A DNA stretch of 64,000 nt, taken from assembly GCA_010405405.1 (NCBI GenBank), contig MU004231.1, positions 2,347,249 to 2,411,248 of the forward strand. Reading direction: 5' to 3'. The DNA comes from Microthyrium microscopicum (taxonomy: Eukaryota; Ascomycota; Dothideomycetes; Microthyriales; Microthyriaceae). How positions within the stretch are numbered: the first letter of the stretch is position 1; each line of letters opens with the position of its first letter. The notes under the pieces were generated by a model. That model saw nothing but the letters and a program-made list of their open reading frames with translations. It did not search any database and was not told the origin of the DNA. Position numbers and translations under genes: made by a program. Below are positions 1 to 64,000 of the stretch, in pieces.

Positions 1-1261
1 TGGTGATGCGGAAAGCAGCTAGCCAAGACGGTGGGGAAGCGCTTGGAGACCAGTGAAGGAAGCAATGCCAGGCGGCGCGCAGAGACTGACCACAAGCAGT
101 GAATACGGATAGATTATGAAGAGCACGAGAAGAGTCGAAAATCAAGGTATAAGCGGGGTGAGTAGAGTAGTAGTTGAGTAACCAGGATGAAGGTGGTGGT
201 AGTAGTTTGTTGAGGTTGAAGAGTTGACGATGCGCTGGGAGTTCAGGCCCGTAGTTGAGCCAGACACTGCCCACTGCCCACTGGTGGACTGGTGTTTGAA
301 CCTTGCGCAGGTCTTGGGGCACGGCTTTTGGCGGGCTTTCCCTCTCCACTCTTCTCTAAACTGGATTGGCCAAGGCGGCGGAAGATGGAGGTGTGAGCAA
401 CAACGAGCGAATGCACGTGCAGGTTAATCTGACACTCTGATCTTTGTACTTGTACAATGGAGCAACAATGAAAAGATAAAAAAAAACAATTAATTGGTGC
501 AACTGATGATGTGGCTCTACATGGCTGCGGGTGGGCAGACTGGAGTGTGTCAACTCAGCATTGCCACTCATACGGAGTAGCAACCGCCAATTCAACTGCA
601 TCAGCATCAAATGTGGATAAGTTGTCTCCTGGAGATGGCAATAACAATAATGCCATTGATCGCTACTACCGGATAAATACCTAAGTAAGTTTCAAATGAC
701 ACGCAGCCGGGCAAATTATATTGAAACTGCTCCAGTCTTTGGGTTCAACTGAGCAAATGCCAAAGCGGTTGATGGGCTCTCCTGCCAAAGAAAAATTGCC
801 TTTCGAGTTACCAGTTCAAACATCAGGTAATCGGCGTCATAAACAACAAATAAACTACATCAACTCTTTAACCTTCCAAGGAACCAAAGGCATGTTATTG
901 AGTTTCCGCTGCTGTGATCATCTCCGTCTCGCTAAGTAAGTTGAGGGTGGAGTGGAGGTACTGTGCCAAGGCTGGGATACGGACGACCCCTGTCCTTTTG
1001 GTGCACCTTCTTCTTTTGGACCAAACTTCATTGTTCTATTGAAGACTCATGGTGACTCTGAAGTCAAAACTCAAATATGTCTAAAATAACGAACAATACA
1101 TCTGAGACTTCGCTGGCATGGTCGCCTGTCTGACTCCCATAATTTTACGATAAAACTGCCATTTCCACCACGCCTACAAGCCTGTGATTAGTTCTCTAAC
1201 TCTAATAACCACCCTCCACGCTTACCACTTCGCGTTTGTAACAGCAAGTTCAAAATTCAGA
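1..1261. other. intergenic, no supported gene
   Basis: No convincing coding region is seen. The short open frames here lack conserved motifs and good splice contexts. The left part (1-430) is purine-rich on the plus strand and could be the upstream region of a gene running left out of the window. The part from about 1,150 should contain the promoter and 5' leader of the TFIIIC gene that starts at 1,262. Confidence 0.5.
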
Positions 1262-3129
1262 ATGCAGAACTTCCAGCAGATGGAGCAACCGGCCTTTGAA
1301 GATTCACAGCTTGTTGATCTCGTTCCAGTAGGTGATGCCCAGATCATCTCTCTGGAGCATCCATGTCGTATTCATAATGTTGATCGGGGCGTCAAGTCTC
1401 TTGGTGGACATACCATACTCAACAAAGTTTGTTTCCGTTTCCCGGCTGAGATGTATTGCATCTAATCTCTTGTATAGTTTCTTGATTCTTCCAAGGACTG
1501 GAAAAGTAGGAAGCCTCATATCTCTCTCCGTCCTGAGGATGCTTTCGCAACCAAACTGCCATCATTTTACAACGTCACCAACAATGTTGTGCTTAAAATC
1601 ACTGTGCCAAAGCGCACTGGTCGTAAGAGAAAGCGAGGCTCAGACCATCCTTTTGAAATGGACGCGGATTGGCCTCCACCGAAATCTGGACTGGCAGACG
1701 CTGCAGCAGTTCATCGCTCAATTCGCGACAATGAGAAGAAGTACTCATACTCCCCTGTGGGAGAAATTAGACATACCTACAGGTTCCGCAGTAAGCTCAA
1801 TTCAAGTTTGACAGCAATATTACCGTTGACCAATTTTGCAGCCATCACATCTTTCCAGCATGCCACAGTTGGAAACCCTGTTGTAAAGAGAATGAAGAAG
1901 ACGCTGCTCTCGTCTGATTGTAAGCTACGGTTTAACGTGACCCCTTTTACATACTAAGAAGCCTCAGACGAAACCGTGAAGCAGTTTGGGGTTGACCCTT
2001 CGCCCGACCTTGCTCCCACTGCAGAACTTCATCCTCCCCCAGGTATCGCACTGACTGAGCTGCCATTCCCCTTCTAGTGAGTCGATCGTATCCATCCATG
2101 GACACTTTACTAATTTCGAGCAGCTATCGCCAAAACGAAAACATTTTCGTCCAGACTGATCCCACCGGCGCAATCCAATCTGTCAACCTAGACCACCAAA
2201 TGAAATCTTCCATCACCAAAATCGGCCACGACGCACCCACAGTTCCTACCACACCACCACCAAATCTCCCCAAAGAATACACTCTCGATCCCTACATCCG
2301 CCAAGTAGTCAAGGCCCTCCGGAACGCACTCAAAGACCGCCCGATCCTATCAACACGAGTCCAGTCCGCAGCATCCAACAACGCCCCTTTCGGCAACATC
2401 CGCCGCGCAATCCCCTATTGCGGCTACATGTTCCGCGAAGGACCGTTCAAAAACGCCCTCATACGCTATGGAGTTGATCCACGCAGTGATACAAAATACC
2501 GCGACTATCAACTCGTCCACGTGCACGTCCAACCGCCGGACAAAAGCAAGGTGTGGTACTCGAAAGATTTGAACAAAGACATCACATCCAGCAATAAGCA
2601 AGACGCGTATAAATTCGATGGTACAACTGTTAGCATGGACCATAAAGTCTGGCAAGCCTGCGATGTCTCTGACCCGCTACTGCGCAGCATTCTCGACAAC
2701 TCCAACCTTTGCGACACATTTGAAACTACCACGCGCGGGTGGTATAAAAGCGGTGTGTGGAGCATCTTCCGCGTGCTGCTCAAGGACAAAATCGATCGTA
2801 TTGTGCATGGTACGAGCAGAGATGATGCGTTCTACAAGATGGTATTGGAGGACTGGCCGGAGAATCTGGAAGACTATTCAATCGATCCGAGTAAGCGTTT
2901 GTCGCAGGATCCTGATATTGCGAGTCTGAGAGCACGCGCGAGGACACTGGGACGGCAAGCGGAGTTGACAGGGGCCACGCGCAAAAGAATGCGGAAAGAC
3001 TTTCTGGAAGGTGGGGATGATTATGATGAGGATTTGGGGTCTGGGCAGGAGAGTGCGGTTGATGATAGTGATCTTGATGAGGTCGATGAAGTGTCGGACC
3101 AGGATGATGATGAGTTTGGCGCGGCGTAG
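1262..3129 (+). CDS. TFC1: TFIIIC subunit, Tfc1/Sfc1/GTF3C5 type
   Basis: Subunit of the RNA polymerase III general factor TFIIIC, which binds the A box of tRNA promoters in the nucleus. Proposed exons are 1262-1426, 1478-1790, 1842-1919, 1962 or 1968-2042, and 2078-3129, giving about 560 residues in frame. The first exon carries the family's N-terminal signature (SLEHPCRIHNVDRGVKSLGG). The second has the basic block VPKRTGRKRKRG, and later comes a YRFR-FQ motif. The big last exon has the DNA-binding half, including RPILSTR, IPYCGYMF and FREGPF. The C-terminus is a strongly acidic tail rich in Asp and Glu, typical of this subunit. Introns are 51, 51, about 42-48 and only 35 nt. The choice between acceptors 1961 and 1967 is open, since both keep frame. 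It converges with the exonuclease-like gene downstream. Confidence 0.88.
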
Positions 3130-3432
3130 GCTATGATAGTCCTGGGCACAAGCTGCTTAGGTGCTTCTTGGTTCTTGAGGTCTGCGTCTAGGGAAAGACT
3201 GAAGGTCTGCGAGGCGTAGAGGAAGAAAAGGCTGTTAGTCTCAGACTTGCAGCCAATATTCGGCCATATGTATGCCAGAATGAACATGATCACCATGATG
3301 TAATCTCCATTTCGCTGCCTGATGGACGAACAATAATTCATCGACATACTACGCCTTCCTCCTACATATTCCCACTAACATCCATACAGCCAACAGACAG
3401 CTCCCTTCATCCCAGCTAAGCGATATCAGACC
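3130..3432. other. convergent 3' intergenic region
   Basis: About 300 bp between the convergent 3' ends of the TFIIIC gene and the exonuclease-like gene. It must hold both 3' UTRs. No further gene or repeat is seen. Confidence 0.5.
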
Positions 3433-4218
3433 TCATCGCACGTACCCAAACGGACTCTGAGAATCCGGCACCGCATCAGGATCATACTCCTCCCCCGTTG
3501 CACGATCCACCCTCTTCCCACTCTCCTCCTCAACCCGTCTCCTTCCCCTCGCATTAACCTCTAACGCCTTCACCAATCTCGGCAGATAAACCACCTGGCC
3601 CACACAATACTTCAGCACTTCCTTCCCCAGTGGTCTTTTCTCCCAAATCTTCGGATCCGCCCAATATTCCACTACATCCCTTGTCTCAATCCACTCATCC
3701 TGTTCCGCTTCCGTCATCCAAGAAACATTATGCACTTGCTGGTAGAACCGAGATGCCATCGTTCGCACCGGCTTCTCAGGAGATTCGCGGGTGAAGCTGT
3801 CCAGTAATTGGATATCGATGACACCAGCGAGGCGGATGTTATAGAGATACCAGAGGGCGTTGGCGGGGCGGCGTACATCCCAGATGTATTTGGTGATATT
3901 AGGGGATTCGAGGATGTCTTTGAGTGTGGAGTTGGCGTTTGAAGAGGTGGAGAATGCGCGTTGTTGCAGGGCGGTGATGTCGATTATGCCGGTTCTATCT
4001 CGTAGTTCCGCCAAAGCAGTCTCAGCGTTCGAGGAATCGAGGGAGGTATCTAGGGTGAGTCCGTCGATGATGTGGATGGTAAGGAGGGAGATTGTCCCGT
4101 TGCGGCCGAGTTTGAAGCCTTCGAAGTCTATGTAGATGGTTTTACCAGGAGTGATTGAGGCTAGAAAGTACTGTAGTCTTGAAGTTGTGGCGATCAACTT
4201 TTCGGGCTGAGCTTCCAT
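3433..4218 (-). CDS. DEDD-type 3'-5' exonuclease-like protein, probably catalytically altered
   Basis: A 261-residue intronless protein resembling fungal proteins with a 3'-5' exonuclease (RNase D/EXD-like) fold. The ExoI motif is visible as D-x-E (Asp31, Glu33 in YIDFEGFKLG). An ExoII-like Asp lies in YIWDVRRPANAL (Asp114), followed by IDIQLLD. The ExoIII position, normally Y-x3-D, reads YCVGQ (Tyr204, Gln208), so the expected metal-binding Asp is Gln. The protein may therefore bind nucleic acid without cleaving it, or use another residue. The C-terminal tail (residues about 220-261) is charged and probably disordered. The substrate cannot be told from sequence. Confidence 0.75.
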   Translation of the reverse strand: MEAQPEKLIATTSRLQYFLASITPGKTIYIDFEGFKLGRNGTISLLTIHIIDGLTLDTSLDSSNAETALAELRDRTGIIDITALQQRAFSTSSNANSTLKDILESPNITKYIWDVRRPANALWYLYNIRLAGVIDIQLLDSFTRESPEKPVRTMASRFYQQVHNVSWMTEAEQDEWIETRDVVEYWADPKIWEKRPLGKEVLKYCVGQVVYLPRLVKALEVNARGRRRVEEESGKRVDRATGEEYDPDAVPDSQSPFGYVR

Positions 4219-4789
4219 GATGAGTACAGTGTAGTTTTAGGTAATACGTACTTGATCGTGAGAACAACGGGAATGCTTGGTTGAGGAGTAAGCTGATACA
4301 GCATATTGAATGGGAATCAACGATGTTTTTATATTCCATTCTTTACAGCTGTTTATTTGCTTTGCACCTCATAATCAGGCTTTATCTAACAGACTGACAC
4401 ATGAAGATGACACTCGGACTAATTACGAAAGCTGTCAGGCGTTTATTCATGACAGTTTATGTTTACATAGCGACTACCATCTTGAGATTTATTTCATCTC
4501 GACCTCATCATAATACTTCCTCACGCCAGCCAAGCCGCCATGCCAGTCATCTCGCCGAGATATCGCATGTTTCGCATTGCACGAGTATTGTCACAAATTT
4601 TCACGAGCACAAGTAGACGTACCTGATGATTGAAGCTGTAAATTGTGCCATGGCGGCGTAGCTCAGGTGACAATGCTCACGATAGCAAGCTAGCCAAAAG
4701 CCAGACTCACAATGCTGATGCTCCTGCTCAAACCAGCCGACCAAACAAAGCCACAGTGTACGAGAGCTTCTCGCAGGCTTAAAGACTTG
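4219..4789. other. intergenic between two minus-strand genes
   Basis: About 570 bp that should include the promoter of the exonuclease-like gene and the 3' UTR of the F-box-like gene. Short frames here show no family motif. No RNA gene or repeat is seen. Confidence 0.45.
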
Positions 4790-6531
4790 TCAGCGCCGAC
4801 GACGACGCGAGGTTGCCGGACGCGTTGCAGCAGTAGTTGTAGGCTTATCATGTCCGCGATACACACCCACCGGCCAATCCACAAAGCGATACTCAGGCTC
4901 CCAACTCCGCGCGACCAATAGATCCTTGTTCATAGGGAAGTTTGGTTCTCCTGGCTGGTAGCCATACAGCATGACAGAGTAGAAAGCCTTGTTCAACCAA
5001 ATTCGACGGCGCATACACTCCATCAGAATGAGTTGTTCAATGCGTAAAGCGCGGGTACGGCCGGCGCCCCATGCCTCACGAATGCCACGTCCAAAGTGCT
5101 GTACCTGAACGCCAGCGACGTTCCAAGTCTGTGATTGGAATTGGCGTGGCCGATTGGAGCCGAAACGAAGCTTCATTCGGATGATATCCAGTGACGTATA
5201 GCAGCCCTTGAGCAATTCTCCGAGCGAGGCGAGTGACTTGTGGGAGAGAAACATTTTGCGCATCTGCATATGGGCTGGAGCGTGAGCTGGGCTGTTAAGA
5301 TGCATGTCGAGTTTCATGATGAAAAACCAGGCGAAGAAGAGTTGCCATTCGCGCCAGTACTTTTGGTTATGGATTAGACCAATGCGGTTACCATTGCTGG
5401 AGATACCGTTGGTGAACCACATTTGCTGAACGATATTACACATTGTGGCTGGCATGGGATGACCTGCAAGATGGAGTTTGTAAAGGATTTCGTCAGTGAT
5501 CTTTTGTCGTTGGGTGATCATCTTAAGCCATCTGAAGCCGGCGACGAAGCGGACTTCGGTCAAGTTGTGCACTATGGTGTTTTGGATGGGATCTCGTACG
5601 CAAAGATCTCTGAAGAAATGCCATGGGAATAGTTTGTCGCCGTGGGGAGCCCAAATTTGCATGCTGGCTTTGATAAAGGATTGGTATCGGCAGTTGACGG
5701 CGTGGTGGAAGTCCTTGGAGATGGCGTAAAGATTGCACATGGTGTCCGGATCGAGGTATTTAGCCATTACAAATGTGACATCGTGATTCTTGAACAAGCT
5801 GTCCAGGAGCTGGAAAGGGTTTTTCTTGACGGTGAATAACTGCGTTGCAGGGACAGCTGCTGCTGGCACTTCATCCTGAGAAAGTTTCATCGAATGCATT
5901 TTGACAGCGAGCGCCATAATCTCCTCGGGAGAAAGACCGGGTGGCTTATCAGTACCTGGCCCATCATGACTTTCTTCTTGGGATTGGATCAGGAAGTTGA
6001 GGCCGTCTGAAGATGCGGTCTCCGTAGGCGTCAATATAGGCTGTGGGCGTGCGATCCTTGAGACTCCTCTCTTTGGGTTGGACATCAGCCCATGTTGTGG
6101 ATTTGGTGGACCTGTCAGAGGAGGTGTTGCCAGTTGGGTGGATGTTATGTCGTGTACTATATTGACGGCCAGGCCATGACGACGTTTCTTCTTCGGAGGT
6201 GCCTGATCATGTTCGACAGGCTGAGATGAGATTGATTTGTCTGTAGACTGGTCTGTTCCTATATGGGGTGAAGCCGCAGCAATATCTGCCAGTGCACGTA
6301 GTCCACGGTTTGCTGGATTATTGTAGTCGTCTGAAGGGTCAAAATCAGTCACGCCGGAAAGGAAAGAAAGAGTTGTCATAAGGCTGTACCTTCTTTGTCA
6401 ATGTCCATTACATCGGGATCCATGGAAAGTCCAGGGGCCAGTTTTTGTTTATTGTCGTCCAGGTCCATCATCTCCCCGATGTTTGGATCCAGTTCACCAG
6501 GATGGCGAAGGGCAGTTTGTTCAGGCCTCAT
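4790..6531 (-). CDS. F-box-like protein with nuclear-type basic motif
   Basis: Predicted 560-residue protein from exons 6390-6531 and 4790-6330, with a 59-nt intron (6331-6389). The upstream ATG at 6531 is preferred over the ATG inside the intron. The exon join ...DKE/DDYNN keeps frame, and the intron has a GTACAG donor and a CTGAT branch-like site. The N-terminal 220 residues are low-complexity with a basic cluster (PPKKKRRHG, about 92-100). A leucine-rich F-box-like segment follows at about 221-266. The remainder is a long helical, aromatic-rich region seen in fungal F-box-like proteins of unknown target. If it is a true F-box protein it would link a substrate to an SCF ubiquitin ligase through Skp1; this is inference. 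The 3' end runs into an arginine-rich tail, and a further 3' intron cannot be excluded. Confidence 0.72.
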
Positions 6532-6562
6532 ATTTTCTGAACGAGAAAAGGCCGATGGTGCT

Positions 6563-6614
6563 CTTAAATACGGTTAGCAATCGGGCTCTGTAGATCGAGT
6601 GAGGTGATACTTAC
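6563..6614 (-). other. probable 5' UTR intron of the F-box-like gene
   Basis: On the minus strand a GTAAGT donor at 6614 and a CTAAC branch-like motif followed by AAG at 6563 outline a 52-nt intron about 30 nt upstream of the proposed start codon. No ATG-initiated frame reaches it, so it is read as a leader intron. Confidence 0.45.
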
Positions 6615-7816
6615 GAGATGCAACGTGCAACACAAGTTGAAAGAACTGACTACTCCAGAGCGGAGCGAAGCGAATGAACTCTCTCCAGCGTTTGCCCTAG
6701 CGAGAAATACGAGTAAGAGGCTCCTCATCTAAGCAGACTGAATAGGTTTTAGGGACAGGATTTCGATGTGGGCTAGTTGGCGAACGCAAAATGAAGCAAA
6801 CCTGTAGAGGAAATGGAGAGCTCCGGAAATCAAATCTGGATGTAGAAGTGAGAGGATGAACCATGGCTGTCAATGTGACTTTTCTAAGCCAAGTAGCTGG
6901 TGGTTATTGAAACTTGCTTATTGACGATGTTGAGGCCTATTGAGTACCGTAGCTTCAATTGTTATTGTTGCCTGCAGCCTGGCTCAATAGAAATCCAGCT
7001 GCTATTGTTCTCTGAGCTGTCAATACCTCATGACCTAAAAACACAGCAAGTGCGCCTAGTAAGCATGCGGTTGCTAAAACAGGCAGGAGCGGATCAGCTC
7101 TTGAGGAAGGCGCGACCGACATCTGCAGTGTTAAGGAAGGAGCGGCTCTCATCCGCTACATTACGAGTACAGCGGATTTCAATCCACTCCACCATGCAAG
7201 CCTCGGCACTTTTTCTCGTCGTTTGCTTGCGATATGTCTTATATGTCTTCCATTGCGCTTTCTAAGAGTAGGCAGGAATATAATCCATGTGGCAGTGGCA
7301 TTGGACCTTCTGATTGGTTGTCTACTTTTGAAGTCATCAGTCATTGGCTGTTGAGAGCCTTGGCCAAGAGTAGTTCAGCCTTGCGTGCAGCCTGATCAAC
7401 GCGTGCACTTGATAGTTTCAAAGCACACCAGAGATTTTCGTACTTAATCTGCCATACATACTCAAAAGCCGACACAACAGACCAAAACTACAGTCACGTG
7501 CTCATAAGTTATCTTCCTCTGCTCTTGTGAAACACATCGCCCTTAGCCCTGAGCTCAAAAGCATATTTTTAAATTAAAGAGAAAACAATGGAATATTTTG
7601 CAGTCTACGGTTCTCCCCTGACACGGACGTGACATGGATCGTAAAGGCTACCGCGCAATATAACAAACGATCATAGTCAAAGAATAAAGGTCAGGGACTC
7701 AAGAGGTTATCAAAAAGTCTCATTCGCTTGTTCTCACAAAACCTAACAAATATTCCTCATACCATTAGGCAATATTCCGATTCTCGGCAAAAGACTCTTA
7801 TTCCAGCCAACACGAC
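6615..7816. promoter_or_regulatory. divergent intergenic region
   Basis: About 1.2 kb separating the F-box-like gene (-) from the small gene at 7,817 (+), so it should hold both promoters. A 121-codon open frame at 6,900-7,265 and an overlapping frame on the other strand have no recognisable motif and look accidental. Confidence 0.4.
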
Positions 7817-8467
7817 ATGCACAAGCAAGACTTGAGCCAGAATGCCAGCGACGATGAGCAAAGCGAAAGGAAACCTCACTTTCCAAATCCGCCCGGCTAC
7901 CCTGAAGACCCACCGCAAATTGCCCTTGGTCTCTCTTTCCTAAATGGAACCTGTCCCCACGATAAGATTCCGCAACTCCGACTCAGTTTATCAAACCGAA
8001 CAGATTATCCCATCACATTCTACAAGAACTGGGGCCTGTTTGTGTTTAGCCATGGCTATACACGATCAAGTTGCTTGTTTGAAATTCGGGATCTCACCAC
8101 CGAAAAGATCATGGAGCCTCCAGACAATTTTTACTGCACCTTTCACACACCATATCAGACTCAAGATTACGCGCAAGAATTCTTTACCATTCGACCAAGG
8201 AAAACATATGTGCTAGACGGGTCGTTTCCGCTACACGAAAAGAAAGCTGGTCACAGCTACTCAATACGCATTATAGAGCCGACAATATGCTGGTGGGCAT
8301 ATGGAACTAAAAAGCAACTGCTTTGCACATCCAACAGAATGAAGCTTCTTCTGCTTTATATCTTGAGGAAAAATCCTTTGGAAAGGTACGATTTGACCTT
8401 GCAAGGTGATATTCCTCCTCTCACTGTTACGGACTTGGGCGAACCGGCCGTGGTCCATATCGTTTAG
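7817..8467 (+). CDS. hypothetical protein, 216 residues
   Basis: A complete intronless frame from ATG to TAG with amino-acid composition typical of a real protein (Pro-, Tyr- and aromatic-rich, few low-complexity runs). It has no signal peptide and no clear membrane segment. Patterns such as LRLSLSNRTDYPITF and the alternating hydrophobic residues suggest a beta-sandwich, but I do not recognise the family and assign no function. It converges with the GTP cyclohydrolase gene. Confidence 0.6.
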   Translation: MHKQDLSQNASDDEQSERKPHFPNPPGYPEDPPQIALGLSFLNGTCPHDKIPQLRLSLSNRTDYPITFYKNWGLFVFSHGYTRSSCLFEIRDLTTEKIMEPPDNFYCTFHTPYQTQDYAQEFFTIRPRKTYVLDGSFPLHEKKAGHSYSIRIIEPTICWWAYGTKKQLLCTSNRMKLLLLYILRKNPLERYDLTLQGDIPPLTVTDLGEPAVVHIV

Positions 8468-8784
8468 CACTCCTTTGATATGGCGTGCGGTGTTGGTGTA
8501 GCGCAGCGTCCAAGTGGAAGATAGTTAGCACAAAGAGAAAACAGCATGTAGATGCAGATGCAAGTTTATGAACTACAGACATTGCGAAAGTGAAAATGAT
8601 ATATTGATCAAATTGCCGCCTGTTGAGAGGGCCCAGACCAATGATGCCACAACGGATCTACAAACGCTGATCTGATCGCAGAGATATGCCGTATAGATGG
8701 ATGAGCATCTGCATAACCCAAGGTATAATTCTAAGTAACCAAAACGCCAGAACAATGCGACGCAATGAACTCCAAAGCTTACGA
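8468..8784. other. convergent 3' intergenic region
   Basis: About 315 bp between the 3' ends of the hypothetical gene (+) and GTP cyclohydrolase I (-). Presumed 3' UTRs; nothing else is seen. Confidence 0.45.
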
Positions 8785-9839
8785 CTAGCCGCGGACAAGC
8801 TTGAGGAACTCTTCGCGAGTCTTTGCATTCGGTGATCTCATGCAGCCACGCATACAACTTGTGACTGTCATCGAGCTTGTCTTCTGAACTCCTCGCATGA
8901 CCATGCATAGATGGCTTGATTCTACTACAACGGCAACACCTCGCGGTTCCAAGACTTGTTCAAGGGCGAGAGCTACTTGCTTCGTGAGCCTTTCTTGCAC
9001 TTGCAGACGTCTAGCGAACATGTCTGCTATGCGTGCGAGTTTTGATAGCCCTATTACACGGCGCGAAGGGATGTAGCCGATGTGCATCTACAAGTGAATC
9101 AGAAGGTGTGAGGCTTGAGCTTTCCACGACGCGTTTACGAAGCTTGGAGAAGGGGAAACGGGTCGGTTGTCAAATCATGTGGTAGATCGCGAGGTAGAGA
9201 ATCTGCAAGCATAAAGCAGCGCAAAACAAAACACTGTATCGACCTACCTTGCCAGTGAAGGGAACAAGATGATGTTCACAGAGTGAGAAAATCTCAATGT
9301 CCTTGACAATGACCAGTTCATCGTGATCCTCGTGGAATATAGCTCCATTTACAATGTCCCGAAGGTTCTCTTCATAGCCTTTGGTGAAGAACATCATTGC
9401 TTTGGCATATCGCTCGGGGGTATCAAGAAGACCTTCTCGTGATGGGTCTTCGCCTACGCATTCTAGGATTGTTTGTACGGCATCAGCGATCTTCTTAACT
9501 CGCGCGGCGGATTCTTCAGGGGTGTCGTCAAGTCTAGCACGAGTGCCTGTGCCTGTTTCCGCCTTATTAGCAAGCGATAGTCAAAGAACACAGATGCTAC
9601 GCACTGGGCCAACTTAGGCCGTCAAAGTCAACCGCGGGAAGTTGTTGTTGCGGGGCAGTTGATGTGTTTCGCGATGTGGATGGTGTGACAGCTTCATCGC
9701 GAGGGTCTCTTGCGGATCTCTCGTCTGCTGGATGTAGGCTCTTTCGTCTCTGCTTGCTCAGATGAACATTGCCCACTCCATTGGTGATAGGATCCACCTT
9801 TCCAGTGTTATTAACGTCGTCGTCGGTGGTGGGAGTCAT
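8785..9839 (-). CDS. FOL2: GTP cyclohydrolase I
   Basis: Converts GTP to 7,8-dihydroneopterin triphosphate, the first step to folate and tetrahydrobiopterin. Exons are 9605-9839, 9248-9552 and 8785-9087, with introns of 52 and 160 nt, giving 280 residues. The zinc ligands are visible: Cys170 and His173 in [10 protein letters not shown] and Cys241 in [10 protein letters not shown]. The Cys-to-Cys spacing of 71 matches Cys110/Cys181 of the E. coli enzyme. Other signatures are [14 protein letters not shown] and [19 protein letters not shown]. The first about 85 residues are a variable, Ser/Thr/Pro-rich extension usual in fungal forms. The splice after FTGK joins directly to MHIGYIP, as in homologues. 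Confidence 0.96.
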
Positions 9840-10330
9840 CTTGGCATTGGGCGTGGGCCGGACACAGATCTGTGCGTATGAAGATGCCCTGGGGGTTTTA
9901 TGACAGAGAGGTAGTGGACGCTAATCTGACAATCAAGCGTAAATTGTAATCTCGGAGTATGTTTGACAGCGTAGGATTTCAAATATTGAAGATTGCGCAA
10001 ACGTCGAACAAAAATCGAATGAATGTCGCGGAGCTAACCGGACATACTTACCCCAGAAGTGGCTAGTCTGAGCTAGGTCTAGCTTCAGATGCTGCCAAGA
10101 CCCTCGGACTCCATCATCTGGACTCAACTTCATTCCACCCTTAGCAAACCATGTCACGTCTTCCCAAATCATCTCCAACCTGGAACTCCGATGCGTAGTC
10201 ACCCTAATACTCGACGATTACATTATAATTTCAATCTCTTTTGTCTGAGATGCGTACTTCGCGATCAAGCGGGCAGTTAACCATGCCTGCTCACCCCTTG
10301 AATGGATTTGCCTCGGCAGCATTCGGAACC
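9840..10330. promoter_or_regulatory. upstream region and leader of GTP cyclohydrolase
   Basis: Contains the 5' flank of FOL2. On the minus strand a GTAAGT donor near 10,050 follows a short open frame starting at 10,202. I could not splice it in frame to the FOL2 start, so it is more likely an upstream ORF or leader exon than coding sequence. No other gene is supported. Confidence 0.4.
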
Positions 10331-10358
10331 TGCGATAGTTTTCGACCCAACACTTGCT

Positions 10359-10960
10359 ATGAATACACTTGAGGATCGGAAACGCGACTTAATGGGTTGG
10401 AAGTTGTTTGGCTCTATGCCGTGGGCTCGTCGACCTCATGGCTGGCAAGCGTACTGAGCGATACGCATCTGGTACAGTATAGAACTGATTCTAGCACTAC
10501 ATCTACTACACCTGCGTTTTGTTCTCGGCCTTTCCGTCGCCGCTCTGATGATCTCTTCACATATTCTGGGCTGTGGATCACTTGATAGCGACCAAAGAAG
10601 GCTCTCACGAATATACGCAGCCGGCAGCCGGTCCTCGCTGTTGCTCCCGATCGATATGCACAGCACCCTTTCAACCATGGGAAGGTTGACTCTCCCCGTT
10701 CATGGCCGACAATTGAGGAATACGGTGGTCCTACATACGGCTCAACTACTTCAGTGACTACTCTCCATGGTCCTCTAAAATTGCGAGGCGCAAGGATCAA
10801 CTTCAACACAAGGCATGTCATTTCACCATGAAGCATTCAATGCTTGCCCAATTGACAGGCTTGATTCACAAGCAGAGTACGACCGCCTCAGAACTACATC
10901 TAATGCCAAAGCTCTGCCAGCCAAAGCCTATGTTGCAACTGCTACAGTTTGACAGTTTGG
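10359..10960 (+). pseudogene. broken coding-like segment, family unknown
   Basis: Three successive plus-strand stretches have protein-like composition but lie in different frames or are split by stops. They are a 32-codon frame from ATG 10,359; frame from about 10,397 that meets TGA TAG near 10,586 and reopens to about 10,830; and a frame from ATG 10,815 to a stop near 10,950. No single set of good donors and acceptors links them. This could be a decayed gene, or a real multi-intron gene I failed to model. No family is recognised. Confidence 0.25.
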
Positions 10961-11919
10961 TTGATTCATCGCGGTCATCACTTTTGCGCCAAATTCTGAT
11001 CTGGTCACTATTTGCATCCGGGTTCTACTGTTTCCTTTTTATAGGCAGGCAGCGAGTTGATACTCGGGGTATCTTTTTATTTGTCTTAGAATTGTAATTT
11101 GAGGTGGCATTTGAAACGCTCGATAAGTCGAATCTGTCGAGAAGCGAGTCGGAGTTTTGGTGTTGCGGAGCAGGATGCCTTTTAGGGAGTACAACAGATG
11201 CCTGGGCTACTGTGTGGTGACAGCTCTTCTACTCTCCCATTAAGGTACCCTGGGGAAACAGGAGATCGTCAAGGAAACCCCCCCTCAAGGGCTTTTGGGG
11301 AGAGGCAGGTCAAGCCACCTTTGAGGCGATTACCGCCATGTTGCTGGAGAGAATTATGAGAAAGGCAACAGGTCTGGGTCAAAGCATGCACGCTACAAGG
11401 CTTTGCAACAAAGAGGTGGTGCGAAGTAGAACGTGAATTATGGTCTTGGTGCTTTGCAAACATCTTCTCGGCCAGAGAGCAGCACAAACACGACCTGAAC
11501 ACGGACACATTACGCTCAATAAGCGCCCGGCGACTACAGGTAAGAGACGTTGTTAGTTCCTCTATTTGTTTTCTATTAGTGACCTGCCCTGATGAGGCCG
11601 CCATCGCCATTTCGCGCGGCTTTCACAACTCCAACACAATTCGGCCACCGCACAGACTCAATACTGGATAAGACAGTTGGAACATCTCGAGTTTTTTGTC
11701 CAGTTGTTTAAGACTGTTCACTCAAAAGTTGTCTGCTTTTCACTTGAAGATTGCAATGGTCAACTGTGAACCTCCAACTTCGCCACGAGGTTTGCCGATA
11801 ATTCGGCCCGCGCACAGACCACTACGCCAAGCCTGCTCCGGCTTGAGCAGCAAGTGGGATTTCCATCATTACAAAACAATCGCTGCCCATATTCTCCTGT
11901 CAAGGCAACCACCCTCTCT
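10961..11919. promoter_or_regulatory. upstream region of the CDK gene
   Basis: About 950 bp with no supported gene, expected to include the promoter and long 5' leader of the kinase gene. A minus-strand 113-codon frame (11,269-11,610) shows no motif. The kinase frame is open for 22 codons upstream of the preferred ATG. Confidence 0.4.
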
Positions 11920-14900
11920 ATGGCACGAGGTCGATCAACTCCTCCATTTGATGACCCAAAGGCGTCTAGAGATAGGCAAAGTAGGAGGCGCTCTCGTTCC
12001 AGATCTCCGATTCAGCCGAGTCTTTCGCAACGTCACGCAGACGGACGGGCAGCACGACCGCCGACCAAAGAGCTTTTCCCTAACCGTTTCCCATCTCGTC
12101 CAGAACAAGATAGACACCCCCGGTCCAACCGCGACCTACCTCCGCACCAGTCATCGACCGGAATCCGGTTGGAAACCAAGTCAACTCGAGATTCGTATGT
12201 GAAGACTGGCTCAACCCATGACCGGGAACGATCACCAAACATATCCTTCAACAAATCTAGTCGTACAAAATCCATCACTTCTTCCATCCTTCCACCCGAT
12301 AGAGACGCAAAAGATCATCGCAGACGGCCAAGCTCTCGAGATCGAGATCATCGGTCGGAAGACAGAGTTGGGTATCGCCATCCTCGAGACTACGACTCAC
12401 AGATCGATAGAAAAGCCTCTTCAAGAGGCCTGCGCAAGGAGATCGAGCCTAATAACCACTCCGCAACTTCTCGCCTTCGTCACAAGCGTTCGAGATCTAG
12501 GTCGGCATCTCCAGAGCGGAGAGATTCGAGACGAGAACAGTCACCATCGCCAAAACGGCACCACCAAGTCTATCGAGAATCCGCGCAAGAGTCAAGCACC
12601 GGCGTAGACAAATCCAAGAGGTACCAAGCAGGAGGGGAGTCAAAATATTTTGAGCAGCGGCTGGCACCTGATATTGGAGACAGAAAGGGCCATCATAACA
12701 GAGAGGAGTCAAGATATATTGATCAGGAATTACGGCACGGGGAATCGCACAAGTCAAGTAACAACGCTCATGCAATTGACGCTGAAGAGAGGCCAAGAAA
12801 AAGACGGAATAGAACGCCTGAAGACGACTTTGGGACGTCACGCCGCAACTCTACTATAGCGCGCCCAACTTCGCCTTCCGATCAAACTCGTCCCTCTGTG
12901 GCTTCACGCGGGCACCAAGACGACTCGGAGCATCCACGTCGCGGTATAAGATCACCATCAGTACATTCTACTGCTTCGAGGTCTTCGTATAGAAACTGGT
13001 CCCGTCACGGCTCACCCGAAATGTATAACGATCCCTATCCATCTCGAGGTCGGCAAAATTCCGGGCATCGTCAGTATCCGAAGTCTCCTCCGCATCATCT
13101 TTCTCATTCTGCTCAAAACTATCATGGGGATTCTTCTCGCGGAAACCGTGGAAGTTATTCGCATGGTTCGCCTCCGCACAGCTATCCTCAACAATCACCT
13201 CCCCATTCTGGATATGGCCAGCCACAAAGTCCATATCACCAAAATAATAACTTCTCCCAAGGACAAAGCACCCCCGGATACTCCAATAGCTCATCCTTCC
13301 GTGGTCGAGGATCGGTCTCCAGCGCCACTGGCCCACTTGGAAGAGGCCACTTTCAGAATTTGTCTTGGACTCCGGATAAAGGTAGTCGAGGAGGAATCGC
13401 TCCTAGTGAGAGACGTCTCCCTCCACGACAATCAGACTCGGAAACACCCGGCTCCTCAGGCCTAACTGGCCAGGCAACCACAACGGGTACGGCACACGAC
13501 GATCATGCTCGACCGAAAGCCGAGTCCGAAGCCGTACATGAAGATGGAGACGGAAGAAGTACGAGTTCTCGTAGAGAAGATAGCGACAAAAGCATAGCAA
13601 ATGCTAATCAATCTTCTAAGCCAGGGCTGACAGGTTCTGCAAGTAAAGTGTCGTCAAGTCCTACCGGCTCAAAGTCAACGTCAATCAAATTTGAAATGAA
13701 GGCACCAACACAACCAGGACTCACGAAACGTGCAAACGTCATCCAAACTGTCGCAAAGCCACCTATCAAGCCATCTGTGTTCCAGTCGCTGGAAACCAAA
13801 TTCGAAGACAAACCCCGGCGAACCGAATATCCATCTCGTGGTAAGGTGCTTCCACCCCCGCGTCTTGGTAATTCTCGTCACGACGACTACGGCTCTCACA
13901 AATATCCTCCACCCCGAGAACCTCATCGGTTCGATCGGGAGCCTTATCGAGAGCGACCTCTACATCCAACGCCATTAGGTCCTCGCGATCGACGACCCTT
14001 TGATAATAGAGATGTAGATCCGCGTGCTCGACGTGGGTATGAACCACCGCCAAAGATTTTAAAATCCTCCAAACCGCGAAGAAAGAAGTTTAAAAAGGTC
14101 GTCAAGAAGCATCGCCGGGTCGTCCTCCCCGTCCAGAAGCTACCAGAAGATTGGGCACAGTCCGATTTTGTGTACTACCCAAAGCCTGATCGGAATTCAG
14201 TAGTAGGCGCTGGTACATACGGCAAGGTCTTCAAAGCGCATCACGTATATTTGAGCAAATGTGTCGCACTGAAGACGTTGCCGCTTGTCAAACTCAGAAG
14301 AAAACCAGGGACTCGCGAATACATCACCCGGGACAAGAAGCGAAAGCGACAAGATCGTTGGGTAAAGGATGGCCTTCATCTTACTTCTTTACGCGAAATC
14401 AAGCTTCTCAAGTCGATCAGTCATCAACATGAGAATATCATTGGTATCAGAGAAATATTTCTGGAAGGTCCATCATGTAACTTGGTGTTTGACTATTTCG
14501 AGTTTGACATGCATGGCATCATTTACAGTTCCAAAGTGGGATTGGAAGACGGCATGATGAAAGACCTCATTCAGCAAGTGTTTCGTGGCCTTGATTTCTT
14601 GCACACAAAAGCTCATATTCTTCACCGAGACATCAAAGCAGCCAACATTCTTGTCAGCTCTGCTGGACAGGTTAGAATTACGGATTTTGGACTGGCAAAG
14701 CATGTCAAGGATGACGCCGAACTGGAAAATCAACCCTGGTACCGCAAAAAGTTTGAGCACTCCAATCGGGTTATCACCACACCTTATCGTCCACCAGAAC
14801 TCCTCTTAGGTGCCACCTTATATGGAGGAGAGGTTGACGTATGGAGCGCTGGGTGCGTTCTTTTCGAGGCCTTCCTGAAGAAACTTCCTTTTCAAGGAAC

Positions 14901-15972
14901 GGGCGAAGATGTCGACCATCTCCTGACAATTTGGAAAATTCTAGGCCTCCCCAATGTCAACAAATACCCTGAAGTAGTGGAACTAGAGTGGTACTGGCTA
15001 TTCATGTCGCGTGTTCAACCGAAAAAGTCCATCTTCGCTCGCCTATACAAGAATAAGATCTCACCACAGCTGTACCACCTCCTCTGTTGCATATTCCAAC
15101 ACGACCCAAAGAAACGACCTACGGCCGCCCAAGTCCTCACCCACCCCTTCTTCACATCCGAGTCACCTCTTCCTGAGTCATCAGCACCAGTCCTACAGTC
15201 TGTAGAAGGCGAATGGCACGAACTGGAGTACAAGATGATCCGCGACAAAGAGAAGGCCTCCGTACGCCGAAAACAAGAAGACAAGGTCATCATCGCCTAC
15301 CTCAAGCACAAGCAAGACGATCATGAGCGCAAAAAGGCAGAGGCTATCCTCGACTCCGAGATTGAGAATCATAATGCTCGCGTTGAATTCTACAAGAAGG
15401 AGCAAGAAGACTTTCAACTCCGTCTCGACTCTCGCGCAGCAGACGCCGAAAACGATGAAGATCATGCTAAGCAAGTCGTGGAAATGAAGAAGACCCATGG
15501 CGACATCTACATGGACTCTTCTCGACGCAACCGGTATCGTGGCCCAAATCGTGAGAAGGCGGATGAGAAGTTATGCCATGAGGCGTTTCGCTGGTATGAA
15601 GATGAACGGAAGAAAGGCAACGATCCCATCGCTACATCACCCGTTGCTCCGTCGAAAGTCCGCATTCATGAGAAACCGAAATCCATAACGTCGACTACGA
15701 CCAAACGACCTTCAAAGTCACTGCTGCGTGGCGTGCTCAAGCAGGATACGCCGGCCAAGTCCAAGACATCGACGCCCTCAAAATCTTCAGATCGCGAGGA
15801 ACGCAAGCGCGTCTTCGCTAAAAAGCAGACGGTGTACGATCGACAGATGACAGCTTATGCGCGCAAGAAAGGTCGACAGGTTGCTAGTCGGAATGTGAGC
15901 GATAAGCGCGAAGCTGGATCGCCGCTTGTAGATGAGCGTGACCATAAGAAGTTGCGTGAAGATGGGCGATAG
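11920..15972 (+). CDS. large cyclin-dependent kinase, CTD kinase (Ctk1/CDK12-like) type
   Basis: A single-exon gene of about 1,350 residues. The ATG at 11,920 (MARGRSTPP) is preferred over the upstream in-frame ATG at 11,854, whose extra 22 codons do not look conserved. Residues 1 to about 740 are a disordered RS/SR-, Arg-, Ser- and Pro-rich arm, as in transcription-linked CDKs. The kinase domain follows, with glycine loop GAGTYGKV (from Gly763), VALK lysine 785, cyclin-facing helix LTSLREIKLL, HRDIKAAN (Asp904), DFGLAK (Asp922) and a YRPPELLLG P+1 loop. A basic insert lies between the VALK lysine and the cyclin helix. The C-terminal about 230 residues are charged and coiled-coil-like. CTD kinases phosphorylate the RNA polymerase II tail in the nucleus. 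The kinase call is firm; the Ctk1/CDK12 placement is probable only. Confidence 0.88.
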   Translation: MARGRSTPPFDDPKASRDRQSRRRSRSRSPIQPSLSQRHADGRAARPPTKELFPNRFPSRPEQDRHPRSNRDLPPHQSSTGIRLETKSTRDSYVKTGSTHDRERSPNISFNKSSRTKSITSSILPPDRDAKDHRRRPSSRDRDHRSEDRVGYRHPRDYDSQIDRKASSRGLRKEIEPNNHSATSRLRHKRSRSRSASPERRDSRREQSPSPKRHHQVYRESAQESSTGVDKSKRYQAGGESKYFEQRLAPDIGDRKGHHNREESRYIDQELRHGESHKSSNNAHAIDAEERPRKRRNRTPEDDFGTSRRNSTIARPTSPSDQTRPSVASRGHQDDSEHPRRGIRSPSVHSTASRSSYRNWSRHGSPEMYNDPYPSRGRQNSGHRQYPKSPPHHLSHSAQNYHGDSSRGNRGSYSHGSPPHSYPQQSPPHSGYGQPQSPYHQNNNFSQGQSTPGYSNSSSFRGRGSVSSATGPLGRGHFQNLSWTPDKGSRGGIAPSERRLPPRQSDSETPGSSGLTGQATTTGTAHDDHARPKAESEAVHEDGDGRSTSSRREDSDKSIANANQSSKPGLTGSASKVSSSPTGSKSTSIKFEMKAPTQPGLTKRANVIQTVAKPPIKPSVFQSLETKFEDKPRRTEYPSRGKVLPPPRLGNSRHDDYGSHKYPPPREPHRFDREPYRERPLHPTPLGPRDRRPFDNRDVDPRARRGYEPPPKILKSSKPRRKKFKKVVKKHRRVVLPVQKLPEDWAQSDFVYYPKPDRNSVVGAGTYGKVFKAHHVYLSKCVALKTLPLVKLRRKPGTREYITRDKKRKRQDRWVKDGLHLTSLREIKLLKSISHQHENIIGIREIFLEGPSCNLVFDYFEFDMHGIIYSSKVGLEDGMMKDLIQQVFRGLDFLHTKAHILHRDIKAANILVSSAGQVRITDFGLAKHVKDDAELENQPWYRKKFEHSNRVITTPYRPPELLLGATLYGGEVDVWSAGCVLFEAFLKKLPFQGTGEDVDHLLTIWKILGLPNVNKYPEVVELEWYWLFMSRVQPKKSIFARLYKNKISPQLYHLLCCIFQHDPKKRPTAAQVLTHPFFTSESPLPESSAPVLQSVEGEWHELEYKMIRDKEKASVRRKQEDKVIIAYLKHKQDDHERKKAEAILDSEIENHNARVEFYKKEQEDFQLRLDSRAADAENDEDHAKQVVEMKKTHGDIYMDSSRRNRYRGPNREKADEKLCHEAFRWYEDERKKGNDPIATSPVAPSKVRIHEKPKSITSTTTKRPSKSLLRGVLKQDTPAKSKTSTPSKSSDREERKRVFAKKQTVYDRQMTAYARKKGRQVASRNVSDKREAGSPLVDERDHKKLREDGR

Positions 15973-16307
15973 GACAGCCTTGATTGCGACGAGGTTTGAA
16001 GGATCTAAGAAAGGCGGTCTTTGGATCTGACAAGCTCGGCACGTCGTAATTGTAACATAATCAATTATTGAAATGAAACACATTTCGCATCTCACTAAGC
16101 TCTATCCTATTGACTTTACTTGCTTAGCTAGCACTTTAAGTTCTGAAATTGTCCAATTTCATCAGTCAATGAAAGCAACTGGGCATGAAAACCCCCAATG
16201 GCAAAGCAAGCAGGTATCATTCCATGAAAATTACAATTACTGTACATATATGCCCTTCAACAACTCTTCCGCTCATCTCACATTGCACGTCCTGGCCCAG
16301 CTCCATC
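15973..16307. other. convergent 3' intergenic region
   Basis: About 335 bp between the kinase gene (+) and the cysteine-rich membrane-protein gene (-). Presumed 3' UTRs; no other feature is seen. Confidence 0.45.
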
Positions 16308-17691
16308 CTAAGTTCGCTGAGACATCGGCTGCTGATATTCATGAGGCGTAGGCCCTGCTTGAGAGGCTGGCAACTCAAACACATTTTCCGGCACTCTCTC
16401 TGTCCCGTTGAACTTGAAGTTTTGCGCCATTGCTCCATGCGCGTTTGTTGTCTGTCCTAAGCCATTCTCGCCACCTTCATGTCCCATTTCATGCACCGGA
16501 TTCAGGGACTGTCGCCATCCAGTACCGAATTCGGGGGTGATAGGCGATCGTTCCGAGCCCGGGCCGCTGCCTGTTTGGTCGGATGGCGAAAGCGAGGACA
16601 CGCCAGAAAATCTGTTTGGCTGACCTAGAGCTTGTTGGTTTACGACAGGGTAGTCGGGAGTGCGCTGTGGAGGGGAGTGCGTGATGTCGCCTGGTAGCTC
16701 TACAAAATTACTGTTTTGTTGTTGTACTGGAAAGCCTTCGAGCTCATTAACAGCCGGCTTATCAGTGGTAGGTGTGTTGTTGTTTCGTTGAGGGAGCCAG
16801 GAGAAGCGTTTGCCCTGCGGAGATGTTACGGTTGGAGTGACTTTGTCATCGTTGACTTCGCTGTTCGCCTGGTGTTTGTTATGACGGCGGCGTAGGAAGT
16901 GGATGAGCGCGAAGAGGAGGAGTAAAGCAATAACGCCGCATATTGCACCAACTATTACTCCTACTTTGCTAGATGAAGAGGATTTCGCTGCGGTTGCTGG
17001 GTCTTTGTTGTTGGTATCGGCTGTATTCGCAGCAGACGGCCCAGATGACGTGGACGAGACAGAAGTGGTGCTCCTAGGGTCTACTGTGCTACCTGAGGAT
17101 ATGGATGTGGAGCCGGTGGCTTTGGAAGATACCGGGTCCTTCGACGTGGTGCTTGAAGCAGATGATTTCGAACTAGGAGGCGAAGTGGTTTTTGGCGAGG
17201 CAGGGCCAGGCGTTATTGCGGACGTGATAGTAGCAATAGTCTTACCCTCATCAAGGCTGAAGAAAGCGACTCCAGGTTTGGTGCAGCAATCGAATGAGAC
17301 GCGATTTGCATTGCAGCAGTATTGTCCTGTTGAGCATTCTTTAACCGCCTGATTTCCACCACCCGAGCCGTTATCTATCATGTAGGATCAGTATATAAGG
17401 CTACAGGTTGTCATTGCGTGGATATTTCTTACCTGTTTGGCAAAAGCCTGGACATCCTTTGCCTTTCCAGCTTTGGTCCGTACAGCTGTAGCGTCCAAAA
17501 TAGTCATTTACAGGATCGAAACAGAGTCCGTTGTTTAGGCAAACCCAGTTCAACGGACAGCACTGAGTTCCTCCAGACAAACTATCGCCGCAAGGACCAA
17601 CAGCCTCTGCGACGACTTCATCTCCATTTGGATAATAGCAGGACTGGGCCACCACGACCGCGGGTAGCAGAAGAAGGAGATAAAATAACAT
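16308..17691 (-). CDS. cysteine-rich single-pass membrane protein, Mid2/WSC-like architecture
   Basis: Exons 17433-17691 and 16308-17374 (58-nt intron, CAG/GTAAGA donor) give 441 residues. A signal peptide (MLFYLLLLLPAVVVAQ) precedes a Cys-rich extracellular region with CC pairs (QCCPLNWVC, QYCCNANRVSFDCC). A Ser/Thr-rich, probably O-mannosylated stalk follows. One transmembrane helix (about residues 223-247) is followed by RRRH and a cytosolic tail of about 190 residues. This is the layout of fungal cell-surface sensor-like or wall-anchored proteins, but the Cys pattern is not a WSC domain I can confirm. A surface sensing or adhesion role is inference. The ATG at 17,691 is chosen because it opens the signal peptide. 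Confidence 0.8.
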
Positions 17692-18158
17692 TTTGAATGG
17701 GATTGTGGGCAGAAAGAACAAAGAATTAAGGAAGTAAGGTTAGGCCAGAGGTGGCGTTGACTGTTGAGGCGGGTAGTAACAGATTGCCCAGGAGAGAGAG
17801 GGGAGTAAAAAGAAATTGGAGGAAAGACTCAATTGTTGACAGTGTCCCCCTCATTGGCGAAGGAGGTTGTGCTGGCAATTACTAGTACCTTGGTGCTAAG
17901 GGAAGGTGCAACACACCAGACGGGTACCACCATGTACTTCATGTATTTGGCTCAGTTCAATCCAAAGGTCTAGTTGTACTCCATAGTATAAAACTGTCTC
18001 ACCTGTTATATTTCAAGAATCATCTCTTCGTTCCCTAGCTTGCGGGAAAATGGGAACTGCGCATTGATCTTACACCCACCATCTTTATGTACATAAGGCA
18101 TCCGCATAGCAAAGCCCAAATCCTCTCATATGCTCGTGTTTGTCATCTCAAGACATCT
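17692..18158. other. intergenic between two minus-strand genes
   Basis: About 470 bp: the promoter of the cysteine-rich membrane-protein gene and the 3' UTR of the mitochondrial-protein gene. No coding or RNA feature is supported. Confidence 0.45.
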
Positions 18159-18897
18159 TCATTTCCTCATTGCTCTGCCAAATAACCTCATAAGCGGTAT
18201 GACCGCAGCGCGAGCAAACCACGGCGTCAACCAAACGCTTCCTACAACTCGTACTGGTAGTATAGCTTTTACCACTGCCCAAGCCGTAGCCACTTCCACC
18301 ACAACCTTCCAGCCACCACTCTTATTCTTGACAGCATCTACATCCATTTCGGCACCTTTAGCAACGTCTCCTGCTTTCATTGTTGAGACTGCAGGCTTTT
18401 CTGGATTGCCCTCCACCCATCCCTTCCTTCTGAAATACTTGCCCCACTTTTCCACTCCAGCTTTGACCCATTCGCCTTCCACAATTCTTTCTGGTAGCCA
18501 GTTGGAGTAGTGGAAAGCGGAGGCCAGTAGGACTAATGGGACTATGGCAGTGATTTCATGCAATATGAGAAATGATGTAACGTGAGAGATTGGTGCTGTG
18601 AGAAGTGGCGTTGTGTAGCTGCGTAGAAATGGCGGGACTGTCAAGGATATTTAGCTCCCTGGCCATGTCTCATCATTGTATACCAGTGATTGGTTATGTT
18701 CGGATGTGTAAAGATGGCTTACATCGACTATTTAGACGTTGTAGTCTTGATATACGTTGCGAATCGGCTTGCGCGTTTGTCGAGCCTTTAGAGGTCGATG
18801 ATGCATGTCTCGGCCTTGCGTGGCTTCCGTCAAGTGGTGAAGTTACATTTCGTCCATTCCTTAGTATCCTGAATCGATTGAAAACTGAAGATCTCAT
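18159..18897 (-). CDS. predicted mitochondrial membrane protein
   Basis: Exons 18723-18897 and 18159-18637 (85-nt intron, GTAAGC donor, GACAG acceptor) join in frame to 217 residues. The first exon encodes a classic mitochondrial presequence: starting MRSSVFNRFRILRNGRN, rich in Arg and Ser with almost no acid. The second exon starts FPPFLRSYTTPLL and has a long hydrophobic segment (SHVTSFLILHEITAIVPLVLL) followed by FHYSNWLP. A second, weaker hydrophobic region lies near the C-terminus, which ends in basic residues. This resembles small fungal inner-membrane proteins of the mitochondrial ribosome-associated (Mrx/Fmp) class. I cannot name the exact family. Missing the first exon would lose the targeting signal. 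Confidence 0.75.
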
Positions 18898-20140
18898 AAT
18901 GGAAATGGCAATATACAAGAATTGAGACAGATACAATTTGAGCGATTGGAAGGTGAGGTTAAGCAACACAAGATATGATTGGCCACAAACCTAGCGCTAC
19001 AAGGCTGTCAAGGTTGTACGCCACCAAATCCTCTCGCAGAGCCTCTACATCTGCATCTCCAGCATAAGAACAATCCATGTCACTAACTCAACCATAAAAA
19101 TTTCTGATATGATGTGAAAGTATATATATAGCACATGTTTCCCGTTCAATACTTAAAAACTCTAACCACAGTGTTGGCAATGATCGCTCCAAAAAAAACC
19201 ATTTAATGTTGGAAGTCAATCAATGTTTATGAATAGAAACCAACCAACCAACCATACATATTTCTATCAAGATAACCTCAAATCCGACCAACAAAAAAAT
19301 TGTTTCTCATCCGAACACCCTTGCCGGCCCATCCAAGGGCAATTTAGATTTCGGGAGCGGGCCGTGAATTCCACAATTTTTTATCTTCCCAGTAGATTTG
19401 AACCTGCGACCCATCAATTGCCCCCATTGCCTCCTCTTGTAACGAAAGAGACGAATTAGGTTAGTCGAGACCACATTGAAGGCACCTTAACGACCGCAGG
19501 AACAGTTACTCTACTGACAGATATTGGCAAATTTACAACTTTTGAAATATAACCAACAAACAAATCACTGAGCACTAGGTATTTAAATACTTTGATGCAT
19601 TTTTATTTTCAGTCGATTCATCCCTTGAGAGAATTTGGTAATAACAAAATACCGTCTTGTGTCCGTTCGATTTAGAGTACCCCTCGTGTTAATATCTACT
19701 ATGTAGCGAAAGTTCCTCATGATGGTTTAAAAAATAAAAATCTTCTGATTTATTGAGTGACAACAGAGGAATCGCACAACGTTTTTGGCATTTCACTGAA
19801 TCATATGGGCTTAACAACACTGATGAATAGAACCAGTAAGTAATGTAATAAGACTATAGATTGCGATCTATATAAATTTATGATTTATGGCTCTCTAAAG
19901 TTAAGATTTTCGACTTGTCCTGTTCTTGAGGTTCAGGTCTGACATTCAGTTGGCACTGTTGATAGATGATAATGACCTCAAGGTGACCAAATTTCAAATT
20001 ATTGGAGCGCCAAACGGGAAATGCATCAAATAAGCTCTTGCTTTCATAGTCATATCTTGCTACAATAAATCTAGCAAAAGATTTCATCCACCAGCTTTCC
20101 AACTCAGCCCCATGTCCCATCACAGGAACCGAATTTCGCC
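18898..20140. other. intergenic, AT-leaning, no supported gene
   Basis: About 1.2 kb between the start of the mitochondrial-protein gene and the 3' end of VPS54. It includes AT-rich stretches (a TATATATATA run near 19,120) and A-tracts. Two short open frames (19,223-19,459 + and 19,878-20,123 -) lack motifs. No RNA gene passes inspection. Confidence 0.4.
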
Positions 20141-23100
20141 CTATCCAATCGTCTTCTCATTGACAACATTAACCAGCGCAGCACCAACCGCACTCGCCCC
20201 GTCGATCCTAGCAAGCCGGGTATTAAACACTTCCGCGTCACGCAAGAGCCTAGTGCCATAGTTAGCTTATGTACCACCAATTTATACTCCGCCTTGAATT
20301 AGTGAGCGCCTACCGTTGTCTGCCCTCCTCAGTATGGATATCCGCCTCTTGAAATGCCTGGGTGAATTGTTCCTGGTAGCTCTGCCACACCGGCCCCATG
20401 ATTTCTGCTACAGTATGATCTGGAAGATGTTTCGCAAGCGCTCGGTATAGCTGCGCCGTCTCTTTAGCCAACACCTCCATATGCGGACTGTTTCCCTCAC
20501 GACCTGCGTCAGCATCCATATCGATGCTACGCATGGTGGTTACGTGGTTGCCGGCGCGGACGGTCATGATTTCGACAAGTTTCTCGTGGATATTAGTCTG
20601 GTGGTCCTGGAAGAGATTTCGCGTGCGGTCAAAATCAAGCAAGAGGTCGGAGCCAGACATGGCGGGTCTGCGGCGTACGAACTCGCGTATATAGGGGATG
20701 AGTGTGATGCCAAAGGCAAGTGCTTGCGACGCGAGGGCGAGATTCTTGCTGTTGATATTTTTGAGGCCGGCGCTGGAGCGAGTGGCGCCTGCGCCGAGAA
20801 CGAGTTGGTAGGCTTGGGAGTTGTAAAGCTTTAGATAGTCTAGGATGGCGCTGGTGACTTCTGCGGAGATGGAGGGTATGCAGGCTATGAGGGTTTCGAA
20901 TCGGGATATGCCGTGTACAAGAAGTATGGCAGAGTTCGGAAGAATAAACTTTTGCTCATCGATGGTGGCGGATCGAGTGACTGTACCATTGGTGTCGCCA
21001 TTGGTGGTGGATGCTTCTTCTTTGGAAGGTTCTTCCCAGATGTAGGCTTGCTTGAGATAAGAAGGAGGATCAGATGTCATGCCTTGAAGGACGTTCGCCA
21101 GAACAACCGAGTCTGCTTCGTGGAAATCTTTCACTTCCCACGTATCGGCTTGCATAGCAGTTGCAAGACTCTGCCGCTCAGTATCAGCAAGGAAGGGGAT
21201 AAATTCGTGAATTTGATTGTTGATGACTCCCTTCAAGGCTGCTCCAGAGCGACCAGAGACGGCCTCACATTCATCTGCAAAAAGGCGATTCAGATTGAAG
21301 TAGCGGACAAAATGGGGGGTTGTAAGATGTGCACTTTGCTCTGCGCGAACTTTCAACACTTTGATGATCTGAGATTGGGCTACATCAACCGCTTGACCGA
21401 GAAGACTTGATAGATCAAGTGCATCGGTGAGTTCTTGTTGCAAATTCGGAGATGGCGATCGTGCTGGTAGAGGAGGACTCAAGGTGGCATCCAAGCTGCT
21501 CATAGTCGTATGTGCTCGCCTGATAGGCGACCGCACTGGTGAGGATATCCCAGGATCACTTGACACATCAAGTAAGAGTTTACATTGAAACTGCAGTCGA
21601 CGTAGTGCTTCGCCCACGGCGCAGTATGTATTTGTGAGCAGCTCTTCTGCATCCTCTGGTTCCAAAGAGCGAAGATTGCGAGCCAAAATAGCCGATTTTT
21701 CTTGTTGAGACAGCGGCGCTCGACTACTTCTCGTTGATATTGATGTCATGGATTCCACATCATCGTCTGATGAGCTCGGCAGGTTGTGTCGAATAATGCT
21801 CTTCATTTCTTTATTAATTGCTTCCCGGAAAGTCGCTGTGGCGAGAGTTGTAAACTTGGATCTCTTGAGGCCAATCAGTATCGCCGACAGCTTACTACGC
21901 AGTTCAGAGTTGGCAGACAGGTATGCTGGTAGTCCGGAAGGCGTGGCTACATGCATTCCTCCTCGAGCTCTTTGAGATGTGGATGCCCATCGACGTAGTG
22001 TATCATTATGAGAGACGCTTTCAAAGTGATGACGCAAATCTGTCAACAATGCTTCCAAAAATCGGGATTGATAGCCTGCTCCTATGCGTGCTCGCAATTG
22101 GTTCATACCGTCACCAAAGCCTGCTAAAGCCTTCACCCTCCGCATGTCCACCAGATCTCCTGGAGGCTTGGGACAGAGCCAAGAATGGTTCTGGGCAATC
22201 TCGGGTTCCGCATTTCCACAAGCATAATCTTCAAGGACTGCTATTCGATGAAGAGATTGCTCTAGATCACCCTGTTCAACCAGTTCTTCGCAAGTTGCAG
22301 CACCTTGTATGACGTTTTGTAGCTGAATGGTCGCGTCGCCTAGCTTCTGCAAATTCTGTCTTCGTTGTCGGGATCGAACAATTTCTAGTCTTCCCATGGC
22401 CATATCTTTATCAAGCTTTTCAAGGTCCAGTCTCAGCTTTTGTATCTTGGCCACAGAATCTGCTGCTTCGGAATGTAGCTCCCTCAGTGATCCAAGAGCG
22501 GCAAAGAATGATTTCGAAGCGGCGGAGATGGAGGAGATCAGATGTATCTCAACGGTATCCAGATACCAGGAAAGCTTTTCCTGTAATATAGCATTCGTCG
22601 CAAGAGCTTTCCGTGGTGCCACTGGCGCACCATTTGCCGACCCGTTGGCACCTTTCCCATCTTCATTCTGAACCTGCGGTGTTTTGATGACCTCCGATCT
22701 CTCTGTAACAACGTCAAAGGTTCTGGGATTTTCGAGGTGGAAGTTCTCGTCGAAGTAGACATTGGGTATAGATGTCAATGGCGCTACGGCCAATTGCGTT
22801 CGTCGGGTAGATCCACTAGATCTTCTTCTCGACAAAGTTGGACTTTCAATGGGCGTCGCTCCACTTATAGACCCTCGAGATGGGGGCCGAGAAGCCCTGT
22901 CTATCGGACTCGATGAATCAAAATATCCCGCTGAATCCTCGTCGCGACTACCAGCTCGCTCTCTTCTACTCCATTGTGAGGCGGATTGCTCAGGTTCTGC
23001 TTGTTGCCGAGCCTGGAAAAGAGAACCAACTTGGGATAAGTAAGGCCGAAAAACAATAGGGTCGATATTAGGTATATTCGTTAAAGTTACAGGGGGTATA

Positions 23101-23473
23101 TCGCGAGTAGTAGGCGGCCTATGAAGGGAAGATGCTGGCGCCGAAGTATGAGGAAGTAGGCCTGTACGGGTTATAGAAGGCTGTAGTAAAGTGGATATGG
23201 CTGGGTTGACAATAGTGTTAGCGAAGGCGCATCAACGATTTGGAGCTGAAGCTCACCATTTTGATTATTGTCGGATATTGATCCAGGTCTTCTCTGTCCA
23301 CTGGTATCCAGTGGAGCACCAATGGAGCTAGCAATACTTGCGATTGACTCTCGGCGTTGGAAGCGGTTGTTCGCAGACTTGCGAATGCGATCGAAGTTCT
23401 CGCTCCTAGGGGACAAAGGAGTCGAGGGAAAGGAGTCGAAGGTGTCTATAGGCGTCCTAGGTGGATTCGCCAT
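20141..23473 (-). CDS. VPS54: Vps54, GARP tethering complex subunit
   Basis: GARP tethers endosome-derived vesicles at the trans-Golgi network. The proposed model has three exons, 23257-23473, 20314-23200 and 20141-20249, with introns of 56 and 64 nt, totalling 1,070 residues in frame. The start is MANPPRTP at 23,473. A disordered Ser/Pro-rich N-terminus leads to the Vps54 N-region (IPNVYFDENFHLENPRTF, then LQEKLSWYLDTVEIHL at about 275-295). A coiled-coil stretch follows. The C-terminal Vps54 domain includes VRAGNHVTTMRSIDMD and HTVAEIMGPVWQSYQEQF. The small last exon supplies RLLRDAEVFNTRLARIDGA, which completes the conserved C-terminus. An intron-free reading would stop early at 20,310. 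Confidence 0.92.
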
Positions 23474-24037
23474 TGCGCAAGAGTGTGCCCGCAATCGGGT
23501 GTGCTCATTGGGGAGGAATGAGGTTGGCGGAGTTTAGAAGAACAGATGGACACATGTATTGAGGCGTGTGCCAGGGGATTATGAGTAATGAGGAGCGCCA
23601 GCGCGGAGAGTATAGGCCATTGCGGTAGATGGAAACCACGCACAGCGACCCAAGTACAGCAACCAGGCTTTGACAGGACAATGAATGTAGACTGGTGAGG
23701 TTCGATTTCGAGATTCAGTTGGTGGTAAGTTAATGGAGTAGACTTCTTGGGCGGAGCGTCAAGCGACGCCGCATATTGACGATGGCCGGGGCCTTGGCAC
23801 CACTTAACATTTGAAGCAGACCAAGCAGACATCCACAATCATTAGTTCATCCACGTCTTGGATTTTAATGCCTGGATTATATTAGGTTTACCCAAATTCC
23901 ATACGTTCGACAAGCAGAAAACCATTCATTATTAACGAGATCAAAGAATCTGTCATATTATGGCCACTGCTGTCTTGCCATTTTTGTCAATTCAATAACT
24001 TAGACGCATTGAATGGCCTAACAGAATGCTAATTGAT
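23474..24037. other. intergenic, VPS54 promoter side
   Basis: About 560 bp between the VPS54 start and the 3' end of the racemase-like gene, both on the minus strand. The minus-strand frame at 23,446-23,838 overlaps the VPS54 start and shows no motif. Confidence 0.4.
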
Positions 24038-25306
24038 TCACAGTCTAGAGCTTTCCTTGAGAGACAATCCTCCATCTATCTGCTCAAATTGCTTTCCTCG
24101 CTTCCAACCTACCCACCGCGCAAGTGTCTCCTCTCCTCCCATAGCCGGAACCAACCCCTTCTCGTCCCAACCTTGACCTTTGACACCATGTCCTTGGCCC
24201 TTGGCAGCCTGTATACCAATATCATTCTCCTTCCATGACCCATCCGCAATAGCAAAGCCAGGCGTCTCGCGCAGTGTCACAATAGGCCTCTGATCAAACC
24301 CATTCTCCTCCAGCTCGCCATTCTCCAAGACCGGCGTACAGCACGCATCCGTCCCATCAAATGTATCCTCCCACTCCTTCCTCGTCTTCCCCTTAAAAGT
24401 CTTCGTAAACAACGTCCTTAGCTCCGCCCACTTGGAAATATCTTCTCTGCGCGCGGGCAAATCCTTCTCCGTCAACCCTAGACCCTTGAGCAACGCCGCG
24501 AAGAACTGCGGCTCCAGCGCGCCGACTGCCATATATTTGCCGTCTTTCGTCTCATATGTATCGTAGTACGGACATCCGCCGTCCAGCATATTCGTGCCGC
24601 GCTCGCCAGCCCACACCGGCCGCTTCGTAGCTAGTCGCGGCATCGATGCGAGTGTCGCACTACCATCTACCATATTCGCCTCCACGACCTGTCCCCGTCC
24701 ACTATGCTGCCGTGCCATAAGTGCCAGAAGTATGCCCATAAAACACACAGCTCCACCACCTGCAAAGTCCCCAATGATGTTGCCAGGCGCATACGGCTTC
24801 TCGCCCTGCCTTCCCAGCATGCTAAGCACACCAGATACCGCAATGTAATTGATATCGTGCCCTGCCATCATACTATATTTCCCGTCCCTCCTAAAACCCG
24901 TCATACGTCCAATGACCAATCGTGGATTTATAGACAGCATGACCGTAGACGGACAGAGGCCGATTTTCTCAAGAACGCCAGGTCGGAATGGATCGATGAT
25001 TACATCGACGTGCGGAAGGAGTGACTTGATGAGCGCGACACCGCCGGGCGCTTTGAGGTCTACGGTAATAGAGGTTTTGCGACGCACGAGTTGATCTGGC
25101 GTTGGAGGGAGGGGGGAGTTGGTTTTGACGGCGCGGTCGAGACGGAGGACGGTGGCGCCATAGTCGGCTAGAAGCATGCCTGCGAAGGGTCCTGTGAAGG
25201 CTTAGTTTTGATTCATTATGGAGGAGGCTTTTTGTGGTAGTTTACCTGGAGCGAGACCTGCAAACTCCAGGACGCGGATACCGTTTAGTGGTGGTGGCGA
25301 CGTCAT
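24038..25306 (-). CDS. CoA-transferase family III protein, alpha-methylacyl-CoA racemase-like
   Basis: Exons 25246-25306 and 24038-25191 (54-nt intron) give 404 residues. The first exon encodes [20 protein letters not shown], and the splice completes the conserved [17 protein letters not shown] motif. Asp162 in NIIGDFAGG and His132 in AGHDINYI correspond to the catalytic Asp and His of bacterial alpha-methylacyl-CoA racemase. Other family marks are [30 protein letters not shown] and DACCTPVL. The family epimerises 2-methylacyl-CoA esters (peroxisomal or mitochondrial branched-chain fat breakdown) or moves CoA between acids. The racemase reading is favoured because both residues are present. 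The C-terminal SRL could act as a PTS1 peroxisomal signal. Confidence 0.92.
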
Positions 25307-25878
25307 GTTGTCGTGGTTCGGATATTGGAATGAACTGTTTTCTAAAGTATGCAGAGATATTGAAATCGAATCTAGGTCAGTGACAAAAGAAAATCCATAG
25401 GAAGTATTATGAACTACAGGCTGGTATTTTGGTGGGCCATTTGTTGCGGAGAAGGACTCCCGAATGCAGTCGTTCGTTAGCTTCGTGAGGAGCTACAAGA
25501 AGCTCATGCAGTACAATATCTGGGCCGAGGTCGATACATTTTGGCAATCCACTTCCTGTCAGTTATCATGACCCCCTATCCAGTAAAGAAAAAGAGCTTG
25601 AACAAGAAGATGCAAGTGATCGTAGTAGCTGAAGAGCTGAAATTTTACCTGCAGCAGCGAAGCTTTCAATCAAACACCCAACAGCTCTCTTGATTTTGCA
25701 GAACAGCAGCAATTCAGTTCATAGAATATTCAAAGCGTATACAAGAAGTAAACAGACTTCATATCAAAAACTATGTAGAGAGCTAAGAACTATGCAAAAA
25801 CAACATCAGAGTGGAGTGCGCGCTGCTTCCAAATCAGATCAGTATACCATATCAACATTGCCCCTATCTTATAACGAA
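25307..25878. other. intergenic, racemase-like gene promoter side
   Basis: About 570 bp between two minus-strand genes. A 65-codon plus-strand frame at 25,690-25,887 has no motif. No RNA gene or repeat is recognised. Confidence 0.4.
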
Positions 25879-27372
25879 TCACTTTGACCAGAACCAGCCA
25901 CTTCTCGAAACCTGATCTCTGACCAGGTTGGGAGAGCTCTGTTGGCTTGCTGAAGGTGCTATCACTTGCTCTGGAACCGGTAAAGGACTTGGTTTTCTTT
26001 TCTCCACGTTTGTATTATTCTCCTCCCGTCCATCCGCAAATTTCTTTTGTATAACTGTTTTAGTTACCCAGGCGCCGCTGTCATCCATATGGCTCGTCGT
26101 CGATTTAGTGACGGACACTGGTGTCGAAGAGTCAGCATCAGAGTCGTACTTGAAGCCCCAGCCCCATTGTTTCTGTAGTTTTTGCTCTTGTCGTACAGAG
26201 TTCATCAAGCTGTTTTGCGGTTCTTGCTCTTCTCGTGTGGAGTTCATCATCCTGTTCTGGGTTTGTTGTTCTTCTCGTCCAATCCTGTAGAACATTTCCT
26301 GCTCTTTTCGAAAAGAGCCCATATAGCTGTCGTATACTTCTTGCTTTTCTCGTGCAGCGTCCAATAAGCTATTTGCTTTTGGCTCAGATTCCATTGCTAC
26401 CTTGTAGGCATCCAACTCGGTTGCTGGAAGAGGCAATCGAAAGAGGGACCGCTTCATCAAGCTTTCAGAAACCCAATCATCCGCGTGCTTCAGCTGATTG
26501 ACCGTCCAGTCATCCGGGGATTGTGCCATGGCTCCATTTACATCCTGCACACCCATGGGCCGCTGTCCTCGCTCGGCTCGGATAAGGTCTTCAAACATGA
26601 CGCGCCAGCTCCGACTGAAGCCATTTCTGCGCTCTAGGTTTAGAGGAGAGTAAGAGTCCTGTGTCAGAAATTCGAGCAACTCAGACTGCTCTTTTTCGTA
26701 CCATTGCCTCTCCGAATTAGGATTCGAAGGAGTGGGAAGAGGTGGCATGTGTCCCAAAGTTTTGAGTGTATAACGGACACGATCCAGTATCCCACCCTCT
26801 GACATCTCGCCATCTAGCACTTTGACGGCCGTCAGAAACCATGAAGTCGGACCAGGTAAGGCTTCATTGGCATCCAGCTTCCTTTGTGTTTCATTGAGCC
26901 ATTTGTTGCCTTCGTTCAAGATGGAATCTTTGTGTTTCATCGTCATTTCCAGAGCCTGTACCAGGTATTCTAGCTGTTCTAGCTGTTCTTCCGTCGCCTT
27001 GTTTGTAGCATCTCCAGGTGTATGTGACTCGTACATGTTCTTTGCAATCTCCTCATTCTGTTCTATATCTTTCTTGATGGTAGCAAAGTAGTCCATGGAA
27101 CCTTGCGACGTCACGTCTTGTTCATTCGAATGTTGTTGCTCCCGTCGACAAGACCTTGCCTTGCCATCCTCGCCCAGCCCCCAATCGGCCCACAGTCGTC
27201 CTTCCTTACGTGGCTGCTGCCTTCTCCATTCTTCTCCTTGTTCCACGCCACGTTCAAATATTCGTCGTGGGAGAGAGAACATGCCATAGACGAGACTGGC
27301 GAGCGGGGAGACGGGTGGCTGATTGGAGGGGTGACTGGCGTCAGCATTGTTGCGGTCGCGATCACACGGCAT
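25879..27372 (-). CDS. hypothetical glutamine/glutamate-rich protein, 497 residues
   Basis: A long intronless frame from MPCDRDRNN with no family I recognise. The N-terminal third is polar and Trp/Arg-containing (GVEQGEEWRRQQPRK). Residues about 125-160 are predicted coiled coil (EEQLEQLEYLVQALEM). A later segment, DNA about 26,155-26,335, contains three to four degenerate copies of a roughly 15-residue unit of the form N-S-x-R-x-EQ-x3-Q-N/K. The C-terminus has VTKTVIQKKFADG and ends in RSGWFWSK. No signal peptide or membrane segment is seen. The frame's length and composition support it being real; the function is unknown. Confidence 0.65.
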   Translation of the reverse strand: MPCDRDRNNADASHPSNQPPVSPLASLVYGMFSLPRRIFERGVEQGEEWRRQQPRKEGRLWADWGLGEDGKARSCRREQQHSNEQDVTSQGSMDYFATIKKDIEQNEEIAKNMYESHTPGDATNKATEEQLEQLEYLVQALEMTMKHKDSILNEGNKWLNETQRKLDANEALPGPTSWFLTAVKVLDGEMSEGGILDRVRYTLKTLGHMPPLPTPSNPNSERQWYEKEQSELLEFLTQDSYSPLNLERRNGFSRSWRVMFEDLIRAERGQRPMGVQDVNGAMAQSPDDWTVNQLKHADDWVSESLMKRSLFRLPLPATELDAYKVAMESEPKANSLLDAAREKQEVYDSYMGSFRKEQEMFYRIGREEQQTQNRMMNSTREEQEPQNSLMNSVRQEQKLQKQWGWGFKYDSDADSSTPVSVTKSTTSHMDDSGAWVTKTVIQKKFADGREENNTNVEKRKPSPLPVPEQVIAPSASQQSSPNLVRDQVSRSGWFWSK

Positions 27373-27901
27373 GGTGAACGAATAATGAATATCGTGGTAC
27401 AGAGATTCAAAGATTGAGTAGGCTGAGATCTAGAAAATACGTGCAATTATAGGTATAGATTGTAAAAGTGATGCCTGCTCGGATGCGATGGAAGCTCGAA
27501 GTCGTTTGTAGCCGCCTGGGATCTGATCGCGTGGCGGTAAAACTTGACCAATGAAATGAACGCTCAGCCTTATTGAGTTCAACTCCCATTGTTCTTGGTG
27601 AAGTTGTGTCCAACCAAGGCCTTACTTGGCTTTGAAAGCATATTTACGGACCCGGTAGAAGATACTTGCATTTTTGCCGTAGCGCGGAAGTCATACTTTC
27701 CTAATTTGCGCGGTCGAAGGTTTTGACGAGGACTTCATGAGGTACTGATCAGAGTAGGAGGGGTATCGAAAAGGATAGGCATATTGTAGAATCTTCAGAC
27801 ACTGCGAAGGTGCACTAGCTTTAAGATAATTCAGATTTCTGGGGGCTAAAGAGACCAGTGGTGGGTAATAGGCGTAAACTCTTGATATTGACTTCGAATT
27901 A
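27373..27901. other. intergenic
   Basis: Upstream region of the glutamine/glutamate-rich protein gene. Nothing beyond the expected promoter can be supported. Short minus-strand frames here are not convincing. Confidence 0.35.
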
Positions 27902-28243
27902 TCACTGGCTTTGATACTGGGAGAAACTGATCTGGAAAAGGTAAGAAAACAAGTAGCCAAATGTCTTGTAGATAGAAATTTTGCGATATTCGACCCAGGA
28001 CACGATCAGGCGTGCAAGGAGGACATCGTTTGGATCAATTCGTGGGCTTGGAGGAAGCAGAAATGAAGCTGACCTAATCTGATCGAGCTCGACATTTGCA
28101 CGACAAAATGAATTCCAGCCAGAGGCTGGGCCGAAACCCAGCGCTCCACGAAACAAAGCACCGGGCAGTTGTAATGATTCCCCTTTATACAGTCTCTGCA
28201 ACTGCTGTATAAGAGCGGTATCTTCAGATTTTGCCAATTTCAA
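27902..28243 (-). other. unresolved coding-like open frame
   Basis: A 113-codon minus-strand frame with protein-like composition (LQRLYKGESLQLPGALF, then WNSFCRANVELDQ). It is preceded by a possible 3' splice site (ACCGGCAG near 28,250) with a CTAAG branch-like motif, so it could be an internal exon. I could not build a full gene with a start codon and good donors. It is either an orphan gene, a remnant or chance. Confidence 0.2.
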
Positions 28244-29844
28244 GTAAAAACTGCCGGTGCTTTTTTATTGACTTAGCAACGTCAGAGATTATGAAAGCTA
28301 CTCACATTGCAGAATCAAGATCTTACGTGTCAGATATATCCTCGCGTTCTGAGTATCCCTTTTCTTTTTGATAGAGACTTTGTATAAGACGGCTTGTGAC
28401 TTACTTCCATTGGCTATAAGATATGAAACTAATTGGAAGGGATGGGCTGTTCAGCGATATCTCGGGAAGTCTTTAACTTAGAACTTTATCAAATCTCCGA
28501 TGGAGGCGAAAAACCATATCTCTTGATTCCTCCCAAATATCTCCAGCGGTAGAACAACCTAGAACCAAAGTACTTATTTACAACTATCACCTTCCAGGCC
28601 ATAGAAGCCAACCATTGGAACAGACTGCAATCAACGTCCATCTGGTCAAATATGCAGTAAAGATATACCATATGGTTGAGAGCCTGATGAATGAATCCCG
28701 GTATAACGTGGACGATCAACCGTCACATATATCTTCCTCCGAGCTCAAGGATGGCCGCTACCAAGTGATTCACAGCACCATCCAATAAAGACAATTCCAT
28801 TATAGGTACGACTAAGCATAACCCTGACTATACCTATAGACACCGCTTTGCTAGCGTCACAGTCTTGCCGTGCCACCGGGCCAAGCCGAGGAGTTTATAT
28901 AGGATAAAGAATTAGCGAAGATTATTTAATTTCAGCCCTTGGGCGAAAACCGCCGATGTCAATGGAACCATAATTGAAGCTTATCAGACGTTCTAGAAAA
29001 GTCCTTCGCACGGCCGCATGGCGAATGTCAATCTTGATAGCCGTAAGGATACGGTAGAACGACAGGGAGAGAGCCTCAAGTGAAGAAATATCCAATGACT
29101 TGGCAGATTCAGCAACTTGTGGAGATTTTGATGAGATCTTTCTAATTTTTTATATAGTTGCACTGTTCATTGCCTGTACCAAGCAAGGCAAGAATTCTGC
29201 AAGATGATAGCTTGTGAAGAAAAAAGTTCTATGTACAACAAGAATCCAACCAAACTTATGGTATCATGAAATGACAATGATACGTGCAACGCTATGCCGT
29301 TCCACCGGTCGTGGAAGTACCATATTTTGTATGAACCAATTGACTCATCGTCCTCCTCTGTTGCCCTTCCATTTGCGAAACAGGCATCCTAGGAGCAAGT
29401 AACCACCGAAAGAGGCACCGCCAGAATAAAAAAGAGATTTCGACCCGGTGCATTGTTCAGCACTTGAACAATGCTTGGGTTGACAATGTATAATGATAAC
29501 GATCATTTCGAGAATCCACCAGGTACCCCAATGAGAACATCCCACTCTTCGGACGGGGTTTTGTTCTGGAAAATAGAAAGAAACAAGCTTCGCAGAGTAG
29601 TTGAACGCCTTGGCTCCATCGTTAACTGTAGTGCAACAGGGCCGGTAGCACGACGCTGAGGAAACCTAATTGCTACGCTGATACGCAGGGGGTTGCAAAA
29701 CCGAGGCAAGTAGCGGGGACAAGAAATCCCGTCCAAATATACAATATATCGATCGCCGTATTGGCATCGTAGAAAAAAGGCAGGAATCGCTGGAAATGCT
29801 TCGAGATAAACAGCATGGGATATAATTTGCGGGGTATCGTAGAG
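28244..29844. other. intergenic, no supported gene
   Basis: About 1.6 kb upstream of the unresolved frame and downstream of the Och1-like gene. Several frames of 60-80 codons occur on both strands, none with a motif or good splice context. Composition is slightly AT-rich but not RIP-like. Confidence 0.35.
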
Positions 29845-31052
29845 TTAATGTGCCGTGTCGCCAATGTGGCGTTCGCTTTCTGGTTTCCATGAACCTAAAC
29901 CTAATTAGTGCCTTGCGCAAGAAGTGGAATTAAACGGTGTAACGTACCTTCAAAGTGGTGCTTTACGAAGGCCATTGGATCGTCGTCTTCTCCGGCACCC
30001 ATTTGACGGACACCAGGCGAGAAGCTGGTGATTGGTAGAACAACCACGTCGCCTACTTTCTTTGCAGATTTCATTCCAGTAAACTCCTTGAAAGTAATGT
30101 TTCCGGTGCCAGTGCTCATGTCAAAATATTCCGGGTCGTTGAAAAACTTGAATACGGTATCTGTCCAAATTGCAGGGCCCGTGAACTCGACAATATTCTT
30201 GGTGTTCTTATCAAGAGTGCCTAGAGCTTTGCGCTTCAGCGTTTCCTGGGTAATATTTGCCACAATATCGCGTAGGACGGGATGTCCGGGCTTGGATTGG
30301 ATAGTCCATTGGCAAAACTGAATTCGTCGGGAGTACCAATCTGCCCAATCTTCGCGATCAGGATCCGCCTCAATTCCCACAACCATGCCATAAGACGAAC
30401 GGGACACGGAAGATGGAACCCATTCCGTAGCAGATTTGAGCGCGGTGGTGTCAATATCCGAGTAGATTCCACCTCTTGCAAGCAAAATCAGATAACGGAA
30501 AAAGTCGGCTTTGAGCACTGGGAGGGGTAGAGCGTTGTACGCTTCCAAGACCTCTGGGACCGATGCGTACAGGTGTTGCATGAGATGAGGCGCAACATCG
30601 TCGGAGATAACCTCGTGGACAAAAGTGGGATGAAGAATGGTCCAGCTGGCTTCTGGCTCCCTAAAATCGGATCTGAATTCCCCTGAGCTAGGCGAGACCT
30701 TCCAAGTCTGCCAAATGTATGCTGGGAATTTTGACAGAGGATCGTAAGGAAATTGATATTCTAATTGTTCCTTCAATGGTTTCGCGTGTAGATCTTGTAA
30801 AGGAATTTGATTTTTGGGTTTTCTGATCGTTCCTGAATCGAGCGAATGTGATGGCGTTTGTTTTGGTTGAGAAGGCTGTACTGGTGGAGCCTCGCCCGGA
30901 TGTTGACTTTTCCACACCCAATCTTCAACGCTTTTGGGTTTAGGAAGATCATTCGCATTGTGGTAATTTGGACCGCTATGATGGGAGCGAAGAATGAGGA
31001 ATAGCGAGAGGGCGATGGCGGCAAAAACGATGGCTCTTTTAAAGGTCATCAT
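29845..31052 (-). CDS. GT32 alpha-1,6-mannosyltransferase, Och1-like
   Basis: Golgi enzyme expected to start outer-chain mannose addition to N-glycans using GDP-mannose. Exons 29948-31052 and 29845-29894 (53-nt intron, GTACGT donor) give 384 residues. The ATG at 31,052 opens a type II membrane anchor (MMTFKRAIVFAAIALSLFLI). The stem is Pro/Lys-rich to about residue 100. The GT32 domain shows FPAYIWQTWK, LPVLKADFFRYLILLARGG and the DxD motif in YSDIDT (Asp199, Asp201), followed by FTGPAIWTDTVF. The tiny second exon adds SWKPESERHIGDTAH, which completes the conserved FEGSWKPE ending. Filamentous fungi carry several Och1 paralogues, so the exact one is not assigned. Confidence 0.93.
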
Positions 31053-33127
31053 CTTGAAAGAGTGGAAGGATGCGGAAGCGCTGAGCGCTGAGGAGGGATG
31101 GAGAAGAAGGCTTGCAGACTCTGCAGATGAAATTCGAATTGCGTGCAAGGACTGATCGAGCTGCACCTGGTGTTGGATGTGTTGAGAAGGGGGTGGGAGG
31201 AGAGTGAAGTAAGATAAAGTAGGGAGAAGTGGGATATTTTGGCAGGTGCCAGGCACAAGTAGTGAAGTGTGCAGTGCAAAACAGAGCAAAGGGGTAAGAG
31301 GCTCAGTCAGATGGATGATGGGTGAGATCCGCGACAGGGTTTTGTGGTGCTACAGCAGAGTGCTTGGTGAGATTGTTGGGTTGAGCTGGGGATGAAACAA
31401 CGTAGGAACAGAGGAATGGGGGCCGCCAGCTGGCACGTCCAGTGTTCGCCTAGTGATAGGAAACAGGCCTTGGTTTTGAAGGAGAAGCTTGAGATCAGAG
31501 GCAGGAATTTGAGAGTCGAGATTGATGGTTTGTAGCAGGCTCGGGGGAGATAACAGGTGTAAATAGGAATTGTAGAGTTGGCGGAGAGGGAGAGAAAGGC
31601 TAAAATGTTGATAGGCAGACGGGAAAAGGCGCTTCAGCAATTTAAAGGCAGCAAACGCTTTAAGGCTTAAGATTGGACGACAGATGGACAATGAGAGGTC
31701 AGTGTCGACTCAAGCGCACGTTGCTGCGTAGGCTCCGCGACGACCCAGTCAAAAGGGGTGGCGCTGCGCTCAATCGGCTATGACTTTGACAGTTTACAGT
31801 CCATGTAAACTCCATGTCAATTGTCAACTCTATCACTCAGCGGTCCGTGGACTACTCAGAATCCTCCAAGGACATGCCTCCAAGCTCTGTACCCTGAACT
31901 TACTGACCGTGTACCGAGTACTGAGTAGTAGGATTACCCAAACATTCCCATCCTTCAACTCCTGTCTCCAGGCGAGAAACCATTACTAGCAACCTGAACA
32001 TCAAAAGCTCCCGTCGGACAACCAAACAATTCTCAGCCCCACATCCACAAAATGTTGAAGGAACATGCAGCATGCACGCTTAGGTCCGCCAGTATCATCT
32101 TCTCCTTGCTCTGAGACTCTGAACGAGTTGCTGCATTTACTGCAAACATGTGCTGTTGTGCTGCAAGTTGATGCGAGACTGCGAGGACACCCTAGCAACT
32201 ATCTTAGTTCAGCTTTAAAGACCAAGAATATCTTGAATCTCCAAGCTTGATATCAACGCCACCTGCACCATTCACTAGGTATCTAACCCAAAGCCATCTT
32301 CCTACTGGGCGATACTTCATCTGATTCGCTATTTTGAAAGCCAAGCCATCTTATACTTGAGTTGGCTATAATCTGATCTACAGATGACATCCCGACCACT
32401 AAGCAAAAATAGGCCAACAGCAGCGATTTAAGCCTCCTTCAACCATGATAGCTGCGTCACCTATTAGGAATCCCGCCAAGCTTACTGTATCAAGAACCAC
32501 AAACTGCCAAACTACATCTAGCACGTACTTATTGTACATGTACTATACTATTTTTCCTGTAGATGGATGCCATGTCGTTGGTTATTCCTCATCCTGTCTC
32601 TAGTCATTGACGATCATGCTGTTTTAAGGGCTTCTGAAGGCAGTCGTACTGCTCATTTTCTGGTCATTGCACGCCACTCCGCAATGCATGTCTACTTCCT
32701 ACAGGTACAAACTCGATAATGACAGCAGACCCTAGTCAGTCCGACTTAAAAATATCTTTGAAAGGTATATTCCAACTACTACAGCGCACAGCATCAAACT
32801 ATCGGATTCCCGCTCTAGACTCTGTCGCCTTCACTACTTGGTTCCTTTCTTGAACCGGTTCAAAGATTCAACGTAAAGACCACGTTCTCGATGACGATTT
32901 TATATTCGCCAGGCCACGCAACTTTGTCAAATAGCGGTACGCTGGCGCGCAACGGTACAAGGATCCTAACCATCGGTGTCTACGAAGCGCGAAGCCATGG
33001 GCTTCCTTCGCCCTCTGGTTGGACAAAGTCTCCTAAAGGCTTAGTGATGCTGTAACGGTAGATCTGGTATACCGTTCTACTGCCAAGCCTTACCCTAGCC
33101 AATCAGAGTCATAGAATCCTGCATCCC
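31053..33127. other. intergenic flank between the last gene and the AT-rich block
   Basis: About 2 kb of moderate GC with the Och1-like promoter and leader near 31,053-31,700 (pyrimidine-rich on the coding strand). The rest has no supported gene. Frames at 31,350-31,691 (-), 31,780-31,989 (+) and 32,001-32,198 (-) have no motifs. No RNA gene is recognised. Confidence 0.4.
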
Positions 33128-33144
33128 AAAATATTAATATTTTG
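33127..33144. repeat. 18-bp perfect palindrome at the composition boundary
   Basis: CAAAATATTAATATTTTG reads the same on both strands. It sits at the edge where moderate-GC sequence gives way to RIP-type AT-rich sequence within about 120 bp. It may be chance in AT-rich DNA. Confidence 0.6.
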
Positions 33145-33244
33145 AAGCTTTTATAATAGATAGGAGCACGATAAATCTCTGCTCCGTGAAGGCCTAGAAG
33201 AACCGGGTCTAATGATTGGCCGAAGCAAAAAAAGACGAAAAGCA

Positions 33245-34600
33245 AAAATTAACAACTATAGAAATTAACCTAGTAACCTTTAGAACTAGTAAGAATTAAA
33301 CCTATATTAATACTTAGTTAAAGTACTACTCTCTTATTAAGCTATAATTCTAATTTCTTTAGGATTAGGGTTATTATATTTTTATATATATATTTACGCT
33401 ATATTTACTATATTTCTTTTTTTAGCTTTTTAGCTATACCTTTATAGTATCTAATTTTTAATTAATAATAAGCTAACTTTATATCTTTTAAAAAGTATAA
33501 AGTAACTACTATAATAAAAGCTATTATTTATTTTAGTTATATTATAAGTAATAAATATATAAAGTAAAAATATATAAATTTTATTTAATATTATTATTAA
33601 ATTAGGTAAGTTTTATAAACCTTTCTTTATTTCTTATCGTACTAAATAAATTATTTATTATTTAGCTATTTAAACTTATTATTACTATTAATTAATTATT
33701 ATTAAGTTCTCTACACTATTATTTAAAGTTAAGATTAATAAAACTTAGCCTATATATATATTTACATAAGAAAAAGTAAAAGTATTAATATAAAAATTTA
33801 TAGCTACTAAATTAGCTAGCAAACTATAATATTTTATAAACTAACTATTATTAATATAGACCTTTAAAATTAAAAATATTAGCTTTTTGCCTCTTTTCTA
33901 AATATAATAGTTAAGCCTTAAGAACTTACTATAATATTACTAGGAAATAAATTATAAATTACTAATATAACTATAATAAATAATAACTTAATATATTAAT
34001 AGCGTAAGAGAATATCTAAAGGATAGATTAAGAAATAATAGCTATTATAAAACTAAATAACGTTAATAAACATATTAAGAGGAAATATTCTTAAAAAATT
34101 AATAATATTAAACTATAAAAGGTCTTAGCTATTTTATCTATAATAAATATAATAAGCTATATAAGTATAGAGAAAGCGTATAATATTACTAATATAGATA
34201 CTAATTTTACTATTATTAGAATTATAAAAGATAAAGATTAAAGATAAATTAATAATAAAGAAGGTTTTATTTATAGCTTAGATTACTTCTTTAATAATAT
34301 CTACTATTCCGTACTATAGATATTATACTTTAGTAAGAGAAAGATTTAATAGTATTATAGTAGTTTAAAGGTAATTAAGTAACTATTAATTTATTAGTTA
34401 ATAAGCCTATTTTAGTACTATAAATATACTTTATAATAAATATTAGATAATAACTAAATAATTAAGCTATTTCTTATTGCGCTAGTATTAGTATAAAAGA
34501 ATTAAATAAGAGTAAGAGTTATCTTATTATAAGCATATAAAGAGTATATAATATTTAAAGTTATTATTAAAGTAGTATTTTACTTACAATATATTAAGAA
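33245..34600. other. AT-rich repeat DNA, content unresolved
   Basis: Heavily RIP-mutated sequence with no coding signature that I can read through. Probably old transposon or flanking repeat. Confidence 0.4.
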
Positions 34601-37600
34601 AGGAATAATAGAACTAAAGCTTAAAATTGCTTTATAATTCTACTTAATTCTATCCTATTTAGTATTAAAACCTTAATATACATAATATTAATAATAACTA
34701 AATAGTATCTTAGTGCCTACCTCTCTTAATAATAATAACTATATTCTTTTTAAAATAAGCCTATTAAGATAATTACTTAGAATAAGGATAAAATTTTATT
34801 ACCTCTATAAAAAGGGTATAAATAATTTAATAGTACTAATAAATATAACTAAGTTTTTAATATAGAAAGTAAGATATTAACCCTTTTATATAAGTAACTA
34901 TTAATACTAATAATATTATAATATATATTAGCTTAGCTTAACTTCTTTGCCTTATTATTTTTTAGCTAGTTATTTTTTTTAAATATAACTATATAGTTCT
35001 ATATAAGAGATAGTAACTTTACTTATTATAGCCTAATATATATAAGCTATTATATAATACTTATTTAGCTATCTCTACTCTTTCTCTTTATATATTACGT
35101 TAATATAATACTTTCTATAACTTTTACTCTAAAGTATTATCTTTTTAATATTATCTTTACTATCTATACTACTAACTTATTAAAAGCTTTCTAAGCTTTA
35201 TTAATAAAAGAGCTTACCTAGCTCTTAATAATAATTAAGTTACTATTAATTAAAAATAATACTAAATACTTTCTACATTATATTATATATCTATATAACT
35301 AAACTCTAATACTTAATACTTATTAGTAAGTCCTAAGTATTATATTTATTTATTTTAAATAAAGGTTTAATAATCTTAGGTTATATCTACTTACTTTACT
35401 TCCTTTAATAAAGTTCTTACTATCCTTTATATAAGTTATAAAACTTCTAATAATAATATTTTCTTTTTAGAATTTACTATCTTTAATTTTCTTTACGTAG
35501 TTATATATATCTACTAAGATCCTAACTCTTATTTCTATTTTACTAAAGAGGATCTTTATAATTAGCAAAACTTAATTTAATTACGTATCTATCTCTTTAC
35601 TAGCTATTCTTACTAATAGTACCTAAATTATTTTATTAATAATATATTATAAGGAAATTTCTTATCTATTTACTCTCTATTTAATATTCTTTTTACTAAA
35701 CATTATATAAACTTAATTATAAGTTCTAACTAATACTTACTAATAATTTATAGTAAAATATTTACCTTTTTTTAGCTATGCTTATAATAAATTATTAATA
35801 ACTATTTATTCTTCTAGTATAATCTAATCTTTATTACTATTTCTAATTAGCTTAATAGTTTTTAGTTCTACTGCCTAGCTTATCTTTAAGTAAGTATATT
35901 TATTTATATTTATAAGAATACTAGTTATAAAGATAAAATTCTTATTAATAATAATAAAAATAGTAATATATATATAGCATAAATTTTTAACTTATAGGTT
36001 ATCTTATTTATAAGGTCTTATTTATTATATATTCCTCTAAGATCTTAAAAAGTATTTTAATATACTAAGATTTAAGAAATTAGAAATAGTTTTATTAAAA
36101 TAAATTATATTAAAAAATTTCTATATATTTTTTTAGAAATTTAAGAATAAAAAATTTTACTCTAATTTAAAATAAATAAAATATTTATAAATCTAAATTA
36201 CTTTATAATTATAGAATAGCTATAAATAATATATCTTATTTCTAACTACTACGTGCCTTTTAATAATTTTTCTAAGGAATAATATCTTTATTCTTATTAT
36301 CTTCTTCTTTAATTACTATAGTATTTTTTTTTTTTAAAGAAGTTTTAAAAGACTTAGCTTATATTATACTATTTAAAGACTCTAAACTAATTATTATAAT
36401 AGTAGTAAAATTAATTAAAAGAGTAAATTTAGTTTTTTCTATATCTTTTTCTCTTACTATAATTAAAGTATAGTTTCTAAATTCTCTTAGCTCTTTATCT
36501 ATATTTATATAGAATAGGCTTCTAGCGTTAGTAAGGTTTTTAATAATACTTTTAATATCTACTTAAGGAGTAATAATAAAAGATAAAGTTATTCTTATCC
36601 TAATAGATAACCTACTAGTAAATAAATTATCTTTAATTAATAAGTTATTAGTATCTAAATAAATATAAACTTATAGAAGTATAAAATTATAAGTAACGTA
36701 CTAGTTTAATAAGTAAAAGTTATTTTTTTTTAATAAAACTATTACTTTTAGCTACTATAAAAGGTTTAGTAAAATTTAGCTAAGAACTTAAAAAAGTCTT
36801 TTTACTAAAGGACGTTTTTTTAGCTAATATAGCTTTTTTAAAAGAAAAGAGAGAGTTACCTTTTTTAAGGCTTACTAAGGAGTTAATAATAAAAGTTAAA
36901 CCTTTTTATAGACCTTATTTTAAAAAACTTATTTTACTATTATTTAAGGCTATAATAATTAAGATTTAAATACTAAGTTTTAGTATTTATACTATAATAT
37001 TTAGATTAAGAATTTTAATAATAATGCTAATAAAAGTAAGATTCTACTTAGTATTAAAAGAGCTAAAGTCTTACTTTTCTTTATAAATTAACGCTAGTAT
37101 TACTATAAAGAGAAAAGTAGTAGAGTATATAAAATAAATATAAAAGAAGTAAGCTCCTTATTTTAATACTTCTAAATTATCTTTATCTAAAGTAATAGTA
37201 AAATATTATAATATATAAAGAAATTTAAAGCTTCTATTCTATTTATTAGTTTACTTAAATTTTAACTTAATACTATAGGTTATATAGTTAACGTCTTTAT
37301 ATTTAAAAACCTTAGACGTAAAGTTCTTAAACTTTTTAAGTAAAGAGATATAAGAATAATCTTTGTTTAAGTAATCTTTATTAATCTATATTAAAAGATA
37401 AAGTAGTTTATATTAAGGGATATTTAAGTTAGTATTATACTAAATAGAAAAATAAAAGTAATAATACTTAATAATATTATTTATATATTTTCTAATTATT
37501 ATAATAAAATTTTTATAACTCCTATAAGTATCTTAATAGTCTTTAAGGTTATTTAAAGCTTAAATTATTATTAGGTTATAAAAGTAGATTAGACTTAATA

Positions 37601-38300
37601 ATAATAATAGCTAATTTATAATATTAAGAAGATTCTCGTAATAGTTTTTAATAAGTAATTATATTCCCTAAAATTTATTAATTATTAAAGCTAAAAGATT
37701 TACTTAAGATAAGTTATTTAAATTTCGCTAATTAAAGGAGTAGAAATATATTCTAATCTCTAATATATAGTTTATACTATAAATTAGTTCTTAGTAATTA
37801 TTATATTAATCTACTTTATAGTAGCTAAAGGTAATATAAGTTAAAAATAATTTAAACATATTTAGACGCCTAATATAACTTAGGTTAGTAGTCTACTTAG
37901 AAGTAAAGAACTATTTCTACTTAGTAGTTAATTAACTATAAGATAGTTATAAGTAAGGCTTACTAGTAAAGAATTAAAATAAAGCTATAATATATATTAT
38001 AATAGAAGATAGAAAAATTAAAAATAATAATAAAAAGTTTTAGGACTTAAGGTAGGTATAAATAAAGTTAGCTAATTATAAAATATTAATTAATTATTAT
38101 AATAATATTAAAATAATCTTTACTAAAATTTTGCTTAATTTATATATAAATAAACTACTTTATAGTAATAAAGTTACGTTATAGCTTTATAAAGTTTTAC
38201 TATACTACTTCTAATAAATATTACTACTTATAACTTAATAATAATATCTTTTTTATTAATTAACCTAAAAGATTTAATATCTCTTTAGAAATAACGTTAC
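34600..38300 (-). pseudogene. fossil long coding sequence, unknown family
   Basis: Reading the minus strand through TAA/TAG as mutated Gln or Trp codons shows a long, compositionally protein-like frame. Anchors at 36,515 and 35,864 share one frame. Anchors near 35,650 and 35,473 share another, and the shift coincides with a seven-T run at 35,767-35,773. A third frame appears above about 37,080, near another homopolymer. Gln- and Asn-rich segments occur towards its 5' end (37.2-37.9 kb). I do not recognise the protein. Its burial among transposons and strong RIP suggest a mobile element or a duplicated gene. Limits are approximate. Confidence 0.45.
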
Positions 38301-39480
38301 TAAGAAGCTAATAAAGCTAATAACTCTTATCTTATATATAAATAATTAAAAAAAAGCTAATAAATATAAGTTTTATATATACTTATAAAGAGGCTATTAG
38401 TTTATATTTGTCTAAATATTTAGTATATATAATAATTATTTAATTTTATTAGAAGTATTTAAAAAAAACTTAGCCTAGATTTATTAAACTAGCTATTACT
38501 ACTATAATTACTAAAAAAAAAAATATTATAAATAGGATTTAGTAAAGAAACTAGGTTATAATAAGGTTTAAAGGCCTATAAGATTAAGACGTAGTTAAAA
38601 AATAGTTATTAATTTATTAATAAGAGGATTAAGTAATAAAGCTAAAGGTAGAGTAGTATAGCTATTAGTTTACCTAAAAGATATACCTAAGAAATTCTAA
38701 CTTTATCTTATTTTTAGTATTATTTAATTCTTATTTTTTAAGGATTTTTAGACTTTACGTAGCTACTAACTTAAGCTAAAAAAGATACCTTATAATACTA
38801 AGTTATAAGATATTATAATTATTCTTAGCAAATAAATATAAATAATAGTATTAAAGTATTAAAACTATATCTTACTAATCTTAACTTTAGGTATATACTA
38901 TTATTTACTAATTAGTTAAATTTAATAAGAGCCAAAATATTTACTAAGAATATTAGACTAAAAAACGCCTTAACGTCTTAAATTATTAACTAACTTATTA
39001 TTCCTAATAATAGGTTATTTACCTTCCTTAGTACGTTAATAAGTTTATTTCTAATTATTTAGAGTATACATACTAAATTCTAAGAGTTATTTTTATAATA
39101 GAGTAAAAGATATAATTTATAAATTAATATCTTAATACCTAAAAAATTATAAGTATTTATAGTAATATACTTTATAAACATTAGAATTTATATATTACTA
39201 TTATAATATAAAAGCATCTACTTTATAAATACCTTCTATATTTCTAGCTTATTTAGGTAAATTTAAGTATAATTATTTTTAAATAGTTATAACTCTTATA
39301 CTAAGTTTAAAATAGTCTTTCTAAAGAATAATTAATATATAGAATATTTAGAGAGCTAAGACTAAAGCTAATTAACGAGAGGCTACTTTTTATTAAGAAT
39401 ATATTATAACCTAATTAAGAGACAATACAACTAGTTAAAAACAATAGGAAAAAACGTAAAAATTAAAAGCGCTTAATAAC
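38300..39480. other. AT-rich repeat DNA, content unresolved
   Basis: About 1.2 kb between the unknown fossil and the Helitron. It may contain the Helitron 5' terminus and non-coding leader, but the terminal TC and flanking A/T target cannot be picked out in such AT-rich sequence. Confidence 0.35.
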
Positions 39481-39526
39481 TCTAAAACTACTACTACTAA
39501 TTAGTAGTATACCTATCTTAACTAAA

Positions 39527-39660
39527 AAGAAAAAGAAGCTAAGATTAGATATAGGTATATCTAAACTAAAGAAGATAAAGCTAATATTAAATATAAGTAT
39601 ACTTAAACTAAAGAAAAGAAAAATAAGATTAAATATAGGTATATCTAGATTATTACTAAG
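39527..39660 (+). repeat. 42-bp tandem repeat, about 3 copies
   Basis: Three diverged 42-bp units, each encoding a basic 14-residue motif of the form K-I-x-Y-R/K-Y-I/T-Q-T-K-E once TAA is read as Gln. Short basic repeats of this kind occur at the N-terminus of many fungal Helitron proteins. The frame differs by one from the main Helitron frame downstream. Confidence 0.7.
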
Positions 39661-40149
39661 GTAAATTAGAAATATATAGAATAATATATAAATACTACTA
39701 ACTTTATTTACTATTAGAACTAAATATAATATTAAAGAAGCTACTCTATATAAAAAACTAGATTATATTAAAGAGAATATAACTTATCTCTCCTAACTTA
39801 ATCTTAATATTAAGTACAAGTTCTAACAAAAGTTTAAACTATTAAAGAGCAAATAGTAATATTAGCTAATACTAAAAGAGATAAAAATTTTAACTATATA
39901 TTTATTTCTTAAAGACCTTTATAATCCTAATATACTTCCTACTAAATACTATTTAACTTACTATTAATAAACTACTTTAGAAAAATTAGTACTTACTAAC
40001 TAAAGTACTCTTAAGAATTAATTTTAGTAGAATATACTTATTATCTAATAAATTTTTAAATATTATAAATACTTTTTATAATCTAGTAATAAATAAGTCT
40101 ATATCTATATAATATATAATAAGAAACTTAGTAATAAAAAAATCCCTTT

Positions 40150-42164
40150 TATATACTCTATAAGTAATTTACTTATTAAATATAAGTATTTATACCTAAA
40201 CGAATTATATAACTTAACTCTAGTAAAGGAATAATTAATCTCCTTAAACTATCTATATAGGCTTATTACTTATTAAGTATATAATAAGAGGGATAATACT
40301 ATAAAGAGAGCTCACTATAAGCCTAAAGGCTAAATTACTATTATCCTAGCTTAGGATCTTATTAATTTAATAATATTTATCTTACTATATAATCTTATTA
40401 AACTATAAGAATTAATCTATATATCTTTCTTAAAACTAAACAAACTATAGCTAACTTAACTTACTAAACTTATCTAAATATAGCCTTAAAAAATACTTAT
40501 AGCTTTATATTAACTAAAAGCTAATAATTATTTATATTTTAATATTAAAATTAATAAATCTAGAGTTTTTAAAATACTTTTAGTACCTAGTTTAAACATA
40601 CTCCTTATCCTCTATAATAATATATTAAATTTAAAACTAACTACAAAAAAGCTTATAAATAAAGCTATAATTAGCCTTATAAATATAAATAATCTAAGAA
40701 CTATAAAAGAAGAAATAAAATATAAAAGGAAAATTATTAATAATCTTCTTTAATCCTACTTACTAACTAATACTAACTTTAATAAAGAAGATAATAAGGA
40801 TCTAAGAATTATATAATAGCATTTTAAAACTATCTAACCTTTATAAGATATAAAGAAGTTTTAAAATAATAAGGATAAGAATAAATTATTACTAATAATA
40901 TTAAACATATTTATAAATCTTAATAGAATAAATAAAGAATACTAGCTATTATTATCTCTAAAATTTCTATAAAATTCTATTACTAATAAAAATACTAAAA
41001 TACTATTTATTAAGTAAGTATAGCTAATAAATAGTAGCTTTACTAACTTAAAGGACCTAAGCTATTACCTAAAAATCTTTCTAATACTATTCTTCTTTAA
41101 TCTTAAAAAACCTTATAGATTAAAAGAGTTATTTAGTATCTATATTTATATAACTTATTAAAGTAAAGTATATAACTATCTTAATTTAGATACTTTTAAG
41201 CTTATAAATCTAAAAGTATATATAAAATATAATATACTAGTTTAGTTAAAATTTTAACTTTAGTTTAAACTATAAGTAAAAGATCTTATTCTCTACTATA
41301 AAGGCAAATTTGCTTATTATCCTATTTTTTTCTTCCTAATTTTTAATACTATCTAAAAGGATTTAGTTAATACTATTACTTTTTAGAAGTTATCTCTATT
41401 AAGCCTATAAAAAATTAAAAATATTTTTTAAGATTTAATATTAGAATAACTTAAAGTAGTAAAGACTAAACTTATAGACTTATATATTACTAATAATCTA
41501 ACTATTTTATCGTTACTCTAAGAAGTATTAAGTTATTTTAATAAATAACTATTATCTAATAAGAGTTATATTTATATATATAAATAAATTAAAGTAATTT
41601 ATATAAAAAATAGTTTCCTAAGTATTTAATTTACTATTAATCTAAATAATATTAATAATATTATAAAATTATAACTAGTAATATTCTAAGATTAAATATT
41701 ATAGTAAGCAAATAAATTTATAAAGTAATTAGAGACTAATATAGAATAATTCTAAATTTATATAAATATATAATATATATTAGACCTAATTATATTAGCA
41801 TAATTTTTTTAAAAAGAAATAAAGCTTTTCTTTAAGTATTTTATTAAGATTAAGGATAATTTAGTTTTTAGTTATATTAATTACTATTTCTTAATAGTAG
41901 AAACTAATAAATAAGGGTCTTTTTATACATATAGCTTTATATAATTTAAAGGTAACCTTTATTTTCTATTATTAGTAGAAACTTTATAAAATATAAATAA
42001 CGTAAATTTTAAAGATAAGTTTATCTAGTTTATTAATAAGTTAATATCTAAATTAATTATCTTAAGCATAGTAATAGCCTTAAAACATACTCTAATAAAT
42101 TTATTTAGAGACTAAAAGAAAGTTAATAAGTTTATTATAAACTTAAGTTACTTATCTATATAAT
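40150..42164 (+). pseudogene. Helitron Rep half: DUF6570-like region and HUH initiator domain
   Basis: The DUF6570-like region starts near 40,202 with a readable L-T-x-V-E/K-E-Q-L-I-S-L motif. A pre-REP segment follows near 41,312 (A-Y-Y/H-P-I-F-F-F-L-I-F-N-T-I). Next is F-T-I-N-x-N-D/N-I-N-N near 41,630, equivalent to the TINP-D-NP motif of the family. At 41,915-41,945 the catalytic H-x-H of the HUH nickase reads Y-x-Y in G-S-F-Y-T-Y-S-F-I, as expected from CAY-to-TAY RIP. The element could not encode an active nickase. Confidence 0.8.
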
Positions 42165-42234
42165 NNNNNNNNNNNNNNNNNNNNNNNNNNNNNNNNNNNN
42201 NNNNNNNNNNNNNNNNNNNNNNNNNNNNNNNNNN
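42165..42234. other. assembly gap, 70 N
   Basis: Run of 70 unknown bases inside the Helitron fossil, just after the HUH domain. It probably marks a collapsed or unresolved repeat. Confidence 0.99.
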
Positions 42235-43639
42235 TTATATAAAAAATATATATACTTATTAAAGAAGAAAGAAAAATAATTAAAAATAGGGAGATAACTT
42301 TATAAATAGTAAGATATATAATAATAGAGAGAGTAGTTATTACTAACCCTATTATAGAGTTATCTAACTTCTATTTACTTTCTTTAAAAGGTTATAAATT
42401 AGCTTACTATAAACTATTTAGTTTTATTTATAAAAGTTTATAACTTTCTTCTTAATTATAAAATATATTTTTTAAGTATAGAAAATATAACTTAGTAATA
42501 TATCTTACTTAACCTACTCTACTAAAAAATTTATTATAAAAGTACTTTACTTATAAAATAAATATACTTAAAAACAAACGTAAAACCTTAAGTTAATTTA
42601 AATATTAATATTAAAAAGACTAATAAAACCTTACCTCTATTAGTTACTTATAAAAACTATAGTCTAATATTTATAACACTAAACCTTTATAATTATACTA
42701 TATATATTAAGGTTATTAAGAAAAAGAAAAATAGGCCTATAATAATTAAAGATATTAATTTTCTACTAAAGTTTATAATAAGATAAGAATAAATGTAAAG
42801 AATAGTTCTATTTATAAAACTTTAAACTATTATCTTAAATAGTATTATATCCTATTTACTTAATAAACTATAAAATAATAAATATTATTAAAAGTATATT
42901 TAACCTTTTAATAATATTAAAGAAAAGCTAATAACTATATAAAAATATAACTCTTTATTTAGTATTATTTATACTATAAAAAAAGTTTTTAGCTTTTAAT
43001 CTCTTAAAGCTAAATATTATTTAAATAAGCAAAAAGGAATTACTAAGTCTAAGAGTTACCTTTTATATAAAAAATATTAAGAATCTTAAGAAAGCTAAGA
43101 AAACTACTATAATAGATTATAACCTTTAAAAAGCGTAAATAAATAATAATAGTATAAATTCTAACTCTAAGAATTATAATATATATAATAATAAAGTCTT
43201 AGATATTCTTAATATTAATAATATTATAATTTTAAGTATTATAATAATCTAAAACTAGCTATTATAGTCTTTATAACTAAGAAACTTAGGAGCTAATTCT
43301 TCTACTATTTATAATTTTATAAGTAAGCTTAATTTTACTATAAATAACCTTTATACGTCTTTTAGTAGTATAAATATTTTATAATATATAAGAAAGTTTT
43401 ATAATAAAGTAAATCTTAATACTACTAAATTAGCTAAGACTATATTAGATAGAATAAAATCATTAAAAAAAATATAAAATAAACTAAACTAAAGCATTAT
43501 TATACAAAATAATAAAAAAGGAATTAAAGATGCTATTTAAAATTAACCTATTACTTATCTATTTAGACCTCTAAGTTCTTTAAGACTACAAAATATAATA
43601 TTAGAGTTATATATAAACTTTTTTAATAATTATCTTAAC

Positions 43640-45340
43640 GCGTTAATTAATAGCTATAAAAGATAAAGCCTTAATAAATTATAAAGCTAAGCTATAATAA
43701 CTATTTTTTCTTTCTTACATTAATACTAGATAGAAAAAATTAAGATTAAGGATTTACGTAAATAACTTTTTATATATATTAGTAGTACTAATAAAACAAA
43801 AAAATTATAAGTTATTAATACTATCTAAAATATTTTTAATAAGTTAAAGCTTTAAAAAGAAATAATAATTACTACTTCTACTAGAAGTATAGTAGCTAAT
43901 ATTTAAGGTTTAACTATTTATTTAGCATTAAGTCTTTTATTTAGAAATACTAATAATCTATTAACGCAATATAACTAAAGAAATAAGCTAAGTAAATAAA
44001 TAAATACTATTTTTATTACTTAATTAGCTAAAAAGTAAGCATAAGAGAAATACAAACTTCTTATTATTAATAAGATTAGTATAATTAATAGAAAGACTTT
44101 CTAGAGTATTAACTTAAAATACTACTTGCTAAATAAGAAATATATTTTATTTAAAGGAATTCCTATTATACTTCTCTATAACGATTTCTATTAATTTTTA
44201 TTAGTTAGTTCTATAAGTATAATATAGATAAGTAACGATAGTTAAGTAGTAAAATAAAACTAAAAAGTATAACTATTTCGTTAATTTAATAACGTTATTA
44301 TACTTACAAAACAAGTTTATATATAAAATTATTAAATACTCTTAAGAATACTTAAAAGGCTATAAAATAAGTAATAAATAGACGCAAACTATAATCTTCT
44401 CCTAGAAAAGACAAAATATTCTTAAAATTAAGACTTTATAACTAAACTTTGCGTAATTATAATAATAAATAAACTAAGAGTAATTTTTAATATTAAAGTA
44501 GCTATTTAATACTTAAAGAAACATTAGCTTTTTTTTTTAATTTTCTTCTTAACGTATATATAAAAAGATATTTTTAACTTAAAAACCTAAGTACTAATTA
44601 CTTATAACCTAATAAATACTACTATTAAAAAATATCCTAATAAGACTAACATTAAAGTCCTACTATACTTTATATTTATACTAAATACCTTTATTATAAC
44701 TATAAATAATATTAATATTAGCCTAATATTTATAAATAGAGCGCAATTTATAACTATTATAATCATTCTAAATAAGAGTTATCTAAAATATCTAATTTCT
44801 AAGCTTATTATAATATATTTTAATCTACTTATAATACTAATTATAAAATCTAAAGGCACTAAGAACCTATAAGTTAGACTTCTTCTACTAGGAACTATTA
44901 TAATAATACTAGAACTTACTATTTTTATAATAAAGAGTAATATTAAATATATAAAAAGAAGACTACTATACATTCCTTTATTTAGCATAATAATATATAA
45001 AGCTTAAGAATATATATTTTTATAAACCCTTATTAATTTGCTATATAGTAAGAATTTGTAAAGAAATATAATAAGATATAAATCTTCTATTCTTAAAACT
45101 AAAAAGTCTAAATTACCTAGGTTTTATAGTTTTTATATTTAGCTATCTTAAGCTATAAGTTAAGAAAGTATATAAATTTCTAACTTATTAAGTTAAGAAA
45201 TATTTAAAAATTATAAAATACCTAAATTAATATTATAAGGTATTTAACTTTTAAATAACTATTTAATTTAGACTTTAAAGGAATTTATTAAAAAATGCTC
45301 TTAGTCTAAATATAAAGCACTTTATAAATAGTATTACTAA
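43640..45340 (+). pseudogene. Helitron Pif1-type helicase domain, RIP-degraded
   Basis: The Walker A region at 43,766-43,810 reads F-I-Y-I-S-S-T-N-K-T, which is S-G-T-G-K-T with G-to-A changes. Walker B at 44,051-44,100 reads L-L-I-I-N-K-I-S-I-I-N-R, that is D-E to N-K. Then comes the Pif1 motif F-K-G-I-P-I-I-L-L-Y-N-D-F (about 44,150). Towards the end (45.0-45.25 kb) are Y-K-A-Q-x and F-Y-S-F-Y-I-Q-L-S, matching the YK-QG and YVQLSR motifs. All are in one frame. The minus-strand 69-codon frame at 44,779-44,988 is its antisense shadow. Confidence 0.85.
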
Positions 45341-45848
45341 TACTAGGTAAAATTAAAAGACAATATTTAACATTATAGTAAGAAAATACTTAAAGAGATA
45401 AAAAATATAGAATATAAGTTATTATTTACTACTTCTTTTATATCTATACCTAGGCTAATTATTAATTATCTTTAGTTAATTTATTTTATTCTCTTTTATT
45501 ACTTATCTTTATAATTTTTATCCTTATTCTTATCTTCTTTTATATTATAAAGTGTAGTTTCTTTTATTATATTTTGTACGTATTAGGTTCTAAGAGTCTT
45601 AAAAGTTACTTATAAACTATAACTTATATTATTTAATATACTAATAGACTTTAAAGGTCTTAATTTCTTTAGAGTCTATAAAGAAGTTAGTAAATTAAGT
45701 TACCTATAAGGATTAAGACTTTTAAAAGACTAAGATTATTATATAGACTAAGTAGTAATAAAAGAATTTATATAAGTTATTATAGATTAAAGAGATAAAA
45801 CGAAAGAATTAGTTCTAGTAGAGCTTAAGGCTATACCTTAGAAATATT

Positions 45849-45954
45849 AAGCTAAATTAGCGCTAATAAGACTTAGTGCTATATTTTAAATATAATAAGG
45901 TAAATTAACGCTAATAAGACTTAGTACTATACTTTAAATATAATAAGGTAAATT
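45849..45954. repeat. 48-bp tandem repeat, about 2.2 copies
   Basis: Two adjacent 48-bp units (45,849-45,896 and 45,897-45,944) differ at a few sites, all or nearly all transitions or G/C changes. A third partial unit follows. Confidence 0.8.
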
Positions 45955-46899
45955 GCTTCTTAGTATTACTAGCAAATAAATACTACTAAACGTTAAAGCA
46001 TTACTATAGCTACTATAAGGGGAGCTATCTATAGTTAAGTTAATAATAGCGATTTAAGAACCTTAATAAGAACCTAAAGTCTAATTATTCTATAAGTTAA
46101 GTAGAGGTAAGACATAACAATAAGTAGTAATAAAGCTAAAGAAGTTTAAAGAATTAATATTTTTAATAATATTAGTATTTCTTATTATGTTATATTAAGT
46201 AAATAAAGGTAAATCTCTTATTAAGTCTAAGACCTCTATATATCTAATACTAGAATTAATAAAGTATTATTTTAGAGCTATTATTTTACTTCATAGTAGG
46301 TAGAATTTTAGTAAAGAATTATAGAATAAAAAAAAGAAGAGAAGAAGAAGTTTAAAGAATAAATATTAGAATAGGCTATAGCGTCCTTAAGCTTCTATAT
46401 TTTTAAAGTAATTCCTCTTTCTATACTAGCGCTATTAATATAACTAATAACTATTTATAAATAATTTCTAAGATACGCTTACTATAATAAGAGAAAAGTA
46501 TAACTAACCTAATACCTAAGATTTAAAAGTATAAAATAATCTAATTAATAAATTAGAAAGTTTAGCCTTATATATAAAAATTAATAGCACTAACCCTTAA
46601 CCTTATCTAATCAAAAAAACTCTAATAATTAGCCTTATAACTATCTATACGCTTATTAAGTACTAAAGCTCCTACTATAATAAATTAATTATAACTTCTA
46701 TGCTTAATAACCTTTACTAATAATCTATCTATACCTTACTAAATATAAATATTTTAGTAGAGTACCTACCTTCTTTAAAGTAAATTTAACAAATAAAATA
46801 TTAAATAATATTACCTACTTATAATTATATAATAATAAGCTAGTTATAGCTTTTAACTATAAAATTTTATAATTAGAACTTAGCATTATACCTTTTTTT

Positions 46900-47500
46900 C
46901 TAATTTTTTAAGCTTCTATTTATAATAACCTACTTTTATAGAGGCCTAAAGTAACGTCTAAGCTTTTAATTATTTTACTTCCTTACTACTTCTATAAATT
47001 TAAATATCTTACTACTCTTTCTCTCTTCTTCTTCTTCTTCTTTAACTTTAATCTATATATCTTACATAACCTACTATTATTAAGATTGTATACTTCCTAC
47101 TACCTCTCTAAGTTTCCTAGCTATTTTTAACTTTAATTCTTTACTTAATAATCTACTAATCTATTTTACTATAAGTACTAATTACGTCTTTTTTTAGTAA
47201 GCTAATACTAATATTTTAATAAGTAATATAATACTATTATTTATATTAACTCCTTAGGATAGCATTTCTATACTAGTTACTAAAGCTAGTTTTATAAATT
47301 AAGCGCTTAGCTAACTCTTCGTCTATAACCTTACTATCTATACTACTACTAGCACTAATACTAAAGAGGTTATTATCTTAATTAATTAACTATTCTAATT
47401 TCTCTATACTTCTATTATATATACCTTTTACCTAAAGAAAGATACTATATAATTAAAGTACTTCCTAAATAACTTCTCTATAAACCTTTCTCCTAATACT
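46900..47500 (-). pseudogene. fossil coding fragment, unknown family
   Basis: The minus strand reads as protein-like sequence once RIP stops are read as Gln, with S-I-S-A-S-S-S-I-D and D-E-E-L-A-K-R-L-I-Y-K-T-S, then a lysine/arginine run from a TTC-repeat tract (about 47,025-47,040). The family is not recognised and the ends are unknown. Confidence 0.3.
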
Positions 47501-48253
47501 ACCTTAACCTATATTATTATTAAATCTATATATAAGGCTATTATAGATAGCTATCTCCTCTTTTATAGCAAAGCTCTTTATAGCCTTTAAGTTACTACTT
47601 AAACTATATTAAATACTCTAGTTAGTACTATTTTTAACATAAATAAAATAAATTTTACGAGTATTATATAACTAAATTTTTTTACTAATAATTTAATAGA
47701 ACTATAACTACGCTATAATAAACTTTTTTACTTATAAGTACTTCCTTATTACTATATACTAGAATAATATTAATAAAAATAAGCACTTAAGATACGCTAA
47801 TACTATCTTTAATAATAAAGTTCCTTATTACTTTAACTAAATAACTACTATTAATAGCAACTTACTTCATAGTAATTCTAAGAAAGACTTTATTAAAATT
47901 AATTAATTTCTTTTATAAGTTCTCTTATTTAGATTAATAAGAAATATTACTAAAATAAGTTATTAGTTATCTAAGTAAATTATATCTAAGCCTTTTGCCT
48001 ATAAGCTTTAAGCCCTAAGTTCTTTTCTTTATAGAAAATTAATAAACTCCTTTACTATAAATATTATATTTACTTTATATACTTTATAACTTTCTATAAA
48101 TTTAATTTACCTATTAGTAATATAAAAATCTTATATTCTTACTTAAAAAGTATATAAGTTAAAAAAAAGGTAATTATTATAATACTACTTAAAAATATAG
48201 CTATATTACAAAATAATATACTTATAGTTCGTAAAGAATAAAAACCTACTTAT

Positions 48254-48345
48254 AGCTATTAATAATAAAATATTATAAATAAGCAAAATAAGCTATAATA
48301 GCCATTAGTAGTAAAATATTATAAATAAGTAAAACGAGCTACAAT
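48254..48345. repeat. 46-bp tandem duplication
   Basis: Two adjacent copies (48,254-48,299 and 48,300-48,345) sharing the core TAAAATATTATAAATAAG and differing mostly by transitions. Confidence 0.75.
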
Positions 48346-50366
48346 ATATTTAGCGTAACTATAACGTATTATAATTATTATAACTACATAGAATATAAAA
48401 CTACGTAATTAAAAAGTTAATTTATCCTAAAAACCTACCTATCTCTACTCTCTATAATAATACTAAAGAAATAAATCTATAAATAAATACACTATAAATT
48501 ATGCTTAATTATTAATATAACCTATATTTTATACTAAAAAGTTAAAGTATTAAAATATATAACTAAAATAAGAAGAATTACGTAAAAACAAAGAGGAAGG
48601 AGTAAATAAGATAACCTATTTATTATTAGTATAACTATTTATAGCGTGAACTCTTAATATTATAACTTCTATAAAAATATAAAAAGTTAATAAATATACG
48701 TATGTTTACTATAGATAGAAGCCTAAACCACTAAAGAGTAGTAATAGATTACTTACTTACTTATTACTAATTTACCCTTTACCTATAATAATAAAAAAAT
48801 ACTTTATAAATACTCCTTTACTAACTATAACTTATACTTCTCTACTACTATTAATATATAAGGCAATTTATTAAGACTATTAGCCCTAGCTAATAACTCC
48901 TCTAAAGCTAACGTTGCCATAAGATAGCAAACTGCTATACTATATAAATTAGGCTAATAAAAAGGAAAAGAAGTCTAATAATATGCGCTAATATAAAAGA
49001 ATACTAATCCTACCTCTTAAAATTAATAAAATTATTATATAAGTCTATGCTAACTAATGCCTTAAAAATTTGTAAGTTTAATAATGTATAATAAAATTAG
49101 TAAATATATTTAACCTTAGATAATAGAAGGTTAAAATACTATAATAGTTTAGAATATATCCCTAGGGCGAGATATTTCTAATTACCTACTAATACGTTTA
49201 CTTTTACGTAAACAAGATAGCTATATTTAATAAGCAAAGATAAGTAGTTTTTATAAATTACTAAGTATTCTACTTTCTTTTCTTACACTATATATAATAA
49301 CACTTTATAAAATAGCTAATACTACTATATTTCTAAAACTTACTAAAATATAAAGAATTAAGCCTTAAATAGATTCTTTTATATAAAAACTTACTATATT
49401 AAAGCCTTCCTACGAGGTTTACTACTAAATCTTTTATAACTAAACTATTATTTAATACCTTTCTAAGAGAGGTGTAAGAAGATACACTAGTAAGTAAGAG
49501 CTTTATTCATAATACTAAATATATAACTAATATAGTAATAGATCTATAAAGAAAATAAAAGTAATAACTCTTTGCTTAATTAACCTAAACAACTATTTCA
49601 ACTATATACTAAACGCTACTACCTATATATTTCCATTAAAGTCCCTATGTACTAATATCTAACAGTAGAATTATTAAAAATACGCGCTTATAATATAAAT
49701 ATATATAATCTTAAATACTACCTACTAAATATTAAAAAGTTAAAAAGACTAGTTAACCTTTATATAGAGCTAGCTTTAACACTATAATACTAAAATATAA
49801 AAGATAATAATAGTACAAATAATAATAAAGTAAAGGAAGAGAAAGAAGAAACTAATAACAACTTTAATAATTAATATTAGTAATTAGTAGTAGAAATATA
49901 TAACAATAATAAAATAATTAACATAATTAAGATAATTAATAATAATTAATATCTTTAATAGGTTAAACCTTAATTAATAGCTTATAGCTTAAAAGGGACT
50001 AAAAAATTAAAATAATTAAACTAATTAAAGGTCTTACTTTAAAAACTAATTAAAGAGACAAATTAGACAAAATAATTATAAATTATAACGTAGAGCAAAA
50101 TTATTTCTAAGTAAAAAACTTACTAACTTCCCTTTTTCCTTTTTTTACTAATACTATCCCTTCTAAACCTATAGAGGTTCTTTTAGGCATATTATAATTA
50201 CTTAACTAAATATATACTTTTTAGTATTATTTTAAAAGTTAAGACTTTATTTAGACTTCTATATTTCTTATTAAGACTCTAAAATATAATCTATAGCTTT
50301 ATCTAGCATTTACTAAGTTAATTCTTCCTTTATACGGATATCTTTAACTATACTTAAATTAACTTT

Positions 50367-50569
50367 TGTTATAGATCTTCTCCGTTAAGATCTCTTTATA
50401 AGATTTCTAGCATCCCTATTACGTAATGCTAAGGGCTTAGTGCCTAAGGTTTAGCTAGCATAGAGCTTATTTTCTACTAGCCCTAATCCCTCTTCTAGAT
50501 TCTCTATCTTAGTTTTCTTAAATTATATTTATATTTAGATTATACCCTTATATCTATAGCTTCCTAATA
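50367..50569 (+). repeat. 5' LTR of left chromovirus (203 bp)
   Basis: Begins TGTTATAGATC and ends CTTCCTAATA, where the less mutated copy ends CTCCCTAACA, so the LTR termini are TGTTA...TAACA. An inverted copy of identical length lies at 57,507-57,709, and every difference between the two that I noted is a C/T or G/A transition. Confidence 0.9.
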
Positions 50570-51299
50570 TAAAACTAAGATTACTTTAATATTTAAAAAC
50601 CTATTTTTAAAACGCATCTACTAATATTATAAGATTTAATAGTTTATACATCTAAAATCTACTATTCTATATAAAAACTAGGTCTTAAAACCTATAAAAA
50701 TAATAACCTTACTAGTATAGAAATTTATATATAAGGACTAAATAGATCTATAAGTATAGACTAATTAGTAATTAAGAAGAAGATCTTAGTATCTTCTACC
50801 CTATATTTACTAAACTTATAGTAATAGCTTTATCCTATACTTATATCTCTTTTTATATATCTAAATTAATAGTAATAAACTTAAACTAAAAATTACTTTT
50901 AATTAAAACGCCTAAACTTTATCCTAAACTTACTACTCTAACGAAGTAAATTATTTAGAAAACCTTAGCTAAACCTTATATATTAGTACTACCTACTTAT
51001 TATTACATAATACTAACTCTATAAACTATATCTAGTAAACTAATTAGTAGTTCCTAATTAGAAATATGCTTATAATCTAAAATTTAATAGCTTTAAGAAA
51101 CTTAGTCTACTATATAGTAGTTAAATACTAATAATCTTAATAGTAATAATAATATACCTATACTACCTTATAGCTATAGCTAGTACTATTCTTTTATCTA
51201 CTTTTACTAGCCTAAGCCCTAATCTTATTAAATATTATTAAATAAATTAAAGGTAGCACTTAGAATATATCTAAAAAGGATAAAGGTAAGAAAGTAATA

Positions 51300-52900
51300 T
51301 ATTATAATATATAACTATATTCGTTAGACTAAGATTAAATTAATTAGATCGTCCTTAAAGGTTAATTCCTATAATACTTTATAATATACGTTAGTATTAC
51401 TCTATAAGATTAAACCTATATTATCTCTATGTACCTTATATAAGACTAAGTAGTATTCTAAATATAAGAGTCTCTAAACTTAGAAGAAAAGATTAGACCT
51501 ATATTTATTAACTTTATTATACTCTACTATATTTAAAGTAAAGTAGAGCTAGAGATTATTAAAGATAAAATAAGCTTTACTTATAGCGTTAGCTTTTATA
51601 TTAATACTTAATTTAAGTAATTTTATAACTACGTTAAATCTATCTAAGCTATAAATATTACTTTTAAAGCTATATATATTAACTTAGTAAATTTATTAAA
51701 AGAATACTAATATAATAAAGATAATATATTAAACTTTTCTACTATATATAATAATACTATAGTATAAAATTCTTTCCTATAATAATATATCTATACCCTA
51801 AAAAGTAAAGCTACCTAAACTATAAGTAAAGCTTATTAGTTAATTAAGTAATAACTTTACTTTAAAGAATAGGATATAATTAATTACTATAAGGTAACTA
51901 GAGCTATAGATACTATTAAGCGTTTATATAATTCTTATACTAAAAAGTATAATTAGATTATACTTTTAGAAGGAAAAGTCTAAGATCTTAAAGATTAACT
52001 AAGTAACTTAGTCTATAAGACTAAAAAACTAGCATACTAGATAGATTCTAATAAGGAAATTAATATAATACTACCTCCTTAGGGCTATTTATATCTAAAT
52101 CTCTACCTTAATACTAAAAGTATTATATCTACCTTAAAAGTATTTATAAGCTCTAAAGCTAACTTTATATAAGAATAGTAAGATCTTAGTACTTATAATA
52201 GTAAGAAATAAGACTTATACCTATAATAAAAACTTAAAATTAAAGACTACCTCTACTATAAAGTATATACCTTTCTTAATAAGCTATCTTAAGCTATCTA
52301 GATTTATAGCAAATATAAAGACTTTATTCTTAGCTTTATTATTAATTATGCTTAATATAACGTACTTAACCTATATATTTCTATAGTAGAATTCTAAGAT
52401 AACTTTAACTACTACTTTAAAGGTACTAATAAATATAAAGCTACCTTTCTTTAGTTATAGAATCTATCTAATAAGATAAAGAAGACTAATAACTTAAGCT
52501 CTTACCTAGTTAAGTTTACTAATAAAACTAATAAAGCTTATTTATCTAATACTAATAAACTAACTTATATATGTAATATAATTACTAAAGAGCTAATAAG
52601 CTATCTCTATACTAGTAAAGTAACTATAAGCGCTAAATTTATAATAGAACTATAATAAGTTAACTACTTCTTAGATTATAAGAAGTCTAATAATAAAGAT
52701 AAAGATAAGAATAAGAATAAGGATAAGAATACTTAAAAGATAATTCTACGCTATAGTAATACCCTATTTCTATACCTTAAGAAAGAGGAACGCTACCTAT
52801 AATATAATAATAAAGGCTATAATCTATAATCTAAAACTATACTCTACTAAGGTAAAGACGCTATATTTAATAATAATATCTAAACTAAATTAGCTTTAAT
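51300..52900 (+). pseudogene. chromovirus gag fossil (left copy)
   Basis: Plus-strand gag-like reading with a Lys/Asp-rich stretch near 52.70 kb and a probable zinc-knuckle remnant near 52.78-52.85 kb (K-G-Y-N-L after mutated Cys codons). It is in a different frame from pol, which would fit programmed frameshifting in the intact element. Confidence 0.6.
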
Positions 52901-53199
52901 CTATACTTCTTAGTTATACTATACTTTAAGTATAAAAGATAATAATAATATACTCCTAACCTATAGCTAATACTAAAAAAATGTATAACTCCTTTATACT
53001 AATATATAGATAAGCTAAACTCTAATAAAGTATAAAATAAATAAAAGAAATACTAAATAGAAGTTATCTAAGCTTACCTAAGTAAATCTAAATCTAAGGA
53101 AGAATCTTATTATGATATAGTAGTAGTCTATATATTTATTACCTATCTACTAATTAATTAATTACTAGAAACTAATACTATCTTAAAAGTAGAATAATA

Positions 53200-56100
53200 G
53201 TAAAGCACTATAGGAAGTATTTTTCTCTTAGATAGCTTCTATACTAAAGTAAAAATCCTTATTAATATAAGTAGTAGTGTATTTAGTATTATTAATTTTT
53301 ATTATCTTTAACTCTATAGTCTTAAATCTATTAAAATATTAAGACTCTATTAAGCTAAGATAGCTAATAGTTATACTATTATTATTATAACTTATATAGT
53401 ATTTATTAGCTTATATATTAGTATTTATCTTAAATAAACCTTATACTTTATTATAGAAATTACTAACTATAATATTATTCTTAGAAACCCTTAGGTTAAT
53501 AAGTATAAAGTTATACTCTAAGGAAGCTAGTAAATACTAGGCTTCTATTCTAAGTACTATCTTTAAAGCTATATAGCTTTATACTACTCTATTATAGTTA
53601 ATTATAGAGGCTAAGTAGTTATAAAAAAGAAGAATAAGAATATTTCTAATATTTATATTATTTCTCTTTACGTATTTATAACTCTAATATAGTAAGAGAA
53701 AAACTAATTCTTTATATTATATAAAGAAAATTTTAATACGTTAAAAGAAAAAGAAAATCTAGATTTTATTTCTTAGCGTAATATTATTAGTATTATAGTA
53801 ATCTTAATAAAAGACTATACTAAATAGTAAGAGAAGCTTAAATAAGATTTATTAATATAAAAAGAATTACTTAGCCTAATTCCTAAAGAATTTTACTAAT
53901 ATATTTACCTCTTTAATCTAGTATAAGTTAATAAATTATTACCTTATTGCTCTAAATTTAATTACTTTATCTTAATAGATTTATAAGCTAAAGTACTTAT
54001 ATAGAAGTTCTATAGAATATTATATTAATAAGCTTAAGTTATTAAAGAGTATATTAAAAATATACTTAAGAAAGGCTTTATCTATAAAAGTACTTCTTAA
54101 TACGCCTTACTAGTTCTTTATATTAGTAAACTAGGTAGAGGTATCTAAGTCTATATAGATTACTATAGATTAAACGAAATTACCTTAAAGAATTAAAATA
54201 TTCTACTACTTCTTACTAAAACCTTTACGAAGATCTATAAAGCTAGATTCTTCTCTAAATTTAATATTATTACTACTTTTAATAATATTTATATTTATAA
54301 AGGTAATAAACATAAAACTATCTTTCTTACTTACTATAGCCTATTTAAGTTCTTTATTATACTATTTAGTATAACTAGTTTCCTTAGAATATTCTAAGCC
54401 TTTATTAATAGTATTATTTATAAATACTTAGATAACTTTATTACTATATATCTAGATAATATTCTTATTTAAAGTAAAACTAAAGAAGAGTATATTACTT
54501 ATATCTACCTAATTCTTAATAAGCTTAAAAAAGCTAGCCTCTATCTTAATATTACTAAGTTAGAATTTATAACTAAGAGCGTTAAATACCTTAGTATTAT
54601 TATTATACCTAATAGAATCTTTATAAATAAGAAGAAAGTTAAAGTAATACTAAAATAGTAATACTCTTTATTACTTAAAAATATCTAGATATTCCTAGGC
54701 TTTATAAACTTCTATTACTAATTTATTAAAGAATACTTAAAAATTATAGTACTAATAATAGTACTTACTAAAAAGAATATTTCTTAATAATATTCTTAGA
54801 ACTTAGATAGCCTTAAAGAAGCTACTTTTAAAGCCCTAAAAAAAGCTTTTACTATAATACTAATCTTATAATATTTTAATCCTAATAAAGAAACCTAGCT
54901 TAAAACTAATGCTTCTAACTAGGTTGCTATAATAGTTCTCTTATAAAAAAATAATAATAAAGAACTTTACCTAGTTACTTTCTTATCTAAAAAGATAATA
55001 CTAGTAGAATATAACTATAATATTTATAATAAGGAACTACTTATAATTATCTATATATTTAAAGAATAAGAACTAGAGCTATTCTCTACTAATAATCTTA
55101 TTAAAGTTTATATAGACTATTTTAATTTATAGTTATTTATATCTATAAAGAAGCTCTCCTATTATTAAGTATGCTAGGTAGAGTTCCTATTATAATTCTA
55201 GTTTAAAATTAAATACTATAATAGACTTTTAAATGCTAAAGCTAATATCTTTACCTAATAGTCCTAGGACCTATTATAATCTAATAATAATCTATAAGTT
55301 ATATAATAAATACGTTCTATACTATTCCTTTACTATTTTACTAATACCTATAGTACGTACTATATATCTAATATAATTACTTATAATATGTACTAAGTTA
55401 TTAAAGTAGTAACTATACTAGTTTAGAGTAAATACTCTTTAATAATTAAGTTAGCTATAATTATTACTAATAAAGTTAATATATTTACTATAGAAGGAGA
55501 GTTAACTAGTAATTTAACTATAAGGAGTTATTCTAAGAACGCTCTAATCTTAAAGGAATTAACTAATTATCTTAAGGTAGAGAATATGCCTACTAACCTA
55601 GAAACGTTATAAAAGAATATTATTAAAGTAAATAAAAAGGATAAGCTTATTTAAGCTATCTATAACTATAAAGTAGCGTAATATTATTACTTACTCTATA
55701 GTATACTAGAACGTAAATCTATTAAGCTTAGAGACTATTAAGTCCTTATAAATAAAATTATTTAATATTACTAGCGCTTACTAGTCCTTTATAGAAAACT
55801 TTATTATTATATAATATAATACGTATATAATTATAAGATTATAGGACATAAAAGTACTACTATAACTTATTAATATCTATCCTAGTTTTACTACTAGCCT
55901 TATATAGTAGAAGACGTTAAGTAATATATAAAATAATACTACTACGCTTTTTCTAAGCTAGTAATATAAAAGAAATAAGGCCTACTATAATTATTTCCTC
56001 TACTAGACTATATATAGACTAATATCTTAATTAACTTTACTATTATATTACTACTATATATCTACTTAAGAGTTATTTATTGCTACGCTATAATAGTAGT

Positions 56101-57250
56101 TAATAGACTTACTTATACTTACTATTTTATACCCTTAGCTAACCTTAGCGTTTAGATAATAGTATTAGTATTTCTTAACTAGATCTAGAAGTATACTAGC
56201 TAGCTAGACTCTATCTTATCTAATTATAGATCCTAATTTACTTTAGCTTTTTAGTATTACTTATATAAGTAAGTAAGAGTAATAATCCGCCTTACTATTG
56301 CTTAGTACTTATAATCTAATAGCATTACTAAGATTATAATATAAGCCCTAAAGGCTTACTTATAATACTTTGTTAATTACTAATAGAATAATTAGGTTAG
56401 ACTTCTACTATTTGCTAAATTTAAAGCTAACTACGCTATTTATATTATTACTAAAATAAGCCTATTTAAAGTACTTAATAGCTTACTACTACGATCTAGC
56501 TTAGAACTAGTTATACTAGGTAAGATATATATAGGCTCTAAGCTAGTATAAAATAAATAACGCTCTATAGACGTATTCCTTAAAGATAGATAAAACTTAT
56601 ATAACTATCTCTATAAGTAAATTTTATAGTCTTAGGTGCTAATAAATAAGTAAGTTAACTAATACTACTATCTAGTACCTAACCTTAAACTAAGTAACTA
56701 GGTATATCTAAATATACGTTACTATAAAACTCTTTACTTTTCTAAATTACTTAATAATAAATCTACTAGTCTATTTAAGATCTTAAAGAAGATTAATATA
56801 CTTACTTATAAGCTTAATCTTCCTAAGAAAATAAAAATATACCTTATCTTTTATACCTAGCTTTTATACTTTATTTTTAAAGATACTACTATACTATAAG
56901 AACTTAATAACTCTTTAGCTATTACTAATCTAGAAGGAAATAATAATAAGTAGGAATAGTTAGTTAATTATATTATTAATAGCTATTAGTATAACTAATA
57001 AGGAAAAGATAAGAAGAAGATACTCTAATATAAAGTTAAATTTATTAAATAGGATAATTAGAATTACGACCTAGATTAATAATTATAGATAAATCTTAAA
57101 TTATACCTTAAGCTTATTATAGAGTTTTATAACTATAATTCTATAAAACTAGGTTCTTATAAGTTATTTATTAACCTTTAGAAGAAGAAGGATAAAGAAT
57201 ATAACTTTAATAGTATTCTTCTTAATTAGTAAGGTTATTATTATTACTAT
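53200..57250 (+). pseudogene. chromovirus pol fossil (left copy): PR-RT-RH-IN-chromodomain
   Basis: In order: protease active-site region at 53,249 (I-D-S/T-G mutated to I-N-I-S-S-S); reverse transcriptase 53.9-54.6 kb with V-Y-I-D-Y-Y-R-L-N and the catalytic Y-L-D-D read as Y-L-D-N at 54,449; RNase H near 54.9-55.15 kb (T-N-A-S-N for T-D-A-S-D); integrase 55.7-56.6 kb with D-Y-I at 56,006; chromodomain 57.0-57.2 kb (Y-K-V-K-F, then Y-D-L-D). The chromodomain after integrase defines a chromovirus, a clade that targets heterochromatin. Confidence 0.88.
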
Positions 57251-57506
57251 AGTAGTATCTTAATACTTTTATAAACTAGAGTATTCTAAGGATATCTTAT
57301 AGTTCATTAATACTACTTAATAGTTACCTTAGTAGGCTAGAAGGTAATAAAGAATAAATACTTATAGTATTATATATAAAAGGATATTAAACTTTTTACT
57401 TTTATTATTATAGTTATAATATATTTTATACTTATTATAGCGTTATCTTATATAGTTAAATTAGCTTAGGAGCGCTAATATTAAAGGAAGGAGTATTATT
57501 ATAAAT

Positions 57507-57709
57507 TGTTAGGGAGCTACGGATACAAGGGTGCGATCTAGATGTAGATATAATTTGAGAAAACTAAGACAGAGAATCTAGAAGAGGGATTAGGGCCGGC
57601 AGGAGATAAGCTCCATGCTAGCTAAACCTCAGGCGCTAAGCCCTTAGTATTACGTAATGGGGATGCTAAAGATCTTATAAAGAGATCTCAACGGAGAGGA
57701 TCCATAATA
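57507..57709 (-). repeat. 3' LTR of right chromovirus (203 bp, inverted)
   Basis: On the plus strand it starts TGTTAGGGAGC and ends GGATCCATAATA, the reverse complement of the LTR at 50,367-50,569. It is less mutated than that copy. It forms the 203-bp spacer between the two inverted arms. Confidence 0.92.
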
Positions 57710-60700
57710 ATACTCCCTCCTCCGACATTAGCGCTCCTAAGCTAATCTAACTATGCGGGATAACGCTATAATGGGTATAAAACGTATTGTAACTATAATA
57801 ATAAAAGCAAAGAGTTTAATATCCTTTTGTATATAACACTATAGGTATCTATTCCTTGCTGCCTTCTAGCCTGCTAAGGCAACTATTAAGCAGTATTAAC
57901 GAACTATAAAATATCCTTAGAATACTCTAGTTCGTAGAAGTATTAGGACACTGCCATAGTAATAATAATAACCTTACTAATTAGGAGGAATACCGTTAGA
58001 GTCGTATTCTTTGTCCTTCTTCTTCTAAGGGTTAATAAACGACTCGTAAGGGCCTAGTTTTGTAGGATTATAGTCGTAAAACTTCGCGACGAGCTTAGGG
58101 CATAATTTAAGATCTATCTATAGTTACCAATCTAGGTCGTAATTCTAATCATCCTATCTAGTAAATTTAACTTTATATTAGAGTATCTTCTTCTTATCTT
58201 TTCCTCGCTAGTTGTGCTAATGACTATTAATAACGCGATTAACTAATTATTCCTACTTATTATCGTTTCCTTCTAGATTAGCGATGGCTAGGGGGTTATT
58301 AGGTTCTTATAGCATAGTAGCGCCTTTAAGGACGGGGTATAAAAGCTAGGCATAGAAGATAGGGTATATTTTTATTTTCTTAGGAAGATTAAGCTTATAA
58401 GTAAGTATATTAATCTTCTTCAAGATCTTAAATAGACTAGTAAATTTGTTATTAAGTAATTTAGAGGGGTAAAGGGTTTTATAGTAACGTATATCTAGAC
58501 ATACCTAGTTACCTAGTTTAAGGTTAAGTACTAGATAGCAATATTAGTTAACTTACTTGTTTATTAGCGCCTAAGACTACGAAATTTACTTATAGAAATA
58601 GTTACGTAAGTCTTATCTATCTTTAAGGAACGTATCTATGGAGCGTTATTTATTTTATGCTAGCTTAGAGCCTATATATACCTTGCCTAGTACAACTAGT
58701 TTTAAGCTAGATCGTGGTAGCGAGCCATTAAGCGCTTTAAATGGGCTTATTTTAGTAGTGGCGTAAACAGCGTAGTTAGCTTTAAACTTAGTAAACGGTA
58801 GGAGTCTAACCTAATTATTCTATTAGTAATTAACGAAGTATCGCAAGTAAGCTTTTAAGGCTTGTACTATGATCTTAGTAATACCGTTAGATTATAGGTA
58901 CTAAGCGGTAGTAAAGCGGATTATTACTCCTACTTACTTACATAAGTGGCGCTAGAAGGCTGAAGTAAATTAGGATTTGTAATTAGATAAGATGGAGTCT
59001 AGCTAGCTGGTATGCTTCTAAATCTGGTTAAGGAATGCTAATACTATTATCTAGACGCTAAGGTTAGCTAAGGGTATAAAGCGGTAGGTGTAAGTAAGTC
59101 TATTAACTACTATCATAGCGTAGTGATAAATAACTCCTAAGTAGATATATAGTAGTAACGCGACGGTGAAGTTAATTGAGATATTAGCCTACGCGTAGTT
59201 TGATAGAGGGAATAACTATAGTAGGCCTTATTTCTTTTGTATCACTAGCTTAGAGAAAGTATAGTAGCATTATTTTATATATTACTTAACGTCTTCTACT
59301 ATATAAGGCTAGTAGTAGAACTAGGATAGACGTTAATAAGTTATAGTAGTACCTCTATATCCCATAATCTTATAATTATATACGTATTATATTATATAAT
59401 AGTAAAGTTTTTTATAAGGGACTAGTAGGCGCTAGCAATATTAAATAATTCTATCTATAAGGACTTAATAGTCTCTAAGCTTAATAGATTCACGTTCTAG
59501 TATGCTATAGAGTAAGTAGTAATATTGCGCTACTTTATAGTTATAGATAGCTTAAATAAGCTTATCCTTTTTGCTTACTTTAATAATATTCTTCTATAAC
59601 GTTTCTAGGTTAGTAGGCATATTCTCTACCTTAGGATAACTAGTTAATTTCCTTAAGGTTAGAGCGTCCTTAGGACGACTCCCTATAGTTAGATTACTAG
59701 TTAACTCCCCTTCTATAGTAAACATGTTAACTTTATTAGTAATAATTATAGCTAACTTAATTATTAAAGGGTATTTACCCTAAACTAGTATAGTTGCTAC
59801 CTTAATAGCTTAGCGCGTGTTATAAGTAATTACATTAAATGTATAGCGCGTGCTATAGGTATTAGCAAAATAGTAGGGAAATAGTATAGGACGTACTTAT
59901 TATACGACTTATAGGTTATTATTAGATTATAGTAGGTCCTAGAACCATTAGGTAAGGGCATTAGCTTTAGTATTTAAAGGTTCATTATAGTATTTGATTT
60001 TGAACTAGAATTATAATAGGAACTCCGCCTAGCGTGCTTAATGGCAAGAGAGCTTCTTTATAGATATAAACGACCATAAATTAAGATAGTCTATATAGAC
60101 TTTAATAGGATCGTTAGTAGAGAATAGCTCTAGTTCTTATTCTTTAAATGCGCGAATAATTATAAGTAGTTCCTTATTATAAATATCGTAGTTATACTCT
60201 ACTAGTGTTATCTTTTTAGATAAGAAGGCAACTAGGTAAAGTTCTCTATCGTTATTCTTTTGTAAGAGAACTACTATAGCGACTTAGTTAGAAGTATTAG
60301 TTTTAAGCTAGGTTTCTTTATTAGGATTAAAATATTGTAAGATTAGTACTATAGTAAAAGCTTTCTTTAGGGCTTTAAAAGTGGCTTCTTTAAGGCCGTC
60401 TAGGTTCTAAGGATATTGTTAAGAGACGTCTTTTTTAGTAAGTGCTATTATTAGTACTACGATTTTTAAGTATCCTTTAATAAATTAGTAGTAGAAGTTT
60501 ATAAAGCCTAGGAATATCTAGACATCTTTAAGTAATAAAGGGCGTTACTATTTTAGCACCGCTTTAACTTTCTTTTTATTTATAAGGATTCTATTAGGTG
60601 TAATGATAATACTAAGGTATTTAATGCTTTTAGTTATGAATTCTAACTTAGTAATGTTAAGGTAGAGGCTAGCTTTTTTAAGCTTGTTAAGGATTAGGTA

Positions 60701-63700
60701 GACGTAAGCAATATACTCTTTTTTAGTTTCGCTCTAGATAAGGACATTATCTAGGTATATAGTAATAAAGTCGTCTAGGTATTTATAGATAGCGCTATTA
60801 ATAAAGGCTTAGAATATTCTAAAGAAACTAGTTATGCTAAATAGTATAACGAGGAACTTAAATAGGCTATAGTAAGTAAGAAAGGCAGTTTTGTATTTAT
60901 CGCCTTTATAAATACGAATATTATTAAAGGCAGTAATAACGTTAAATTTAGAGAAGAATTTAGCTTTATAGATCTTCGTAAGGGTTTTAGTAAGAAGTAG
61001 CGAAATATTCTAATTCTTTAAGGTAATTTCGTTTAATCTATAGTAATCTACGTAGACTTAGATACCTCTACCTAGTTTACTAACGTAGAGAACTAGTAAG
61101 GCGTATTAAGAAGTGCTTTTACAAATAAAGCCTTTTCTAAGTATATTTTTAATATACTCTTTAATAACTTAAGCTTATTAGCGCGATATCTCGTAAGACT
61201 TCTATATAGGTGCTTTAGCTTATAGATCTATTAGGATAAAGTAATCAAATCTAGGGCGATAAAGTAGTAATTTATTAGCTCATGCTAGGTTAAAGAGGCA
61301 GACATATTAGTAAAATTCTTTAGGGATTAGGCTAAATAATTCTTTTCGTATTAGTAAGTCCTATTTAAGCTTCTCTTGCTATTTAGTATAGTCTTCTATT
61401 AAGATTACTACAATGCTAGTAATATTACGCTAAGGAATAAGATCTAAATTTTCTTCTTCTTTTAACGCGTCAAAATCTTCTTTATATAATATAGAGAATT
61501 AGTTTTTCTCTCGCTATATTAGAGTCGCAAATATATAGGCAGAAATAATATAGATATTAGGAGCATTCTTATCCTTCTTTTTTATAACTACTTAGCCTCT
61601 ATAATTAACTATAATAGGGTAGTATAAAGCTATATAGCTTTAGAGATAGTGCTTAGAGTAGAAGCCTAGCGTTTGCTAGCCTTCTTAGAGTGTAACTTTA
61701 TGCTCGTTAACCTAAGGGTCTTTAAGGATAATATTATAGTTAGTAATTTCTATAACGAAGCATAAGGCTTATTTAAGATAAATACTAATACGTAAGATAA
61801 TAAATGCTATATAAGTTATAGTAGTAACGGCGTAACTATTAGCTATCTTAGCTTAATAGGGTCTTAACATTTTAATAGATTTAAGGCTATAGAGTTAGAG
61901 GTAATAAGGGTTAACGATGCTAAATATGCTACTACCTATATTAATGAGGATTTTTACTTTAGTATAGGAGCTATCTAAGAGAAAGATACTTCCTATAATG
62001 CTCTACTATTATCCTACTTTTAGGATAGTATTAGTTTTAAGTAATTAATTAATTAGTAGATAGGTAGTAGATACGTAGACTACTACTATGCTATAATAAG
62101 GTTCTTTCTTAGATTTAGATTTGCTTAGGTAAGCTTAGATAGCTTTTATTTAGCGTTTCTTTCGTTTATTTTATGCCTCATTAGAGTTTAGCTTATCTAC
62201 GCGTTAGTACAGAGAAGCTACACGTTTCCTTAGCGTTGGCTGTAGATTAGGAGTATATTATTATTATCTTCTACGCTTAGAGCATAATATAACTAAGAAG
62301 TATAGATTAAAGCTAATTTAGTTTAGATATTATTATTAGACATAGTATCTTTATTTTAGTAGGGTGTAGTTTTAGATCGTAGATTATGGCCTTTATTATT
62401 ATATTATAGGTAGCGTTTTTCTTTCTTAAGGCGTAGGAATAGGGCATCGCCATAACGTAGAATTATCTTCTAAGTATTCTTATCCTTATCCTTATCCTTA
62501 TCCTTATCTTTATTGTTAGACTTCTTACGGTCTAAGAGGCGGTTAACTTATTATAGTTTCGTTATAAATTTAGTGCTTATAGTTACTTTGCTAGCGTAGA
62601 GATAGCTTATTAGCTCTTTAGTAATTATATTACGTATATAAGTTAGTTTATTAGTATTAGATAAGTAGGCCCTATTAGTTTTGCTAGTAAACTTAACTAG
62701 GTAAAAGCTTAAGTCGTTAGTTTTCTTTATCTTATTAGATAGATTTTATAACTAAAGAAGGGTAGCTTTATATTTATTAGTGCCTTTAAAGTAGTAGTTA
62801 AGGTCATCCTAGAACTTTACTATAGAAATATATAAGTTAGGTACGTTATATTAAGCGCAATTAATAATAAAGCTAAGAGTAAGGTCTTTATATTTACCAT
62901 AAACCTAGATAGCTTAAGATAGCTCGTTAGGAAAGGTACGTACTTCGTAGTAAAGGTAATCTTTAACCTTAAGTTTCTACTATAGATATGAGTCTTATTT
63001 CTTATTATCGTAAGTGCTAGGATCTTACTATTCTTATATAGAGTTAGCTTTAAAGCTTATAGATACTTTTAAGGTAAGTATAACGCTTTTAGTATTAAGG
63101 CAAAGATTTAGGCGTAGGTAGCCCTAAGAGAGTAGCATTATATTAACTTCCTTATTAGAGTCTATCTAGTATACTAGTTCTTTAGTCTTATAAGCTAAGT
63201 TGCTTAGTTAATTTTTAAGATCTTAGACTTTTCCTTCTAGGAGTGCGATCTAATTACGCTTTTTAGTATAGGAGTTATATAGACGCTTAATAGTGTCTAT
63301 AGCTCTAGTTACCTCGTAGCGATTAATTACATCCTATTCTTTAAGGTAAAGTTATCACTTAATTAACTAATAAGCCTTACTTATAGCTTAGGTAGCTTTA
63401 CTTTCTAGGGTATAGATGCGTTATTATAGGAGGGAATTTTATACCATAGCGTCATTATATATAGTAGAAAGGTCTGATATACTATCTTTATTATGTTAGC
63501 ATTCTTTTAATAGATTTACTAAGTTAATGCGTATAGCTTTAAAAGCGACGCTCATAGCTTAAATAGATTTAACGTAGTTACAAAATTGCTTAAACTAGGT
63601 ATTAGCGTAAAAGCTAACGCTATGAGCAAAGCCTATTCTATCCTTAATAACCTCTAGCTCTACTTCGCCTTAGACATAGTAGAGCACAATAAGGTTAATA

Positions 63701-64000
63701 AGTATAGGTCTAATCTTTCCTTCTAGGTTTAGAAACTTTTATACTTAGAATACTACTTAGTTTTATATAAGGTACGTAGAGATAACGTAGGTTTAATCTT
63801 ATAGAGTAATGCTAATGTATATTGCAAAGTACTATAGGAATTAACTTTTAAGGGTAATTTAATCAATCTAATCTTAGTCTAGCGGATATAGTTATATATC
63901 GTAATGTATTGCTTTCTTGCCTTTGTCCTTTTTGGATGTACTCTAAGCGCTACCTTTAGTTTATTTAATAATATCTAATAGGATTAGGGCTTAGGCCAGA
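57507..64000 (-). mobile_element. right Ty3/Gypsy chromovirus copy, partly RIP-degraded, cut by the window end
   Basis: The same element on the minus strand: 3' LTR 57,507-57,709, purine tract GGAGGAGGGAG beyond it, then chromodomain (58.0-58.2 kb), integrase, RNase H and RT. Y-L-D-N-V-L-I lies at about 60,745-60,770, the protease region at about 61.9 kb, and gag to the window end. It aligns to the left copy with a constant coordinate sum of 115,206 at both the LTR edge and position 64,000. It has clearly more GC, CpA and TpG than the left copy but is still riddled with stops. Its 5' LTR should lie about 0.64-0.84 kb past the window. Confidence 0.92.

Follow-up and report, generated by a model that had tools for sequence, protein, structure and literature searches.

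What produces a long mirror-image stretch of DNA made of two retrotransposons, and does such a structure have a role? The question is raised by a window of 64,000 nucleotides of Microthyrium microscopicum DNA (contig MU004231.1, positions 2,347,249 to 2,411,248), in which two related elements face each other as an inverted repeat. The palindrome is very probably a retrotransposon nested backwards in the 3′ LTR of an older sibling, with RIP acting on both. Nested insertion is an ordinary route to mirror-image DNA, and on this reading a striking palindrome needs nothing beyond such an insertion and RIP, both of them ordinary processes.

Extent and geometry of the inverted repeat

When the window was compared with itself by BLAST, 57704–63999 paired with 57502–51207 in one gap-free alignment of 6,296 bases, 87.3% of them identical (E = 0.0). 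The arms are collinear and inverted, and their paired coordinates sum to 115,206, as the original prediction had stated. Arms had been proposed at 51,206–57,497 and 57,709–64,000; the inverted repeat is real, but its arms are longer, the outer edge at 51206/64000 being the end of the window. With 7.7 kb of flank added, they reach 50367 and 64849 (about 7.14 kb each; 64849 is a window-equivalent position outside the window) and align over 7,140 bases at 87.2% identity. The supposed lack of any net insertion or deletion holds across the gap-free 6,296 bases, but the whole arms carry one 10-bp indel (63997–64006 in the right arm, missing from the left arm at 51209/51210). The spacer between the arms is a 203-bp LTR, as had been described. 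The palindrome is imperfect, because its arms are only 87% identical. A sensitive self-comparison was uninformative, with AT-rich sequence aligned to AT-rich sequence throughout.

One element nested in the LTR of another

The left (outer) element occupies 50367–57506 on the + strand, and the right (inner) element occupies 57507–64849 on the − strand, extending beyond the window (Table 1). The inner element is complete, with both of its LTRs and TAAAT on either side. It lies in opposite orientation 10 bp within the 3′ LTR of the left element, which is split into pieces of 10 bp and 193 bp that sum to 203 bp. Two nested 5-bp target duplications are intact, ACTTT for the outer element and TAAAT for the inner one; the chance that two random 5-mers from the same block match is 0.55%. 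We infer that the insertion was made by integrase. The original prediction contained neither the nesting nor the split LTR nor the two duplications, and most of the proof for these lies beyond the window.

Table 1. Features of the nested pair, in window coordinates (positions above 64000 are window-equivalent and lie outside the window)
Feature	Positions	Strand	Remark
Outer target-site duplication ACTTT	50362–50366; right copy 65048–65052	.	right copy outside window
5′ LTR of older left element	50367–50569	+	203 bp
Internal region of older left element	50570–57496	+	GC 21%; polyprotein homology on +
Left element domains, by polyprotein homology	RT ~54125–54602; RNase H 54878–55196; integrase core 56063–56309	+	
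3′ LTR stub of left element	57497–57506	+	first 10 bp; severed by insertion
3′ LTR remainder of left element	64855–65047		193 bp; outside window
Inner target-site duplication TAAAT	57502–57506; right copy 64850–64854	.	
3′ LTR of younger right element	57507–57709	−	203 bp; palindrome spacer
Internal region of younger right element	57710–64000, on to 64646	−	polyprotein homology on −; GC of whole element 31%
Right element domains, by homology	RT ~60604–61081; RNase H 60010–60328; integrase core 58897–59143	−	
Chromodomain-equivalent stretch, right element	58075–58243	−	
5′ LTR of younger right element	64647–64849	−	outside window
Left arm, ungapped inverted repeat inside window	51210–57502	.	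whole arm 50367–57506
Right arm, ungapped inverted repeat inside window	57704–63996	.	whole arm 57700–64849

Repeats within AT-rich blocks are difficult to assemble, and a run of 70 Ns lies nearby (42165–42234, about 8 kb left of the outer element), so two unlinked copies or two haplotypes might have been joined back to back during assembly. Such an artefact is scarcely credible here, as a false join is not expected to yield two nested 5-bp duplications together with LTR pieces adding up to 203 bp. Collapse of the arms is also unlikely, given the 917 sites that distinguish them. The centre of the palindrome is known from the assembly alone.

Orientation and type of the elements

RT matches lie on the + strand in the left arm (C2:2401637–2401852) and on the − strand in the right arm (C2:2407850–2408248), and the polyprotein alignments of both arms point to the centre. 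These two lines of evidence agree with the tail-to-tail arrangement first proposed and rule out a head-to-head (divergent) reading drawn from the LTR pairs. The homology query was the 1,325-aa frame of L030, an uninterrupted chromodomain element of the same genome, and its tblastn alignments are collinear over residues 1–1318 in the right copy and 1–1263 in the left copy. By homology to this frame, RT, RNase H and integrase follow in Ty3 order in both copies, and the aligned frames of the two elements contain 102 and 92 stops.

The RVT_1 profile matches both copies, the left one above the cut-off only together with its frame neighbours. When five short stop-to-stop pieces from the right arm were scanned with Pfam, RVT_1 was found weakly in two, below the cut-off, and three other weak and unrelated matches were taken as chance. 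Neither copy matched the rve profile or the Integrase_H2C2 profile (the latter found only in other family copies), nor the Chromo profile at E up to 1. Against the L030 chromodomain (residues 1240–1289), the right copy is identical at 13 of 50 residues with 4 stops, and the left copy aligns over 24 residues, 10 of them identical, with 3 stops.

A chromovirus is a Ty3-type element with a chromodomain at the integrase end. Judged by sequence homology, both elements are most likely Ty3-type LTR retrotransposons of this kind. They resemble Ty3-type chromoviruses in their LTRs, the 5-bp target duplication and the PR–RT–RNase H–integrase order (by homology to L030), and differ in having numerous stops that interrupt the frame. 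The earlier description as two chromoviruses thus stands as to two Ty3-type elements with one LTR between them and is likely as to chromoviruses through homology to L030, although neither copy has a Chromo profile match.

RIP and the relative age of the two copies

The arms mismatch at 917 of 7,140 aligned bases, and all but three of these differences (transversions) are C/T or G/A. Of the 914 RIP-type sites, 801 are mutated in the left arm and 113 in the right. Thus, the divergence was made by RIP, and of the two elements the left one appears to be the older. Mutation is heaviest at CpA (388 of 396 sites changed in the left element and 288 of 396 in the right), with CpT mutated at 230 of 1133 sites in the left element; these figures bear out the original view that the locus is RIP-mutated. 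The outer 5′ LTR is RIP-mutated as well. The outer LTR piece beyond the inner element has 30 mutated sites versus 0 in the inner 3′ LTR, besides one transversion that adjoins the alignment end gap. Since this far-side piece is heavily mutated too, RIP load tracks the element and not the position, and RIP is heavier in the outer element. Three transversions versus 914 RIP-type changes between the copies provide a relative date, with the older copy identifiable.

Compared with the LTRs of the inner element, both TAAAT copies carry an identical pair of G-to-A changes, which could be parallel mutation. Taken with the difference in RIP load, these changes suggest that RIP was already acting on the outer element when the insertion took place. 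A search for a RID-type methyltransferase found DNA methylase domains in the genome; the candidate is one 696-aa open frame, and two named fungal relatives have 805 and 727 aa.

The locus very probably arose as follows. A Ty3-type element, most likely a chromovirus, would first have landed in an AT-rich block, at a site reading ACTTT, and would then have been mutated by RIP; the block spans about 33.25–110.0 kb in window-equivalent coordinates. A sibling of the same sub-lineage would next have integrated the opposite way into the 3′ LTR of this element, 10 bp from the LTR's start, duplicating TAAAT, and both elements would later have undergone RIP. Because the insertion is at the very end of its target, the two elements oppose each other over nearly their full length in a single long inverted repeat, with the inner 3′ LTR as spacer.

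Kinship among the family copies

By transversions, the left and right copies come from the same sub-lineage. An initial matrix covering 8 of the 12 copies set them 3 transversions apart, versus at least 7 in the remaining 27 pairs. This apparent closeness mostly disappeared once the remaining four copies were included over a shorter stretch of 4.2 kb: over that stretch in all 12 copies, left and right are 2 transversions apart, and each is 3 away from an unlinked copy on C1. The left–right pair is the closest of 66, for which the median is 14.

Shared RIP sites were compared in 6 of the 12 copies, one existing unlinked copy providing the reference state at C/G sites. Left and right have the highest odds ratio of 10 pairs (4.75), followed by 4.73 for an unlinked pair and by 1.98 to 4.25 for the other unlinked pairs. 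When the right copy served as reference instead, the values for sharing between the left copy and each of the other four ranged from 1.52 to 2.28. A special shared RIP history of the arms was rejected, as their lead over the next, unlinked pair is negligible. Left and right are nonetheless closest by transversions and, barely, top in RIP sharing, which leaves room for a local or same-particle origin.

A rival reading is an inverted segmental duplication, in which fold-back replication or a template switch mirrored one element in place. It would fit arms that are the closest pair by transversions, are collinear but for one small indel and have a marginally greater overlap of RIP sites than the nine other tested pairs. 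This origin is extremely improbable and was rejected: the inner element has two LTRs of its own and a 5-bp TAAAT duplication at which the outer LTR is split, the unlinked C1 copy is nearly as near to each arm, and the excess of shared RIP over an unlinked pair is negligible. Sister cDNAs in one particle could have combined, one entering the LTR end of the other, before the 14.7-kb composite integrated as a unit. The same nested duplications are predicted, and the closeness of left and right by transversions would be accounted for. The composite is nevertheless very improbable, because it predicts equal ages whereas RIP is unequal (801 mutated sites against 113 between the arms, and 30 against 0 in the LTR comparison), and because with C1 nearly as close the left–right pair is not special.

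A possible hairpin RNA and comparison with known systems

A role for the palindrome through hairpin RNA is possible. Mu killer of maize likewise brings inverted copies of a single transposable element together at one place (PMC3440606). The M. microscopicum locus is similar in this and in that one-sided read-through is conceivable; it differs in that its arms are 13% diverged and it is known from sequence alone. A working silencing locus would need read-through from the outer element to yield a hairpin RNA whose dicing silences the family, the model put forward for Mu killer. From the geometry, an outer transcript would cross the 10-bp LTR stub and continue into the inner copy in antisense. 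The genome contains Piwi, RdRP and Dicer_dimer domains; of 7,130 windows of 21 nt along the aligned arms, 590 pair perfectly, and G-U pairs would form at 520 of the 917 mismatches if the + strand were transcribed. Against this, both elements have many stops and RIP mutations, the outer 5′ LTR included, further mutated copies occur outside the palindrome, and RIP alone could account for the silence of the family. A working silencing locus is very improbable. There is likewise only a slim chance that the backward insertion severed the sibling from its own terminator, with any outer transcript entering the antisense copy; if true, self-nesting at an LTR edge would give a family a built-in silencing hairpin before RIP completes inactivation. 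The locus is most likely a dead, RIP-inactivated nest with no other role.

In Zymoseptoria tritici, elements nested in older elements are described within TE-rich, RIP-affected compartments, with less RIP in the younger copies (PMC9970103). Insertion into an older element, the TE-rich compartment and the lighter RIP of the younger copy are all alike in M. microscopicum. Unlike the nests described there, the two elements here belong to the same sub-lineage and are inverted at an LTR tip, which yields one long palindrome. The locus was not found described in titles and abstract openings of the literature on nested insertions, RIP, palindromes and hairpin loci, and judged by title no M. microscopicum literature found concerns its transposons. 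As a caution, self-nested insertions can yield long palindromes in RIP genomes.

Other interruptions in the family

Eight interruptions were counted in the family copies: one each in the locus pair, C1, C18, C3, C7 and the outer C9 copy, and two in C4. They give no sign that insertions favour the tip of the LTR: only the interruption of the locus pair lies in an LTR, in a small sample obtained with a query without the 5′ LTR. A second self-nested pair of the same family occurs on C9 in direct orientation, with its own 5-bp duplication, TCTTT. Outside the interruption count, a 74-bp inverted piece of the family lies at C4:1301182–1301255.

A nested insertion of two related elements

The genome analyzed comprises 36.9 Mb in 20 contigs; the window corresponds to C2:2347249-2411248 and includes a Vps54-type gene. 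In a BLAST alignment of the window with itself, 57704-63999 pairs ungapped with 57502-51207 at 87.3% identity, so the inverted repeat predicted at 51206..64000 is real. Its predicted outer edge is merely the window edge: once the flank is included, the arms span 50367-57506 and 57700-64849, with 87.16% identity over 7,140 aligned bases. Likewise, the predicted lack of net indels holds within the window pairing, but with the flank included one 10-bp gap appears (63997-64006 on the right, missing at 51209/51210 on the left). Mismatches number 917 over the 7,140 sites: 914 C/T or G/A and three transversions.

Reverse transcriptase profiles match the left arm on the + strand and the right arm on the - strand. 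Alignment with L030, an uninterrupted 1,325-aa frame at another site in the genome, covers its residues 1-1318 on the - strand in the right element (37.8% identity) and its residues 1-1263 on the + strand in the left (31.9%). The coding of both elements thus converges on the central LTR, which bears out the predicted tail-to-tail arrangement. With 92 stops in the aligned frame of the right element and 102 in that of the left, both look dead. The single LTR predicted between the arms belongs to the right element (its 3' LTR).

Layout of the nested elements (positions above 64000 are window-equivalent and lie beyond the window)
Feature	Position	Strand
Outer TSD ACTTT, left copy	50362-50366	
Left element 5' LTR	50367-50569	+
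Left element internal region	ends 57496	+
Left element 3' LTR, first 10 bp, ending in TAAAT	57497-57506	+
Right element 3' LTR	57507-57709	-
Right element internal region	ends 64646	-
Right element 5' LTR	64647-64849	-
Inner TSD TAAAT, right copy	64850-64854	
Left element 3' LTR, other 193 bp	64855-65047	+
Outer TSD ACTTT, right copy	65048-65052	

This layout identifies the palindrome as a nested insertion, the right element lying inside the left element's 3' LTR, whose two pieces together make 203 bp. In the block, two 5-mers taken at random are identical 0.55% of the time, which excludes chance for two matching 5-bp pairs at exactly the expected places. The original prediction was a correct observation with an ordinary cause.

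Inverted duplication of a single element was considered and rejected, as an unlinked copy on contig C1 is nearly as close to each arm. Among 12 copies compared over 4.2 kb, left and right differ by two transversions, the fewest of the 66 pairs (median 14), and each differs from the C1 copy by three; by sequence, the two elements are members of one sub-lineage that includes this unlinked copy. Sharing of RIP sites by the arms (odds ratio 4.75) hardly exceeds that of the next, unlinked pair (4.73; 10 pairs, 6 of 12 copies), which also counts against duplication.

RIP and relative age

The claim of RIP-mutated DNA is upheld by the transition bias of the arms and by sequence context. Scored against one unlinked copy as reference, mutated C sites in the left element number 388/396 at CpA, 480/578 at CpG, 121/445 at CpC and 230/1133 at CpT; in the right, 288/396, 250/582, 50/449 and 111/1134. 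At the 914 C/T or G/A differences, the left arm is mutated at 801 and the right at 113. The inner LTRs differ at 26/203 sites, by transitions only, and the outer 5' LTR differs from its partner piece beyond the insert at 30/199 compared sites, where the only transversion falls on the final base, immediately beyond the LTR. Against the inner 3' LTR, that far-side piece alone is mutated at 30 sites, with none in reverse and one transversion adjoining an end gap. RIP load thus tracks the element rather than position, which points to the left (outer) element being the older. Compared with the LTRs of the inner element, both TAAAT copies show the same two G-to-A changes; this fits, if weakly, RIP of the outer element before the insertion.

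In both elements, only CpA is more heavily mutated than CpG. Observed/expected CpG is 0.55 in the left element, 1.04 in the right, 0.44-0.68 in four block stretches and 0.87-0.88 in genes. Leptosphaeria maculans is reported to have a CpA signature only, and Tuber and some Aspergillus to show CpG alongside CpA, the CpG component being tied to another methylation process (PMC4352252). The mixed signature here may merit attention.

Two DNA cytosine methyltransferase genes are present. L033 (C4:211754) matches solved chains 9baq and 9bap (1,456 aa; E ~1e-102), a length that fits DIM-2. For L034 (C3:734392), the named fungal relatives measure 805 and 727 aa, near the size of RID; a search for a close solved relative of L034 found none.

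Potential for hairpin RNA

The insertion leaves 7.3 kb between the left element's 3' end and the remainder of its 3' LTR, so a read-through transcript would enter the antisense right element and could fold back into a hairpin. Piwi, RdRP and Dicer_dimer domains all occur in the genome, and 590 of 7,130 21-nt windows in the arm alignment are perfectly paired (longest perfect run, 58). That the palindrome acts as a hairpin-RNA silencing locus nevertheless seems highly improbable: both elements are RIP-mutated, and hairpin transgenes in Fusarium oxysporum reportedly tended toward transcriptional inactivation (PMC3733888). Mu killer of maize (PMC3440606) is the closest working example known to us.

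Related copies and the AT-rich block

At least 10 close copies of the family are unlinked, with 85-88% identity over the longest piece of each; the matches listed further include an older copy on C9 (73-78%) and more distant ones (68-73%). These counts are lower bounds, from 30 scored candidates of 227, with the pair itself outside the list. A second self-nested pair lies at C9:1322264-1336982 (L025, L026), one copy inside an older one in the same orientation, with TCTTT duplicated on both sides of the inner copy.

L030 (C2:1272600-1277900) and L031 (C2:942300-946900; 1,247 aa) are uninterrupted Ty3-type polyprotein frames with Chromo matches; RIP-mutated elements are numerous in this genome. 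In L030, RT, RNase H, H2C2 and SH3_Tf2-1 exceed Pfam cut-offs, rve and protease fall below, and Chromo falls below in one profile search and above in another.

The pair sits in a sharply bounded AT-rich block of ~77 kb (~33.25 to 110.0 kb, window-equivalent) midway along a 4.5-Mb contig, with GC of ~16-30% inside vs 45-50% outside (4-kb windows, edge windows excepted) and observed/expected CpA of 0.04-0.16 in four stretches outside the pair. The block also contains a run of 70 Ns (42165-42234), either an assembly gap or withheld sequence, and a more distantly related LTR element (85133-92524, window-equivalent, C2; LTRs 73% and internal region 69% identical).
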